Of a stretch of 64,000 nt of DNA, positions 1 through 64,000 are shown in pieces. The position numbers and the translations under genes are program-made. Every line of letters begins with the position of its first letter. Position 1 is the first letter of the stretch. Under the pieces are notes generated by a model that had not been told where the DNA came from, did no database searches, and saw only the letters and a program-made list of their open reading frames with translations. The stretch covers positions 186,001 to 250,000 of the forward strand of contig JAUHZK010000006.1 of assembly GCA_030425645.1 (NCBI GenBank), in the 5' to 3' direction. The DNA is from Gammaproteobacteria bacterium. Lineage in GTDB: Bacteria; Pseudomonadota; Gammaproteobacteria; JAPPPA01.

Positions 1-2501
1 CTTTGCAAGTCTTTGGCGTAGCCCATGTATTCCTCAGCGGTGGGTAGCTTACCGAGTACCGCAGCAACAGACGCTAGCTCAGCAGAAGCCAAGAATACGT
101 CAGCACCCTGACCTAGGCGGTTAGGGAAGTTACGGGTAGAGGTAGAAACCGCGGTGCTGTTAGGCGCGATACGTGCTTGGTTACCCATGCAGAGTGAGCA
201 GCCAGGCATTTCGGTGCGGGCACCGGCTTTACCGTAGATGTTGAAGTAACCTTCTTCCATCAACTGCTTCTCGTCCATCTTGGTAGGAGGAGAAACCCAT
301 AGGCGGGTGCTTAGCGCGTCGCCGTGAGCTTCTAGCAACTTACCAGCAGCGCGGAAGTGGCCAATGTTGGTCATGCAAGAACCGATGAATACTTCGTCGA
401 TGCCACGGCCAGCAACGTCAGACAAGGTTTTCGCGTCGTCTGGGTCGTTAGGGCAGCATAGGATTGGCTCTTTGATCTCGTTCATGTCGATCTCAATAAC
501 CGTGTGGTATTCAGCATCGGCATCAGCGCGCATCAGTTGTGGGTTGGCTAGCCATTCTTCCATTGAGTTGATACGACGGCTCATGGTACGAGCGTCGCCG
601 TAACCTTCAGACAGCATCCACTTCAACATGGTGATGTTTGATTTCAGGTACTCAGCAACCGAGTCTTCGCTCAAGGTGATGGTACAACCAGCAGCAGAGC
701 GCTCAGCAGAGGCGTCAGACAATTCGAAAGCTTGCTCAACGGTTAGGCCGTCGATGCCTTCAATTTCTAGTACGCGGCCAGAGAATACGTTCTTCTTGCC
801 TTCTTTCTCTACGGTTAGGTGGCCTTCTTTAATGGCTTGTAGAGGAATAGCGTGCACTAGGTCACGTAGGGTGATGCCAGGCTGCATTTCGCCTTTGAAG
901 CGAACCAATACAGACTCAGGCATATCCAGAGGCATAACGCCGGTGGCTGCAGCAAACGCTACAAGGCCAGAACCGGCTGGGAACGAAATACCCATTGGGA
1001 AACGGGTGTGCGAGTCACCACCAGTACCTACGGTATCTGGAAGCAACATACGGTTCAGCCAAGAGTGGATGATGCCGTCGCCTGGACGTAGTGAAACACC
1101 GCCACGACTCATGATGAAGTCAGGCAGGGTGTGTTGCATTTCAACGTCAACTGGCTTCGGATACGCCGCAGTGTGGCAGAAAGACTGCATTACTAGGTCG
1201 GCAGAGAAGCCTAGGCAAGCCAAGTCTTTAAGCTCGTCACGAGTCATTGGGCCAGTGGTGTCCTGAGAACCCACGGTGGTCATCTTAGGCTCGCAGTATT
1301 GGCCAGCGCGAACGCCTTCTACGCCGCAAGCTTTACCAACCATTTTCTGCGCAAGGGTGAAACCTTTGCCAGAATCGTCTGGTTGTACTGGGCTGCGGAA
1401 TAGGTCAGAAGCTTCTAGACCGAGTGCTTCACGAGCACGTGCAGTCAAACCACGACCGATGATTAGGTTGATACGGCCGCCAGCGCGAACTTCGTCTAGT
1501 AGCACGTCTGATTTCAGTTCGAACTCAGAAATGGTTTCGCCAGACTCGGTAGTTACCTTGCCTTCGAATGGGTAAACCACGGCAACGTCGCCCATGTTTA
1601 GGCCAGTTACGTCACATTCGAATGGTAGCGCGCCTGAATCTTCCATGGTGTTGTAGAAGATAGGAGCAATTTTGCCGCCGATGCAAACACCGCCGGTGCG
1701 CTTGTTAGGCACGTAAGGGATGTCGTCGCCAGTGAACCAAAGTACAGAGTTGGTCGCAGACTTACGAGAAGAACCGGTACCTACAACGTCACCAACGTAA
1801 GCTACTACATTACCTTTCGCTTTTAGCTCTTCAAGCTGAGAGATAGGGCCGATTTCGCCTGGCTTCTCAGGCTTGATGCCGTCGCGCTCGTTTTTCAACA
1901 TCGCGTTAGCGTGTAGAGGGATATCTGGACGGCTCCAAGCGTCTTGCGCTGGAGATAGGTCATCAGTGTTGGTTTCGCCGGTTACTTTGAACACGGTGAT
2001 TTTGATGCTTTCTGGTACGTCTGGGCGGTTGGTGAACCACTCGCCGTCAGCCCAGCTTTGTACAACAGCTTTCGCGTTGGCATTGCCAGCTTCTGCTTTC
2101 TCTTGCACATCGTGGAAGGCATCAAATACTAGGATGGTGCTTTTCAGTGCAGTTGCTGCAAGCTCGCCTAGGTCAGGGCAATCAAGAGCTTCAACTAGGG
2201 TTGCTACGTTGTAGCCGCCTTGCATGGTGCCAAGTAGCTCAATCGCACGCTTGTTGTCGATAAGAGGAGATTCAGCTTCGCCTTTCGCAATCGCGCTCAA
2301 GAAAGCCGCTTTAACGTAAGCCGCTTGGTCAACACCCGGTGGTACGCGGTTAGTGAAAAGATCAAGAATGAACTCTTCTTCGCCAGCTGGTGGGTTCTTT
2401 AGTAGCTCAACTAAGTCAGCGGTTTGCGCATCGTTAAGTGGCTTAGGTGGTACGCCTTGAGCGGCGCGTTCTTCAACGTGTTGGCGATAAGCTTCTAACA
2501 C
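1..2501 (-). CDS. acnB: Aconitate hydratase B, 3' end truncated by window edge; GTG start at 2501
   Basis: Reverse-strand translation is open from 2501 to the window edge ([43 protein letters not shown]...; ...[28 protein letters not shown]...). It is absent from the ORF track because no stop lies within the window. Confidence 0.95.
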
Positions 2502-2635
2502 AGGTGTTTCCCTCTAGTATCGACACCGCTGAGCGGCGTGTATATATGGTGGGTGGGTTCTGGCGCGTCGCCAGTTCCCTTAAAATTAGCGCGCGAATTA
2601 TAGCGGAAGCGGGCGCTGCTGTCAGCGCCTAGCGC

Positions 2636-3724
2636 TCAAGCAATAACGCCGCCGCCTAAGCAGTTGGCACCGTCGTAGAAGACAACCCATTGGCCCGGTG
2701 TAACGGCGCGTTGTGGTTCGTCGTAGGTGACGGTGGCGCTAGTGCCGTTGTCATGCACGACCACCTCACAGGCTTGGTCGGTTTGGCGGTAGCGGTTTTT
2801 GGATGTGCAACGGAAGCTGCGACTAGGCGCGGCACCGTTAACCCAGTGAATATCGATGGCTTCGAGTTCGGATTTGAATAGTGCTGGATGGTTAGTTCCT
2901 TGCACCGCATACAGCACATTGCGATCGAGATCTTTGCCGCAGACAAACCAAGGCTCTTCCGACTCGTATTGCTTAAGGCCGCCAATGCCTAGGCCCTTGC
3001 GCTGGCCGATGGTGTGATACATGAGGCCGCGATGCTGACCGATGACGTCGCCGTCTAGGGTATGAATTTCCCCCGGCTTCGCCGGTAGGTACTTTTCTAG
3101 GAACTCGACAAAATCACGCTCACCAATAAAGCAGATACCGGTGCTGTCTTTGCGGTCAAAGTTGTGTAAGCCGGCATCTTCGGCAATCTGGCGCACTTCT
3201 GGCTTGGGAATATGGCCAATAGGGAATAGGGTGCGACTCAGTTCTTTTTGGCCAATCGCCTGTAAGAAGTAGGTTTGGTCTTTGTTATGGTCGACGCCTT
3301 TGTGCATTTCAAAGGCACCATTTTGGTTCTCGATGACCTGTGCGTAATGCCCGGTGGCAATTTTGTCAGCGCCGAGGCGCACGGCGTAGTCCAAAAAGGC
3401 TTTGAACTTTACTTCGCGGTTACAAAGTACGTCGGGATTGGGTGTGCGTCCGGCTTTGTGTTCTTCCAGAAAGTATTCGAACACGCGGTCTTTATATTCT
3501 TTAGCGAAGTTAGCCTTATGCAGCGGGATGCCTAAATATTCGGCTACGCGGCGTGCGTCTTGATAGTCCTGCGCTGAGGTGCAGTAGGCGTCATCCTCGT
3601 CCCAGTTATCCATAAACAGGCCTTCGACCTGATAACCGGATTCGATTAATAAATGGGCGGCGACTGAGGAGTCGACGCCGCCAGACATGCCGACAATAAC
3701 GCGGCTGTTACTCGCTGAATTCAT
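2636..3724 (-). CDS. mnmA: tRNA-specific 2-thiouridylase MnmA
   Basis: [20 protein letters not shown]-loop, [35 protein letters not shown]. Confidence 0.95.
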
Positions 3725-3729
3725 TGGCT

Positions 3730-4500
3730 TTAGCGTGGCAGTTTGCCTTGGTAACTGATGCGGATAGCACCGTTGGTTTGGCGTTTGCCGCTGGCCGCCA
3801 GCATGGTGCGTAACACCACCGGGAGCTGGTCGCTAAGTTGTAGGTCTGCGGTGACTTGATACTGACCCTCGGGGTTTAGCGTGGCTAGGCCTTGCAATGT
3901 AATCCACTCGCTGTCTGAGCTTAGCGTTGCTTCGATCACATCATCGATGGTGTCGATATCGGCAATAATAGTGCCCAACGGCCAGTTTTGTTTGTCTTTA
4001 AACTGGATATCGGCAAGGGCAACTTGCCCCTTGGCTAGGGTAGGCCACTGCGCTTGTAGCGTTAAGCGTTCGAGCTTGGCGACGACATCGGCTGACAGCG
4101 GCACAGCGCTGGCGATTGCCGGTAAAGGTAAGTCTGCCAAGGGCAGAATAGCGTTAAGGTCTTGTATGTCCACACTGCCAGGCTTATTGAGTTGCAACCA
4201 GGCAATATGCGCTTGAGCATCAAATTGGCCATTGTCACTTTGCCCGGTGACGTTGACGCCGGGCCCGTTAACAAGGCTAGCCAAGGCGCGATAATCCCAG
4301 TTAATGTTGCTTAAGCGCATTTGCGGATGTTGCAGTGTGTCTATTCGGCCATTCCAAAGACTGCCACTGATACCACTAGCGACGGCCGGGTGAAAACTCG
4401 GCGAGGCATAGCTGACGACGTGCTTAGCTGGTGTCCGTAATAGCACCATGATTAGCAGTAGGCCAACGATAAGCAGGCCACGAAGAATCCATTTTTTCAT
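3730..4500 (-). CDS. gspN: Type II secretion system protein N
   Basis: Single N-terminal TM, GspN-like length, position downstream of gspM. Confidence 0.8.
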
Positions 4501-4505
4501 TGCAA

Positions 4506-5030
4506 TTAGGAGGCTCTTGTTAGCGTGATACGCGCATTGACAAGTCCGTTGTTTGCGTCGCTATTGATGGGGGTAATGCCGGCCACTGTAATTACTAGGC
4601 CTTGATTTTCCATCTGCGCGAACCAGCGTAGGAGGGTCTCAAACTTGGCTTTGTCGAGCCATATTTTTACATTGTTTTGGTCGTCTGGCTGAATTCGTTG
4701 CAAGGCACTTGCCAAACCAAGCTGACGCAAGCTGCTGTCGGCAATGCTTAACAAAGAACCGTTCGAGGCGGCGACATTAGCACCGCCCTGAGCCTGAATC
4801 TGTTGGGACGCTGTTCGCATCCAGTTGAGCGTTTGTTGATCATTGTCATTACGCTGCTGGTAGCGGGCAATGTCTTGTTGCAGCGGTTGCTGCACTAGGT
4901 TGTACCAAGCGCCGATAAATACAACGATAGCGCCGATCAATATGAGCCAGCGTTCGCGCGGTTCTCGCGCCATAAACCAGTCGCGTAGGGGAGTAAGCAG
5001 CGGGCTTAGTGATTGCTTAATGGTGTTCAA
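4506..5030 (-). CDS. gspM: Type II secretion system protein M
   Basis: MAREPRERWLILIGAIVVFIGAWY... N-terminal TM, gene order L-M-N. Confidence 0.85.
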   Translation of the reverse strand: MNTIKQSLSPLLTPLRDWFMAREPRERWLILIGAIVVFIGAWYNLVQQPLQQDIARYQQRNDNDQQTLNWMRTASQQIQAQGGANVAASNGSLLSIADSSLRQLGLASALQRIQPDDQNNVKIWLDKAKFETLLRWFAQMENQGLVITVAGITPINSDANNGLVNARITLTRAS

Positions 5031-5042
5031 TGTGGGCGACCT

Positions 5043-6176
5043 TTAGCTAGCGGCTGGGCGAATGGTGACACGTAACTGCACCGTGTCGGTGTCTGCTCGT
5101 ACTGAGCCAACTTCGGCACGGTAGCCGGGTAATTGGCTCATGGCTGTGCGGACTTGATCAACGGTGCTGATTTGGCTGGCTTGCAGATTCAGTACCAAGC
5201 TGCTGCCACGTTGATCAAGGCTTTTTAATTTGGCGTCGGGTATCGCTTGCAGGGGTTTGGTGGCTGTTTCCAGTGCTAGCAAGAAACCGCTCTGCGTTGC
5301 ACCTTGGTTACCCCTCAGCGCCTGTTCCATTTGGGTGCGAGGTTTGACCATTTTTGCGCCCGGCAGTGCTTGTTTGAATACCGATGCAATTTCTTCTTTA
5401 AGGCGCTGGTTTTCGCGTTTTAGTTCACTTACATGGAGGCTGGTGGCCGCCGTCCACATAAGCGCGGTAACGACAGCGGCTAGCGCTGGTAGGCGCCATG
5501 GGCGTAACCGCGCAACGATCGCCTCGCCTTGAGCTAGCGGGCCTTGTCTGAGATTGAGGCTATGCTCTGCATGCCATTCAGCGCTCAGGGCGTCTAAGGC
5601 GGCAAGCGGACCATCGCTAGTTAACCAGTGGCTTTCGTTGCTGAGGATCGCCTCTGCAGCCATGCTGGGTAGCGCGCAGGCGCTGTCTTGGTTCTTAAGC
5701 AGAATTCGGTCACCAAGCTTGGCGCTTAGCTCAGGTTGTTCGGTGGACGTTGGTAGCAAGCTGGCATCGGGGGTAATGCTGTCGACGTCCAGTTGTTGCT
5801 CTTCCAACGATTGTAGTAGCTGTTCAAGTGGTTCTTGCTTGCTGGCAGCAACTAGATATTTACCGTCGGCTCCGGCCTCCGGCGCAATGGCGTAGTGTAA
5901 TTGGCTACTGTCTTCGGCTAGTTGGTCTTCGAGAATCCACGGTGCTGCCTTGCGCCAAGCGTTAAGGTTCTTGCGGCCGGGGAACTGCGCGGTGGTGCAT
6001 AAGCAGTATTCGCTGCCCAGAATAACGACCACGCGGTTGTTTTTGGCGATATGGGCAGGTGGCCAACCGGGCTGTTGGCTTTCTACCTGGCTGCTGCTAC
6101 CGGTATTGTCCCTTAGGAGCCAACCGGCGGGTTCGGCGCCAAGCTGGGTGATGTATATAAACAGTGTCTTACGCAC
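5043..6176 (-). CDS. gspL: Type II secretion system protein L
   Basis: GspL-like cytoplasmic domain (WRKAAPWILEDQLAED), central TM, gene order. Confidence 0.88.
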   Translation of the reverse strand: MRKTLFIYITQLGAEPAGWLLRDNTGSSSQVESQQPGWPPAHIAKNNRVVVILGSEYCLCTTAQFPGRKNLNAWRKAAPWILEDQLAEDSSQLHYAIAPEAGADGKYLVAASKQEPLEQLLQSLEEQQLDVDSITPDASLLPTSTEQPELSAKLGDRILLKNQDSACALPSMAAEAILSNESHWLTSDGPLAALDALSAEWHAEHSLNLRQGPLAQGEAIVARLRPWRLPALAAVVTALMWTAATSLHVSELKRENQRLKEEIASVFKQALPGAKMVKPRTQMEQALRGNQGATQSGFLLALETATKPLQAIPDAKLKSLDQRGSSLVLNLQASQISTVDQVRTAMSQLPGYRAEVGSVRADTDTVQLRVTIRPAAS

Positions 6177-6196
6177 GATATCGATTTCAATTGTTA

Positions 6197-7129
6197 TTAG
6201 AAGTTTAGTCGGCTACGAGCAACGATTTTGGCGCCGTTTGCATCTCGTTTGATGAGACTCATTTGGGTTACCTTGGTATCTGCAATAGTGGCTGACGCAG
6301 AGGCTAAAAACCACTCGCTTTGAGTTGTAATGGCTACATCAAATACCAGTCCGGCCGTGGCTGGATCTTGTAAAAAGTCGTTAGTGGTTTCAAAACCGGA
6401 GCCGCCTTGAAGCTTAGCATACAGGCCGCTCATGTCGGCAGGGGTGGTGCCCTGGGTAGCAAGTGCGGCTAATAGCTCAGCAGAGGCCATATTGACGTTC
6501 ACGGCGGTGTCGGTTTGCGGCAGCGCGCATAAGGCTTTAGTTAAGGCCTCGATATTGCTTGAGTCGACTCCTTTAATGAGGCGTAGCTCGGTCAGGCTAG
6601 CCATCAAGGTGTCTGCGCTGCGATAAGCGGGACTCAGGTTGAAGTAATAGTTGTCTTCTGCGCCATCTGGAATGCCGGCGTTCTGATCGTTGTCTATCCA
6701 ATCCTGTAGCGCCTGTGCCAGCGCGACATCAAGGTTGAGAAAACCCAGTAAGCGCTCTAGCACGGCTAAGTGTTTGCCAGCATTGTTGCCGACAAGATTA
6801 TTAACGTTAAAGCAGCCTTGGCGGTCGTGTATTTGGCCGCTTAAAAAGCCTTCTTCGATGGGAAGGTTGACCTGCTGCAACCAGGCTTCGCCCGGATGAT
6901 CATATTTGTTGTTATCGGCATCTTTGCGCAGCACCACGCTAACAAATGCTTCGGCTCCCATGCCGTAACGCCAGGCTTGGTCGCCGTTAAGAATGTTGCT
7001 AGTGCGGCGAATATCTCGCTCGTGACGGCTGCTCATAGAGATTGCAGCAATGCTGGCAAGCGCCACTATAAGAATAGCGATAATCATCGCTACGCCGCCT
7101 TGTTTGTGGGGTAGATTGCCGGCTATCAT
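6197..7129 (-). CDS. gspK: Type II secretion system minor pseudopilin K
   Basis: QGGVAMIIAILIVALASIAA prepilin-like N-terminus; DRQGCFNVNNL; gene order. Confidence 0.92.
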   Translation of the reverse strand: MIAGNLPHKQGGVAMIIAILIVALASIAAISMSSRHERDIRRTSNILNGDQAWRYGMGAEAFVSVVLRKDADNNKYDHPGEAWLQQVNLPIEEGFLSGQIHDRQGCFNVNNLVGNNAGKHLAVLERLLGFLNLDVALAQALQDWIDNDQNAGIPDGAEDNYYFNLSPAYRSADTLMASLTELRLIKGVDSSNIEALTKALCALPQTDTAVNVNMASAELLAALATQGTTPADMSGLYAKLQGGSGFETTNDFLQDPATAGLVFDVAITTQSEWFLASASATIADTKVTQMSLIKRDANGAKIVARSRLNF

Positions 7130-7749
7130 CAGAATATTCCGTGAAACAGGCGTTTCACTTCGCCCCAGTCTTGTAACTCTAGCGTTACCTCAACCGCATT
7201 GGGGAGTAGTGTGGGGCTAGCCGCTGTACCGCTATTGAGGTTGAGTGGCGGCCATTGGTTATGCCATTCGAGGCTGCTATCGAGAAAGCGAAATTGCAGG
7301 CGTGCGACGTTCTCTAAAATTTCGGACACAAACGGTTCGCTATCCGGGGCCTGGTCCAGTACCGGCCACTGAAAACGAACGAGTTTGTTATCGCGGACAC
7401 CGTAGGCCACCCGCATCAGGCTGCTGCCTTGTGTTTTTAGGTAGGTTTGACCGCCGCCACGAGTCCACTCAAGTAGCCGGTAGGGTTCGTCGGCAATGCT
7501 AATCATGGCGCCTTGTGAGGTGCCGTAGAGGTCGCGGATAGGGCGCGGGCGCATTTGCTCAACGTCCGCTTGCAGCAGCAACATCGACTTTTGCAGGCTG
7601 CTGAGTCGGTTCATCTGGGTGCTGGTGCTGCGGTCGGTGTTAAGAACGTAGTCGAGCCCGCCGTAGGCCATCACCGAAATAACGGCAAAAATCGCGAGCG
7701 ATACCAACAGCTCGATTAGGGTGAAACCGTTTTCTTTGTTCGCCAGCAT
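7129..7749 (-). CDS. gspJ: Type II secretion system minor pseudopilin J
   Basis: NGFTLIELLVSLAIFAVISVMAY prepilin motif, gene order. Confidence 0.92.
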   Translation of the reverse strand: MLANKENGFTLIELLVSLAIFAVISVMAYGGLDYVLNTDRSTSTQMNRLSSLQKSMLLLQADVEQMRPRPIRDLYGTSQGAMISIADEPYRLLEWTRGGGQTYLKTQGSSLMRVAYGVRDNKLVRFQWPVLDQAPDSEPFVSEILENVARLQFRFLDSSLEWHNQWPPLNLNSGTAASPTLLPNAVEVTLELQDWGEVKRLFHGIF

Positions 7750-8126
7750 TAGGGTTTGCCTATATAGCCAGTTAGCGATGTCAGGCTTGTGTCTTCGCTA
7801 CTAGGTGCGTAGACATCAATGTCTATGCGACGCATCGTGCTTTCAGGGGTGTTGTTAACCGTGTATTCCCAACGCCATAGTTGGCCGACCATAAAGGTTT
7901 CGCCGTTGCTGCTGCCGGTGTTTGGCCACTGTTTGGTGACCTGGATCTCGCTGAGCTTATTCATGGCAACCCAATGAGCAATGGTTTTCTCTTTCAGGTG
8001 GGCAGCGTCATAAGTGTAATTACTGGTTGTTTGCACAATGGCCGACAACGGCAGGGCAATAAAGACCAACGCAACCAAAATTTCTAGCAGCGTAAAGCCG
8101 CGTGTTTTTGTCGCCGGGTGTTTCAT
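7749..8126 (-). CDS. gspI: Type II secretion system minor pseudopilin I
   Basis: RGFTLLEILVALVFIALPLSA prepilin motif, gene order. Confidence 0.92.
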   Translation of the reverse strand: MKHPATKTRGFTLLEILVALVFIALPLSAIVQTTSNYTYDAAHLKEKTIAHWVAMNKLSEIQVTKQWPNTGSSNGETFMVGQLWRWEYTVNNTPESTMRRIDIDVYAPSSEDTSLTSLTGYIGKP

Positions 8127-8743
8127 TGAACCACCTCGCTGGCTATTTTTAAGGTGCCAACAATGTCGCCATTAATAGACCACCGTAACTGGCTTTCAGG
8201 GTGGGCTAGGGTCGCTTCGAAAGCACTGGCTTCGCCGCTAGAAAACAACACGATCGGCGGTAGGTTTAGGCGAAAGTCCGGCGCTGTTGGTGTTGTGCCG
8301 CTGCTGTTGTCGGCCGCAGCCGGTTTGACGGTTGGGAAGCCATTAGCGGGAACCTGCTCTAGGGCGACGGGCTGACCTAGTAGTGACAAGCTGATTTCTA
8401 GATCGTCTATGGTTAGGTGTGCTTTAAAGTTGTCGTCGCCTACCAGCGGTAGCCAGCCGCTGTCAGGGCTCCAGCTCCAAAAGCGGTAGCCGTTTTGCCA
8501 CAACGCTATGCCAAACTCGCGCGACTGCACCAAGGCCTCATCTTGAAGTAATGAAATTTGAGCAGCCAGTTTGCGCGTTTCTCGTTCAACTTTCTGTGCG
8601 GGGTCTTCGCCTTGGATACTCAATGTGGTCAAGGTAGCAATAACGCCAACCACAATGACCACGATCAGAATTTCGAGCAAGGTAAAGCCTTGCTGCGGCG
8701 ATTGAGAACATAGCCGTCTGTTATTGGCTATCGAATAGCGCAT
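8123..8743 (-). CDS. gspH: Type II secretion system minor pseudopilin H
   Basis: QGFTLLEILIVVIVVGVIATL prepilin motif, gene order. Confidence 0.9.
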   Translation of the reverse strand: MRYSIANNRRLCSQSPQQGFTLLEILIVVIVVGVIATLTTLSIQGEDPAQKVERETRKLAAQISLLQDEALVQSREFGIALWQNGYRFWSWSPDSGWLPLVGDDNFKAHLTIDDLEISLSLLGQPVALEQVPANGFPTVKPAAADNSSGTTPTAPDFRLNLPPIVLFSSGEASAFEATLAHPESQLRWSINGDIVGTLKIASEVVQ

Positions 8744-8754
8744 GACGGTGCTGA

Positions 8755-9198
8755 CTAGTTTTTATCCCAGCTAGTTACGTCTTGGTTTTCGTCTTCGCCG
8801 CCTTCAACGCCGTCAGCGCCGTAGGTCCAGATATCAAAAGGTCCGTTTTCGCCGGGGCTTAGGTATTGGTAAGGATTGCCCCAAGGGTCATTGGGTAAAT
8901 TGCTGACATAACCGCCTTTACGCCAATTTTTCGGTTCAGGTTCGCCGCTAGGTTTGCTTGCTAGGGCCTCTAGGCCTTGCTCGGTGCTAGGAAAACGAAA
9001 GTTATCGAGTTTGTAGTTGTTTAAGGCTCCCGCTAGGGTGCGAACATCGCTTTTAGCTTTGATGGTGCGCGCTTCGCCAGCTCTGCCGGTCAAGTTAGGC
9101 ACAACAGCGGCCGCCAAAATTCCCAAAATAACGACCACAATCATGACTTCGATTAGGGTGAAACCAGCTTGTTTACGGCTAGGGCGTTGTCGGCGCAT
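8755..9198 (-). CDS. gspG: Type II secretion system major pseudopilin G
   Basis: AGFTLIEVMIVVVILGILAAAVVPNL; NDPWGNPYQYLSPGENGPFDIWTYGADG signature. Confidence 0.96.
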   Translation of the reverse strand: MRRQRPSRKQAGFTLIEVMIVVVILGILAAAVVPNLTGRAGEARTIKAKSDVRTLAGALNNYKLDNFRFPSTEQGLEALASKPSGEPEPKNWRKGGYVSNLPNDPWGNPYQYLSPGENGPFDIWTYGADGVEGGEDENQDVTSWDKN

Positions 9199-9290
9199 AG
9201 ATGTCTCCTTATTTAGGTGGCGCGGTGTGATTAGGTGATTTTTCTCTAACCTAATCCACGATGTTTGTAGCTGGCGGTTAATATACCGGA

Positions 9291-9908
9291 ATGAAACTGA
9301 GCCGCGCAGCCAAAATTAAAGCCAATTTGGTCCAACCAGCAGGGATTTGGATGCTGGCAGTGATGGCTATGGTGGCGCTGACCTTGTTGTGTCAAACCAT
9401 CGCGCCGAACGCGGTTGATGCCTTACGTTGGCAATCTGATGCGCTCAGTGGGCAGTACTGGAGACTGTGGACGGGGCATTTTGTTCACCTAGGTTTTATA
9501 CATGGGCTCTTGAACCTATTGGCCTGCTTGTTGATCTGGCTAATATTTGTGGCCGACTGGCGTCGCATTGATGGGTTTTTAATGTTTGCTAGCTTGCCGT
9601 TGACCGGTATTTTGCTAGCAGGGTCTGAGCTTGACTGGTATGTCGGCCTGTCTGGAGTCTTGCATGGCTGGTTTTTGCTTGGGGCAGTGAGGGTTTGGCC
9701 GCAGCAAAAAGTATTTGCTGGGTTATTGTTGCTAGGTCTTGCCGCCAAGCTCTACTGGGAGCCACAAAATCCGGCTGCGGCAATCGAGATGCAATGGATT
9801 GGTGGTCCAATCGCCTATGTATCGCATCAAGTTGGCGCATTAGCCATGCTTGTTTTGCTGTTATTACAGTTTGCAGGCGCTCAGCTGTGGGATAGAGTAC
9901 GCCGCTAA
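9291..9908 (+). CDS. rrtA: Rhombosortase-like intramembrane serine protease (rhomboid family)
   Basis: WRLWTGHFVHLGFIHGLLNLLA and GLSGVLHGWFLLGAV (GxSG ... HxxG), C-terminal histidine in YVSHQVGALAM; multiple TMs; divergent from the T2SS operon. Confidence 0.75.
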   Translation: MKLSRAAKIKANLVQPAGIWMLAVMAMVALTLLCQTIAPNAVDALRWQSDALSGQYWRLWTGHFVHLGFIHGLLNLLACLLIWLIFVADWRRIDGFLMFASLPLTGILLAGSELDWYVGLSGVLHGWFLLGAVRVWPQQKVFAGLLLLGLAAKLYWEPQNPAAAIEMQWIGGPIAYVSHQVGALAMLVLLLLQFAGAQLWDRVRR

Positions 9909-9936
9909 TTTTCTACAGCATTGTGTCGACCTTTTT

Positions 9937-10857
9937 ATGAGCTTTATAGCGGTATTTCCGGGGCAAGGTTCCCAGTCTCTAGGCATGTTGGCGGATTACG
10001 CTAACGAGGCCTCTGTTCAAGATTGTTTTACTGAGGCCAGTGAGGCTTTGGGTTTGGATCTGTGGGATCTAAGTCAAAACGACGAGGCCCGTCTTAGCCA
10101 AACTGAATTTACACAGCCAGCGCTACTAACCGCTTCGGTTGCGCTTTACCGGCTATGGTTGGCGCGCGGCGGTGCCGCACCCAAATGGATGGCCGGGCAT
10201 AGCTTGGGCGAATATAGCGCGCTAACTTGCGCCGGTGCGCTCGAGTTGGCGGCAGCGGTACGCTTAGTTAATGCGCGTGGTCGCTGTATGCAAAATGCGG
10301 TGCCGGCGGGTGTCGGTGCTATGGCTGCCGTAATCGGCTTGGATGACGATGGGGTGCAAGCCTTATGTGATGCGCTGGCAGAAGATGATGTGCTAGCGCC
10401 GGTTAACTTTAATAGTCCGGGGCAAGTGGTTGTTGCTGGGCACAAAGCGGCGGTTGATCGTGCCGTGGCCGAAGGTAAATCGCACGGCGCCCGCATGGTA
10501 AAACCGCTAGCAGTGAGTGTGCCCAGCCATTGCGCGCTGATGCAGGAAGCGGCGGATACTTTTGCTGAGCAGCTACGTGCGGTGGCGTTGCAAGCGCCAG
10601 CGGTGCCGGTTATTCATAATGTAAGCGCCAATGTGGCGACTGATATCGGCGATATTGAGACCGCTTTGCTGCAACAGCTTTATAGCCCGGTACGTTGGGT
10701 ACAAAGTATGCAGTATGCGATTGCAGAAGGCGCTCAGTCGGCGGTTGAGTTCGGCCCTGGGGCCGTGCTGCAAGGTTTAAATAAACGTATTAAGAAAGAT
10801 TGGCCGCAAGCGGGTACGGCGACGGCCGACAAACTAGAGGCAGCCTTGACTGCCTAG
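9937..10857 (+). CDS. fabD: Malonyl-CoA-ACP transacylase; start preferred at ATG 9937 rather than the TTG at 9850
   Basis: MSFIAVFPGQGSQSLGML; GHSLGEYSALTCAGAL; VSVPSHCALM. Confidence 0.95.
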   Translation: MSFIAVFPGQGSQSLGMLADYANEASVQDCFTEASEALGLDLWDLSQNDEARLSQTEFTQPALLTASVALYRLWLARGGAAPKWMAGHSLGEYSALTCAGALELAAAVRLVNARGRCMQNAVPAGVGAMAAVIGLDDDGVQALCDALAEDDVLAPVNFNSPGQVVVAGHKAAVDRAVAEGKSHGARMVKPLAVSVPSHCALMQEAADTFAEQLRAVALQAPAVPVIHNVSANVATDIGDIETALLQQLYSPVRWVQSMQYAIAEGAQSAVEFGPGAVLQGLNKRIKKDWPQAGTATADKLEAALTA

Positions 10858-10867
10858 GAACTGAATA

Positions 10868-11620
10868 ATGAATATTGATTTGCAAGGAAAGCTTGCTCTA
10901 GTAACCGGCGCTAGTCGTGGTATTGGCGCAGCCATTGCTGACGGTCTTGCGGCGGCAGGTGCAACCGTCATTGGTACGGCTACCAGTGAGGCTGGAGCGG
11001 CCGCGATTGGGGAGCGCCTGCAGGGTGTTAGCGCGGCAGAACACCGTGGCGTGGTGCTGCAACTAGATGACTTAGAAAATGCTGAGGCGACGCTAAAAGG
11101 GCTGATTGCCGAGGTAGGTACGCCAAGCATTGTGGTGAATAACGCCGGTATTACCCGCGATAATCTAGCCATGCGGATGAACTTAGATGACTGGGACGCG
11201 GTCTTAAACACTAATTTGAAAGGTAGTTTCTCGGTAATTAAGAGTTGTTTGCGCGGCATGATGAAAGCCCGTTATGGTCGCGTGATTAATATCGGCTCCG
11301 TTGTCGGTAGTAGTGGTAATCCCGGTCAGGCCAACTATTCGGCTAGCAAAGCCGGTGTTTTAGGAATGACACGTTCCTTGGCGCAAGAGCTCGGCTCGCG
11401 CGGTATTACTGTGAATGCGGTAGCCCCAGGTTTTATTGCTACCGATATGACGGACGCATTAACCGACGAACAGCGAGATAAAATGGCCGCGGATATTCCC
11501 TTGGCTCGTTTAGGCGAGCCTGCCGATATTGCGCATGCTGTCTGCTTTTTAGCGTCAGATGCGGCTGCATACATTACCGGCGAAACATTGCATGTAAACG
11601 GTGGTATGTACATGTGTTAA
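10868..11620 (+). CDS. fabG: 3-oxoacyl-ACP reductase
   Basis: LVTGASRGIGAAIA, NNAGITRD, YSASKAG, HVNGGMYMC. Confidence 0.96.
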   Translation: MNIDLQGKLALVTGASRGIGAAIADGLAAAGATVIGTATSEAGAAAIGERLQGVSAAEHRGVVLQLDDLENAEATLKGLIAEVGTPSIVVNNAGITRDNLAMRMNLDDWDAVLNTNLKGSFSVIKSCLRGMMKARYGRVINIGSVVGSSGNPGQANYSASKAGVLGMTRSLAQELGSRGITVNAVAPGFIATDMTDALTDEQRDKMAADIPLARLGEPADIAHAVCFLASDAAAYITGETLHVNGGMYMC

Positions 11621-11736
11621 GCAGTAATGACAGCGACTAAAATGTTGCTGTCATCATTCTGACTTGGTTTTGTCATAACTTTGATTACAATAAGCCCCGC
11701 CCAGAACTGGGTGATCCATTAAGAAGGACTAGGAAA

Positions 11737-11976
11737 ATGAGCAACAGCATTGAAGAACGCGTCACGAAAATCGTGATGGAGCAGTTGGAAGTAAGTGAAG
11801 AACAAGCGACCGCGAATGCTTCATTCGTTGATGATTTAGGCGCCGACTCGCTGGACACTGTAGAGCTAGTAATGGCTCTAGAAGAAGAATTCGAAGTAGA
11901 GATTCCTGATGAAGTAGCTGAGAAAATCACCAGCATTCAAGAAGCGATCGACTACGTTAAAGAGCAGCAAGGCTAA
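11737..11976 (+). CDS. acpP: Acyl carrier protein
   Basis: [17 protein letters not shown]...[23 protein letters not shown]. Confidence 0.98.
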
Positions 11977-12133
11977 GCTACTGCTTTTTATTGGCTGTGA
12001 TGCCTAGTCACAGCGACCTAAAACCCGCATTGAGACTCACTTTTTTGGTTGTTTCTTAATGCGGGTTTTAGCTATTTAACGCTAGCCAAAGGTATGATGG
12101 CTAACGAACTTACTGAATTTGTTTGGAGCTGAA

Positions 12134-13366
12134 ATGCGTCGAGTTGTTGTCACCGGTATGGGCATTGTGTCACCCGTAGGGAATACGGTAGAGGGCGCTT
12201 GGGACAACATTTTACAAGGCAAAAGTGGCGTCGATAAGGTAACCCGCTTCGATACCAGTGATCTGAATTCGCATATTGCCGGCGAAGTTAAAGACTTCGA
12301 TGTAGAAAAGTATTTCAGTAAAAAAGAAGCTCGTAAGTTTGGCACCTTTGTGCACTATGGCGTTGCTGCCGCGATGGACGCGCAGCAAGACGCAGGCTTA
12401 GAGATTAACGACGATAATGCCGACCGCATTGGCGTTGCAATTGGCTCTGGTATTGGCGGCATGGAACTGATTGAAAGCAATCTAGAAACCATGTTTAACC
12501 GTGGCCCGCGCCGCATTTCTCCGTTTTATATTCCGAGCACCATTGTGAATATGGTCGCTGGCCAGTATTCGATTATGTCGGGCGCGCGTGGTCCAAACCT
12601 ATGTGTGGTTACAGCCTGTACCACAGGTGCCCATAATATTGGTTTGGCGGCACGCAGCATTATTCATGGTGATGCCGATGTCATGATTGCCGGTGGCGCT
12701 GAAAGCACGATTGTGCCGTCGGCGATGGGTGGTTTTAACTCAGCCAAGGCTTTGTCTACTCGCAACGACGACCCACAAGGCGCTAGCCGCCCGTGGGACG
12801 CCGAACGTGATGGCTTTGTTATGGGCGAGGGTGCCGGCGTTATCGTGCTTGAAGAGTATGAACACGCTAAAGCACGTGGTGCCAAAATTTACGCCGAGTA
12901 TGCTGGTTTCGGTATGTCTGGCGACGCGCACCATGTGACGCAGCCAGCTGCCGGTGGGGCTGGCGCGCGCAACTGTATGCAAAATGCGTTGCGTGACGCA
13001 GGTATGGAGCCAGCTGAGATTGACTACATCAATGCACATGGCACCTCGACGCCGGCCGGTGATTTAGCCGAGACTGAGGCGGTAAAAGCCGTATTTGGGG
13101 CGGACACCAAGATTCCCGTGAGCTCAACTAAGTCGGCGACTGGTCACCTGTTGGGTGCCGCGGGTGGTGTTGAGGCTATTTTCGGCATTCTCGCGCTGCG
13201 CGACCAAGTGGCACCGCCAACCTTAAACTTGGACAACCCTGATCCTGATTGCGATCTTGATTACGTGCCGCATCAGGCGCGAAAGATGCCTATTAAGGCC
13301 ATGCTAAGTAACTCATTTGGTTTTGGCGGCACTAACGGTAGTTTGATTTTTAAAACGGCTCCGTAG
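12134..13366 (+). CDS. fabF: 3-oxoacyl-ACP synthase II
   Basis: [51 protein letters not shown]; preferred start MRRVV at 12134 (ORF track begins at 12119). Confidence 0.96.
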
Positions 13367-13386
13367 CACTTATTGGCCAGTCGCCA

Positions 13387-14838
13387 ATGCACGTAACTGA
13401 TTCGCCTTGGTTTATTCACGCCTTTGCGGCTGAGGAAGCTGTCGACGCCGGCAGTTTTGTCGCGCTCCGAGGTTTAGCGGCCGACTTCTATTGTGGTTTA
13501 CTTCACAGCGCTGCTGCAGCGGAAATGCTGGCTACCGCTAGCCAGGCCAGCAGCAGTGCGCAGTGGTCGTTACTACTATTGGCCCCCGATAATGACCAGC
13601 AAATTGACTTGTTGGCTGAGGATGATTTCACAGAGACCTTCTTACAGCGCCTTGATGCCGCTGCCGCTAGTGCTGTAAAGCAACCTTATTGTTCTGAGAC
13701 GCAGACGTACTTGCCTTTTGCGAGCGGCTGGCAGCTTTATTTGGGCTATGAACTAGCCGCCGAAGTAGAGCCGGTGTTGAAAGAAGCTTTGGCAAACTAT
13801 GCGCAAGGTATTACCGCTCAAGCCAGGCGGGTACGTGGTGCTTTATTGTTTAATCATGTCACTCAGCAGGCTTGGTGCTGCTTAGAGCAGCAGCAACGGC
13901 ATTGCTTTGAGCGGATACGGACTGATTTGCGGGCATGTGCCGGCGACAGAGTGTCGGTGGTATTAGATGGGGTTGAGGAGGACGCTCCCGAGCAATTTGT
14001 TGCTGGCGTAGAGCGCAGCCTTGAGTACATTCGTGATGGGGACGTTTTTCAGGTCAACTTATCTCGCGCTTGGCGTCTAAAAACCTCGCCTGAGTTGCCT
14101 TCGGATGCGATTTACCGCCAGTTGATCGAAAAAAACCCAGCACCATTTTCAGCTTGGTTAAGCGTGCATTCGGCGACCGCTGGGGACGGTTTTGAACTGA
14201 TTTCTAGCTCTCCCGAAAGGCTCGTCGCGATAGAAGCGGCTGCGAATGATGAGCCTTGGGTAAATACCCGTCCGATTGCAGGAACGCGGCCAAGGTTGCA
14301 GGATCAGAGCAAGGACCAGCGTTATCTACAAGAGCTGCAGCAAAGCCCTAAGGAAAACGCTGAGCATCTGATGTTGATTGACCTTGAACGCAATGATTTA
14401 GGACGTGTTTGTAGACCGGGCAGCATTGAAGTAAATGAGCTAATGAGTATCGAAAGCTTTGCTCACGTGCATCATATTGTTTCCAATGTGCGGGGTAAAA
14501 AACGTGCCGACGCCACGGTAGGAGAGGTTATCGCGGCGGTATTTCCGGGCGGCACGATTACTGGTTGCCCGAAGGTGCGCTGCATGCAAATTATTGCCGA
14601 GCTAGAGCAGTGTGCTCGTGGGGCATATACCGGCGCCGTCGGCTATTTGGGTTTAGATGGTCAGCTCGATCTCAATATCGTTATCCGCAGCCTGGTGCGT
14701 GCCGAGAATTCGCCAGAAACACTGACGTTACGCGCCGGGGCCGGCATTGTTGCCGATTCCAATGCACAACATGAGTTACAAGAAACGCGGGCAAAGGCGA
14801 ATAGTGTTTTGCGTGCCTTTGAGGTATCGGCATCATGA
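13387..14838 (+). CDS. pabB: Aminodeoxychorismate synthase component I
   Basis: DVFQVNLSRAW, STRPIAGTRPR-like region, GGTITGCPKVRCMQII, RAGAGIVADS. Confidence 0.9.
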   Translation: MHVTDSPWFIHAFAAEEAVDAGSFVALRGLAADFYCGLLHSAAAAEMLATASQASSSAQWSLLLLAPDNDQQIDLLAEDDFTETFLQRLDAAAASAVKQPYCSETQTYLPFASGWQLYLGYELAAEVEPVLKEALANYAQGITAQARRVRGALLFNHVTQQAWCCLEQQQRHCFERIRTDLRACAGDRVSVVLDGVEEDAPEQFVAGVERSLEYIRDGDVFQVNLSRAWRLKTSPELPSDAIYRQLIEKNPAPFSAWLSVHSATAGDGFELISSSPERLVAIEAAANDEPWVNTRPIAGTRPRLQDQSKDQRYLQELQQSPKENAEHLMLIDLERNDLGRVCRPGSIEVNELMSIESFAHVHHIVSNVRGKKRADATVGEVIAAVFPGGTITGCPKVRCMQIIAELEQCARGAYTGAVGYLGLDGQLDLNIVIRSLVRAENSPETLTLRAGAGIVADSNAQHELQETRAKANSVLRAFEVSAS

Positions 14839-15659
14839 GTACTCCGTCGCTGTTTGATCGCGGTTTCCAGTTTGGCGATGGTTTGTTTGAAACCATTCGT
14901 GTCGAATACGGCGAAGTACAGCAGTTTGATTTGCATTGGCAGCGCCTAAAACGCGGAGCCGAAGTGCTTGGCATTCGTTTGCCTTCCAGACGTATCTTGG
15001 AGCGACGTTGCCAGTCTCTGGCGAAACCAAGTTTGCCGGACGAGGATGCAAGCTGGCCTGCGGTGGCAGCGCTAAAGTTGCAGATCACCCGGGGCGATAC
15101 CGTTGGCGGTTATGCCGCCCCTGAAACCTTGCCAGCCAATGTATATCTGAATATTCGGCCAGTGGCCTTAAATCCAGTATTTTGGCAGCAGGGCATTCGC
15201 CTACGGTGGTGTCAGCAGCGTTTAGCCATACAACCGGCTTTGGCTGGGCTCAAACATAGTAATCGCTTAGAGCAGGTCTTGGCGCGCCGAGAATGGCAGC
15301 AGGACTATCAAGAAGGCCTAATGTGCGACACCGAAGGCTACGTAGTCGAGGGAACCGCTAGCAATCTGTTTATTTGTCGTGATGGTGAGTGGTTTACGCC
15401 AACACTAGATCGTTGTGGTGTTGCTGGCACTATGCGGCAGCAGCTAATCAACTGGTTGTTGGGCAAAGGGCATACGGTAACTGAGCAGCGTCTGACGGTT
15501 GAACAGGTGGCTGAGGCCGAGCAATTATTGATGTGTAATGCCATTATTGGACTCTGGCCGGTGGCGGAGTTGGAGGGTGTGGCTAAAAGCCTGCATCCAT
15601 TAACATCAGAAATGTTAGCAACGTTGGCGCCAGCAATGGCGTCTGCCAAGGATTCTTAA
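14835..15659 (+). CDS. pabC: Aminodeoxychorismate lyase
   Basis: DRGFQFGDGLFETIRV, KHSNRLEQVLARREW, EGTASNLFI. Confidence 0.92.
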   Translation: MSTPSLFDRGFQFGDGLFETIRVEYGEVQQFDLHWQRLKRGAEVLGIRLPSRRILERRCQSLAKPSLPDEDASWPAVAALKLQITRGDTVGGYAAPETLPANVYLNIRPVALNPVFWQQGIRLRWCQQRLAIQPALAGLKHSNRLEQVLARREWQQDYQEGLMCDTEGYVVEGTASNLFICRDGEWFTPTLDRCGVAGTMRQQLINWLLGKGHTVTEQRLTVEQVAEAEQLLMCNAIIGLWPVAELEGVAKSLHPLTSEMLATLAPAMASAKDS

Positions 15660-16675
15660 TGACTATTAGGCGTGCCCTATCGGTTTTGTCGGTGCTGTTT
15701 ACGGTCGCCATTGCTGCCGCCGTGGCGGCGTTATTTTGGTTGGCCCCGCAGATTAAACAGTTCTATGAACAGCCGTTGCAAAGCGATGAGACGTTTTACC
15801 TAGTGCCGGCGGGCAGTCATATCGGGCGTGTTGCAAGAGATTTCCAACAGCGTGGTTGGATTCAAGATGCAGAGGTCTTACGTTACTGGTATCGCCTTAA
15901 AGGCCAAGCTAGCCAGCTACATGCTGGGGAGTTTTTATTAGCCGCAACCGACACCGTAGACAGCCTGCTGCAGCGGATTGTGAATGGCGATGTTATCCAG
16001 CATCCGCTAACGGTAGTTGAAGGTCAGCGGTTCAGTCATTTTCGGGCTGCGTTAGCGGCCGCCCCTGGCTTGGAGCAGAAGACGCAAGCTTGGAGTGATG
16101 CCGAAATTATGTCTGCGCTGGGTGCAGAAGGGCAGCACCCAGAAGGCCAGTTTTTCCCTGATACCTATTTTTATACTCGCGGTGCCAGCGATTTATCTTT
16201 GCTAAAACAGGCCTATAACCGCCTGCAAACGACACTGCAGAATGAATGGCAAAATAAAGCCGAAGGCCTGCCCTATAAAAACCCTTACGAGGCCCTGATT
16301 ATGGCCTCGATTATTGAAAAAGAGACCGGCCTTGCTAGCGAGCGAGCGGAGATTGCTGGTGTTTTTGTACGGCGCTTACAAAAGGGCATGAAGCTGCAAA
16401 CTGATCCCACCATTATTTATGGCATGGGTGATCGCTATAAAGGCAATATTCGACGCCGAGATATTCTCGAAGCCACGCCTTACAACACCTATGTAATTAA
16501 GGCATTGCCGCCGACGCCTATCGCGTTGCCGGGTGCTGCGGCCATTCATGCTACGCTGCATCCAGCCGACGGTAAGGCACTTTATTTTGTTGCCACCGGA
16601 GATGGCGGCCATTATTTTTCCGCCACTTTAGAAGAACATAATCGCGCCGTGCGCAAATACCAACTAAAGCGATGA
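15659..16675 (+). CDS. mltG: Endolytic transglycosylase MltG
   Basis: N-terminal TM; ASIIEKETGLASERAEIAGVFVRRL, LQTDPTIIYGMG, YNTY. Confidence 0.95.
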   Translation: MTIRRALSVLSVLFTVAIAAAVAALFWLAPQIKQFYEQPLQSDETFYLVPAGSHIGRVARDFQQRGWIQDAEVLRYWYRLKGQASQLHAGEFLLAATDTVDSLLQRIVNGDVIQHPLTVVEGQRFSHFRAALAAAPGLEQKTQAWSDAEIMSALGAEGQHPEGQFFPDTYFYTRGASDLSLLKQAYNRLQTTLQNEWQNKAEGLPYKNPYEALIMASIIEKETGLASERAEIAGVFVRRLQKGMKLQTDPTIIYGMGDRYKGNIRRRDILEATPYNTYVIKALPPTPIALPGAAAIHATLHPADGKALYFVATGDGGHYFSATLEEHNRAVRKYQLKR

Positions 16676-17355
16676 CAGAACATAACCACGAAGCCAACGA
16701 CGGCACTCGTCACGACACCGAGCGCGGTGCCTTTATTGTTTTAGAAGGCATTGAAGGCGTCGGCAAAACCACGCAGATGGCAGTCGCCGAGCAGGCTTTA
16801 AAAGATGCGGCCAAATCGCTTGTCTGTACCCGCGAACCCGGCGGTACGGCAGCCGGCGAAGCCTTGCGCTCGGTGCTGTTGGATAAAGACGGTGCACCTT
16901 TGTCATTAGAAGCAGAAACGCTATTAATGTTTGCCGCCCGAGCCAATCACTTGCATGAAAAAATTCGCCCAGCGCTGAATCGTGGCGACTGGGTTTTATG
17001 TGACCGTTTTACTGACGCCAGTTACGCCTATCAAGGTGCTGGCCGCCAATTGGGCGTAGCTCGCATCGCGGTGTTGGAAAAGTGGGTGCAAGCCGAGCTA
17101 CGGCCTGATTTGGTAATTATTTTGGATGCTGAGCCAGAACTAGCACTGACGCGAGCGAAAAACCGTGGCCCGGTGGATCGTTTTGAGCAGGAGTCGTTAG
17201 ACTTCTTTCATCGTGCCAGACAGGTTTATTTAGACCGTGCTAAAGCTCACCCTGAGCGCTACGCTGTCATTGATGCCAGCATGCCTTTGGAAGCGGTGAG
17301 TCAAGCCGTGGCCGCAACCGTCGCCGGTTTTGTCCATCAGTGGGATCAAAGCTAG
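16672..17355 (+). CDS. tmk: Thymidylate kinase
   Basis: FIVLEGIEGVGKTTQ, TREPGGT, CDRFTDASYAYQGAGR. Confidence 0.96.
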   Translation: MTEHNHEANDGTRHDTERGAFIVLEGIEGVGKTTQMAVAEQALKDAAKSLVCTREPGGTAAGEALRSVLLDKDGAPLSLEAETLLMFAARANHLHEKIRPALNRGDWVLCDRFTDASYAYQGAGRQLGVARIAVLEKWVQAELRPDLVIILDAEPELALTRAKNRGPVDRFEQESLDFFHRARQVYLDRAKAHPERYAVIDASMPLEAVSQAVAATVAGFVHQWDQS

Positions 17356-17356
17356 C

Positions 17357-18391
17357 ATGCAAAGCTTGTCGTTATACCCGTGGCAGCAGACGATAAACGC
17401 TTGGTGGGCTAATGTTCAGCAAGCTGGGCGTTTGCCGCACGCGTTATTGATTAGCGGAGAGCAGGGCACTGGTAAGCGGCACTTGGCAGATCAGTTATGC
17501 CAAGCCTTGTTCGCGGGCGATACGCAGGCGCAAACCTTGTATAAAGCCGGTACGCATCCGGATTTCTTTACAGTGGGTTTGGAAGAAAAGAAAAAAGAAA
17601 TTTCGGTTGCCCAGATTCGTGATCTGGCGTCACGCGTCACGCTGACGTCGCAACTACAGGGTTGGCGTGTGGTTTGGCTGGATCCGGCCGACCGGCTGAG
17701 CCGAGGTGCCGCTAATGCCTTGCTAAAGATTTTGGAAGAACCGCCGCAGCAGGTGTTGTTTATTCTGATCGTTGATGAAACGCAGCGCTTGTTGCCAACC
17801 ATTCGCTCACGCTGCCAACAGTTGAAGTTGTCACTGCCTAGCAAAGCTGATGCGATCAGTTGGCTTTCGCAGCAAGCCGCCGTGGCCGACTTAACTGCAG
17901 AGCAATTACAAGATTGGCTGGCGCTAAGTGGCGGCTCGCCGCTGAGGGTTTTGCAGGCCTTGTCTGAAGCTGATGAGGGTGATGACGATAGGCTGGGCCA
18001 AGCTGCCGAGCGATTGGCGTTATTAGAACAGCTGATTAATAACCAAATTGATGTGGTTAGCTGCGCTGATCAGTGGCTAGCATTATCCGCTGACAGCGAC
18101 GCGCATTTACGCTGGTTGCAAGGCTTTGCACTTGATCTGTTAAAGTGTGCACAGAAGTTGAATGTCAATTTCTATGAAAACCGCCGTGCATCAGTCTTGT
18201 TAGACCGTTTAGCACCACATGTGGCGGCTGGGGATGTTGTGAGCTATCTTCTAAAGGTGGGTCATATTCGCCGAGGGGTGAGGGGTAACGTGAACACAGA
18301 TTTAAGCCTGCAGGCGGCGTTATTGCCGTGGCTGCGTCGCTTACAGCCAGATTTGGCTGCTTCCGACAGCCCATATTCACTCGCGAGTTAG
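17357..18391 (+). CDS. holB: DNA polymerase III subunit delta'
   Basis: LPHALLISGEQGTGKRHLA, ADRLSRGAANALLKILEEPP; likely start at 17357. Confidence 0.92.
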   Translation: MQSLSLYPWQQTINAWWANVQQAGRLPHALLISGEQGTGKRHLADQLCQALFAGDTQAQTLYKAGTHPDFFTVGLEEKKKEISVAQIRDLASRVTLTSQLQGWRVVWLDPADRLSRGAANALLKILEEPPQQVLFILIVDETQRLLPTIRSRCQQLKLSLPSKADAISWLSQQAAVADLTAEQLQDWLALSGGSPLRVLQALSEADEGDDDRLGQAAERLALLEQLINNQIDVVSCADQWLALSADSDAHLRWLQGFALDLLKCAQKLNVNFYENRRASVLLDRLAPHVAAGDVVSYLLKVGHIRRGVRGNVNTDLSLQAALLPWLRRLQPDLAASDSPYSLAS

Positions 18392-18423
18392 TGATACAGC
18401 TCACTAGAGGGTATGGTTAAGCG

Positions 18424-18771
18424 ATGAAAAATGAGTTTAAAGCACCACATGTTGTGAACTTGTCTATTCCAGACAAGGCGACCTTGCATGCGGCATATAT
18501 GCCGTGGGTAAAACAGGGTGGCTTATTTTTTGCCTCACGTGGTCAGCATCGTTTCCACGAGCAAGTGTTGCTGTCGCTGGATTTGATGAATGGCGCTGAG
18601 AAACTGACGGTCACTGGTCAGGTGGTTTGGATTACGCCGCGTGGCGCGTCAGGAAAGCGGGCTGCGGGCATTGGTGTGCAATTCTCCGCTGAAGATGAGG
18701 GTAACGCACGCACCAAAATTGAAACCTTACTCGCGGGTGTTGATAGTAATCGTCGAACTCACACCATGTAG
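18424..18771 (+). CDS. PilZ domain protein
   Basis: GGLFFASRGQHRF...GAEKLTVTGQVVWITPRGASGKRAAGIGVQFSAED; downstream of holB. Confidence 0.85.
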   Translation: MKNEFKAPHVVNLSIPDKATLHAAYMPWVKQGGLFFASRGQHRFHEQVLLSLDLMNGAEKLTVTGQVVWITPRGASGKRAAGIGVQFSAEDEGNARTKIETLLAGVDSNRRTHTM

Positions 18772-18777
18772 ATGTAG

Positions 18778-20187
18778 CTAACGGCTAAGCCGTTGCAACC
18801 AGCGCTGCAGCCAGCGCATTTTATTTTCTTGCCAAGGTGGTCTTAAGCCATCAAACCACAAAGTCCGGCGTAACTGCACGGGCTGTTTGATGCTAAAGCG
18901 GGCTAGCAGTGTTGGCATATCGGCGATGAGATTATTACCCGTTTGTGCCTCAGATGGGTTCAGCAATACCGAATCACAGTAGTTGCCCAGCTGTGCCAGC
19001 AAAGTGTCTGGGTTGCGGGTGTATAGGTTGATTACGTTGACGTGCCCAATTTGCGTTAATAGCTCTTGTAAGCGTTGCGGTTGGTCATAAACCAAGAGTG
19101 GTAGCAGGGGGCCGCTACTGGCATTGCTGACTATTTTAGCGCTGTCCAAAACGTCAATTAATACAGAAGGGCTAATAAAAAAATCGCGTTGAAAGAAGTG
19201 CCCGCCAATGGTGTCGGTGGCGCCGTGGTCCCGTGCTTCAATAAACAGATTGCGGATTTGTTCAAACTGTTCGTTGTCACGCATGCGCGCATAGGCTTTG
19301 TTGTAGCGTTGACGTCCCAGGGTTTGGCCGTAGAGGTTTTCTCCGGCCTTTTTAAGCTCGTTCACAAAGCGGTGGCGAATACCTTCGTGCACTAGTAAGA
19401 CATGTGGGCCGCTCTCGGTTTGGCCGCTATAGCGGTAGCGAGACCAAGCAATTTGTTTGGCGGCTTGCTCCGGATCTGCAGAAGTGTCGACGACACCAAT
19501 CGTCGGCCGCAATGCCTGTAACTGAAGTTTTTCGGGCTCGTTGCGCCATTGGCCTTGAATGTGTCTGAGAGAAGTCGCGTTACCACAGACATAGTTGTAG
19601 TCAAAGTGCAGCGAGAGTAAGCCTTGGGCGATGCGGGCGTCGCCCAAAAAGACCGCAAAATCGGCTGGGTCCAGCTCGCTTTCGGCCATATTGGCCAGCG
19701 CTTTGGCGACAGCAGGGGACTTATGTGAGGGCTTTAGCGTAACCGTGTTGCCAGCGGCAATAGACGCGATGCAATGTATCAGCGGCTGTGCCAGTGGCTG
19801 CTGCCACGCAGTGATGATTAAGCTGGTGCCTTTGCTAAGTTGGCGTACGGTTTCTGCCGGTTGAAACCAGCGTTGTAGCCGTGACGGGCGATGCCATGTG
19901 GCTGTTTGTTGTTTAGCTTGTTTAAGCGCTTTAAAAATGGGCCCCCATTCAACCACCGCGACCTCGGCAGAATGGGCTTTAATATCATCATGAACAGCTT
20001 GGGTGAGTGCGGCCTGATGTTTCTTTAACGCTTGATGAAGTTGCTTTAAACGCTTGCGATGTGTGCGCTGGTTTGCGTTTAGTAATTCGTTGGCGCGGGC
20101 CTGTTGAGACTGCAAGACACGTTGCATCACCTGCAGTGAAACCGCTGGTGGCCTATCGTTTCCAACAATTTTTAAGACTTTAGCCAT
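18778..20187 (-). CDS. Aldehyde dehydrogenase superfamily protein, predicted catalytically inactive
   Basis: ALDH fold landmarks retained (AAGNTVTLKPSHKSP) but catalytic motifs altered (TAWQQP, LQLQALRPTIG, SGQTESGP, NASSGPLLPL). Confidence 0.8.
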   Translation of the reverse strand: MAKVLKIVGNDRPPAVSLQVMQRVLQSQQARANELLNANQRTHRKRLKQLHQALKKHQAALTQAVHDDIKAHSAEVAVVEWGPIFKALKQAKQQTATWHRPSRLQRWFQPAETVRQLSKGTSLIITAWQQPLAQPLIHCIASIAAGNTVTLKPSHKSPAVAKALANMAESELDPADFAVFLGDARIAQGLLSLHFDYNYVCGNATSLRHIQGQWRNEPEKLQLQALRPTIGVVDTSADPEQAAKQIAWSRYRYSGQTESGPHVLLVHEGIRHRFVNELKKAGENLYGQTLGRQRYNKAYARMRDNEQFEQIRNLFIEARDHGATDTIGGHFFQRDFFISPSVLIDVLDSAKIVSNASSGPLLPLLVYDQPQRLQELLTQIGHVNVINLYTRNPDTLLAQLGNYCDSVLLNPSEAQTGNNLIADMPTLLARFSIKQPVQLRRTLWFDGLRPPWQENKMRWLQRWLQRLSR

Positions 20188-20250
20188 CCCCTAAATGTAG
20201 TCGCAAATAGGGAAAACATCATGGCTGCAGCGCCGCTTAAAGGGTTCCCC

Positions 20251-21081
20251 CTAGGCCAACAACGCGGCTGCGTGCCAGCGTAAATGTTCTTCTATAAAGC
20301 TTTGAACGTAGAAGTAGTTGTGGCCATAACCGGGTCGTAGGCGGTAATCCACTGTGGCCGACGCGCGCTCTGCTGCGGCTAAGAACTGATTCGGCATCAA
20401 AAATTCAATCAGCTCATCGTCAGCGCCCTGACAAAACAAAATTGGCTTTTCGCTGCCCAGTTTTTCAACCAGCAGATGCGCGTCGTAATCTTCCCAGGCG
20501 GTTTTGTCTGCCCCTAGGTAGGCCGGGAAACCGCCGCCGTCGTCATAACGCAATGTTGGTGCGCTAATAGGAGCCATGGCCGAAACAGAGCGATAGCGTT
20601 GCTGGTTTTTTAGATACACCGTTAGCGCACCGTGGCCGCCCATAGAGTGGCCCATGATGCTTTCGCGGCTAGCGTCTACCGGGAAGTGTTGTTGTATTAA
20701 AGCCGGTAGCTCTTGCGTGACATAGCTATACATTTGGTAGTGTTTGGCCCAAGGCTGCTCGGTGGCATCGACATAATATCCAGCACCTGCGCCCAAGTAG
20801 TCACTGTCGTTTTCGCCTTTAATTACGCCTCGTGGTGAGGTGTCGTTAACAACTAAAAACAACCCCAGCTCAGCGGCAATACGCTGCGCGCCGGCTTTAA
20901 GAATGAAATTTTCTTCCGAGCAGGTTAGGCCAGATAGATAGTAGAGAATAGGCACGGGCCCTTTCTCTGCCTGCGGTGGGCGGTAGACGGCAAAGTTCAT
21001 TGGCGCTTGGCATACTTCTGAATCATGGCTCCAGAATTCCGTATAGCCGCCAAAGGTTTTATGCTGTTCTCTTAACTTCAT
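20251..21081 (-). CDS. S-formylglutathione hydrolase; start preferred at 21081
   Basis: PVPILYYLSGLTCSEENFILKAGAQRIAAELGL; GHSMGGHGALTVYLKN; GYGHNYFYVQSFIEEHLRWHA. Confidence 0.93.
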   Translation of the reverse strand: MKLREQHKTFGGYTEFWSHDSEVCQAPMNFAVYRPPQAEKGPVPILYYLSGLTCSEENFILKAGAQRIAAELGLFLVVNDTSPRGVIKGENDSDYLGAGAGYYVDATEQPWAKHYQMYSYVTQELPALIQQHFPVDASRESIMGHSMGGHGALTVYLKNQQRYRSVSAMAPISAPTLRYDDGGGFPAYLGADKTAWEDYDAHLLVEKLGSEKPILFCQGADDELIEFLMPNQFLAAAERASATVDYRLRPGYGHNYFYVQSFIEEHLRWHAAALLA

Positions 21082-21105
21082 CAATTTACTCGGTGTGTGG
21101 CAGGT

Positions 21106-21525
21106 ATGTCTGAGCCATTTTGGCAAACTAAAACTTTAAACGAAATGAATGACGCTGAGTGGGAGTCATTATGCGACGGTTGTGCCCGTTGCTGCGTGGA
21201 AAAGCTTGAGGATGAAGATACCGGCGAGGTGGTTTTTAGCAACGAAGCCTGTGGACTGCTGAATATTAAAAACTGTCGTTGCCGAGCTTACGAAACGCGG
21301 CAGCAGTATGTATCTGGATGTATCAAGCTAACGCCGGAGTTTTTGACCGACCCGCAGCACCGAGAATGGCTGCCGCCAAGTTGCGCCTATCGGCGTTTGG
21401 CTGAGGGTAAGCTACTAGAAGATTGGCATCCGTTAGTGAGTGGAGATGCGGCTAGTGTTCATCGAGCCGCGATCAGTATGAAGGGCTGGTTGATTCAGCC
21501 CAATCCAATCAAGGTGAACAAATAA
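21106..21525 (+). CDS. YcgN/UPF0260 family CxxCxxCC protein
   Basis: WESLCDGCARCCVEKLEDEDTGEVVFSNEACGLLN...CRCRAYETR. Confidence 0.9.
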   Translation: MSEPFWQTKTLNEMNDAEWESLCDGCARCCVEKLEDEDTGEVVFSNEACGLLNIKNCRCRAYETRQQYVSGCIKLTPEFLTDPQHREWLPPSCAYRRLAEGKLLEDWHPLVSGDAASVHRAAISMKGWLIQPNPIKVNK

Positions 21526-22556
21526 TGCGGCCGTTGTTTCAGTCCTTTCCTGAATTGGAGAGCGCGGTTGCCAACGCTGGTTTTGCTCACTTGCCGACGC
21601 CGGTTGAGCTGCATTCGTTTAGCGGTAAGGCCATCTATGTGAAAAGGGATGACCTGACGCATTCCAGCTATGGCGGCAATAAGGTGCGTAAGTTGGAATT
21701 GATTTTGCCGCAAGCTCAGCGTGCCGGGGCTAGGCGCGTGGTGACGTTTGGCGCGACCGGTACTCATCATGGCTTGGCCACCGCGGTGTTTTGCCGGCAA
21801 ATTGGGCTGCAATGTGAAGTGCTGCTGTTTGATCAGCCTGTCACAGAGGCCGTGCAAGATAATATTCGCATGTTGGCGGCACAAGGTGCTGAACTCAAGC
21901 ACTGCGGCAGCTTGGCAAATACCTTGCGCCGTTTCTATTTGCATCCAGGGCGTTTGCAACGGCGCAATTATTTTCTGTTTGCCGGTGGTTCCAATGTGCT
22001 TGGGGTGCTGGCTTTTATTAATGCGGCCTTAGAGCTAAAACAGCAGGTTGATGCCGGTGCTTGCGAGCCGCCAGAACGTATTTACTGTCCTGCGAGTTCT
22101 AACGCGACCTTGGCGGGCTTAACTTTAGGCATCGCTTTGGCGGGGCTGCCGACGCAGGTAATAGGCGTGCGTGTGGGGCCCGCGAAGGTTGGCCCATTTG
22201 ATAGTTGCACGGTTAAATCGGTTAGAGCGTTAATGCAAAAAACGGTGCGCTGGTTGCAGCGCCAAGGGGCAGAGTGGACCGTGCCGGTTCCATCGCCGCA
22301 CGTTTCCGATGATTGGTATGGCGACGGTTATGGGCATCAATATGCTGCCGCCGAGGCTGCTGCAGAATTGTTTTCCGAGACAACAGAGCTGCCACTAGAC
22401 CCTACCTATACCGCTAAGTGCTTCGCTGCTGTGTTGGCAGATAGAAGTGATGGCCCCATCATGTATTGGCACACCTTAAATTCGATGCCGCTGGCGCCGT
22501 TGGCTGAAGGGTTTAATAGCCAACAGCTGCCCGATAGTTTGATTGATACGTTGTAA
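21525..22556 (+). CDS. ACC deaminase / D-cysteine desulfhydrase family PLP enzyme
   Basis: IYVKRDDLTHSSYGGNKVRKLELILPQA; TFGATGTHHGLATA; CPASSNATLAGLTLG. Confidence 0.85.
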   Translation: MRPLFQSFPELESAVANAGFAHLPTPVELHSFSGKAIYVKRDDLTHSSYGGNKVRKLELILPQAQRAGARRVVTFGATGTHHGLATAVFCRQIGLQCEVLLFDQPVTEAVQDNIRMLAAQGAELKHCGSLANTLRRFYLHPGRLQRRNYFLFAGGSNVLGVLAFINAALELKQQVDAGACEPPERIYCPASSNATLAGLTLGIALAGLPTQVIGVRVGPAKVGPFDSCTVKSVRALMQKTVRWLQRQGAEWTVPVPSPHVSDDWYGDGYGHQYAAAEAAAELFSETTELPLDPTYTAKCFAAVLADRSDGPIMYWHTLNSMPLAPLAEGFNSQQLPDSLIDTL

Positions 22557-22664
22557 CAAAAGCCACTGTTCTAAGCGCCTGTCGATGCGCTAGGATGTGA
22601 CCCTAATTATAAAAATGACTGGCATGGAATATGCCGGTTCTATATCTGGTTTGGAGGTTCGCAA

Positions 22665-25181
22665 ATGCGTTTTTGCTCTCGTTATATGGGGTTGATAATG
22701 CTTGGCGTCGGCGCAAGCTCATTGGCTTTGGCGGAAGACGAGTTTGATTTTCTGTTTACCGAAGAGGCTGCAGAGGTTAGTTCTGAGCAGTCTGCAGCAG
22801 ACGATGTGGAACCTGCTGCTGCGGAGACAACAGCTGTCGGTGAAGAGAGTGAGGAGCTAGCTAGTTCATCTTCGGATAGCGATAGTAAGCCAGCTAGTAA
22901 TGCGACACGCAGCCAGCGTGCGGTGATTGAAGAGGTCATCGTGACCTCACAAAAACGTGCTGAAAACATCCGTGACGTGCCAATTTCGGTGTCTGCGTTA
23001 GACGGCGAAGCGTTAAAGACCAATAACATCGCCAATATGAATGACTTGTCGTTGTATACGCCTAACGTCAAATTCCAAGTCACCCCAAATTCTACCTTTA
23101 TCAATATTCGCGGTCTGGGTACCGGCGAGAACCGTGGTTTTGAGCAGTCGGTTGGCTTGGTAATTGATGGTGTGTATTACGGCCGTGGTGACTTTATGCT
23201 CGGTGGCACATTGGATATGGCGCGCATTGAGGTATTGCGAGGCCCGCAAGGAACCTTGTTTGGTAAAAATACCATTGCTGGCGCCTTGAATATCGCCACA
23301 GGCCAGCCCGAAAATGAATTTCATGGTGACGTAGATGCGATGCGTGGTGACTTTAATCATCAGCGTTATCGGGGCGCGATAACAGGCCCGCTTAGCGACA
23401 CGCTTTCCTGGCGATTGGCGTTTCAAGATGAAAGCCGAGACGGCTATATCTACAACACCGCAGTCAACGAATACCACGCGGATCTGAACAACCAAATGGC
23501 TCGAGCTAAACTGCTATGGGAGCCGACTGATAATTTTTCAGCAACCTTAGGTGTTGACGTCAATGAGGTCTCGCAGCGGGGTGACGGCTATCAAATTAGC
23601 CATGTGGTTGGCGACCATTTGGAGGTTTATCAGGCCGCCGACCCGGAAGCTGAGGCCGATGGGACTAATTTTCGGGCCAGTACTGATGATGAGCGTTCTG
23701 GCGGCGAGCGTGAGATTGATGGCCAAACCCTGAATTTGAGTTGGGATATTGGTGATTACAACTTAACCGCGATTACCGGCATGGCGGGTATGGATGTGCG
23801 TCAGGATGTAGATGCGGACTTTTCCGCACACCGTTTTCTGTTTCTCGGTTACCTCGATACTTATGAGCAATTTTCACAAGAACTGCGCTTGACCTCGCCG
23901 CCGGGTGATGTCGAGTACGTGGCCGGTTTGTATTACTTCCGTAGCCGTTTTCAGGTGAACAACAGTATTGAGTCTTATGCTGAAGGCGCGCCAATCTTTT
24001 TGGGGCCGGCATTTGGAGCGCCGGCCGCGGCATCCGGTATTTTAAGTGGGCCTTTAGGTGGCATTGTCGGTACCTTTACCGGCCCTGTGATCGACGACGC
24101 GTCGCGTAAGTCATTTGACCAAACGGCAACGGCTTGGGCCGGTTTTGGTCAGGCGACATGGTATGTCACTGATCGCTGGTCGTTAATCGGCGGCTTGCGT
24201 TATGGCGAGGAAACCAAAGATGTGAATATGAGCTTGTCGTTCGACAATACCGGCCTCCTATTCAGTCAGATTCTAGGTGAGGAGGAGTACGACATTGTCG
24301 ATAGCCGCACGGAAACGGATTTCTCGCCCAAATTTAGCACCAAGTTTGACTTCAACGACGACATTAATATTTACGCTACTTACGCTGAAGGATTTAAATC
24401 CGGCGGTTTTAATGCGCAAGCGCCAACGGCTAGTAATGTGCAGTTTGAGCCAGAAGAGGCGACGACTTATGAGCTAGGCAGCAAGATGCGATTGCTTGAT
24501 GGTGCCATGACGCTCAACGTTGGTTTGTTTAGTACCGATTTCAACAACCTGCAGGTAACCATTTTTAATGGCACCCAGTTTGTGGTGGGCAATGCGGCTA
24601 CAGCCAGAACTCGAGGGTTTGAGTTTGATGGTATGTGGTTGCCATTTGAAAACGCCATGCTGACTTTCTCTGGCGGCTATACCGACGCTAAATACGTTTC
24701 CTACCCTGACGGCCCTTGTTGGGCAGATGGTGATGGTGAGGCTGGGCCAAACCCGCTGGAACGTAGCGAGCCGAACGACTCCACGCCGGATCCAACCGAC
24801 TCTCAGTGCTTCCAGGACCTGTCTGGACAGCCCTTGACACGTGCGCCTGAATGGAACGGTAGTCTGGGCTTGGATTACGGTTTTGCGATACCTAACGTTA
24901 GCTGGCGCCTGCTAACCGGCGTAAATTTCTTGTACCAGTCTGAAACATTTTTGAATTTGGATAATGACCCGCTTGATCTGCAGGAATCCACCACCCAAAT
25001 TAACGCCAAGATCGGCGTAGCGGGGCGGGATGATGATTGGTTCTTTACCATTCACGGCCGCAACCTTACTAATGAGGTGGTGTACCTAGAGGCCGCTGAC
25101 GTGCCTTTATTAGAGGGTGATCATTTCTCGCGTCAAGACTTGCCGCGGACGATTGCAGCGGAGTTTAGATTGGTTTGGTAG
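22665..25181 (+). CDS. TonB-dependent receptor
   Basis: EEVIVTSQKRAENIRDVPISVSALDG TonB-box/plug, RGPQGTLFGKNTIAGALNI, C-terminal beta-strand ending in aromatic residue. Confidence 0.95.
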   Translation: MRFCSRYMGLIMLGVGASSLALAEDEFDFLFTEEAAEVSSEQSAADDVEPAAAETTAVGEESEELASSSSDSDSKPASNATRSQRAVIEEVIVTSQKRAENIRDVPISVSALDGEALKTNNIANMNDLSLYTPNVKFQVTPNSTFINIRGLGTGENRGFEQSVGLVIDGVYYGRGDFMLGGTLDMARIEVLRGPQGTLFGKNTIAGALNIATGQPENEFHGDVDAMRGDFNHQRYRGAITGPLSDTLSWRLAFQDESRDGYIYNTAVNEYHADLNNQMARAKLLWEPTDNFSATLGVDVNEVSQRGDGYQISHVVGDHLEVYQAADPEAEADGTNFRASTDDERSGGEREIDGQTLNLSWDIGDYNLTAITGMAGMDVRQDVDADFSAHRFLFLGYLDTYEQFSQELRLTSPPGDVEYVAGLYYFRSRFQVNNSIESYAEGAPIFLGPAFGAPAAASGILSGPLGGIVGTFTGPVIDDASRKSFDQTATAWAGFGQATWYVTDRWSLIGGLRYGEETKDVNMSLSFDNTGLLFSQILGEEEYDIVDSRTETDFSPKFSTKFDFNDDINIYATYAEGFKSGGFNAQAPTASNVQFEPEEATTYELGSKMRLLDGAMTLNVGLFSTDFNNLQVTIFNGTQFVVGNAATARTRGFEFDGMWLPFENAMLTFSGGYTDAKYVSYPDGPCWADGDGEAGPNPLERSEPNDSTPDPTDSQCFQDLSGQPLTRAPEWNGSLGLDYGFAIPNVSWRLLTGVNFLYQSETFLNLDNDPLDLQESTTQINAKIGVAGRDDDWFFTIHGRNLTNEVVYLEAADVPLLEGDHFSRQDLPRTIAAEFRLVW

Positions 25182-25223
25182 TGCTCAATTAAACTAAAAC
25201 TAATGCGAGCAATCTGGCATTTT

Positions 25224-25271
25224 TAGACTAATCTTGCTAGTCTAGCGCGCAAGAAATGAACTTAAGTTCAT
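25224..25271. promoter_or_regulatory. Putative operator region: TAGACTA-N7-TAGTCTA and perfect 16-bp palindrome ATGAACTTAAGTTCAT
   Basis: Direct inspection: 25224-25244 and 25256-25271, between TonB receptor and TetR start. Confidence 0.6.
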
Positions 25272-25308
25272 AACTGGTTAGTAATTTAGCAGTTTAGTAG
25301 GTGTAATA

Positions 25309-25971
25309 GTGAGAAATCGCGTACGTAGCAGTGTAGTAAACGACGATCATCGTCCTAGAGGCCGGCGTCCCGGCAAAAGTAACACTCGAGAGCAAATTTT
25401 AGATGAGGCCGAGTTCGTTATTGCAACGAAAGGTCCAGACGGTTTTACGCTACAGGAAGTAGCTGATCGTGTGGGCATTCGTCCGCCTTCGATCTTCTCG
25501 CACTTTAAGGGCACTGCGGCACTGACTGAAGCCGTATTTAACCGTATTCTAGATGGCGCTACTCGGGCGATTGCTAATGCGCCGGTTACCACGCCAGTTG
25601 AGACGCTATTGCAGGTTGCTGAGGAATTTACTCGCTTTATGGGTAGCAACCCGGCGCATACACGTTTGATGCTGCAGCAGTTTGCTAGTGGTAATAGCCA
25701 AGAAGCGGCGTTTCACCGCTTCGATAGTGGCGCTGAAGCTGTTGAAGAAATGCTAGAGAAGCTTGATGCATTGATTCAGCTAGGTATCAAAGAAGGCGAA
25801 ATCCGCGACGGTATTGACCGTAAACATTTTGGTGGCTTTCTAGTTGGCGCGGTGCTGCTACGCCTTGCGTGGACAGATTTTGATGGTTGGGATAAGCCTG
25901 ATTGGGCTGCTCTGGTCGATGACATCGTAAAAGAAGTACGTGAGCTGTTAACGCGTTACTTGGCGCCTTAA
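25309..25971 (+). CDS. TetR family transcriptional regulator (GTG start)
   Basis: TREQILDEAEFVIATKGPDGFTLQEVADRVGIRPPSIFSHFKGTAALTEAV HTH. Confidence 0.92.
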   Translation: MRNRVRSSVVNDDHRPRGRRPGKSNTREQILDEAEFVIATKGPDGFTLQEVADRVGIRPPSIFSHFKGTAALTEAVFNRILDGATRAIANAPVTTPVETLLQVAEEFTRFMGSNPAHTRLMLQQFASGNSQEAAFHRFDSGAEAVEEMLEKLDALIQLGIKEGEIRDGIDRKHFGGFLVGAVLLRLAWTDFDGWDKPDWAALVDDIVKEVRELLTRYLAP

Positions 25972-25990
25972 GGTAGAGCCTTGATGTTTT

Positions 25991-26020
25991 AAAAAAGCCG
26001 CGCCAGTCGCGGCTTTTTTT
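25991..26020. terminator. Rho-independent terminator
   Basis: AAAAAAGCCGCGCCAGTCGCGGCTTTTTTT. Confidence 0.85.
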
Positions 26021-26222
26021 ATGCCTGTGGTTTGGCGTGTAGATCGATATGGCTAAACAGAGCCTGTTGCGTGTGGGTTTGTACCGGTTGTTCTGCTTGC
26101 GGCGCCCAGGCGTCGTTAGGCATTGCTGGCCGTGCATTGGAAAACACGCCTAATACAAACGGCAAGCCCAATAAAATGGCAAACAGGGTGTTGGCAAATT
26201 GATGTGTGCGGATATAGCTCAT
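26019..26222 (-). CDS. Small putative membrane protein, unknown
   Basis: 67 aa with one hydrophobic segment (TLFAILLGLPFVLGVF). Confidence 0.45.
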   Translation of the reverse strand: MSYIRTHQFANTLFAILLGLPFVLGVFSNARPAMPNDAWAPQAEQPVQTHTQQALFSHIDLHAKPQA

Positions 26223-26301
26223 AACGTGCTCCTTTGTTATGGCGCTATATTGCTTTGCGGGCTAGCTCATTTAGCGAGCCTGTAGCTGCTATGGCAGCAA
26301 T

Positions 26302-27153
26302 TTATTCGCTGTAATAGGGTTTCTGCTCAGTCGGCTCCCAGCCGGGAGGTTTCCAGGGCCTTTTAAGCGCTTGCCAAATGCTGCTGGAATGCCGCATTTC
26401 ACGCCATAGATTTAGCCACTCATGCACCGCTATTTTAAAAGGGTTGAAGGTGGTGATATTAGTAGTGAGGCCGTATTTCACCTTTTCTTCTTCGGCCGCA
26501 AAGCTGCCAAATAGCTTGTCATAAATAATCAGAAAGCCACCGTAGTTTTTGTCTAGGTATTGCTCATTTGAACCGTGGTGAACGCGGTGGTGGCTAGGCG
26601 TGTTGAAAAACCTTTCAAACCAGCCCATATGGCCGACGGTTTCGGTATGAATCCAGTACTGGTAGAGCAGTGATAGCGCTTGCATGGTCAGTATGGCTAA
26701 GGGGTGGAACCCTAAAATGGGTAACGGCAAATAGAACATCCAATGGAATAGCGGCGTCGTCCAGCTTTGGCGTAGCGCCGTAGACAGGTTGTAGTGTTGG
26801 CTGGAGTGATGATTGACATGGGCAGCCCAGCCGACGCGGGTGCGGTGGCCAAAGCGATGGAAGCAGTAGTAGCAAAAGTCGTCAGCAAAAAACAGCAGTA
26901 GCCATGTCCACCAAAAGTGGCTGCTCAAAAAATCGGCGAACAGTGCGTAGTGCTCGTAAAGCCAAAAGTTAAGGCCAACAATTAGGCTCTTGCTGGCGGC
27001 GCCGATGATGACGTTGCCAATGCCCATCGACAGGCTTGCTGCGGTATCTTTGGTCTCGTAGCCCAGAAAGCCGTGACGCTGCCTGAGATAAAAATACTCC
27101 AACACAATTGTTATGAAAAACAGTGGGATAGCGATATAAATTAATACACTCAA
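26302..27153 (-). CDS. Fatty acid hydroxylase/sterol desaturase family membrane protein
   Basis: HRFGHR, HVNHHSS, HRVHHG histidine clusters. Confidence 0.93.
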   Translation of the reverse strand: MSVLIYIAIPLFFITIVLEYFYLRQRHGFLGYETKDTAASLSMGIGNVIIGAASKSLIVGLNFWLYEHYALFADFLSSHFWWTWLLLFFADDFCYYCFHRFGHRTRVGWAAHVNHHSSQHYNLSTALRQSWTTPLFHWMFYLPLPILGFHPLAILTMQALSLLYQYWIHTETVGHMGWFERFFNTPSHHRVHHGSNEQYLDKNYGGFLIIYDKLFGSFAAEEEKVKYGLTTNITTFNPFKIAVHEWLNLWREMRHSSSIWQALKRPWKPPGWEPTEQKPYYSE

Positions 27154-27173
27154 TTATCTCTCCTGCGGGGCGG

Positions 27174-27819
27174 CTAAGGAGCACTAGGCATTCGTTTACG
27201 GCGCCATAGCGGGCCAACAAGATTGCGGCGGCGGGCGTGGTGCCATGAAGCAAGGTGGTCAATATCGGTCATGGCGGGGTTGTCTGGCAAGCGTTGTCGC
27301 AACCGGCGTGCCTGCCGCTGGGTTTGTTTCATGACTTGGCTGCTGCTCCAGCGCACCTGTTGAAACAGTAGCGGTTGGTAATCGCGGCAGCCGACCAGAA
27401 CGTATCCACCGTCGTCTGCGGGTATCAAGCTGCTGCGGTGTGTCGTTAGCTGTTGCTTAACGCGCTGAATGGCGTCGGCATTCAGTTCTGGGCAATCCGT
27501 GCCGACAATAGCGACCGCCCCGGAATGCTTGAGGCCTAGGCGTATTGAGCGCGCCATACGCTGCCCTAAATCGCCATTGGGTTGTCGCCTAAGCGTTACA
27601 GGGTAGTGCCGGCAGAGTGCAAGAATACTGCCGTTTCGGGTATTGGGGCTAACGGCAATGGTGACATTTGCAACCGTAGCAAGGGCGGCCACGGTTTCAT
27701 GTAGCAGGGTGAGGTAGGCGCGCGTTGCAAAGCGTCGATTACAGCCTCTTGCTAACCGTGTTTTGACTTTGCCTATGAGCGGGTTTTTTGCATATATCAC
27801 TAGCTGGAAGTCAGACATT
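27174..27819 (-). CDS. DUF2064/TIGR04282-type glycosyltransferase-like protein
   Basis: VIYAKNPLIGKVKTRLARG; AIVGTDCPELNADAIQRV; ADDGGYVLVGCR; likely start MSDFQLV at 27819. Confidence 0.88.
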
Positions 27820-27912
27820 CGCTTGCCAAAATGAGAGGTTAAGGTCGGTTTTAGGCGGTATTTTATGAGCCGCACTGGTTACAATGATGCCTTACCTTGA
27901 AAGAGTTTTGCC

Positions 27913-29709
27913 GTGTTGCGCGTATTTCTATTTGCCTTGTTTTGTTTTGTTAGCAGCCTAGCTCAGGCCAATGCTGTTGCTGAGCAGCTGGCGCGGGCCG
28001 GTGCTAATGACCTTGCCCTGCAAAAACTCGAGCAGAGTTTGCTCGGATTGGCGGTAGATAGCCAAGCTTGGCTTACCCTAAAGCGCAAGCAGGTCGCGGT
28101 AATGAAAACACGCGGTTTGTACCGCGAGCTGTCGAGTCTGCTGGCCGCTGACATTGAGGCGAGTGTCGAAGGGTCTAATCGGCGCTGGTTACAAAATCAG
28201 CAAATCGAAGCTTTTCTGGAAGCGGGTGACCCGGTAAAAGCGATGACTGCCATTCGCAAAGCCCTGTGGAATAATGCCAATAGTTATGACCCAGAGGTGC
28301 TGGATGCGATAGCGAATTGGCGGCGGCAGCTGGTGGAGGCGCGGGTTTTGGCCGCGCAATTCGATTTGGCAGCCGACACTTTGGCGCGTTATGAAAACGA
28401 CTATCAGATTGAATCAGATGTAGCGGCTTTGCGCCCAGGAATTCAACGCTGGCCTTGGCAATACAAGCCACGCTTTAATCAGGAACTAAAGCGCAGTCGG
28501 GCGCGACTGTTTTTAGAATCGAGAGAGTTTGGGATTGCCGCCGATTTACTGAAAGACGACGAGCATCCGCAAGTTCAACACGTGCGTTTACTGTCGTTGC
28601 TGCATACCAACAGAATGACCGCAGCAGAGGTCTATAAACGAGCGCTAGAAATGGCGCAGGATAAAAGCCTAGGTCTGCCTGCTCGTAAGAGCGCTTGGGT
28701 ATTGGCGGCGGAAGCGGCGCGTAGCGAGGGCCTGTTTGAAAACGGTATAGAAGCCATTAAACAAGCCATGATTACGGCGCCAGAATTGCCGTACTCGGAG
28801 TCGCTGTTGTCGATGGATGAATCACTGAGCTGGTTCTATCTTGAGACCATAGGGGTGATGCTATTGCAGCGCCGCTTTGAAGGGCAGCCCATCGGCGCCG
28901 TAGCGCAAAACTTGAGCCTTTCGGGCTTAAGTGCCCCTCAACAGCAGGCAGTAATGGTGGAACTGTATCGGCGCAGCGAGTCGGCAGAACAAAAAGCAGA
29001 TTTGCTAGGGCGCATAATCGAGGTAGAGCCAGATGCTAATGTGCGTCGACAGCTGCTGCCGCGATGGCTGCTGAATAATGATTACGTTGACGAGGCAGCG
29101 TTGTCACCAGCACTGCGATACCAGATTGCTGAGTTAGCCTTGGAAGCCGGCGATATTCCATTAGCAGCCGAGCTTATGCAGCAGCTAGATGCGGCACCAA
29201 CAGAGGTTTCAGCGGTGGAATGGCAGTTGCGCCGTGCGCGGGTACTGGTGCTCGCCGCGAAGGCCGAGCAGGGCGTTCTGGTGCTGCATAGTTTGTTGGA
29301 TGGAAACTATGGGGGCGCTCCGCAGCTGGATCGTTTTCTACAAGCTGTTTTTGACGTTCAAGCGGTAGGCGAGAATAAAGCCGCTATCGCTTTATTTCAG
29401 CGTTTATTAAGTAGTGACATTGACCAGCGGCAACGCCGTGAAATTCATTATTGGCTTGCAGATGCGGCCAAAGCCGATGAGAACTACAGCTTAGCCGCCG
29501 AGCATTATTTGCTGTCGGCAGGTGAAAAAGACAATAGCTGGGACCCTTGGGGTGTGAGTGCGCGCCGTCAGGCCGCAGATGCCCTGAAAGCCGGCGGTTT
29601 GTTACAAGATGCCGTCAATGTGTATCAGCGCTTATTAGACCGCTCGCAGGACCGCACCGAGCGCGCGGTGTTAAGAACCAATATTCAACGTCTAAAAGCC
29701 CAACTTTAG
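27913..29709 (+). CDS. TPR-like repeat protein with signal peptide
   Basis: Hydrophobic N-terminus plus helical tandem repeats (AALFQRLLSSD..., AVNVYQRLLDRS). Confidence 0.7.
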   Translation: MLRVFLFALFCFVSSLAQANAVAEQLARAGANDLALQKLEQSLLGLAVDSQAWLTLKRKQVAVMKTRGLYRELSSLLAADIEASVEGSNRRWLQNQQIEAFLEAGDPVKAMTAIRKALWNNANSYDPEVLDAIANWRRQLVEARVLAAQFDLAADTLARYENDYQIESDVAALRPGIQRWPWQYKPRFNQELKRSRARLFLESREFGIAADLLKDDEHPQVQHVRLLSLLHTNRMTAAEVYKRALEMAQDKSLGLPARKSAWVLAAEAARSEGLFENGIEAIKQAMITAPELPYSESLLSMDESLSWFYLETIGVMLLQRRFEGQPIGAVAQNLSLSGLSAPQQQAVMVELYRRSESAEQKADLLGRIIEVEPDANVRRQLLPRWLLNNDYVDEAALSPALRYQIAELALEAGDIPLAAELMQQLDAAPTEVSAVEWQLRRARVLVLAAKAEQGVLVLHSLLDGNYGGAPQLDRFLQAVFDVQAVGENKAAIALFQRLLSSDIDQRQRREIHYWLADAAKADENYSLAAEHYLLSAGEKDNSWDPWGVSARRQAADALKAGGLLQDAVNVYQRLLDRSQDRTERAVLRTNIQRLKAQL

Positions 29710-29711
29710 GG

Positions 29712-29738
29712 CTTGAAACCAAATCAGTCGCCCCCAAA
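29712..29738 (+). promoter_or_regulatory. Sigma-32-like heat-shock promoter upstream of htpG
   Basis: CTTGAAA-N12-CCCCCAAA resembles consensus CTTGAAA-N11-16-CCCCATnT. Confidence 0.7.
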
Positions 29739-29783
29739 AAGTAGGCATTAACTTTTCGCTTACTTTTTTGAAGACGACAGACA

Positions 29784-31715
29784 ATGACGGAAACTGCGAC
29801 CAATAACGCTGCTGGTAAAGAAACCCTAGGCTTTCAAACCGAAGTGAAGCAAATGCTTCACCTGATGATTCACTCCTTGTACTCCAACAAGGAAATCTTC
29901 CTACGTGAATTGATTTCTAACGCTTCAGACGCCTGCGACAAGCTGCGTTTTGAAGCCGTGCAGAACGACGCGCTGTACGAAGGTGACAGCGACCTCAAAA
30001 TCCATATCGACTTCGACAAAGACGCCGGCACCATTACCCTGACCGATAACGGCATCGGTATGAACCGTGAGGAAGTGATTGCCAACATCGGCACCATCGC
30101 CCGTTCCGGTACTAAAGCCTTTATGGAAAACATGACCGGCGACCAGAAAAAAGACTCGGCCTTGATTGGTCAGTTTGGTGTGGGCTTTTATTCCTCATTC
30201 ATCATTGCCGACAAAGTCACGCTCACTACGCGTAAAGCGGGCGAGCCGACCGCTATTCGCTGGGAATCGGCGGGTGAGGGTGACTTCACGCTAGAAGAAG
30301 TTGAGCAAGAAAAACGCGGCACCGAGATTGTGTTGCACCTGCGTGAAGGCGAGGACGAGTTTCTAGACCGCTGGCGTCTAAACGGCCTGATCCACAAATA
30401 CTCAGACCACATTGCCTTTCCAATCTACATGCTCGAATACGTCCCAGAACCAGAAGCGGACGAAGACGGTAATGTGCCGGAGAAGAAAGCCCCAGAGTGG
30501 GAAAAAGTTAACAAGGGCGCGCCGCTCTGGACGCGCGCTAAGAGCGATATTAAAGAAGACGAATACAAAGAATTCTATAAGCACGTATCGCATGACTACG
30601 GCGAGCCAATGACATGGCTGCACAACCGCGTAGAAGGCACGCTGGAATACACCACACTGTTCTACATTCCAGAAAAAGCGCCATTCGATCTCTATGACCG
30701 AGACAGCACCAACGGCATCAAACTGTTTGTGCAGCGCGTATTCATTATGGAAGACAGCGAAAAGCTGATGCCGAAATACCTACGCTTTATTCGCGGCGTA
30801 GTGGACAGCGCCGACCTGCCGCTCAACGTCTCACGTGAGATTTTGCAAGGCAACAAGGTTATCGACACCATCAAGAGTGGATCAACCAAAAAGATTCTGA
30901 GCACGCTGCAGAAAATGGCTGACAAAGAGCCAGAGCAATACCAGCAGTTCTGGGATCAATTCGGTGCCGTGCTAAAAGAAGGTCCGGGCGAAGACCACGG
31001 CAACAAAGAAGCTATCGCTAAGTTGCTGCGTTTTGCCACCACTCAGAGTGAAGGCGAAGCGCAAACCGTTTCATTGGCTCAATACATTGAGCGCATGAAA
31101 GACGGCCAAGACAAGATTTACTACATCACCGCCGACAGCTATGCCGCCGCTAAGAACAGCCCGCACCTAGAGATTCTGAAGAAAAAAGAAATCGAAGTGC
31201 TGCTGTTGAGTGATCGCGTAGACGAATGGCTGGTATCGCACCTGCATGAATTCGACGGCAAGCAACTCACCTCAGTCGCCAAAGGTGATTTAGATTTGGG
31301 TGACACCGAGACCGAAGAAGAGAAAAAAGCCAAAGAAGAAACCGAGAAGGGCGCGAAAGAGCTTGTTGAGCGGATTCAAAAATCACTTGATGGCCGAGTA
31401 AAAGAGGTCAAAGTCACGCACCGCTTAACTGAAAGCCCAGCTTGTATTGTCGCTGACCAGTTCGGCATGAGCGCCAACCTAGCGCGTATGCTGAAAGAAG
31501 CCGGCCAAGCCGCGCCAGACGACAAACCAACGCTAGAAATTAACCCAACGCATCCGCTAGTCAAAAAGCTCGACGGCGAAGCCGAAGGTGAGCGCTTTAA
31601 TGACTGGGCCAGCATTGTGCTAGACCAAGCTATCCTCGCCGAAGGCGGTAAGTTAGATGACCCAGGCAGCTTTGTGCAGAAGCTGAATAAGATGGTTTTG
31701 GATATCGCGTCTTAG
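29784..31715 (+). CDS. htpG: Molecular chaperone HtpG (Hsp90)
   Basis: [43 protein letters not shown]. Confidence 0.98.
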
Positions 31716-31741
31716 AAATCAGTTTTCTCCTCCACGAAATT

Positions 31742-31777
31742 AAGCCCTGTTAGGATTTACCTACAGGGCTTTCTTTT
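31742..31777. terminator. Rho-independent terminator after htpG
   Basis: AAGCCCTGT-N12-ACAGGGCTT followed by T-rich tract. Confidence 0.8.
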
Positions 31778-31787
31778 TAGGAGGGTA

Positions 31788-32198
31788 TTGGTGAGAAAGG
31801 TCGAATGTTTATGTGGCAGCGTGAAATACGAGCTGCACGGTGAGCTGTCGGCTATACAGGTTTGCCATTGTTCTCAATGTCGTAAAGCTCAAGGCACGCC
31901 ATTTGCCACCAATATCCCGGTATTGGAAGAAAACTTTCGTATCACCCAAGGCCAAGAGTTGCTAAAAGAATACGAGTCTTCACCCGGCAAGGTGAGAGTG
32001 TTTTGTAGTGTGTGCGGCTCGCCGATTATCAGTAAAAAGGTTTCCTTACCCGGTGTGGTGCGCGTGCGTGCTGGCCTGATTAAAGGCGACTTGCCGGTAA
32101 AAATTGCTTTCCACGCCTTTACCGCTAGTAAAGCTAACTGGTGGTCGTTATCTGAAAGTGATGGCGTGCCTCATTACGAGGGTTTTGCGCCCAATTAA
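31788..32198 (+). CDS. GFA family (Gfa-like, zinc-binding) protein
   Basis: CLCGSVKYELHG, CHCSQCRKAQGTPFATN, CSVCGSPI. Confidence 0.93.
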   Translation: MVRKVECLCGSVKYELHGELSAIQVCHCSQCRKAQGTPFATNIPVLEENFRITQGQELLKEYESSPGKVRVFCSVCGSPIISKKVSLPGVVRVRAGLIKGDLPVKIAFHAFTASKANWWSLSESDGVPHYEGFAPN

Positions 32199-32207
32199 TA
32201 TTTCTGG

Positions 32208-32230
32208 ATATGCATATTTAATATGCATAT
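32208..32230. promoter_or_regulatory. Putative BrnA operator: ATATGCATAT-TTA-ATATGCATAT
   Basis: Two identical self-palindromic 10-mers immediately upstream of brnT. Confidence 0.55.
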
Positions 32231-32239
32231 ACTTTGGTG

Positions 32240-32506
32240 ATGTTAATTGAATTCGACTCTAGCAAAGCAGCTTCAAACTTTAAAAAGCATGGTGTTAGCT
32301 TTGAAGAAGCAGCAACAGTGCTTTATGACCCAATGGCGCTAGTTAGAGAAGATGACGATAGCGTTGGCGAACAGCGCTGGTTAACTTTGGGTATGAGCGG
32401 CAACGCGAGGTTGTTACTAGTCGTTCATACCGTTCGCCATGAAGACACAATCAGAATTATTTCGGCAAGAAAGGCCACAAAAGCGGAGGCCAAATACTAT
32501 GCGTGA
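32240..32506 (+). CDS. brnT: BrnT family toxin
   Basis: IEFDSSKAASNFKKHGVSFEEAATVLYDP...RWLTLGMSGNARLLLVVHTVR...IRIISARKATKAEAKYYA. Confidence 0.92.
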   Translation: MLIEFDSSKAASNFKKHGVSFEEAATVLYDPMALVREDDDSVGEQRWLTLGMSGNARLLLVVHTVRHEDTIRIISARKATKAEAKYYA

Positions 32507-32768
32507 CGAATACGATTTTTCAGATGCGAAGCGGGCGAAAGACGTTCCGCACTTAGCCAAACTACAAAAAGAAGGCGCGAATAAAACTCGCATTACCATG
32601 ATGCTGGATAACGATGTGCTTCTAGCATTTCGAGAGCAAGCAAGTGAAAAAGGCTTGGGTTATCAAACTTTGATTAACCAAACGCTCAAAGAGGCGTTAA
32701 CTCGTAGGCCTTTAGATGAAGCAGTATTGCGCGAAGTGCTTCGGGAAGAATTAGCGCATTACGGTTAA
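32499..32768 (+). CDS. brnA: BrnA family antitoxin
   Basis: YDFSDAKRAKD...KTRITMMLDNDVLLAFREQASEKGLGYQTLINQTLKEAL; overlaps brnT 3' end. Confidence 0.9.
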   Translation: MRDEYDFSDAKRAKDVPHLAKLQKEGANKTRITMMLDNDVLLAFREQASEKGLGYQTLINQTLKEALTRRPLDEAVLREVLREELAHYG

Positions 32769-33175
32769 ACTTTCTCGCCTTCGCCATACACACCAAATAT
32801 CACCAAGCCTGCGGTAATCAATGCCGTGGCCACGGCTGAACCCCAGCCGATTACGTGCATAGAAATGGCCCAGCCATCCCAAGTGCCTGTAGCACCGTAA
32901 TAAACCAAATATAGGCAAGCGCCGCCGTTGCTAACAATGCCAGCGTAAATGGGTGCCATGGCGCGCTTACCTGCTAAAGCGGCTTTAAGCGCAAAGCTAT
33001 AGTCGACACAGAGCGCTAAATAAGCCCAACCCAACATGCGTACCCATTGATAGGTTTCCTGCTCAGGGAAACCAATTGCATTGATAACGGAAGCGGGGAA
33101 TAGCAGTAACGGCACACACCAAACGAATACGGTAGCGCTGATTTTGAAAATAAGAACTTTGGCTAAGGCATTCAT
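32765..33175 (-). CDS. Hypothetical multi-pass membrane protein
   Basis: 136 aa, several hydrophobic segments. Confidence 0.65.
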   Translation of the reverse strand: MNALAKVLIFKISATVFVWCVPLLLFPASVINAIGFPEQETYQWVRMLGWAYLALCVDYSFALKAALAGKRAMAPIYAGIVSNGGACLYLVYYGATGTWDGWAISMHVIGWGSAVATALITAGLVIFGVYGEGEKV

Positions 33176-33276
33176 GCGTTAAAACTCCATCGGGGTGGCT
33201 GCATGGTCAATGTGCTGCGTGGGTGATTGCCGCACATTATGCAAAAGCATTTCCATAATAAAATCGGGAGACACCA

Positions 33277-33987
33277 ATGGCCAAGAAAAAATACGGTATG
33301 GGCCGTATTAAAGAGCTACTCAGGCTGCCATCTGCTGAGCCGATGTACGTGCTCAATATTCTTAAATACAGCGACTTTAAAGCCTACCGTTGGTATGGCG
33401 TTGCCGTACTGCCCGTACTGAAACTGGCCGGTGGCAATGTCGAGTGGTCTGGCTATCCAAGCGAGATGCTGCATGGTGAGACGCAATGCCAAAGTATTTT
33501 GGTGGTGCGTTACCCCAGCCATAAACACTTTATTCGCATGATTGCGAACCCGTATTACGCGGCGATTAATAAGATTCGTGAAAAGGCCGTTGAGCGCTTT
33601 GAAGGCGCTTTTAGTGAGGGTGTTAGCGGTCATGGAGATAACCTGCACCGCAAGCGCAAGTTGCTGGTGCTGCACTTTAATAGCCAAGCGCCGAAGGCGG
33701 CGTTTAAGCAAGCGGAAACCATGTTGAAACCGCTAGGCGCTGAGCCGTTGCTAAGCATCTCGCAGTACTTGGCGTTGGATTTAATGCCGCGACCGAAGCC
33801 AACGGATCCCAATCCGCTAACTTATCAACGCAATATGTTTTTTGCGATTGATGAAGTAAGCGATGAATTGCGGGCCAGTATCAATGTGCTGGCGGCTGAT
33901 TTAGGCGATTGCCGCATCGGGGTGTATAAAAGCTCGAACCCTAAAGCCTACTTACCGGGGCAGCCGGTGCCCAGTTATCTGCAATAA
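33277..33987 (+). CDS. Hypothetical protein, possible DUF1330-like dimeric alpha/beta-barrel domain(s)
   Basis: YVLNILKYSDFKAYRWYG...VVRYPSHKHFIRMIANPYYAAI. Confidence 0.55.
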   Translation: MAKKKYGMGRIKELLRLPSAEPMYVLNILKYSDFKAYRWYGVAVLPVLKLAGGNVEWSGYPSEMLHGETQCQSILVVRYPSHKHFIRMIANPYYAAINKIREKAVERFEGAFSEGVSGHGDNLHRKRKLLVLHFNSQAPKAAFKQAETMLKPLGAEPLLSISQYLALDLMPRPKPTDPNPLTYQRNMFFAIDEVSDELRASINVLAADLGDCRIGVYKSSNPKAYLPGQPVPSYLQ

Positions 33988-34027
33988 AAAGCACGGCTCC
34001 TAGAAATGGTATTGACGGCTTTCTAGG

Positions 34028-34056
34028 CTGCCCTTCGACAAGCTCAGGGTGAGCGG
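34028..34056. repeat. REP-like intergenic element
   Basis: GCCCTTCGACAAGCTCAGGGTGAGCGG; translated product contains the common AHPELVEG artefact. Confidence 0.75.
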
Positions 34057-34084
34057 AGAGGTGATTAGCGGTGTTTCGCCCTCT

Positions 34085-34300
34085 GTGCGGCTGAGCAACG
34101 GAGCTAAATTGAGATTGAGCCTGCGGCCTGTTTGAGCGTAGCGAGTTCCGCAGGCGCTCAATTTTGTGAGTAGCGCAAGGAACCGCGTAGCGGCCGCACG
34201 GTGGGTAAAGCATTTTTTCGTCTATTTTTGATGCTTCAAAAATAGACTCGGCCTGCGGGAACAGGTGAACACAAACGTGGAATGATTCTAGGGCCGAAAC
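34085..34300. repeat. Intergenic mosaic element with perfect 12-bp-stem hairpin (34220-34247)
   Basis: CCTGTTTGAGCGTAGCGAGTTCCGCAGGCGC...CGCACGGTGGGTAAAG...GTCTATTTTTGA-TGCT-TCAAAAATAGAC. Confidence 0.6.
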
Positions 34301-34323
34301 CCCAACTAAAGTATTTTCCAAAA

Positions 34324-34362
34324 TAAAGCCCTGCGGAGCATTGTTTCGCAGGGCTTTATGGT
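34324..34362. terminator. Bidirectional terminator-like hairpin
   Basis: AAAGCCCTGCG...CGCAGGGCTTT. Confidence 0.7.
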
Positions 34363-34378
34363 GATGATAGATAACAGC

Positions 34379-34921
34379 TTAGTAGCGATAGCGGTCATTA
34401 TGTTTCAGCGCATAAATGCGCTCGCTGGCCTTATCTAGCTTAGCCTGAATGATGGCGCGTTCTTTTTTATTGAACTTGCCGTCAGCTCGGAAGTTGCTTT
34501 CCATGCGGGCGATATTGCGTTGCTGTTTGCGTAGTCGTTTGGCTTCTTTCGGAACCAGCTCGCCTGATCTGACGCCTTGACGAATACGTTTGGCTTGGCG
34601 CTCCTGCCGTGCATTAATGCTCATGGCCTGTGGCCGTGGTCCAGCTGCGTAGTCGCCGTGTTGGTGTGGGCCATGCTGGTGTGGGCGATGCGGTTTGTTG
34701 GGTTTGTAATGGTCATGTTTGCCATCGTCATCTAGTGCGGCATCAATCGCTAATACGGCACCGGCGAATAGCGCCAAGTGAAACAGGTCGCGGTGAAAAT
34801 CATTTTTACTGTGCTGATGGGCAGCGTGATGGCGCTGGTGTTTGTGCACATGCTTCGGGGCCGCTAGGGTAGCGGTGCTAAATAAGCTGGCTGCGCAAGT
34901 CGCAATAATTAGCTTTTTCAT
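34379..34921 (-). CDS. Secreted histidine-rich protein, unknown
   Basis: Signal peptide plus HVHKHQRHHAAHQHSKNDFH and HDHYKPNKPHRPHQHGPHQHG. Confidence 0.7.
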   Translation of the reverse strand: MKKLIIATCAASLFSTATLAAPKHVHKHQRHHAAHQHSKNDFHRDLFHLALFAGAVLAIDAALDDDGKHDHYKPNKPHRPHQHGPHQHGDYAAGPRPQAMSINARQERQAKRIRQGVRSGELVPKEAKRLRKQQRNIARMESNFRADGKFNKKERAIIQAKLDKASERIYALKHNDRYRY

Positions 34922-35035
34922 GGTGTAATCCTTATCAATCTAACAGTTGCCAAAAAATAAAAGCGCTTTGAGAGATATAACGCGGCAAGCTGCGCTAGGT
35001 TTACTGCCGTACCTAAATAATTCAGGAGACAAAAC

Positions 35036-35452
35036 ATGCATGCAGATATTTTGATGCCCACCGTAGCTATGACCGCCGTGATTGCGGTGGTATGGGTGAT
35101 GCTCTATGTAAACCGCATTGGCGAAATGAAAGCCAAGGGTATTGATACTGAGGACTTTAAAGGTCCGAATAACGTTAAAGACAGCCTCGAAAACATTAAC
35201 GCCTCAGACAATTTTAAAAACCTGTTTGAGATGCCGGTATTGTTTTACGTGCTCTGCGGTTTTGTTGCCATTAGCGGCCTAACCACGCCAGCCTTAGTGT
35301 GTATGGCGTGGATTTATGTCGGCCTACGTGCGGCGCATAGCTTTATCCATATTACTTACAACCGCGTGATGCATCGTTTTCTGGTGTATGCCTTAAGCAC
35401 CATTTTGTTGTTTGTGATGTGGGGCTGTTTCGCGCTGCGTTTAATGGCTTAG
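35036..35452 (+). CDS. MAPEG family membrane protein
   Basis: VNRIGEMKAKGID...NLFEMPVLFYVLCGF...WIYVGLRAAHSFIHITYNRVMHRF. Confidence 0.85.
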   Translation: MHADILMPTVAMTAVIAVVWVMLYVNRIGEMKAKGIDTEDFKGPNNVKDSLENINASDNFKNLFEMPVLFYVLCGFVAISGLTTPALVCMAWIYVGLRAAHSFIHITYNRVMHRFLVYALSTILLFVMWGCFALRLMA

Positions 35453-35462
35453 GAGTAGAGAT

Positions 35463-35807
35463 ATGTCTAAAGCAAAAATTAGCTTCGCTCAGAAAAAGCT
35501 ACTGTTTGGCATCAGCTTTTTTGCTGCCGTTTTTTTAGCGGTATTTTTTGTGGTGGCAGTGCCCGCCACGATTGCCGATGGCGACATTATTGGTGCTTTC
35601 GCAGCGGGGTTTGTAAACCCTTATGCCGCCGCGTATTCAACTGACGTGTTTATGTGCTGGGCGATTTTGGCCTGCTGGGTTATTTACGAACGCACGGTGT
35701 ATAAGGTTCAACATGGCTGGTTAGCACTGCTGCTAGGCGCGGTGCCAGGTGTGGCCTTTGGCTTTGCGCTGTATCTGTTTATGCGAATGACGCAAGGCCG
35801 TGACTAG
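35463..35807 (+). CDS. Hypothetical membrane protein (DUF2834-like)
   Basis: 114 aa, three hydrophobic segments; family name tentative. Confidence 0.55.
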   Translation: MSKAKISFAQKKLLFGISFFAAVFLAVFFVVAVPATIADGDIIGAFAAGFVNPYAAAYSTDVFMCWAILACWVIYERTVYKVQHGWLALLLGAVPGVAFGFALYLFMRMTQGRD

Positions 35808-36568
35808 TGCGGTGCCATCGACAGATTTTAAGTCTGTTGTGTTGTTGGGCGATGTTGTTAACAGCGCCCGCGTTCGCCGCTACGGAGCCGCCTGAAGTGA
35901 AAAAACTTGAAGTGAGCGAAACGGTAGTGCTCTTGCATGGTTTGGCGCGTTCGTCCTCGTCTATGAACAAAATGCAGGCGTTTTTAGAGGGCAGGGGTTA
36001 TGCCGTCTGTAATATCGACTACCCCTCAACCGAACATGATATCGAGACGCTGGTTGATGGTTATGTGCTGCCGGCGATTAATGCTTGTAAGGGCGATGTC
36101 AGCTCATTGCACTTTGTAACGCATTCAATGGGCGGTATTCTCACGCGCCAAATTGCACAACGCTTGGCAGAGCAAGAAACCGCCGACTTTACGATTAACC
36201 GTGTAGTGATGTTAAGCCCGCCGAATAAGGGCAGTGAAGTGGTGGATAAGCTAAAAGGCTGGAAACCGTTTCAGTGGCTTAACGGTTCTGCGGGTTCGCA
36301 GTTAGGAACTGACGCTAATAGCAAACCGAATACACTCGGCAAAGCGACCTTTGAAGTCGGTGTGATTACGGGTGATCGTTCTATCAACTGGATTTTATCG
36401 ACCATGCTGCCGGGCGATGACGACGGCAAAGTAACGGTTGAAAGCGCCAAGCTAGAAGGGATGAAAGCTTTCAAAATCATGCACGCCACGCATCCGTTTA
36501 TTATGCGTAAAAAAGCCGTGCTGAAAGAAGTTGGACACTTCTTAGCGCACGGGGCGTTTTCTAGTTAG
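35807..36568 (+). CDS. Alpha/beta hydrolase (lipase-like)
   Basis: VVLLHGLARSSSSMNKM...LHFVTHSMGGILTRQIA; THPFIM near C-terminus. Confidence 0.85.
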   Translation: MRCHRQILSLLCCWAMLLTAPAFAATEPPEVKKLEVSETVVLLHGLARSSSSMNKMQAFLEGRGYAVCNIDYPSTEHDIETLVDGYVLPAINACKGDVSSLHFVTHSMGGILTRQIAQRLAEQETADFTINRVVMLSPPNKGSEVVDKLKGWKPFQWLNGSAGSQLGTDANSKPNTLGKATFEVGVITGDRSINWILSTMLPGDDDGKVTVESAKLEGMKAFKIMHATHPFIMRKKAVLKEVGHFLAHGAFSS

Positions 36569-36582
36569 CTCCAGTTAATCCG

Positions 36583-36641
36583 TCCTGCGACAGGCTCAGG
36601 ACTAACGGGGTTTCCGTTCATGCTGAGCTTGTCGAAGCATA
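36583..36641. repeat. Inverted REP-like pair
   Basis: GTCCTGCGACAGGCTCAGGACTAACGG...CCGTTCATGCTGAGCTTGTCGAAGCAT. Confidence 0.75.
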
Positions 36642-36649
36642 TTGGTTAC

Positions 36650-37060
36650 TTATTCGGCCGGCAAAACATAAGTACCCTGAGCAATCGCGCAGGGTTGGTC
36701 TTCGTTGTCGTCTGTCCAAATGTCAACGCTACCAATGACCGTGCGGCCGCTGGCTTTATGGCTGACGGCTTTGGCATATAACCGTTCGCCGGCCGCAGGG
36801 CGTAGATAGCGAATAGATAAATCGGAAGTCATTGCCATCGGCTCAGGACGATCACGGCTAGCAGAGGCTAATACCCATAAAGCCATATCCGCCGCTGCAA
36901 ACTGTACCGGCCCGCTAATAAAGCCGCCAGGGCGGATAGCGGCTTCGCTGGGTGTTAGCGAGACCACGGCGCCGTGTTCGCTAATGTCGGTAACGCTAAA
37001 GCGGTTATCGGGCCAGTACTTGGCTACCATCGCGTTAAATTTTTCAGCGGTTAGTTTCAT
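36650..37060 (-). CDS. PaaI-like thioesterase (hotdog fold)
   Basis: RPGGFISGPVQFAAADMALWVLASASR...SIRYLRPAAGERLYAKA. Confidence 0.85.
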   Translation of the reverse strand: MKLTAEKFNAMVAKYWPDNRFSVTDISEHGAVVSLTPSEAAIRPGGFISGPVQFAAADMALWVLASASRDRPEPMAMTSDLSIRYLRPAAGERLYAKAVSHKASGRTVIGSVDIWTDDNEDQPCAIAQGTYVLPAE

Positions 37061-37063
37061 GAC

Positions 37064-38335
37064 TTAGTCCGGCGCGTAGGCTTCAATAATTTCTTCGCCT
37101 TTAATGCCTTTCTCAAACGCTTTCAGACGTTTATGAATAGATAGTAGCTCGACAATCGTGCTCCAAGAATTCACTAGGTATTGGAAGGAGCTGCTCACTT
37201 GGCCAAAGGCTGAGGCAATCTGCTGGAAAATACCAAAGGTAATGCTGCCGAGAGCAAAGGCCGGTATCAGTAGCAGTAAAACTAGGACATTGTCGGTTTG
37301 CAGGTAGAGATAACGAGCGACATTAAAGTACATATAGTGGAAATAGAGCTTGAAGTAGTTCTTGCGAACATTGGCAAAAAGCTCTTTCAGTGTTGGTGGT
37401 TGGGCGCGATCTTCGTAATCCTCGCCGTAGACCAGCTCTTTACGGTAAGCCGCTTCTACGCGTTGGTTTTTGAAATACAGCCCCGGTAATTTAATTCCCA
37501 CCACGGCCAGTAGCACGGTGCCAAAAATGGCCCAAGCCAGCGCAGCGAAGAATAAGGCCTGTGGTATTTCGCCCACAATCGGTAGCGTCGGTACGTAGAT
37601 CGAGAGGCCCCAAAGCACTGGCAAAAAGGCAAACAGGGTCATGATGGCATCAATAAAGGACACACCCAGGTTTTCAACGATATCGGCAAAACGCATGGTG
37701 TCTTCTTGAATACGCTGCGAGGCACCTTCGATATGCCGGACCTGCGACCATTTGCTGGTGTAGTAATCGTTCATGGCCGTACGCCAGCGGAACACATAAT
37801 GACTAGAGAAGAATCGCACCATTACCGCGACAACAATTGCTACCGAGGCGATCTCGACAAAAATTAACGCGAGATCGAGTAGCTCAACATTTAGTTGGCT
37901 GACTTCTTCGGCGCTTCTATCTGGGGTGATGACCTTTTGCGTTTCTGGGTCAGTAGTGCCCAATACGCCTTGGATCATGTCGAACATAGGGCGGCGCCAT
38001 TGCAGCAAGGCGACCGACACCTGCACCGAGTAGTAGGTAGCAAACAAAATCAGCTGTGAGCCTACTACGGACCACCACTGCCAGCGGTGCGGCGAAACCG
38101 TAAACCAGAAGGCTGAAAACAGCGCGCAGGCGACGAAGTAATATAAATAGAACAGTAAGAAGTCATCGGTAATAAAAAAGCCGAGGCCTACTACCGGTGG
38201 TTGCGGAGTTAGATCTAGGCCGATAGCGGCGCCGATGGATTCGTTAAAGCTGTACCAAACGAAGATACAGATTGCTGCCCATAGGGCCGCAGACGAGAAG
38301 AACCACTTTGGGTTCGGAAAAAATGAACGAAACAT
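37064..38335 (-). CDS. sbmA: SbmA/BacA-like peptide transporter
   Basis: MFRSFFPNPKWFFSSAALW...WRTAMNDYYTSKWSQVRHIEGASQRIQEDTMRFADIVENLG. Confidence 0.92.
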   Translation of the reverse strand: MFRSFFPNPKWFFSSAALWAAICIFVWYSFNESIGAAIGLDLTPQPPVVGLGFFITDDFLLFYLYYFVACALFSAFWFTVSPHRWQWWSVVGSQLILFATYYSVQVSVALLQWRRPMFDMIQGVLGTTDPETQKVITPDRSAEEVSQLNVELLDLALIFVEIASVAIVVAVMVRFFSSHYVFRWRTAMNDYYTSKWSQVRHIEGASQRIQEDTMRFADIVENLGVSFIDAIMTLFAFLPVLWGLSIYVPTLPIVGEIPQALFFAALAWAIFGTVLLAVVGIKLPGLYFKNQRVEAAYRKELVYGEDYEDRAQPPTLKELFANVRKNYFKLYFHYMYFNVARYLYLQTDNVLVLLLLIPAFALGSITFGIFQQIASAFGQVSSSFQYLVNSWSTIVELLSIHKRLKAFEKGIKGEEIIEAYAPD

Positions 38336-38360
38336 AGTCTCTCTTTTTTAGTTCTACATA

Positions 38361-38449
38361 TCGTCATCCTGAAAAATGCACTGCATTTATTCAGGATCTC
38401 TTTACTAGGAGGAGATTCCGGATAAGTGCTGCGCACTTTCCAGAATGAC
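38361..38449. repeat. Composite palindromic intergenic element
   Basis: GTCATCCTGAAAAATGCACTGCATTTATTCAGGA...TCCGGATAAGTGCTGCGCACTTTCCAGAATGAC; each arm has its own dyad, outer ends are inverted. Confidence 0.65.
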
Positions 38450-38452
38450 AAA

Positions 38453-40807
38453 TCAAGCTGTTTTCTTATTGCCGAGCGCGTAGATTACGCGAGCGATAGC
38501 AGGAAGCAAGAAGATTGCGCCAAACATATTGGCGACAAACATAAACACCAGCAAGATGCCCATATCGGCTTGGAACTGCAGCTTCGATAACAACCACGTG
38601 CATACTGATAAACCCAGGGTTAGACCAGTGAAAATCACCGCTTTGCCGGTTGATTGCAGGGTATGGAAATAAGCCGTTTCAAAATCTTCGCCGCGTTTTA
38701 AATGCTGGTGCAGGCTGTCGTAAATATAAATACCGTAATCGACGCCAATGCCCACCGCTAAGGCGGCTACGGGCAGGGTGGCGACTTTCAGTCCGATGCC
38801 GAGCACGGCCATCAAGCCATAAGCCATGAGCGATACCAGTGATAACGGCAGTATGACGCTGGCAACCCCAGCAAAGTTTCGGAAGCTGAGCCAGCACATC
38901 AAAATAATGGCGGCGTAAACCCACACGAGAATGGGTTTTTCCTCAGCCGCAATCACTTCATTAGTGGCCGCCATAATGCCAACGTTGCCAGCGGCAAGGT
39001 GCAGCTGTAACGGCAGGGCGGCCATGTCGGGTTGCTCCGCTTGCCAAGCATGGGTAGCGTTGATTACCGACTGAATGGTGGCGGCGCGATGATCTTTAAG
39101 AAATATATTGACTGGCATCAGCGAACAATCGGCGTTATTGAGTCCCGCAGACGTCGGCACAATACGGCTATTACGAGCTAGCAGCTGTGAGTCATTCGGT
39201 AGGGTATGAAAACGTGGGTCGCCTTCATTCCAACCGACATTGGCCCAAACCATCACCTGCGGTAGGGAAATCACAAACTGTACTGCCTCGTGATTACGCA
39301 TTTGCCAGCTAAAGTCTTCAATGGCTTTGACGACTTGGTAGTTCACGCAGCCGTCGACTTCGGTTTCGAAGATAACGCGTAACAAGTCCTGTCCCAGCCC
39401 AAAACGTTCCGCGATAACGGCGCTGTCTTGGTTATAGCGGCTGTCTGGGCGTAATTCCGGCACGCCGGTTTGGCTGTCACCAATTTGTAAGTCTTGGCCT
39501 TTCCAGAGTCCCCAAGCCAGGCAAAACATCGCCAGTACAATGGCGACGGCAGCGGGTTTAGGGCGGGAAATCTTGGCGATGACGGCCCAGAGGCGATTGG
39601 CGATAGCTTCGCGTTTCTCTAGGCGATGACTAAATTTCTCGTTATCGCTGATATGAACCCAGCTGAGCAAGATAGGCATCATTACCTTGTTGGTAACGAT
39701 AATGGCGGCCACACCGAAGGCGGCGTTAATCGCCATTTCTTGAATAATATCTATATTAATCAAATAGATAGTGGCAAAACCTATCACATCGGTTATCAAT
39801 GCCGAGGTGCCGGGAATAGCCAGTTTACGGAAGGCTTCTAGTGATGCGTCGTAGGCGCTTAGGCCGCTTTCGGCCACCGACTGCGACCAGCTATTTACGA
39901 ACTGGATACCGTGACTAACACCAACGGAGAGCACTAAAAACGGCACTAAAATGGCAAAGGGGTCGAGCCCAAAACCGGCCATTTGTAATAAGCCAAATTC
40001 CCAGACAACGGCGACTACCGAACAAGAGAGCGGCAACAGCGCCAATTTAAATGAGCCGCAATAGCCCCACAGCAGTAGCGCGGTCATGATAAGGGCGATC
40101 ACAAAAAATCCGATCACTTCTAAGGTCGCATCGGTGATGTCGCCGACCACTTTGGCAAAACCAACGATATGGATGCCTATGTTGTCGGTCTCAAACGCTT
40201 GGCGAACATCAGCTTCCAGTTTATGGGCCATATCGACGTAGTCGAGCTTTTCACCTGTGGTCGGATGTGTGTCGAGCAGCTCAGCGGTAATTAGGCTGCC
40301 GCTATGGTCGACCGAGACCATACGGCCAACTAAATTAGCGAGGCCGACATTGGTTTTTACCACTTCAAAGTTTTCCTCATTCGGCTGGTAATCGGCCGGA
40401 ATAACCCGGCCGCTGGAAAAACCACCCTCAATAATCTCGGTATAGCGAGTGTCGGCTGAAAATAGCGATTTAACGCGGGAGCGATCAACACCGGGTAGGA
40501 AAAACACTGCGTCATGCACTTGCCGTAGGGTGTTGAGAAAAGCTTCGTTATAAATGTCTTGGCCGTCTTTCGCGACTACCGCGACGAGTAGCTGATTGGC
40601 GCCGCCAAAGTCATCACGAAACTCTTGGAAATTTTCGATCCATGGGTGATCGAGCGGCAGTTGTTTATCAAAACCGGCATCGGGTTTGATTTGCAGCGCT
40701 TGCCAACCGAAGACAGCGGTCAGCAGCATGAGTACGGTAAAGCCAAGTTTGCGCCGCGCAAAAACCCAAGGTTCAACCACGCGAAGTATCTGCTGTGCCG
40801 TTATCAT
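38453..40807 (-). CDS. RND superfamily / MMPL family transporter
   Basis: 784 aa, two large loops, 12 TM-like pattern; VGIGVDYGIYIYDSLHQHLKRG; VSHGIQFVNSW. Confidence 0.88.
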   Translation of the reverse strand: MITAQQILRVVEPWVFARRKLGFTVLMLLTAVFGWQALQIKPDAGFDKQLPLDHPWIENFQEFRDDFGGANQLLVAVVAKDGQDIYNEAFLNTLRQVHDAVFFLPGVDRSRVKSLFSADTRYTEIIEGGFSSGRVIPADYQPNEENFEVVKTNVGLANLVGRMVSVDHSGSLITAELLDTHPTTGEKLDYVDMAHKLEADVRQAFETDNIGIHIVGFAKVVGDITDATLEVIGFFVIALIMTALLLWGYCGSFKLALLPLSCSVVAVVWEFGLLQMAGFGLDPFAILVPFLVLSVGVSHGIQFVNSWSQSVAESGLSAYDASLEAFRKLAIPGTSALITDVIGFATIYLINIDIIQEMAINAAFGVAAIIVTNKVMMPILLSWVHISDNEKFSHRLEKREAIANRLWAVIAKISRPKPAAVAIVLAMFCLAWGLWKGQDLQIGDSQTGVPELRPDSRYNQDSAVIAERFGLGQDLLRVIFETEVDGCVNYQVVKAIEDFSWQMRNHEAVQFVISLPQVMVWANVGWNEGDPRFHTLPNDSQLLARNSRIVPTSAGLNNADCSLMPVNIFLKDHRAATIQSVINATHAWQAEQPDMAALPLQLHLAAGNVGIMAATNEVIAAEEKPILVWVYAAIILMCWLSFRNFAGVASVILPLSLVSLMAYGLMAVLGIGLKVATLPVAALAVGIGVDYGIYIYDSLHQHLKRGEDFETAYFHTLQSTGKAVIFTGLTLGLSVCTWLLSKLQFQADMGILLVFMFVANMFGAIFLLPAIARVIYALGNKKTA

Positions 40808-40854
40808 AGTGTCCTCATTTATTATTCGCTTAGTCTACACCGGAGCATCGCTGA

Positions 40855-41403
40855 ATGGACCTACACACCGCTTTACTTGAGCGCCGCACGATTAGCCAAT
40901 TTAAGCCTGATGTGCCAGATAGCGAAATTATTAACCGCGCCATTGAGGCCGCGCGCTGGGCGCCAAATCATCGCTTTACTGAGCCTTGGCATTTTTATCG
41001 CCTAGGGCCGGAGACTGCAGCGCAGGTGGTGCAGTTAAATACCGAGTTGGTAAAAGCTAAAAAGGGCGAAGAGGCCGCCGCGGCAAAGGCGGCCAAATGG
41101 GCGGCTGTGCCAGTTTGGATATTAGTCACTAGTGACCGCAGCGAAGATGCGCTCAAGGACCAAGAAGATTATTTGGCCACCGCCTGTGCTATTCAAAACT
41201 TACAGTTGTCGCTGTGGGCCGATGGTGTCGGTTGTAAGTGGACCACCGGCGATGTGACTCGCACCAAAGAACTGCCAGAGTTGTGTTGGTTTGACGCAAA
41301 CTGTGAGCGAGTAGTGGGCTTATTAATGATTGGTTATGCCGCCGAGGTGCCGCCGCCGGTTAGAAATAAAGACCTGCCACAAATTAGTGTTGATTTACCC
41401 TGA
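40855..41403 (+). CDS. Nitroreductase family protein
   Basis: LLERRTISQFKPD...AARWAPNHRFTEPWHFYRL...TACAIQNLQLSLWADGVGCKWTTG. Confidence 0.92.
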   Translation: MDLHTALLERRTISQFKPDVPDSEIINRAIEAARWAPNHRFTEPWHFYRLGPETAAQVVQLNTELVKAKKGEEAAAAKAAKWAAVPVWILVTSDRSEDALKDQEDYLATACAIQNLQLSLWADGVGCKWTTGDVTRTKELPELCWFDANCERVVGLLMIGYAAEVPPPVRNKDLPQISVDLP

Positions 41404-41482
41404 TTTTGGCGCTGCGGCCAAGGGCTTATTTGATCGCTGAGGTAAATTAAGCAGGCAAAAATAAAACACCTGAGGAGAGATC

Positions 41483-42070
41483 ATGTTGCTACCGGCAATA
41501 CCGGAGAGCATGCCACGGAACAGAAGTTTTTTCTGGGCCTGGTTAGGGCGTGTTGTGCTGCGCCTAAAGGGCTGGACTATTCAAGGCCAGCTACCCAAAG
41601 ACAAAAAGCTAGTTCTAATTGTGGCGCCGCATACCAGTAACTGGGACTTTGTGATCGGCATGGCCGCGAAAATGGCCCTGCGCTTAGAGGCTAATTGGCT
41701 AGGCAAGCACAGCATCTTTGTCGGCCCGGCAGACAAAATTTTTCGTGGCTGGGGTGGCATTCCTGTCGAACGCAGTGAGCAGCACGATATGGTTGGTCAA
41801 GTGGTTCAGCAGTTTAATGCGCGAGACACCATGTGGTTAGGTATGTCGCCTGAGGGCACGCGTAAACATGTGGACCACTGGAAAAGCGGTTTTTGGCATA
41901 TCGCTCACGCCGCCAATGTGCCGATTCAAACTATTTACTTTGATTTTTCACGCCGTATTTTGGGTATTGGCGATCGCTTTGAAACCCATGATGACGTTAA
42001 AAAAGGCATAGCCGATATACGCCGTTATTTTAAAAGTGTCGGTATCGGTAAATTTAGAGACGGCGAGTAA
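41483..42070 (+). CDS. 1-acyl-sn-glycerol-3-phosphate acyltransferase-like protein
   Basis: VAPHTSNWDFVIG, GGIPVERSEQHDMV, LGMSPEGTRK. Confidence 0.9.
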   Translation: MLLPAIPESMPRNRSFFWAWLGRVVLRLKGWTIQGQLPKDKKLVLIVAPHTSNWDFVIGMAAKMALRLEANWLGKHSIFVGPADKIFRGWGGIPVERSEQHDMVGQVVQQFNARDTMWLGMSPEGTRKHVDHWKSGFWHIAHAANVPIQTIYFDFSRRILGIGDRFETHDDVKKGIADIRRYFKSVGIGKFRDGE

Positions 42071-42082
42071 GTCATCGATATA

Positions 42083-42111
42083 AAAAAACCGGCCTTGATA
42101 GCCGGTTTTTT
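42083..42111. terminator. Bidirectional terminator
   Basis: AAAAAACCGGC-CTTGATA-GCCGGTTTTTT. Confidence 0.88.
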
Positions 42112-42134
42112 ATTGGTAATGAATTTGAGGCCGC

Positions 42135-42425
42135 TTATTGCGCGTCTGGATCGTCGCCGTAAATGCCAAGGCGTACCGGTAGCCACCAAGTAAAGCCAAA
42201 GATCAGCGTCATAAACACCGTCTTTGCCAAAGGCTGTGGTCGCTCTTGTGTGGCAGAGAAGGCTACTGGAATCTCCAGTGCGTGAATCGCAATCAAAGCA
42301 AGCCAGACTAAAACGATAGGGTCAGTCCATGGCCTTGCGCCACTGAAAAAGATAGCGCCACCGACCAAATGCACGAGAAGAATCATCAGGTTGTTAAAGA
42401 CCCAGAAAAAACGACGATGGAACAT
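42135..42425 (-). CDS. Hypothetical membrane protein
   Basis: 96 aa, three hydrophobic segments. Confidence 0.55.
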   Translation of the reverse strand: MFHRRFFWVFNNLMILLVHLVGGAIFFSGARPWTDPIVLVWLALIAIHALEIPVAFSATQERPQPLAKTVFMTLIFGFTWWLPVRLGIYGDDPDAQ

Positions 42426-42509
42426 AAACGTAACGCTTTGTATGGCTTATTAAGATTAGGGCGAAGTGTACAATGTTCGTCGTTCTGCTTTAAGTGTCCA
42501 GACTACTAA

Positions 42510-44366
42510 ATGACCGAAAAAACTGCGCCGCCAGATTTTGATCCACGCCGTTTTGTTGCCAATCTAACTAGCGGCCCCGGCGTGTACGTAATGTACGGTC
42601 GCCATCACGGCAAAGATGGGCATGTTTTGTATGTGGGTAAGGCGCGTAACTTAAAGCGCCGTGTCGGTTCTTATTTCAATCGCTCGGAACAGTCGCCGAA
42701 AACCGAGCGCATGCTGTCTTTTTTGCAGCATATTGAAGTCAACTTGGTGCATACCGAAGTTGAAGCGCTGATTCTTGAGAATAACCTCATTAAGCAGTAC
42801 CGGCCGCCGTACAACATTATGTTGCGCGACGACAAGGGTTATCCCTATATCCATATCACCACGGACGCTGAGTGGCCTAAGGTTGCCCGAGTTCGTGGAA
42901 ATGGGCACCGCGGCAGTCAGAAAGCGCCGGGCCGTTATTTTGGCCCATATCCCAACGCTAAAGCCGCGCGTGATGCAGTCACCTTTATTCAGAAAACCTT
43001 CCGTATTCGCGACTGCGAAGAATCGTTTTTCCGCAATCGTTCGCGGCCCTGTTTGCAGTATCAAATTCAGCGCTGCTCCGGCCCCTGTGTTGGCCGCGTA
43101 GAAAACGGCGACTACCAGCAAGATGTGCAGCACACGCTGCGTTTCTTGGAAGGCCGCAACAGCGAGGTTATCGAAGCGCTGGCCGAGCGCATGAATGCCG
43201 CGGCTGAAGCCCTGGAGTTTGAAAAGGCCGCCAGCCTGCGCGATACCGTACAGGGCTTGCGCAAAATTGAGCAGGAGCAAAACGTTGATGGGCAGGGCGG
43301 TGATGCCGATGTCATCGTGCTCGCGCGTTCTAGCTCCATGGTTTGTGTAGCGGTGTGGTTTGTACGCGCTGGCCGCCAACTCGGGCACCGTAGTTATTTC
43401 CCGCAAGGTGCGCGTGAAGCTAGCGATGAAGAAATTATCGCCGAGTTTATTTGTCGTTATTACCCCGGCAAGCGTGTGCCGTCTGAGTTGATCCTGACGG
43501 TGACGCCTGATGAGGCCGAAGAACTACAACAGGATTTATCCGACCAAGCCGCTAAAAAAGTGCAGTTTAAAACCCGGGTGCGTGGCACGCGGGCAAAGTG
43601 GTTGGATATGGCGCAGCTCACGGCAACGCAGGCGCTTGAGCAGCGTTTGGCGATGGATAGCGATATGCGCAAAAAGCTGGCGCTGCTGCAAGAAGCCTTA
43701 GAGTTGCCGCGCTTGCCGGAACGGATTGAGTGTTTTGATATTAGTCACAGTCAGGGTGAAGGCACTGTTGCCAGTTGTGTGGTGTTTGACCAAAACGGCG
43801 CCGCACGCAGCGATTACCGGCGTTTTAATATTCGCGATATAACCGCCGGTGATGATTATGCCGCGATCGGTCAGGCGGTTGAGCGACGTTATAGCCGCCT
43901 AAAGAAAGAGGGCGCGCCCTTGCCTGATCTAATACTGATTGATGGCGGCAAAGGCCAGCTCAACAGAGCCAATGATGTCTTGGCGACATTGGGCGTTACT
44001 GCACCGATGACGGTAGGGGTGGCGAAGGGCGTTACCCGTCGGCCCGGTTTAGAACAATTAATTCTGGATGCGGAAAGTCCGCCGCTGTTATTGCCGGATC
44101 ATTCGCCGGCACTGCATTTAATACAGCAAATTCGTGATGAAGCTCACCGCTTTGCTATTACCGGGCATCGGCAACAGCGCGACAAAAAGCGCAAACGCTC
44201 TGGTTTAGAAGATATTCCGGGGCTGGGGCCGAAACGGCGCCAAGCCTTAGTGCTGCACTTTGGTGGTAAACGCGAAGTATCCAAAGCCGGGGTTGATGAT
44301 TTGTGCAAGGTTGATGGAATATCGCGTAAGCTTGCCGAACAAATTCACGACCACTTTCACAGTTAA
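42510..44366 (+). CDS. uvrC: Excinuclease ABC subunit C
   Basis: GVYVMYGRHHGKDGHVLYVGKARNLKRRVGSYF GIY-YIG domain; UVR motif; HhH C-terminus. Confidence 0.97.
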   Translation: MTEKTAPPDFDPRRFVANLTSGPGVYVMYGRHHGKDGHVLYVGKARNLKRRVGSYFNRSEQSPKTERMLSFLQHIEVNLVHTEVEALILENNLIKQYRPPYNIMLRDDKGYPYIHITTDAEWPKVARVRGNGHRGSQKAPGRYFGPYPNAKAARDAVTFIQKTFRIRDCEESFFRNRSRPCLQYQIQRCSGPCVGRVENGDYQQDVQHTLRFLEGRNSEVIEALAERMNAAAEALEFEKAASLRDTVQGLRKIEQEQNVDGQGGDADVIVLARSSSMVCVAVWFVRAGRQLGHRSYFPQGAREASDEEIIAEFICRYYPGKRVPSELILTVTPDEAEELQQDLSDQAAKKVQFKTRVRGTRAKWLDMAQLTATQALEQRLAMDSDMRKKLALLQEALELPRLPERIECFDISHSQGEGTVASCVVFDQNGAARSDYRRFNIRDITAGDDYAAIGQAVERRYSRLKKEGAPLPDLILIDGGKGQLNRANDVLATLGVTAPMTVGVAKGVTRRPGLEQLILDAESPPLLLPDHSPALHLIQQIRDEAHRFAITGHRQQRDKKRKRSGLEDIPGLGPKRRQALVLHFGGKREVSKAGVDDLCKVDGISRKLAEQIHDHFHS

Positions 44367-44373
44367 ACCATAG

Positions 44374-44940
44374 TTGAAAACAATCATGATGATGAACATT
44401 CCAAACATGCTCACCTCCCTACGGGTCATCCTTATTCCCGTTATTGCGATTGTGTTCTATATGGACTTTCCCTACGCCCGCCAAGTGGCCGCATTTTTGT
44501 TTTTAATCACTGCCATTACCGATGCGCTAGACGGCTACCTAGCCCGCAAATGGAATCAAATGTCGAAGTTCGGTGCTTTTTTAGATCCGGTTGCCGACAA
44601 ACTGGCTGTTGCTATCGCCTTGCTGCTTATCTTGCAGTCAGACCCGCGTGTGGCCGTGGGCGTGCCTGTCGGCATTATTATTGGCCGCGAAATTACCATC
44701 TCCGCACTACGTGAATGGATGGCAGAACTCGGCAAGCGCGCCACCGTTGCCGTCTCTATCGTCGGCAAACTCAAAACCATTGCTCAGATGACAGCCATTG
44801 TCGCGCTTATGCTGGAAGTGAATATATGGTTCATCCCAACTTATGAGATCGGTTTCGTCGCTTTATATATCGCTGCAGGCTTGACTCTCTGGTCAATGCT
44901 GTCTTACCTAAAGGCCGCCTGGCCTGAACTAAAAGAATAA
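44374..44940 (+). CDS. pgsA: CDP-diacylglycerol-glycerol-3-phosphate 3-phosphatidyltransferase
   Basis: NIPNMLTSLRVILIPVIA; DALDGYLARKWNQMSKFGAFLDPVADKL CDP-alcohol motif. Confidence 0.96.
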   Translation: MKTIMMMNIPNMLTSLRVILIPVIAIVFYMDFPYARQVAAFLFLITAITDALDGYLARKWNQMSKFGAFLDPVADKLAVAIALLLILQSDPRVAVGVPVGIIIGREITISALREWMAELGKRATVAVSIVGKLKTIAQMTAIVALMLEVNIWFIPTYEIGFVALYIAAGLTLWSMLSYLKAAWPELKE

Positions 44941-45001
44941 TTCAGCCTGCGTCAGTAATTGACGCACCTTTGCATAGTCTTGTTCGTATGGAGCAAGACA
45001 T

Positions 45002-45505
45002 ATGAAAATTCAAATTGGTCACACACAGTGGGTGCTGGGCTATGAGTGCCCGCCAGAGCAGCCACACCGGCTTGCCTGCCAATATTTGCCGCAGGCGCCT
45101 GGCGCAGTAGAAGAGCATGGAGCGCGCACACGCTATCTGGTGGTTGAACCCAGCATAAGGATTGCTGATGCATCGAAAGCGTTGGTGGGTATCACGCTAA
45201 CTCAGAACTTTTTATTTACTGATGAATGTCCTTTGGATGTGGTGTTTCAGCCTTATAGTGTTGGCTATATGGAGCACCATATTCTTACCCCGTATTTCAC
45301 TAGCGAACCCAGCCCTCGTGGCGCAACTAGTGCGGTGTGCTTGTTGTATGTTTCAGAAGATGTGTCGCTTAGCCAAATAGAAGAGTGGCAGCGCTCTTTG
45401 GTTGAGCACGGGTTTCAAAAGTTGGTCCCGTTGGTTATGAGAGAGCCGTCGCTCGCTAAAGGGCGGTTGAGAGAATATCGAATTGAGGTGGTTCAGCATG
45501 ATTAG
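45002..45505 (+). CDS. Hypothetical protein, island operon gene 1
   Basis: 167 aa; ORF overlaps the next gene; no family recognised. Confidence 0.65.
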   Translation: MKIQIGHTQWVLGYECPPEQPHRLACQYLPQAPGAVEEHGARTRYLVVEPSIRIADASKALVGITLTQNFLFTDECPLDVVFQPYSVGYMEHHILTPYFTSEPSPRGATSAVCLLYVSEDVSLSQIEEWQRSLVEHGFQKLVPLVMREPSLAKGRLREYRIEVVQHD

Positions 45506-45995
45506 TATGGAATTACACGGTATGTCTTTTCGTATCCTCGACAAAGAAGATTTATGCCAAGTAAAACCTGGAGAGATCAGTATTCACACTAAAGGCGCGG
45601 ATGTACCTACGATGGGTATTGCCAAGGGCTTGCTCGATTTGTTTTTGGCTCCCAAGTTAATTGGCCTAGATTCCACTCTTATCAAGGAGGTTTTCGAACT
45701 TTCGAGTAAGTTTATGGCTCACGCGGGGTACTTGCAGGAGGGAAAAACAACAGTTCCTGACAATGATTTGAATACTGCGAGTAGCTTGCTCGCGATACTA
45801 ACGGTATCTCCTCAAATGAATATAAATGACGTACTCGATAGCTGGCGGGCGTCCATTGCAGACTCCTTGAAAGATCGTTGCACGTGGTGTTTTACGATGA
45901 TCGTAGAGACTGATTTGACCACTCCTTTCGAGAATGTATATTGGTCTGGACCTCGGTCACATAGCTTGGGCAGCAACAACGGGGAGGCGCAATAA
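45498..45995 (+). CDS. Hypothetical protein, island operon gene 2
   Basis: Likely ATG at 45498; stop/start coupled to the WYL gene at 45995. Confidence 0.65.
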   Translation: MISMELHGMSFRILDKEDLCQVKPGEISIHTKGADVPTMGIAKGLLDLFLAPKLIGLDSTLIKEVFELSSKFMAHAGYLQEGKTTVPDNDLNTASSLLAILTVSPQMNINDVLDSWRASIADSLKDRCTWCFTMIVETDLTTPFENVYWSGPRSHSLGSNNGEAQ

Positions 45996-47017
45996 TGGCG
46001 AAGACAACAGAAACGCTGTACAGGCAATGGGAGCTTCTGCGGTCTATACCGACCTTTCCTCGTAAGGCATCTACACGCAATTTGGCTGAGCTATTGGCGC
46101 GGGAAGGATACGAATGTAGTAAACGAACGGTAGAACGTGACCTCGAGCGTTTGGGCGCTGTCTTTACCGTTGAGTGTGAAGTAGAAAACGGCAGCAACTA
46201 TTGGTGGCGTGAAAAAGGCGCAGTCGACGACAGCTTGATCGTGCTGACGCCAACCGCGGCTTTGGCCATGGTACTAGCGCTACCGTATTTAGAAGGCTTG
46301 TTGGCGCCTAAGTTCGTTGAGCGATTAGACCCTTGGGTTAAGCATGCAAAAAATGTACTTGATAGCCCGAACCGGAAGGAATTTCAGGTGATTTCTAATC
46401 GAGTTATCTCGGTCACTAGAGGTCCAACGCTAAAGGCACCAGATGTAGATGCATTGGTATTAAATGTTATCTATCAAGCATTAGCTGATAAACATCTAGT
46501 AGAAATCGAGCATGTCCCACGTGAAGCCAATAGCGCTAAAAAATATCAGCTAATGGCTGCAGGTATTGTTAACCGGGAGGGCGTGTTGTACTTAGTGGCT
46601 AGTACGGAAAAGCAACCCGATAAGCTGCGTCAGTTTGCACTGCACAGGACATTAAGCGCCCGCACATTACCAATGCCTTACGAGCCATTACGACTTTCCG
46701 AGTTTCAAAACTATGTCCAGCGTGAGTTTAGCTACCCAACTATGGAGCAAAAGGCTGAAACTATTTATGTAGAGCTCGCCTTTACGGATTATGTTGGTAA
46801 GCATTTGTTTGAGCGCCCCTTGTCTGACGATCAGCAAATAGAATTTGATCCAGATGGTGGTGATTGTGTATTGACGGCCACAGTGAAAAACAACCAAGAG
46901 TTCCGTTGGTGGTTGCTAGGTTTTGGCAGCAATGTCGAGGTGATAGCTCCAGCTGAACTGCGTCAAGAAATAGCTCAAGAAATAGCTGATATGCACAGCT
47001 ACTACGGTGAAGATTAA
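45995..47017 (+). CDS. WYL-domain HTH transcriptional regulator (YafY-like)
   Basis: N-terminal HTH (STRNLAELLAREGYECSKRTVERDLERLG) and WYL-like core (REGVLYLVASTEKQPDKLRQFALHRTLSARTL). Confidence 0.88.
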   Translation: MAKTTETLYRQWELLRSIPTFPRKASTRNLAELLAREGYECSKRTVERDLERLGAVFTVECEVENGSNYWWREKGAVDDSLIVLTPTAALAMVLALPYLEGLLAPKFVERLDPWVKHAKNVLDSPNRKEFQVISNRVISVTRGPTLKAPDVDALVLNVIYQALADKHLVEIEHVPREANSAKKYQLMAAGIVNREGVLYLVASTEKQPDKLRQFALHRTLSARTLPMPYEPLRLSEFQNYVQREFSYPTMEQKAETIYVELAFTDYVGKHLFERPLSDDQQIEFDPDGGDCVLTATVKNNQEFRWWLLGFGSNVEVIAPAELRQEIAQEIADMHSYYGED

Positions 47018-47029
47018 AAAAACAAAGGA

Positions 47030-47389
47030 ATGAAGGTGAATCAAATGACCAAAAACTTTTCGTTGACTTGCAACGATAACGGGGAAATCACCGAATACGT
47101 AGCAACCGTTACTAGCCAAGTCGTTTCGGAAAATCGAGTAGCTCTGGAGTTCTCCGGTCATGATGAGGGGGATCCCTTTGTCGGGAACTGCTCTTTGGTC
47201 AGAAAAGGGTGCGAGTTATCAGGTAAAGGAGAGTTTCGTTATCTTGATGCGGACGAAGAGGAAACTGTTGGAGCCGTTATCACTGCCGTCATTTCCGACG
47301 TCGAAGGTAGCTGGGAAGTAGAAGGGTCGTGGCTTGATGAAGGGGATGATGAGCCTTACGAGCTTTTTGTTGAGTTGGTGAATTCATAG
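47030..47389 (+). CDS. Hypothetical acidic protein, island operon gene 4
   Basis: 119 aa, acidic (DADEEE, LDEGDDEPYE). Confidence 0.65.
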   Translation: MKVNQMTKNFSLTCNDNGEITEYVATVTSQVVSENRVALEFSGHDEGDPFVGNCSLVRKGCELSGKGEFRYLDADEEETVGAVITAVISDVEGSWEVEGSWLDEGDDEPYELFVELVNS

Positions 47390-47449
47390 CTAAACGACCC
47401 TAAGCAGTCATCCATTTATTTAAAAGCTATAACAAAGAAAGGAGCGAGT

Positions 47450-48793
47450 ATGTCTCATGCCAATGAAAACCGGTTGAAACTGAGCAGCAACGATAGAAAA
47501 AGTTTGGAAGCGCTTTTTTCAAGCCCCGAATTTCAGTCGCTTGAGGCGAATAACCAGTTCGCCAATTCGTTTGAGTTGAATACGCCAACTGAAACTGACC
47601 ATTGTCGGATATTAGCGTGGTTGTTAGATCCGACTGAAACTCATGGTTTGGGAACAAAGTGTTTGGCTGCATTGTATAGCGCAGCTAAGTCGGCTAATGA
47701 AAGTGCTACTTTCTTTAAGTCGTTATCATTGGCCGCTTTGTTGCAAACCGCCCAGGGGGTGCAGGTGGTTTGCGAGCAGCCTACGCACAAAGGAGGGCGG
47801 GTAGATCTTGTTGTTTATGGTGTTGAAGGTGATTGGGCGATAGTCATCGAAGTGAAATACGGTGCCAAGCTAATGCACAATCAACTCGAAGGCTACAGTG
47901 AGTGGATTGAGCAGGAGTTAATTCCTAATAGCGATATTAATGCCGATAAGGTGTTAAGAGTCTATCTTGATCGTTGGCTTGCTGAGCCGCTAGATGAGCC
48001 AAAAAACTGGATCTCTCTCAGTTATGAGTGGCTTTGGGTAATGTTGGCGCCTGAGATCGAATCTGGTCGAGTTCATCGCGAACAGCAGAAATTTCTGGCC
48101 GATTATATTGGTTATTGTGCCGATGACGGGGAGTTATCGGCTTGGTATCCAAATGTGGACAATGTGGCGCCCAAACTCGTTGAACAAAACTTTTTTAATG
48201 ATATGCAGCTTGCCGCGGGAGTTTTAAGGGATATTAATTCAAATAAGCGTGGGCGGCATCAATCAGGCATGCCTTGCATACTGGCTGCTCCTCCCCAGGA
48301 TAGAGCGTTACTCACTCACTTGTACCGCAACCGCTTTTTAATAGAAGAGCTAGAAAGCTACTCTGGAGCCTACGTATTGGGATTAGAGCTTCAAAAGCTG
48401 TATCCAGGGCTGGAAGTGGATCCTCACGAAGATTTCCTAGACTTGCGTCTGACGCAATGGCGACGCTTTGGTGATTCTGAAGATTGGCCCGTTAAAATTC
48501 AGCTTTACAAAAAGACGCGCGAGTCTGGCGACAGTAACGAAGTAAACACTTTCATGTATAAATATCAGATTTACTTTTGTTTGGACATGGAATGTTGTCG
48601 TGATAGGTACGTTGAAAGGCTTAGCAAAATTCCAACGCAGTTGTTTAAAAGCCGTGCTAAAACCAACCTTAGATGGACATTGGATCGGGAAACAGATTTT
48701 GAAACTTCCGATGTTTGGCCTAGAGCGGAATTTTTAGAAGATACAATCGCGAAACTTACTTTAGAGCTTGAAAGCATCTTAAGTTCTACTTAG
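47450..48793 (+). CDS. PD-(D/E)XK nuclease superfamily protein (PDDEXK_4-like)
   Basis: TETDHCRILAWLLDPTETHGLG; GGRVDLVVYGVEGDWAIVIEVKYGAKLMHNQLEGYSEWI (D...ExK...Q motif). Confidence 0.85.
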   Translation: MSHANENRLKLSSNDRKSLEALFSSPEFQSLEANNQFANSFELNTPTETDHCRILAWLLDPTETHGLGTKCLAALYSAAKSANESATFFKSLSLAALLQTAQGVQVVCEQPTHKGGRVDLVVYGVEGDWAIVIEVKYGAKLMHNQLEGYSEWIEQELIPNSDINADKVLRVYLDRWLAEPLDEPKNWISLSYEWLWVMLAPEIESGRVHREQQKFLADYIGYCADDGELSAWYPNVDNVAPKLVEQNFFNDMQLAAGVLRDINSNKRGRHQSGMPCILAAPPQDRALLTHLYRNRFLIEELESYSGAYVLGLELQKLYPGLEVDPHEDFLDLRLTQWRRFGDSEDWPVKIQLYKKTRESGDSNEVNTFMYKYQIYFCLDMECCRDRYVERLSKIPTQLFKSRAKTNLRWTLDRETDFETSDVWPRAEFLEDTIAKLTLELESILSST

Positions 48794-48841
48794 CTTGACA
48801 TAAGCTGTGGTCGACGATTGACGCCGGCCACAGCTTCCGCA

Positions 48842-49255
48842 TTATTCGGCGTAATCAACTAATAAATCCGGCACTTTCTTTTTACCGCCCAAAGCGTTTT
48901 TAAGTGTTCGGTAGCCCCAGAATCGGGCTTTGACGGTTACTTGGTCTCCTGCGATAAAGCCTTGCGGTTCGTTAAAAGTTAACACTAAGACTTTGTTACC
49001 GCTTAGACCCGGAAACGGAAGAGTATCTAGTACAAAGTGTTTGCCATCTAGGCGGGTCGTAATTTCGCCATCCGTGAATAGTAAATCGCCTTTTTTATAT
49101 TGTTCAGCTAGGGCTTTGCGATAATTTAGCTTTGTAGCTGCAGCGTATTCTTCTTGGCTTGGTGGTGCCGGCGGCGGTGGGCTGGGCATAGTTAACGCCG
49201 TAAAAACCATCACGGTTACGAAGGTCAGAGCCGACCACTTCAAAAATTTTTTCAT
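48842..49255 (-). CDS. Hypothetical membrane-anchored/secreted protein
   Basis: N-terminal hydrophobic segment then proline-rich linker PSPPPPAPPSQEEY. Confidence 0.6.
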   Translation of the reverse strand: MKKFLKWSALTFVTVMVFTALTMPSPPPPAPPSQEEYAAATKLNYRKALAEQYKKGDLLFTDGEITTRLDGKHFVLDTLPFPGLSGNKVLVLTFNEPQGFIAGDQVTVKARFWGYRTLKNALGGKKKVPDLLVDYAE

Positions 49256-49530
49256 TGTTCACTCCTTAAGGTTGGAGTGGGTACCTTGAATGCGCCTAGC
49301 GACTATTACAGTCGCACTTTGGAGATGTCGTGCCTTTTGGGCTTGGCAATCGTTTGGGACCTTTCGTTGTGATTTGTCGTTGCCTATCAATGTGATGTGT
49401 TTTGTCGTGGTCCTGATGCTGGTTAACGGCTAGGTATCTTCCTGGATCAGCAAATGGCGCACTATTTCTTAACGACGGTTATTGTCGCTAGGTGCTACTA
49501 CGCTTATAGCCTGCGTCACCTATTGAAAAC

Positions 49531-50316
49531 TTGGGAGGCTACTTGATAGGAGGGATTGGGTTGCCGCAAAAATTAGGCGTGGAAAAAGAAAGTAGGTCGC
49601 TGGGGCTTCTCTGCTGCCAACAGTTTTGGGAGCAACATCCTTTGCATTTTCCGCAATTGAATTTTTGTATTCAGTTGCTCGGCGAGCAAGGAGCGGCTTT
49701 AAGCTTGCGATCTCCACCGGTGTTCTGGATTTTAGCCATGGTGCTGGAAGAGAAATTTAGTGAGCCGAAAAAGGGACTAACATGCTGGTTAAGTGAGTTA
49801 AAGAAGGCCTTGCTGGGCGTTAAGCCCGATGTCGCCGTTCTTAAGTTTTTGTCGTTCCCAAGGTATGCGCTAGCCGCGGAAATATTACGTCATTTTCCAG
49901 TCTGGCATTTGGGCCAATCGTCGGGCGCTGAAATAATTAGTATGGCCAAAGTAGGTGAGCTACGACCTTTAGCAGCAGCTATACCCGGAAATGATATAGG
50001 GCGCTTAGGCATTCTAGATGGCTGGTTTGAAATTCAACAAGAGGGATTGGTTACTGATAGCTTATTAGTTGAGCTTTTTGATTTGACCGCGCACGAAGCA
50101 GAGGCCTATAGGCTAGCCGTTTACGAAAATTTCCTATTAAGCCGGCCGCACGCGAGGCCGCGATACCGCAGCCTAGTGGATGTAAATCGGCATCGGCTAC
50201 GTTTACTTCAAAAGTTATTCACTAGGGAGCAATTGAGAATGATGTACTTCGGGTGCCCTGCGTACCAACGTTTGGCAAAGTTGCTAAATAACGCTGCATT
50301 AGCGGCGGCGTCCTAA
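49531..50316 (+). CDS. Hypothetical protein resembling the N-terminal half of the 52,534 protein (start uncertain)
   Basis: RSPPVFWILAMVLEEK...LGVKPDVAVLKFLSFPRYALAAEILRHFP. Confidence 0.6.
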   Translation: MGGYLIGGIGLPQKLGVEKESRSLGLLCCQQFWEQHPLHFPQLNFCIQLLGEQGAALSLRSPPVFWILAMVLEEKFSEPKKGLTCWLSELKKALLGVKPDVAVLKFLSFPRYALAAEILRHFPVWHLGQSSGAEIISMAKVGELRPLAAAIPGNDIGRLGILDGWFEIQQEGLVTDSLLVELFDLTAHEAEAYRLAVYENFLLSRPHARPRYRSLVDVNRHRLRLLQKLFTREQLRMMYFGCPAYQRLAKLLNNAALAAAS

Positions 50317-50960
50317 ACTACTGGATAGTAGGCGTCGCCCCATAAGGTGCCGGGGTTGCGCATCATCATTTCAATTATCAGCGGTACCAGCTGGCTCAGT
50401 ATTTGGCATCCTAGTTTTAGCTGCTCTCTATTGACCGCTCCAGCGCAGGTAGCGCCGCCGTGTACCAGTTGGTTACGTAGGGTATATAGCGGTACAAATA
50501 AGATACCCAAAAACTTGGCCGTATCTTGCTGGGCCAGCGCTTGGTTTGCGGCGCTACGGTGTTTGCTAAAGCGCTGTTGCCATTCTGACTCCGTGCACAG
50601 GCCGTTGTGGTAATCCCAGAATGGCTGAAACACAAATTTGTTGTCTAACAAAATGCGGTATTTATCGCTGTATTCTTGCCAAATCAGGTTGGCGATTCGG
50701 TTGTCGGTATCCAGTTCACAAATTTTTCGCAGAAAGTCTTGCAAGGCGTGGCTTTCGGATGGTCGCTGGAAGCTCGCCAAGTCATTTGCATAGGCGGCGT
50801 TGAAGGCTATCCATAGGAAAATGTATTGCGCGTCTTCGTCTCCTTGGCTGGCTTCTGCTTTCTGCAGCCAGCTTAATGCCCGATGCGAACGCAGGCCTAA
50901 GGCGTCGGGGAACGTGTCTCTATTCGAGCGTTGATACTCTTTGAGTTCTGAGTATTTCAT
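50313..50960 (-). CDS. HEPN-domain-like protein (putative RNase-type HEPN)
   Basis: Rx4H motif in LYTLRNQLVHGGATCAGAVNREQL; all-helical; LSWLQKAE...FLWIAFNAAYA. Confidence 0.75.
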   Translation of the reverse strand: MKYSELKEYQRSNRDTFPDALGLRSHRALSWLQKAEASQGDEDAQYIFLWIAFNAAYANDLASFQRPSESHALQDFLRKICELDTDNRIANLIWQEYSDKYRILLDNKFVFQPFWDYHNGLCTESEWQQRFSKHRSAANQALAQQDTAKFLGILFVPLYTLRNQLVHGGATCAGAVNREQLKLGCQILSQLVPLIIEMMMRNPGTLWGDAYYPVV

Positions 50961-51063
50961 ACCGGCTTTGCGATAGTAGTTTCGCGCTGATTCTATTTGG
51001 CGGCGAGATTGCTGGCAATTGTTTGGTTGTTGCGCTGCCGGAGTTGCTGTTGGGAAAATTTAC

Positions 51064-51696
51064 TTAAAGCGAAATTACAGGCTTGAAACGAAAAGAGGGC
51101 GTAATTTCTAGGCTGACCTGGTCGATGCGCAACAGATTTGCGGCGCCAAATGGGTGGTAGGGCGCCAAGTGCTGCCGCCTAGGGTAAAGCAGCTGTAGAG
51201 CCGGTTGGCTTAGTTTTTTCACAGGTAGCCATTTGGGTAGCCTGTTCTCATACTGCAAACAATCAAGCTCGCTGTTTAGGACTCGGTCGTTGTGGGTTTT
51301 TTCCGCTTGCCAGCGCTGTATTTCTTGTTCAAATGATGATGGCTTGCCGATACGCCAGCAGTCATAGCTGTTGGCAATAACGTTGTCCTGTTCATCGTTG
51401 TAGTGCGGGTCGGATTCGGCCAACCAAGCGGTTAGCTGCCACGTAATTTGTCTTTCACCAGCGTCGTGGTGATGTTCGCAAAGCTGCTTTAGCTGCCTCG
51501 GAAACTCATTTAGATACTGCTGCTGGCGGGTATGAATAATCTCAATGGTAGTAATGATGCGCTGCCTAGCAGGCACGTCTAGGCTGGCTAGTTCGGCGTA
51601 AGGCGCGTTAGCGATCACATCTACTGTTTGCGCCTGCTCAGACTCGTTTGAATATGAGAACGGAGGTCGGCGACGCCAATAAAAATTGAAAAACAT
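51064..51696 (-). CDS. Hypothetical protein
   Basis: 210 aa ORF, consistent spacing with neighbours. Confidence 0.6.
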   Translation of the reverse strand: MFFNFYWRRRPPFSYSNESEQAQTVDVIANAPYAELASLDVPARQRIITTIEIIHTRQQQYLNEFPRQLKQLCEHHHDAGERQITWQLTAWLAESDPHYNDEQDNVIANSYDCWRIGKPSSFEQEIQRWQAEKTHNDRVLNSELDCLQYENRLPKWLPVKKLSQPALQLLYPRRQHLAPYHPFGAANLLRIDQVSLEITPSFRFKPVISL

Positions 51697-51749
51697 AGTT
51701 CGCGTTTTGTTTGGTTGGGTTGGTGTCGGGTTGGACTGGCTGTGCGCCT

Positions 51750-52370
51750 TTAGCCTTCCGCAAATAGTTCGCCTTGCAAATCAACCCGAATATCAATCGA
51801 AAAAGAATGAATGCGTAGCATTTGATTGATATAGCGGTATCCGTGCATGCCTTCTTTGCCAAGCAACTCGAAAAATGGTCGGCTAACGCTCAATTTGCGA
51901 AATGCTTCGGGAATGTCGGGGGAGTCATACAGCTCTTCAAACCATTGTTGGATGTGCTGCTTATCTAAGTCTGACTGGGCTTTCTCCTCTGAAATGAGTT
52001 TGCGTACAGCTTCACGATCGCCATTGGCACCGTCGAGAGAGTAGGATTTTGAATAGCTAAATAGTAGGTTTTCTGACGCCGCGCGGTATTCAGTGTCGCT
52101 GGGTCCAATATGAATGTTTAGCGTGGCGTCTATATTGGCGCTGTGTATCCAGTCCAGTGGGTCTTGTATTCGCAGGCCAGCATCTTGAAGTGATTTGTTG
52201 AATGCCTTGTCGCATTCGCACTGGGCTTGATTGAGTGCCGCGTTAATTTCAAGTAAACGCGGCAGGTGTTCGCAAATCCAGTCGCGATTGTTGTCGTCAA
52301 AAGCACGGGTTTGTTTGGGAATCCAAGAAATATGCGTGTTCGGTGATTTAGCTTCAAAAAGATAGCTCAT
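51750..52370 (-). CDS. Hypothetical protein
   Basis: 206 aa ORF, same strand and spacing as 51064-51696. Confidence 0.6.
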   Translation of the reverse strand: MSYLFEAKSPNTHISWIPKQTRAFDDNNRDWICEHLPRLLEINAALNQAQCECDKAFNKSLQDAGLRIQDPLDWIHSANIDATLNIHIGPSDTEYRAASENLLFSYSKSYSLDGANGDREAVRKLISEEKAQSDLDKQHIQQWFEELYDSPDIPEAFRKLSVSRPFFELLGKEGMHGYRYINQMLRIHSFSIDIRVDLQGELFAEG

Positions 52371-52533
52371 AACTTTTTCATCGGCCCAGAAGTTATTGGC
52401 GTTGCGAGCTAACTTTATGACTGCCTTACGACAGATACTGACGTGGAACCGTGGCTATATATGTGGGGATGCAGCGACATCAGTTGACGCGGCCGTGGCT
52501 AAAACTGCTTTGCGATTAACTTAGGAGAATCGT

Positions 52534-53643
52534 ATGACTAGTTATAAGTGTGCGTCGGATTGTGCGTCTGAAGATACAGATAGCTCTTGTGCCGAAGAAA
52601 AAGCACAGGTAGGAATGTGTCCAAAGCGCTATTGCGAGATACGTATGTGGCCAGAATTACCATTGGATATTCGTGAGGAAAATGATCCACGATACAAGCT
52701 ATGGATAAAAAGTCTTCCGCACGAGGTTGCTTTTAGAACATGTTTTTGGTGGTCGGATCAAGATGATGCGCTGGAGTTTTTAGCCAATCATGGGGTCGCT
52801 GCAGCGGAGCTAATCGGGCGGGCTCCTTTCGTAATGTGGCTGCTGGCGGTTAAAAACCAATCTATACGGAAACTGTTGGGCGGATCTAGTTTGCCGTTAA
52901 ATAGAATTATGGCAGCCAAGTCACCCGTTATGGCATTAGTGCGGTGGCTTGATATGCCTAGCCCTAAATCGTCCGCGCGTTTGCTAGCGTCAGTACCGCT
53001 ACTGGACGCCACTCCCTCAAATGCACAAAAGATTATAGAGACCCTCAGAGCCGAAGAAAGGCCTTTGATTCTGAACCATTTGCCGAAGCTGCAATACCCG
53101 TTGCTCGAGTGGTTGACGTTGCAAAAGCAGCAAAACTGGGTGTCAAACAGTCTGTTGATCGACTTAGCTAAGGCGGAGTACGAGCAACTCGAAGATCTAA
53201 TACGGATGGCTAAAGTGAATCACAGTTGTTGTGGCAGCCGACGTATGCCGATTTACCGTTCTGTGCCAGAAATAATAATGCATAGTGAAAGACTATATCT
53301 TCGCGGCCACTCTAGACGAACGATCAGCGTTTTACCGAATGGACTAGATTTGTTCGATGGGTTGGAGCATATAAGTACAGAACATCGTTTGGCTTTGGAA
53401 TCAGCAAAGATGCGGAATTGTGCCTACAGTTTCAAACATTCAGTGGAATTAGGCGAAATTCATTTTTTTCACCTAAACGGTGAAAAGCCAGCAACGCTAG
53501 CCTTAAGTTTTCAAAACGGGCAGGCTAGAATTGTTGAGTTAGTAGGACGAAAAAACGGGCCCGCTAACTTTAGAGTCGTACATAGAATTAATAAGTGGCT
53601 TATACAGACCAATTTGAAGTTGGCTGCTAGTAGAGTGAAGTAG
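52534..53643 (+). CDS. Protein with PcfJ-like C-terminal domain and Cys-rich N-terminus
   Basis: C-terminus HRLALESAKMRNCAYSFKHSVELGEIHFFHLNGEKPATLALSFQNGQARIVELVGRKNGPAN resembles PcfJ pattern. Confidence 0.65.
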   Translation: MTSYKCASDCASEDTDSSCAEEKAQVGMCPKRYCEIRMWPELPLDIREENDPRYKLWIKSLPHEVAFRTCFWWSDQDDALEFLANHGVAAAELIGRAPFVMWLLAVKNQSIRKLLGGSSLPLNRIMAAKSPVMALVRWLDMPSPKSSARLLASVPLLDATPSNAQKIIETLRAEERPLILNHLPKLQYPLLEWLTLQKQQNWVSNSLLIDLAKAEYEQLEDLIRMAKVNHSCCGSRRMPIYRSVPEIIMHSERLYLRGHSRRTISVLPNGLDLFDGLEHISTEHRLALESAKMRNCAYSFKHSVELGEIHFFHLNGEKPATLALSFQNGQARIVELVGRKNGPANFRVVHRINKWLIQTNLKLAASRVK

Positions 53644-53785
53644 TGTTTGCTTGCTTTTGAGGACAACACTAGAGAAGAAGCGGAGAGTGGAGGCTAGGAC
53701 GGGCTTCACGCAGCCTCGCTACGGCCTATCGAACCGTATCGGTTCCGAGTAGGGAAACCCTAACAGGGCTGTTAATTTAAACCGC
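53642..53785. other. Noncoding stretch with several short perfect hairpins (possible structured RNA)
   Basis: GAGGCT-N16-AGCCTC (53690-53717), GAACCG-TAT-CGGTTC (53731-53745), TAGGG-AAA-CCCTA (53750-53762). Confidence 0.35.
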
Positions 53786-53813
53786 AAGTTAAAGGGGGCA
53801 TAGTGAAGGGCGT

Positions 53814-53932
53814 TACTGGTTTTTCCAAGATATCCCATCGGCTTTTAGGCAGCTTTAGACTGCTGCCATTCTGACTTTATGGTCGATGTTGGCTTACCTA
53901 AAGCCGCTTGACCGAGATTGAAAGAAGATTAA
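53814..53932 (+). pseudogene. pgsA: Decayed duplicate of pgsA 3' end
   Basis: YWFFQDIPSAFRQL*TAAILTLWSMLAYLK aligns without gaps to intact IWFIPTYEIGFVALYIAAGLTLWSMLSYLK. Confidence 0.85.
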
Positions 53933-53946
53933 TCGTAACTAAGCAA

Positions 53947-55077
53947 CTATTTCTCAGCTTCTGGCTGCTGGATGTTCTCATCAGTGAGGTTTTCTAGTTC
54001 TGGCTCGGAGTAGGGTTCCTCAACTAGCCCTTGTGCTTTGGCTCTGGTTTCCCAAGCTTGGCGAGCTTGTACGCGCATATCAGCCTCGCAATCAGACTCA
54101 TCTAGAATTTCACGTCCCAGTAGAGTCTCAATAACATCTTCCATAGTTACAATGCCGGCCATGCCGCCGAATTCGTCTACCACGAGGGCGATATGTTCTT
54201 TGCGTTCGACTAGGCGATTAAATAGCTCCAGTAGCGGAAAGCCTTCGCCAACGACCATGATTTCGCGCCGTAGGCTGCTGATAGTTTGCGTGCCTTGGTT
54301 ATTTAGCATGGCGGCGAGTAGGTCGTCTTTTAGGACGTAGCCGGTAATGTCATCTTTGGATTCGTTTTGATAGGTTGGCAGCCGTGAAAACCTAAGGCTT
54401 TCTTGGCTGTTCACAAAGTCTTCAATAAGTAGTTCTTGAGGTGCGGCGGCGACAACGGTGCGTGGCGTCATGATGTCATTAACTTGCACGGTCTCAAATC
54501 GCATTAAGTTGGCGATCATGTCCGATTCGTGCTCTTCGATCACACCTTCGCGGGCACCGATTTCAGCCAACGCCATAAAGTCAGAACGAGAAAAAATACT
54601 GCCTTCGGTATCGCGCTTCAGCAGGCCGGTGAGTTTTTGACAGAGCCATACCAGCGGTGCGAGTAGAAAGATGACTAAACGCAGTGAGCTGACAGTAAAA
54701 CCAGCCAGTTCTTTCCAATAAGTGGCGCCTAGTGTTTTTGGAATAATTTCAGAGAGCAGCAGAATGGCCAAGGTAACGATAACGGGTACCAGTAAGCCGG
54801 TAATCAGCGGGTTAGCCTCGCCCCATATCAACGACGCTTGCGCGCCGACGCCGATGGCGCCCACGGTATGGGCAATGGTGTTAAGCGTGAGAATGGCGGC
54901 TAAGGGGCGGTCAATATTGGCTTTAAATTCGGCAAGGTGTTTACCCATTGCCGAACCTTCTTGGTTTTTAATTTCGGCATAAGCCGGCGTAATACTCAGC
55001 AGTGCTGCCTCCCACATTGAGCAGAGGAAGGAGAACACTACGGAGACTAAGAAGAAGGCAATAAGTAAAGAGATCAT
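53947..55077 (-). CDS. CNNM/CorC-type transporter (DUF21 + CBS pair)
   Basis: LSITPAYAEIKNQEGSAMGKHL; VNDIMTPRTVVAAAP; HIALVVDEFGGMAGIVTMEDVIETLLG. Confidence 0.93.
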   Translation of the reverse strand: MISLLIAFFLVSVVFSFLCSMWEAALLSITPAYAEIKNQEGSAMGKHLAEFKANIDRPLAAILTLNTIAHTVGAIGVGAQASLIWGEANPLITGLLVPVIVTLAILLLSEIIPKTLGATYWKELAGFTVSSLRLVIFLLAPLVWLCQKLTGLLKRDTEGSIFSRSDFMALAEIGAREGVIEEHESDMIANLMRFETVQVNDIMTPRTVVAAAPQELLIEDFVNSQESLRFSRLPTYQNESKDDITGYVLKDDLLAAMLNNQGTQTISSLRREIMVVGEGFPLLELFNRLVERKEHIALVVDEFGGMAGIVTMEDVIETLLGREILDESDCEADMRVQARQAWETRAKAQGLVEEPYSEPELENLTDENIQQPEAEK

Positions 55078-55242
55078 ATTGCGCAGCTTAGCCGTTAGAA
55101 ATAATGAAGTCTAAGGCTCTATTAAAAAACACAGGCGGGTAGATTAAGACCGAAGCTAGTCATCGAAACTGGGTTCGATTCCAAAACGCTGGAGTGGTGT
55201 TTTAGATGAATAGAGTTGAGATAACTCAATCCTAGAAAATAA

Positions 55243-55318
55243 TGGAGGCCAGGACAGGAATCGAACCTGCGTACAAGGAGTTGCAGTCCTCTGCGTAGCC
55301 ACTCCGCCACCTGGCCTC
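55243..55318 (-). tRNA. tRNA-Cys(GCA)
   Basis: GAGGCCAGGTGGCGGAGTGGCTACGCAGAGGACTGCAACTCCTTGTACGCAGGTTCGATTCCTGTCCTGGCCTCCA. Confidence 0.95.
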
Positions 55319-55399
55319 GGAGAGAGCACTTTATAGTGCCCTTGGCTGTTCGGCAATGCCGAAAATGAAAATCCCCAGCAAGAGCTGGGGATTAAAATC

Positions 55400-55475
55400 T
55401 GGAGCGGGAAACCGGGTTCGAACCGGCGACCTCAACCTTGGCAAGGTTGCGCTCTACCAACTGAGCTATTCCCGC
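55400..55475 (-). tRNA. tRNA-Gly(GCC)
   Basis: GCGGGAATAGCTCAGTTGGTAGAGCGCAACCTTGCCAAGGTTGAGGTCGCCGGTTCGAACCCGGTTTCCCGCTCCA. Confidence 0.96.
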
Positions 55476-55680
55476 ACTGTTGTCTGGGCGATAACTGCCT
55501 CAGCAACGGCCGCGTATTCTAGAGATTTAGCTTTTGCCGTCAATAGGTTTTGATGAATTTTTTAGAAATAAATCTAAATAAGCGTCGGGTTGTCTAAAAC
55601 TTCGACAATGTGTCGCTAGCTTGCCAAGCAAACGCTTGGTATGCACACTGCGTGTCGGAGATTTTAATAAGAATAGATAC

Positions 55681-58600
55681 ATGTCGAACCTCTTGCGTTT
55701 TGTCACCGCGGCCTCGCTTTTTGATGGCCACGACGCTGCGATTAACATTATTCGCCGGCTGCTTGTGCAGCAGGGCGTGGAAGTGGTGCATCTGGGCCAC
55801 GATCGCTCAGTAGATGAAATAGTCACCGCTGCCATTGAGGAGGACGCCCACGGTATTGCTGTGAGTTCTTACCAAGGTGGTCATGTGGAGTTCTTTACTT
55901 ACATGATTGATCAACTGCGTGAGCGAGGCGCTGGCCACATTCAAGTGTTTGCCGGTGGTGGCGGGGTGATTGTGCAAGAGGAAATAGAGCACTTGCACAA
56001 CTATGGCATGGCTCGTATTTATTCGCCGCAAGACGGCCAGCAAATGGGTCTTGTCGGCATGATTGACGACATGATCAGTCGTGCTTCACTAGCGCAATTA
56101 GGCGAGGTGGCTGAGTTGCTGCCTAAGCTAGCCGACAGCCGTATTGCCTTAGCTCGGCTTATTAGCTTGGTGGAGCTGGGGCAGGTGCAAGCCGAGGAAA
56201 TTCCGGTGCCGCAGAAGGTGCCGGTGTTAGGTATTACCGGTACCGGCGGTGCGGGTAAGTCGTCATTAACGGATGAGCTAATTCGGCGTTTTCGTATTGA
56301 TCAGCAAGACGCACTCAAAATCGCCTTGTTGGCGGTAGATCCTTCGCGCCGCAAAACCGGCGGTGCTTTGTTGGGCGACCGTATTCGTATGAACGCCAAT
56401 CGTCACCCCAATATATATATGCGCTCATTAGCGACGCGTAAGGGCGGTGTCGAGCTATCTGAGGCCGTTCCAGCCGCGATCAGAGCCTGCGCTGCCGCCG
56501 GGTTTGATTTGGTGTTGGTTGAGACAGCCGGTATTGGCCAGGGCGATGCGGCGGTGTCGGAGCTGTCTGACGTTGCACTGTATGTGATGACCCCAGAATT
56601 TGGTGCGGCGACACAGTTAGAAAAAATCGACATGCTCGATTTTGCCGACGTAGTCGCGATTAATAAGTTTGACCGCCGTGGTGCCGAAGACGCGCTGCGC
56701 GATGTCTGCAAACAAATGCAGCGAAACCAGGCCGCGTTTGAAAGCGGACCAGAAGCCATGCCGGTATTCGGTACTATTGCGGCGCAATTTAATGACGTTG
56801 GCGTCACCGCGCTTTACCAAGAATTGAAACAGCGTTTGCTCGACGCCGGTTTGGCTGCCAATGGCACAAATCTAGATGCCCCAGCGGCGAAACATTCCAG
56901 TGGTGCTTCGGCACTGATTCCGGCAGATAAGCAGCGCTATTTGGCTGATGTGGTTGACAGCGTGCGTGATTACCACGCACAAACGGCACAACAGGCGCAG
57001 GTGGCAGAACAACTGCAGCAGTTGCAAGCGGCGGCAGAGTTGGCGGGCTGTGATGTAGAACAAGCGGTAGCCGAGCGTGAAGCGAAATTGTTGTCCGGCT
57101 CGGCAGCACTGCTGGCTGACTGGCCTGCGTTGGCCGAGCAATATCAGGCAGAAGAGTTACATACCGAGATTCGCGGCAAGCAAATTACGCGTGTCTTAAA
57201 GAAGCAGAGTTTGTCCGGTACGGCTATCTCCCGTATCAGTTTGCCGCGCTATCGCAGCCACGGCGACTTGCTGCAGTGGTTGCGCAAAGAGCATTTGCCG
57301 GGCCATTTTCCCTATACCGGCGGTGTCTTCGATTTAAAACGCGACAATGAAGACCCTACGCGTATGTTTGCAGGCGAGGGTGGGCCACAGCAAACCAATG
57401 CCAGATTTAAGTACCTGTCAGAAGGGATGGAAGCGAAGCGGCTGAGCACCGCCTTTGACTCGGTCACGCTATATGGCCGTAACCCGGATAAGCGCCCGGA
57501 TATTTACGGCAAGGTGGGTAACTCAGGCGTTTCCATCGCCACGCTAGATGACATGAAAGCCCTGTATGACGGTTTTGATCTCTGTGATCCGTCAACTTCA
57601 GTATCCATGACCATTAATGGCCCTGCGCCGACTATTTTGGCAATGTTCTTTAATGCGGCGATCGACCAACAGCTAGATAAGTTCGTGGCCGCCGAAGGCC
57701 GCCAGCCAACAGAACTTGAGCGGCAAGAGTTAGCCGACCGCACCTTAAAAACGGTCCGAGGTACGGTACAGGCCGACATCTTGAAAGAAGACCAAGGCCA
57801 AAATACCTGCATCTTCTCCACCGAGTTTTCGCTGCGTTGCATGGGCGATATGCAGCAGTACTTTATTGAAAAAGAAGTGCGTAATTTCTATTCGGTGTCG
57901 ATTTCTGGCTATCACATCGCTGAAGCCGGCGCGAACCCTATAAGTCAGCTAGCCTTTACCTTGGCCAATGGCTTTACCTTTGTAGAGGCTTATCTGGCAC
58001 GCGGCATGGCCATCGATGACTTTGCACCGAATTTATCTTTCTTCTTTTCCAATGGCATGGACCCGGAATACTCGGTGCTAGGCCGGGTGGCAAGGCGGAT
58101 TTGGGCGGTGGCCATGCGAGACCGCTACGGCGCCAACGCGCGTAGTCAGAAGCTCAAATACCATATTCAAACTTCAGGTCGCTCCTTGCACGCACAGGAG
58201 ATCGCCTTTAATGATATCCGCACCACTTTGCAGGCCTTGATCGCGGTTTACGACAACTGTAATAGCCTGCATACCAACGCCTACGATGAAGCTGTGACTA
58301 CGCCAACCGAGGAGTCGGTGCGCCGAGCCTTGGCTATTCAGCAGATCATTAACCATGAGTGGGGCGTTGCTAAATGTGAAAACCCCAATCAAGGTTCTTT
58401 CTTTATTGAAGAGTTGACCGACTTGGTGGAAGAGGCAGTGTTATGCGAGTTCGAGCGAATTAGCCAGCGTGGTGGTGTGCTTGGGGCGATGGAAACCGGC
58501 TATCAGCGGGGTAAGATTCAAGACGAGTCGATGCATTATGAACACTTAAAACATTCTGGTGATTTGCCTATTGTCGGTGTTAATGCATTTTTGGCTGATG

Positions 58601-58857
58601 AGCCAGAGCAAGCACCAGAAACAATTCCATTGGTGCGGTCTAGCGAAACGGTTCGTGACCAACAGATTGCTAACCTAGAAGCCTTTCACGACAAAAATAA
58701 AGACCAAACCGCCGCTGCTTTAGCTGAGCTGCAGCGTACTTGCTTACAAGGCGAGAATATCTTTGCAGGCCTGATGAAAGCCGTGCGCCATTGCTCTTTG
58801 GGGCAAATCACCGATGCCTTGTTCCTCGTTGGTGGCCAATATCGAAGAAATATGTAA
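55681..58857 (+). CDS. icmF: Fused isobutyryl-CoA mutase with GTPase chaperone domain; start preferred at 55681
   Basis: B12-binding domain ([17 protein letters not shown]), MeaB-like GTPase ([37 protein letters not shown]), mutase domain ([22 protein letters not shown]). Confidence 0.95.
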
Positions 58858-58915
58858 ATTTCACCTAATATCTATTCCAACGCCGTAGCGGTCTATGGCA
58901 TTATGCGCGCCCACT

Positions 58916-59002
58916 GCGGGTGTGGTGGAATTGGTAGACACAACAGACTTAAAATCTGTCGACTTCACGGTCGTGCCGGTTCAAGTCCGGCCTCCCGCAC
59001 CA
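58916..59002 (+). tRNA. tRNA-Leu(TAA)
   Basis: GCGGGTGTGGTGGAATTGGTAGACACAACAGACTTAAAATCTGTCGACTTCACGGTCGTGCCGGTTCAAGTCCGGCCTCCCGCACCA. Confidence 0.96.
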
Positions 59003-59064
59003 TTACATCAAAGCGTTGCCATTTGGCAGCGCTTTTTTGTTTTTACTGTTAGGGAAAAAAGAGT

Positions 59065-59241
59065 ATGAAACAGCAAAAGACAAGGAATCTTGTTGCTAAA
59101 CATGCTCGCCAACACCAGCGAGCAACGGTGTTTAGAGACAAAAAACGCGAGGCTAAAAAGCAGGGCGTAACCGGAAAAAGGCGATTGGGGAATCAATCGC
59201 CTTTTTCATTGTCTATGTTTTATTCGTTCAGTGTGTACTGA
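59065..59241 (+). CDS. Small basic protein (58 aa) with terminator hairpin inside the ORF
   Basis: MKQQKTRNLVAKHARQHQRATVFRDKKREAKKQGVTGKRRLGNQSPFSLSMFYSFSVY*; below the ORF-track length cut-off. Confidence 0.6.
   Translation: MKQQKTRNLVAKHARQHQRATVFRDKKREAKKQGVTGKRRLGNQSPFSLSMFYSFSVY
59175..59206. terminator. Rho-independent terminator overlapping the 3' part of the 59,065 ORF
   Basis: AAAAAGGCGATTG-GGGAAT-CAATCGCCTTTTT. Confidence 0.88.
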
Positions 59242-59293
59242 ACGCTGTAAATAATGATAAATTGCCGCTGAACTAGCAAAGACAGTTTTACAG

Positions 59294-59746
59294 ATGGACT
59301 CGATAGAACGTTTTATAGAGCAGATGGCAAACCATGCTGAGGCGGATGGCTTGCCTCGGATTTCTGGCCGAATCATGGCCTACTTTGTCATTAACGGCGG
59401 GCCGTTCAGCTTTTCAGAAATCGCTGACAACCTTGGAATAAGCCGTGGCAGTGCTAGCACCAATACGCGCTTATTAAGGGATTTAGGCATCCTGGAGCGT
59501 TACCAGAAGCCGGGTAGCCGTCAGGATTATTACGTGCTGGCGGTGCAGCCTTATCAGCGACTGCTGAAGGGGTATATCGAGCGTATGGAAAGCAGTATTA
59601 ACAATATTAAACAGCTAGTAGATGCGCCAGAAACGGAGTTACCAACGGCAGCGTTGGAACGCTTAGACGCTTTAGAAGGGTTCTATCACACGGCCATAGA
59701 GTCGACACGGGTCGCTTTGGAGAAAACAGGTGGCAATCATGCTTAA
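59294..59746 (+). CDS. GbsR/MarR-type transcriptional regulator
   Basis: GRIMAYFVINGGPFSFSEIADNLGISRGSASTNTRLLRDLGILERYQKPGSRQDYY. Confidence 0.88.
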   Translation: MDSIERFIEQMANHAEADGLPRISGRIMAYFVINGGPFSFSEIADNLGISRGSASTNTRLLRDLGILERYQKPGSRQDYYVLAVQPYQRLLKGYIERMESSINNIKQLVDAPETELPTAALERLDALEGFYHTAIESTRVALEKTGGNHA

Positions 59747-60833
59747 TAAGATTTACCAACGGCGCTCAGTGATTGTGGCCAGCTTAATCGCTATTTCTGC
59801 GGTGGTTTGGGTCATGAGTGGCGCGCTCAATAATAGCGACGCGAAGATAGATAGTACTGCCGCCAGCGATGTGCATCTGTTGCCGCAAGTGGCGGTAGAG
59901 TCACGTTTTGCGCAAAGCACCTGGCGGCGTTTTGACGGCTCGGGCACGGTAGAAACGCGTCGTGCGGTGGATGTGCTCGCGGCCCAAGAGGGCCGGGTGG
60001 TTGAGCTGAATGTAACTGAAGGCGATGAAGTTGTAGCTGGTGCGGCCTTAATTGGACTTAGTCCAAAACATATTCCGCAACAGCGGGCGCTGGCCGAGGC
60101 GCAGCTGGCGCAGGCAGAGTTGCAATATCAGTCCACCAAAAAGCTATTTAATAAAGGCCTGACAACACCACTGCGCTTGGCTGAAAGCAAGTCAGCATTG
60201 GAGCAAGCCAAAGCAGACTTAGAGGCGGCCAAAGTGGCGGTGCGTGAACTTACCTTAAGCGCGCCATTTGCTGGCGTAATTGAAGCCGTTGATATGGAGT
60301 TGGGGGATTACGTACGCGCCGGTGACCGCGGTGTGCGGTTGGTGCAAAAAGACAGTCTGCTAGCGGTAGTTTCGGTTATGGCTGATGTCGCGGCTGAGCT
60401 GGCGCTGAATACTAAGCTTGAGTTGCAAACGCGAGCTGGAAAGGTATACGAGGCCAACGTCACCTTTGTTGCTTCTGAGCCAGATAGCCGCTCACGCTTA
60501 TACCGAGTTGAGGCCGAAATTGTGCCGTCTGAAAATGACCTGGCGGGTTTGGTGATTGGGCAACCAGTTGAGATACGTATTCCATTACAGCAAGTCAAAG
60601 CCCACCGCTTGGCGGCCTCGTTGTTGTGGCTCAATAGCGGCGGTGATATGGGCGTTCGCGCAGTGGATGAAAGCAATACCGTGGTGTTTTACGCCGCCGA
60701 GTTTTTGCGTTCTGAGGCGGGAGACGTTTGGCTTACGGGTTTGCCCGAGCAGTTTGATCTCATCGTAGCCGGGCAAGGTTTGGTACGTACTGGCGCCGAG
60801 GTTTCCGTGCGTAATCAAGCATCGGCAGAGTAG
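59739..60833 (+). CDS. RND efflux periplasmic adaptor subunit
   Basis: GRVVELNVTEGDEVVAGAALIGL; LSAPFAGVIEAVDMELGDYVRAGDRGVRLV; likely start MLNKIYQ at 59739. Confidence 0.92.
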   Translation: MLNKIYQRRSVIVASLIAISAVVWVMSGALNNSDAKIDSTAASDVHLLPQVAVESRFAQSTWRRFDGSGTVETRRAVDVLAAQEGRVVELNVTEGDEVVAGAALIGLSPKHIPQQRALAEAQLAQAELQYQSTKKLFNKGLTTPLRLAESKSALEQAKADLEAAKVAVRELTLSAPFAGVIEAVDMELGDYVRAGDRGVRLVQKDSLLAVVSVMADVAAELALNTKLELQTRAGKVYEANVTFVASEPDSRSRLYRVEAEIVPSENDLAGLVIGQPVEIRIPLQQVKAHRLAASLLWLNSGGDMGVRAVDESNTVVFYAAEFLRSEAGDVWLTGLPEQFDLIVAGQGLVRTGAEVSVRNQASAE

Positions 60834-60842
60834 GGGCAGCGT

Positions 60843-63800
60843 ATGTTGTCGTTAATTCGCGCGAGTTTCACGCGCCCACGTACCGTAATGGTCTTGCTGC
60901 TGACGATCTTGGTGGCTGGCACCGGCTTGTATGTCACGATCCCGAAAGAGTCATCGCCGGATATCGCCATTCCATTCATTTATGTTTCAGCGTCGCATGA
61001 CGGCATTTCCCCGGAAGATGCCGAGCGCCTGATTGTTAAGCCGCTTGAAAAGCAGCTAAAGAGTATTGATGGCGTTAAGGAAATTACCGCCGTTGCTAGC
61101 CAAGGTCACGCGTCTGTGACCTTGGAGTTTACCGCCGGTTTTGACGCCGATCAGGCATTGGATGATGTGCGTGATGGGGTGGATAAAGCGAAAGCGGATT
61201 TACCTGATGCAACACATGAACCGTCGATTCATGAGGTGAACTTGTCAGAGTTTCCGGTGATTGTGCTGAACGTGTTCGGCGATGCCGCGGAAGCCGTTCT
61301 GATCCATACCGCTGAGCGTTTGCAAGACGCTATTGAAGCGCTGCCGAACGTATTAGAGGCGGAATTGTCGGGCAAGCGCGGCGAAATGATTGAGGTCATT
61401 ATTGATCCGGTATTGATGGATCATTACCAATTGTCGCTGGAAGAAGTCGGCGGCTTAATCGCACGTAATAACCAATTAGTGGCGGCCGGCACCATGACCG
61501 AAGGCAGCGCCAAATTTCCGATTAAAGTGCCGGGCGTTATTGATGACCTAGAGAAACTGCTGAATGTCGGTATTAAGGCAGTCGACGGCGACGTAATTAC
61601 CTTAAAAGACGTGGCTACAGTGCGGCGAGTCTACCAAGAGCCAAGCGATATTGCCCAGCTGCAGGGCCAGCCATCGCTGTCATTGCAGGTGAAAAAACGC
61701 AGTGGCACCAACGTGATTGAGACCGTCGAAGGCGTTAAAACGATTGTCGAGGCGGCTAAGGGTCAGCTTCCCGAAGGCGTCAAGTTGCGACTTACCGGCG
61801 ACCAGTCCAATGAAATCCGCGACATGTTAGGTGACCTACAGAACAATGTAATCAGCGGTATTTTGTTGGTGATGATTGTGGTGATTGGCGCTCTGGGTAT
61901 CCGGCCTGGGCTACTGGTCGGGATCGCTATTCCCAGTTCCTTCCTGCTGGGCATTATGGCTATCGGCGCCATGGGCTTGTCGATCAATATGGTGGTGCTG
62001 TTTTCCTTAATTCTCGCTTTGGGCTTGTTGGTGGACGGGGCCATTGTGGTAGTGGAAATGGCCTATAAATACCTGCAACAAGGCGAGCAGCCACGGCGGG
62101 CGTTTCTTAAAGCAAGTACCCGAATGGCGTGGCCAATTATTGCCTCAACCATGACAACGCTGGCAGCGTTTTTCCCCTTGCTGGCTTGGCCGGGAATCAT
62201 GGGCGAATTTATGCGCTATATGCCCATTACCTTGATTTCAGTACTTGGCGCTTCGTTGCTGATTGCCTTGGTGTTTGTGCCCAATATGGGGGCTTTGTTT
62301 TTCCGTAAGCCCCTGGCGCCGGAAAATCGAGTCGACGCTAAAGAGTCGCAAAGTGCAGGTTATAGGCGGTTGCTGCAGCTGTTATTGCCACGCTCGGGTT
62401 CGGTGGTGATAGGCGCTGGTGTATTTATGGTCGCGGCTTATTTCGTGTTTGGGGCGTCGGGTAACGGCTTAGAGTTTTTCCCCGAAGTGGAGCCGCAACG
62501 GTTGTCGGTCGAAGTCCGTAGCCCGGGTGATTTCGCCATTCAAGAAAAGCATCGTTTGGTGCGTCAGGTAGAAACTGAGCTACTCGAGATTGAGGGCGTA
62601 AAGAATGTATTTACCCGGATCGCGGATCGGTTTGATAACAACAGTGCTGGCACCATTGGTGTTTTGCAGTTAGAACTAGAAGACTGGGATGCACGGCGTC
62701 CTGCTGATCGGATTATCGATGAGATTCGTGGGTTGGTGGCCGATGTAGTCGGCCTCGATGTGAAGATAGAGAAATCTGAAGAAGGGCCCGCCACAGGCAA
62801 ACCGATCAGTGTGCAGATTTTGGCGGCAACGCCGGCCGAGTTATCTAACGGTACCGATTTGTTGTTGGCGCGCATGGACGAGATTGGTGGCTTTGTTGAT
62901 GTGGTGGATTCGCGGCCGCCACCGGGCGTGGAATGGCAGTTGATTGTCGATCGCGCAGAAGCGGCGCGTTATGGAGTCGATATCGCCACTGTTGGCCAAA
63001 ACGTGCAATTGCTTACCCAGGGCATCAAGCTGGGTGAATACCGGCCCGATGATTTAGATGACGAACTTGATATTCGTGCGCGTTTGCCTCGACAGGCGCG
63101 TGATATTGAGGCTTTGGATCAGCTGCGGGTAAGTACGGCCAACGGCCAGATGTCGTTGGGCTATTTTGTTGAGCGGCAGGTAGCGCCGCGAGTTTCTACC
63201 ATTGAGCGCGCCGACTCGAGCCGAGTAGTAACGGTAGAGTCGGAGGTCGCCGAAGACTTATTGCCGGACCAATTGCTGAAGCAGCTTGCTGCCTCTATTC
63301 AGGAACGGCCGCTGCAGCTTGAAAACGGCGAAATGGTTGAGGTGCGGTTTAAAGGCGAAAATGAAGACCTGCAAGAATCAATGGCATTTTTGAGCAAGGC
63401 CTTTGTGTTTGCCATCGTGCTGATGGCGGCGATCTTGTTAACGCAATTCAACAGCTTTTATCAGTCCTTTGTGGTGATGTCGGCAGTGGTGTTTTCGACT
63501 GGTGGCGTAATGCTAGGTTTAGCGTTGGCCGGGAAACCGTTTGGCGTGGTGATGAGTGGTATTGGTGTGATCGCCTTGGCCGGTGTGGTAGTTAACAACA
63601 ATATTGTCTTGATTGACGCTTACAACGAGCTGCGTAGGAATGGGCTGAGCGTGCTCGACGCGGTGATTGAGAGCGGCGCACAACGTTTCCGCCCAGTGCT
63701 GCTGACCACGGCAACAACGGTATTGGGTTTAACGCCCATGGTGCTGCAAATGAATGTTGATTTGATCAACCGCGCGGTCAGCTTCGGCGCGCCCTCGACT

Positions 63801-63962
63801 CAGTACTGGTCACAACTGGCAACGGCATTGGCTGGTGGTTTGTTATTTGCTACCGCGCTGACCTTGTTGGTGACGCCATGCATGTTGGTGCTGGGCGAGA
63901 AACTCTATGGCCATCTAGGAATGCGTCGACCAGCCTTAGATAACTCGCCGGAGGCGGCGTAG
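60843..63962 (+). CDS. Efflux RND transporter permease subunit
   Basis: 1039 aa; IPKESSPDIAIPFIYVSASHDGISPEDAERLIVKPLE; LALGLLVDGAIVVVEMAYKYL; GVVVNNNIVLIDAYNELR. Confidence 0.95.
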   Translation: MLSLIRASFTRPRTVMVLLLTILVAGTGLYVTIPKESSPDIAIPFIYVSASHDGISPEDAERLIVKPLEKQLKSIDGVKEITAVASQGHASVTLEFTAGFDADQALDDVRDGVDKAKADLPDATHEPSIHEVNLSEFPVIVLNVFGDAAEAVLIHTAERLQDAIEALPNVLEAELSGKRGEMIEVIIDPVLMDHYQLSLEEVGGLIARNNQLVAAGTMTEGSAKFPIKVPGVIDDLEKLLNVGIKAVDGDVITLKDVATVRRVYQEPSDIAQLQGQPSLSLQVKKRSGTNVIETVEGVKTIVEAAKGQLPEGVKLRLTGDQSNEIRDMLGDLQNNVISGILLVMIVVIGALGIRPGLLVGIAIPSSFLLGIMAIGAMGLSINMVVLFSLILALGLLVDGAIVVVEMAYKYLQQGEQPRRAFLKASTRMAWPIIASTMTTLAAFFPLLAWPGIMGEFMRYMPITLISVLGASLLIALVFVPNMGALFFRKPLAPENRVDAKESQSAGYRRLLQLLLPRSGSVVIGAGVFMVAAYFVFGASGNGLEFFPEVEPQRLSVEVRSPGDFAIQEKHRLVRQVETELLEIEGVKNVFTRIADRFDNNSAGTIGVLQLELEDWDARRPADRIIDEIRGLVADVVGLDVKIEKSEEGPATGKPISVQILAATPAELSNGTDLLLARMDEIGGFVDVVDSRPPPGVEWQLIVDRAEAARYGVDIATVGQNVQLLTQGIKLGEYRPDDLDDELDIRARLPRQARDIEALDQLRVSTANGQMSLGYFVERQVAPRVSTIERADSSRVVTVESEVAEDLLPDQLLKQLAASIQERPLQLENGEMVEVRFKGENEDLQESMAFLSKAFVFAIVLMAAILLTQFNSFYQSFVVMSAVVFSTGGVMLGLALAGKPFGVVMSGIGVIALAGVVVNNNIVLIDAYNELRRNGLSVLDAVIESGAQRFRPVLLTTATTVLGLTPMVLQMNVDLINRAVSFGAPSTQYWSQLATALAGGLLFATALTLLVTPCMLVLGEKLYGHLGMRRPALDNSPEAA

Positions 63963-64000
63963 TTCGCTTTAACGCCGAGCTTGGGTGGCGCGTTGTGCAG

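Follow-up and report, generated by a model that had tools for sequence, protein, structure and literature searches.

The described systems closest to the locus studied here are two kinds of WYL regulator and one nuclease family. DriD of Caulobacter crescentus is a WYL transcription factor that is activated by single-stranded DNA (ssDNA) bound to its WYL domain, and it controls bapE, recJ and dnaG. Its test site is ATACGACAGTAACTGTCGTAT, its consensus is ATACGAC-N7-GTCGTAT, and the bapE promoter contains TGCGTCAAGCCGGGACGCC (PMC12340889). BrxR and CapW repress BREX and CBASS by binding to palindromes that have a 5-bp spacer or a length of about 20 bp (PMC9122589, PMC9122601, PMC9122588). The nuclease family is PDC-S26/PDDEXK_4, a single-gene phage-defence candidate in PADLOC. 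Here a group of five genes, A to E, was compared with these systems. It lies in a 64,000-nucleotide stretch of gammaproteobacterial DNA, which is called the window below.

Layout of the operon and its island

Genes A–E are five closely spaced ORFs on the + strand (45002–48793, Table 1), and all of them were confirmed at the coordinates first given for them. A and B overlap by 8 nt and B and C by 1 nt (TAATG), as expected from the initial annotation, in which the first two ORFs overlap and the second is coupled to the WYL gene. The gaps are 12 nt between C and D and 60 nt between D and E, and neither a hairpin nor a promoter-like break was seen inside A–E. Gene B could also start from a TTG at 45483 (170 aa), and D from an ATG at 47045, where the ribosome site is better placed. 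Scored by the codon usage of known genes in the window, the annotated frame ranked first of the six for each of A–E; A, B and D are therefore likely to be real genes, two of them being orphans. The hairpin behind E is stable on both strands (fold z −3.3 on the + strand and −3.6 on the − strand) and has no clear T run; it is a candidate for the transcription end. Read from its layout, A–E is supported as one operon.

The five genes sit in an island of about 9 kb, apparently inserted at the 3' end of pgsA. In the one congener compared (G001, locus L012), pgsA ends about 40 bp from a convergent CorC/DUF21 gene with nothing between them; in the window the two genes are separated by 9 kb. This comparison bears out the initial placement of the genes inside an island. 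Within the pgsA 3' end, 32 nt (44882–44913) are repeated at 53872–53903 with 84% identity, and the two pgsA ends of Table 1 align with a score of 72, whereas none of 500 shuffles exceeded 42. A duplication of this kind would typically point to 3'-end insertion, in which the incoming DNA completes the gene with an end of its own and the original end persists as a relic. The stretch between the two junctions holds no recognised integrase, and no relatives of C, A or E were found in the congener. In genome G287 a relative of E adjoins a HEPN-type gene, which is homologous (56% identity) to 50313–50960 of the window.

Table 1. Features of the operon and the island (positions in the window)
Feature	Position	Strand	Remark
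pgsA 3' end, island left junction	44827-44941	+	aligned with relic 53817-53933
Candidate operator of C	44948-44966	.	perfect palindrome TGCGTCA-GTAAT-TGACGCA, 35 bp upstream of A
Gene A	45002-45505	+	167 aa, orphan
Gene B	45498-45995	+	165 aa from ATG, orphan
Gene C	45995-47017	+	340 aa, HTH-WYL-WCX transcription factor
Gene D	47030-47389	+	119 aa, acidic, predicted 8-stranded beta-barrel
Gene E	47450-48793	+	447 aa, PD-(D/E)XK nuclease (PDDEXK_4), PDC-S26-like
Hairpin	48802-48836	.	inverted repeat I20, between convergent gene E and the next − strand gene
Possible second, weaker operator	52473-52491	.	2 mismatches, between divergent genes 51750-52370 (−) and 52534-53643 (+)
Decayed second pgsA 3' end, island right junction	53817-53933	+	repeat D1 and alignment

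The regulator C

C matches the WYL (8.5e-8) and WCX (4.9e-19) domains, both above the Pfam cut-offs, which agrees with its first description as a WYL/HTH regulator. Its N-terminal HTH is marked by a weak match to the Arg_repressor HTH and by a conserved RTxxRDL helix. Relatives of C were found in 31 of 368 other gammaproteobacterial genomes, with 26–37% identity over most of the length; a search of genome contigs gave no close relatives. None of A, B or D was found in any C-family neighbourhood. Against known structures, the C-family profile matched 7u02, 7tzv, 9cu3, 9pfq and 8tp8 with E-values of 4.5e-14 to 2e-13, and the PafBC structure 6sj9 with 1.1e-10. The former five are labelled as WYL or DeoR-family proteins, and we take them to be DriD.

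The initial annotation had likened C to BrxR and CapW. C does have the BrxR-type layout (N-terminal wHTH, WYL, WCX), and like C these BREX and CBASS repressors combine HTH-WYL-WCX with a palindrome that has a 5-bp spacer near the promoter (PMC9122601, PMC9122589, PMC9122588). Membership of the BrxR family was defined by a BLASTP E-value below 1e-5 to BrxR of E. fergusonii pEFER (PMC9122601). The best BLASTP match of C to this protein covers 8 residues with an E-value of 1.1, and the C-family profile scores 6 bits against it. C has no significant similarity to BrxR, and it would work like the general class of these regulators. The operator sequence also differs, and the regulator is the first gene in BrxR/CapW systems but the third gene here. 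C was not filed as BrxR; its WYL-WCX sequence appears closer to DriD/PafBC. The analogy is further weakened by the closest structures, which are other WYL factors including PafBC, and by the operator half-site, which resembles that of DriD.

The candidate operator and the genes behind the motif

The palindrome at the head of the operon is the sole site with at most one mismatch to TGCGWCA-N5-TGWCGCA in the 2.75-Mb genome. When the regions upstream of 33 C relatives were screened without bias for their best palindrome, TGCGACA-N5-TGTCGCA-like sequences came up in six loci (L071, L076, L077, L082, L062 and L067) and a GCGTCA-N5-TGACGC form in L083. The half-site of the window, TGCGTCA, differs from the commoner TGCGACA of the C-family motif by T for A at one symmetric position. 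With the window palindrome as the query (at most 2 mismatches; 30 dinucleotide shuffles as control), 10 sites were found in 34 C-family loci versus a shuffle mean of 2.07 (maximum 6), and 4 of the sites found lie just upstream of C relatives versus a shuffle mean of 0.10. The W-form motif gave 40 sites in 496 kb versus a shuffle mean of 5.1, and 29 of 47 sites were intergenic, with intergenic DNA making up 15%. At most one mismatch was seen at about 19 sites in 0.44 Mb around C relatives versus 65 in about 73 Mb of genomes without detected C. Genome-wide, the 24 genomes with C had 71 motif sites and 27 sites of the reversed control pattern, and the 26 genomes without C had 65 and 39. This excess is modest, and the claim therefore rests on the position of sites near C relatives and before genes. 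About 24 of the 34 C relatives have no site within 250 bp upstream at up to 2 mismatches. The one-mismatch sites in G210 are often inside genes and were put down to chance, as was an exact site inside uvrC in G004, a genome in which no C was found.

The motif precedes C-like genes themselves and ATPases of about 710 aa with tandem AAA domains and partial similarity to IetA (L069, L072, L081, L083 and L084). In L086 an exact site precedes a PDC-S26 nuclease gene 4–6 kb from a C relative, in a same-strand cluster of which the C relative is the last gene. Repair genes are found behind it as well: an RmuC gene in L074, recC in L098 and L017, recA in L101, and dnaQ in L100, where the site is nearer to the rnhA region. 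In genome terms, motif-type sites precede recA, recC, dnaQ/rnhA and rmuC in G210 and recC in G287. In L107, inspection by eye showed a one-mismatch site and, 210 bp away, an hsdM-like gene. Such a mixture of repair and defence genes is expected of a regulator that responds to DNA damage or ssDNA, and the sites before recA and recC are as compatible with a repair regulon as with defence.

The C-family motif has the features of DriD-type operators, namely a CGAC half-site with guanines, a palindrome, and CGACA/TGTCG with a 5-bp spacer. The CGACA-N5-TGTCG core, with its spacing, is shared by the DriD target ATACGACAGTAACTGTCGTAT (PMC12340889), and TGCGTCAAGCCGGGACGCC of the bapE promoter is close to the operator form of the window. 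The HTH-WYL-WCX layout is common to C and DriD; C relatives occur near sites before recA, recC and rmuC, and the gene for DriD itself likewise carries a site. Unlike DriD, C has 340 aa and is encoded in an island operon. The outer bases differ too, being AT..AT for DriD and TG..CA for the C family, with TGCGTCA/TGACGCA in the window.

We infer that C binds the palindrome before A. The self-regulation proposed at first thus gains a family-type candidate operator at the operon head. C may activate, like DriD, or repress, like BrxR and CapW; sites located 30–33 bp before some C-like genes would suit repression. A second operator further inside the island (Table 1) is only suggestive.

The nuclease E and the proteins A, B and D

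E matches PDDEXK_4 (PF14281) with an E-value of 1.1e-19 and 71.5 bits, above the Pfam gathering threshold of 22.3. The motif VDLVVY...VIEVKYGAKLMHNQLEGY, which had been quoted for this PDDEXK_4-like protein, is present, and the assignment stands. In an alignment of E with 7–8 distant relatives, E109, D119, E134, K136, Q145 and Y149 are invariant, and the motifs D119, E134-x-K136 and Q145-x3-Y149 are conserved. An active PD-(D/E)XK nuclease of the type with a QxxxY motif would show this residue pattern, and E would probably cut DNA. E keeps the catalytic residues and matches PDC-S26 models (best 5.5e-22). The match covers residues 14–220 of 447 and model positions 5–202 of 400, that is the N-terminal half alone, and the C-terminal half of E has diverged. 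PDC-S26 is a single gene, whereas E shares its operon with the WYL gene and three uncharacterised ones. The relatives of E are mostly solitary or in mixed cargo, and some sit in defence-like islands; in L003, L016, L018, L023 and L024 none of A–D adjoins them. The search of genome contigs gave one distant clostridial match for E.

For A, B and D, searches of Pfam, NCBIfam, PADLOC and PHROGs gave no family, in line with the first impression of three proteins without a recognised family, and none of them resolved to a named system. For A and B no convincing relative was found in 369 Gammaproteobacteria or 399 phylum-wide genomes and no match in 72,556 plasmids or 2.9 million viral contigs, and A had no phage match; these were single-sequence searches, which may miss distant relatives. 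A match of A in L010 (E 0.001) was rejected since its frame overlaps well-defined genes (DoxX/EAL region), and matches of B in L021/L022 (E 0.001–0.004) were not believed, being parts of 588- and 687-codon frames. The structure model of A was unusable (pLDDT 37).

D is strongly acidic (pI 4.05; 26 D+E versus 7 K+R). It has one weak relative of similar length, at 7414–7743 of locus L095 in genome G541, with an E-value of 6.8e-5 for one genome, or about 0.03 over the 399 searched, and 30% identity over the whole length in a MAFFT alignment. No nuclease lies beside this relative, and no further one was found in 59 other genomes of the genus of G541. Two PHROG matches of D (E 0.19 and 0.38) were dismissed as noise, and matches in L062 were rejected because the frames overlap a well-defined gene (MoxR-type ATPase). 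D was predicted as an 8-stranded barrel with moderate confidence (pLDDT 64, pTM 0.56), which weakly resembles lipocalin/nitrobindin/GID4 barrels, none at E ≤ 0.001.

Discussion

The reading that we consider probable, if by no means secure, is a C-regulated nuclease operon in an island, probably responsive to DNA damage or ssDNA and plausibly anti-phage. C would act as a dimeric HTH-WYL-WCX factor that binds TGCGTCA-N5-TGACGCA before A and thereby regulates A–E, itself included. Single-stranded or damaged DNA would arise when a phage infects, a plasmid enters or some other insult occurs; the WYL domain would then recognise a nucleic-acid ligand, and the operon would be expressed more strongly. 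E would then cut DNA, either invading or host, and A, B and D would be accessory proteins; the acidic barrel of D could shield or modulate E. Sensing of ssDNA and activation by C are suggested by analogy with DriD. Gene order, domains, catalytic residues, island boundaries and the unique operator with its conservation near C relatives can be read in the sequence, and we infer the ligand of C, the anti-phage function and the roles of A, B and D.

The initial annotation had gone further and proposed an undescribed five-gene defence module, which recurrence does not support and which stays a hypothesis. In single-sequence searches the set was absent from 369 genomes of the class, 399 of the phylum, and the plasmid, phage and viral-contig sets. 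The five genes thus occur together in no genome sampled, the outcome that the annotation itself had named as evidence against a module, and relatives of E are usually without A and B. With a set that does not recur, mostly solitary relatives of E and two orphans, A and B, the operon may have come together by chance from pieces of cargo. E might then be a stand-alone PDC-S26-type defence nuclease and A–D unrelated passengers, as the E relatives of five loci without A–D would suggest, together with C-family neighbourhoods that lack A, B and D and the spurious nature of the weak D and A matches. Against this stand the stop/start overlaps of A, B and C, the unbroken interior with a single operator at its head, and the exact operator before the PDC-S26 gene near a C relative in L086; we regard independent cargo as unlikely, though it deserves serious weight. 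An operon for DNA repair or genotoxic stress, in which C would be a damage regulator and E would process damaged DNA, is rather unlikely in our estimate. Sites of the same form before recA, recC, dnaQ/rnhA and rmuC (G210) and recC (G287) would suit it, as would the genes under DriD, bapE, recJ and dnaG (PMC12340889), with E likened to BapE or RecJ. However, the operon is limited to a horizontally acquired island that is absent from the congener, the genome has no other site and so no repair regulon, and the family of E is a listed phage-defence candidate found elsewhere in defence-like islands.

It is improbable that the genes form a toxin-antitoxin or polymorphic-toxin-like system, with E as the toxin, D as an immunity protein or DNA-mimic inhibitor and C as the regulator. 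D is small, strongly acidic, predicted as one barrel and placed directly before E, but relatives of E occur without a D-like neighbour and the one relative of D has no adjoining nuclease. It is very improbable that the palindrome serves to terminate transcription of pgsA and is no operator. It does lie 8 nt past the pgsA stop with an RNA fold of −10 kcal/mol, but no T run follows it, the fold exceeds those of shuffled sequences only slightly (z −1.8), nothing like it follows pgsA in the congener, and the palindrome recurs upstream of C relatives without pgsA.

For the nuclease operon under control of C, the wider meaning lies in its switch, since the switching-on of defence operons is far less known than their contents. 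An operator common to a DriD-like WYL family near both defence and repair genes is apparently new, although earlier literature may have it. The conserved operator before both kinds of gene would allow a direct and cheap test of ssDNA made by phage or damage as the trigger, and the motif can serve as a search tool, in that any gene behind it becomes a defence candidate. The window is the simplest case, with one site and one operon. As a tentative view, quite possibly wrong in part or whole, the C family may represent a widespread, undescribed DriD-like response of Gammaproteobacteria to damage or ssDNA, in which TGCGWCA-N5-TGWCGCA would join repair genes (recA, recC, rmuC) and anti-phage islands in one regulon, and the window would hold a mobile, self-contained branch that drives a PD-(D/E)XK nuclease and three new proteins.

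Insertion site and HEPN-type gene of the island

The 3' end of pgsA is the probable integration site of the 9 kb island, which is bracketed by a decayed duplication of this end (window 44827-44941 and 53817-53933). No integrase was recognised within the insertion between the two copies. The island also encodes a HEPN-type protein carrying an RNQLVH (R-x4-H) motif. Its 42-47% relatives, annotated as HEPN domain-containing, are encoded by many conjugative plasmids of Alphaproteobacteria. Relatives were also present at two loci of the family of the WYL regulator C (L076 and L081), immediately after a WYL gene (L026), and adjoining a relative of the PDDEXK_4 nuclease E (L017, 56%).

Genes behind the C-family palindrome

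The divergent genes flanking the second island copy of the palindrome, the candidate operator of C, encode products of 206 and 369 aa. Elsewhere, the palindrome repeatedly precedes a tandem-AAA ATPase gene (five loci). This ATPase is partly similar to IetA and appears to be a common partner of the C-family regulator. The L109 and L071 products, from two separate genomes, resemble each other.

Features in the window and at loci (L) of other genomes (G)
Feature	Position	Context
Palindrome, 2 mismatches	window 52473-52491	between divergent island genes
HEPN-type gene, 215 aa	window 50313-50960	- strand
Gene, ~213-231 aa	L109 1390-2031	behind palindrome copy
Gene, ~213-231 aa	L071 2780-3475	behind palindrome copy
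Tandem-AAA ATPase gene, ~710 aa	L069 4269-6392	behind palindrome
Tandem-AAA ATPase gene, ~710 aa	L072 3656-5782	behind palindrome
Tandem-AAA ATPase gene, ~710 aa	L081 4479-6635	behind palindrome
Tandem-AAA ATPase gene, ~710 aa	L083 8172-10307	behind palindrome
Tandem-AAA ATPase gene, ~710 aa	L084 11225-13360	behind palindrome
Palindrome	L101 3508-3526	precedes recA (G210)
Palindrome	L098 6022-6040	precedes recC (G210)
Palindrome	L017 9917-9935	precedes recC (G287)

The palindromes before recA and recC possibly mark a WYL-controlled DNA-damage regulon in Gammaproteobacteria.
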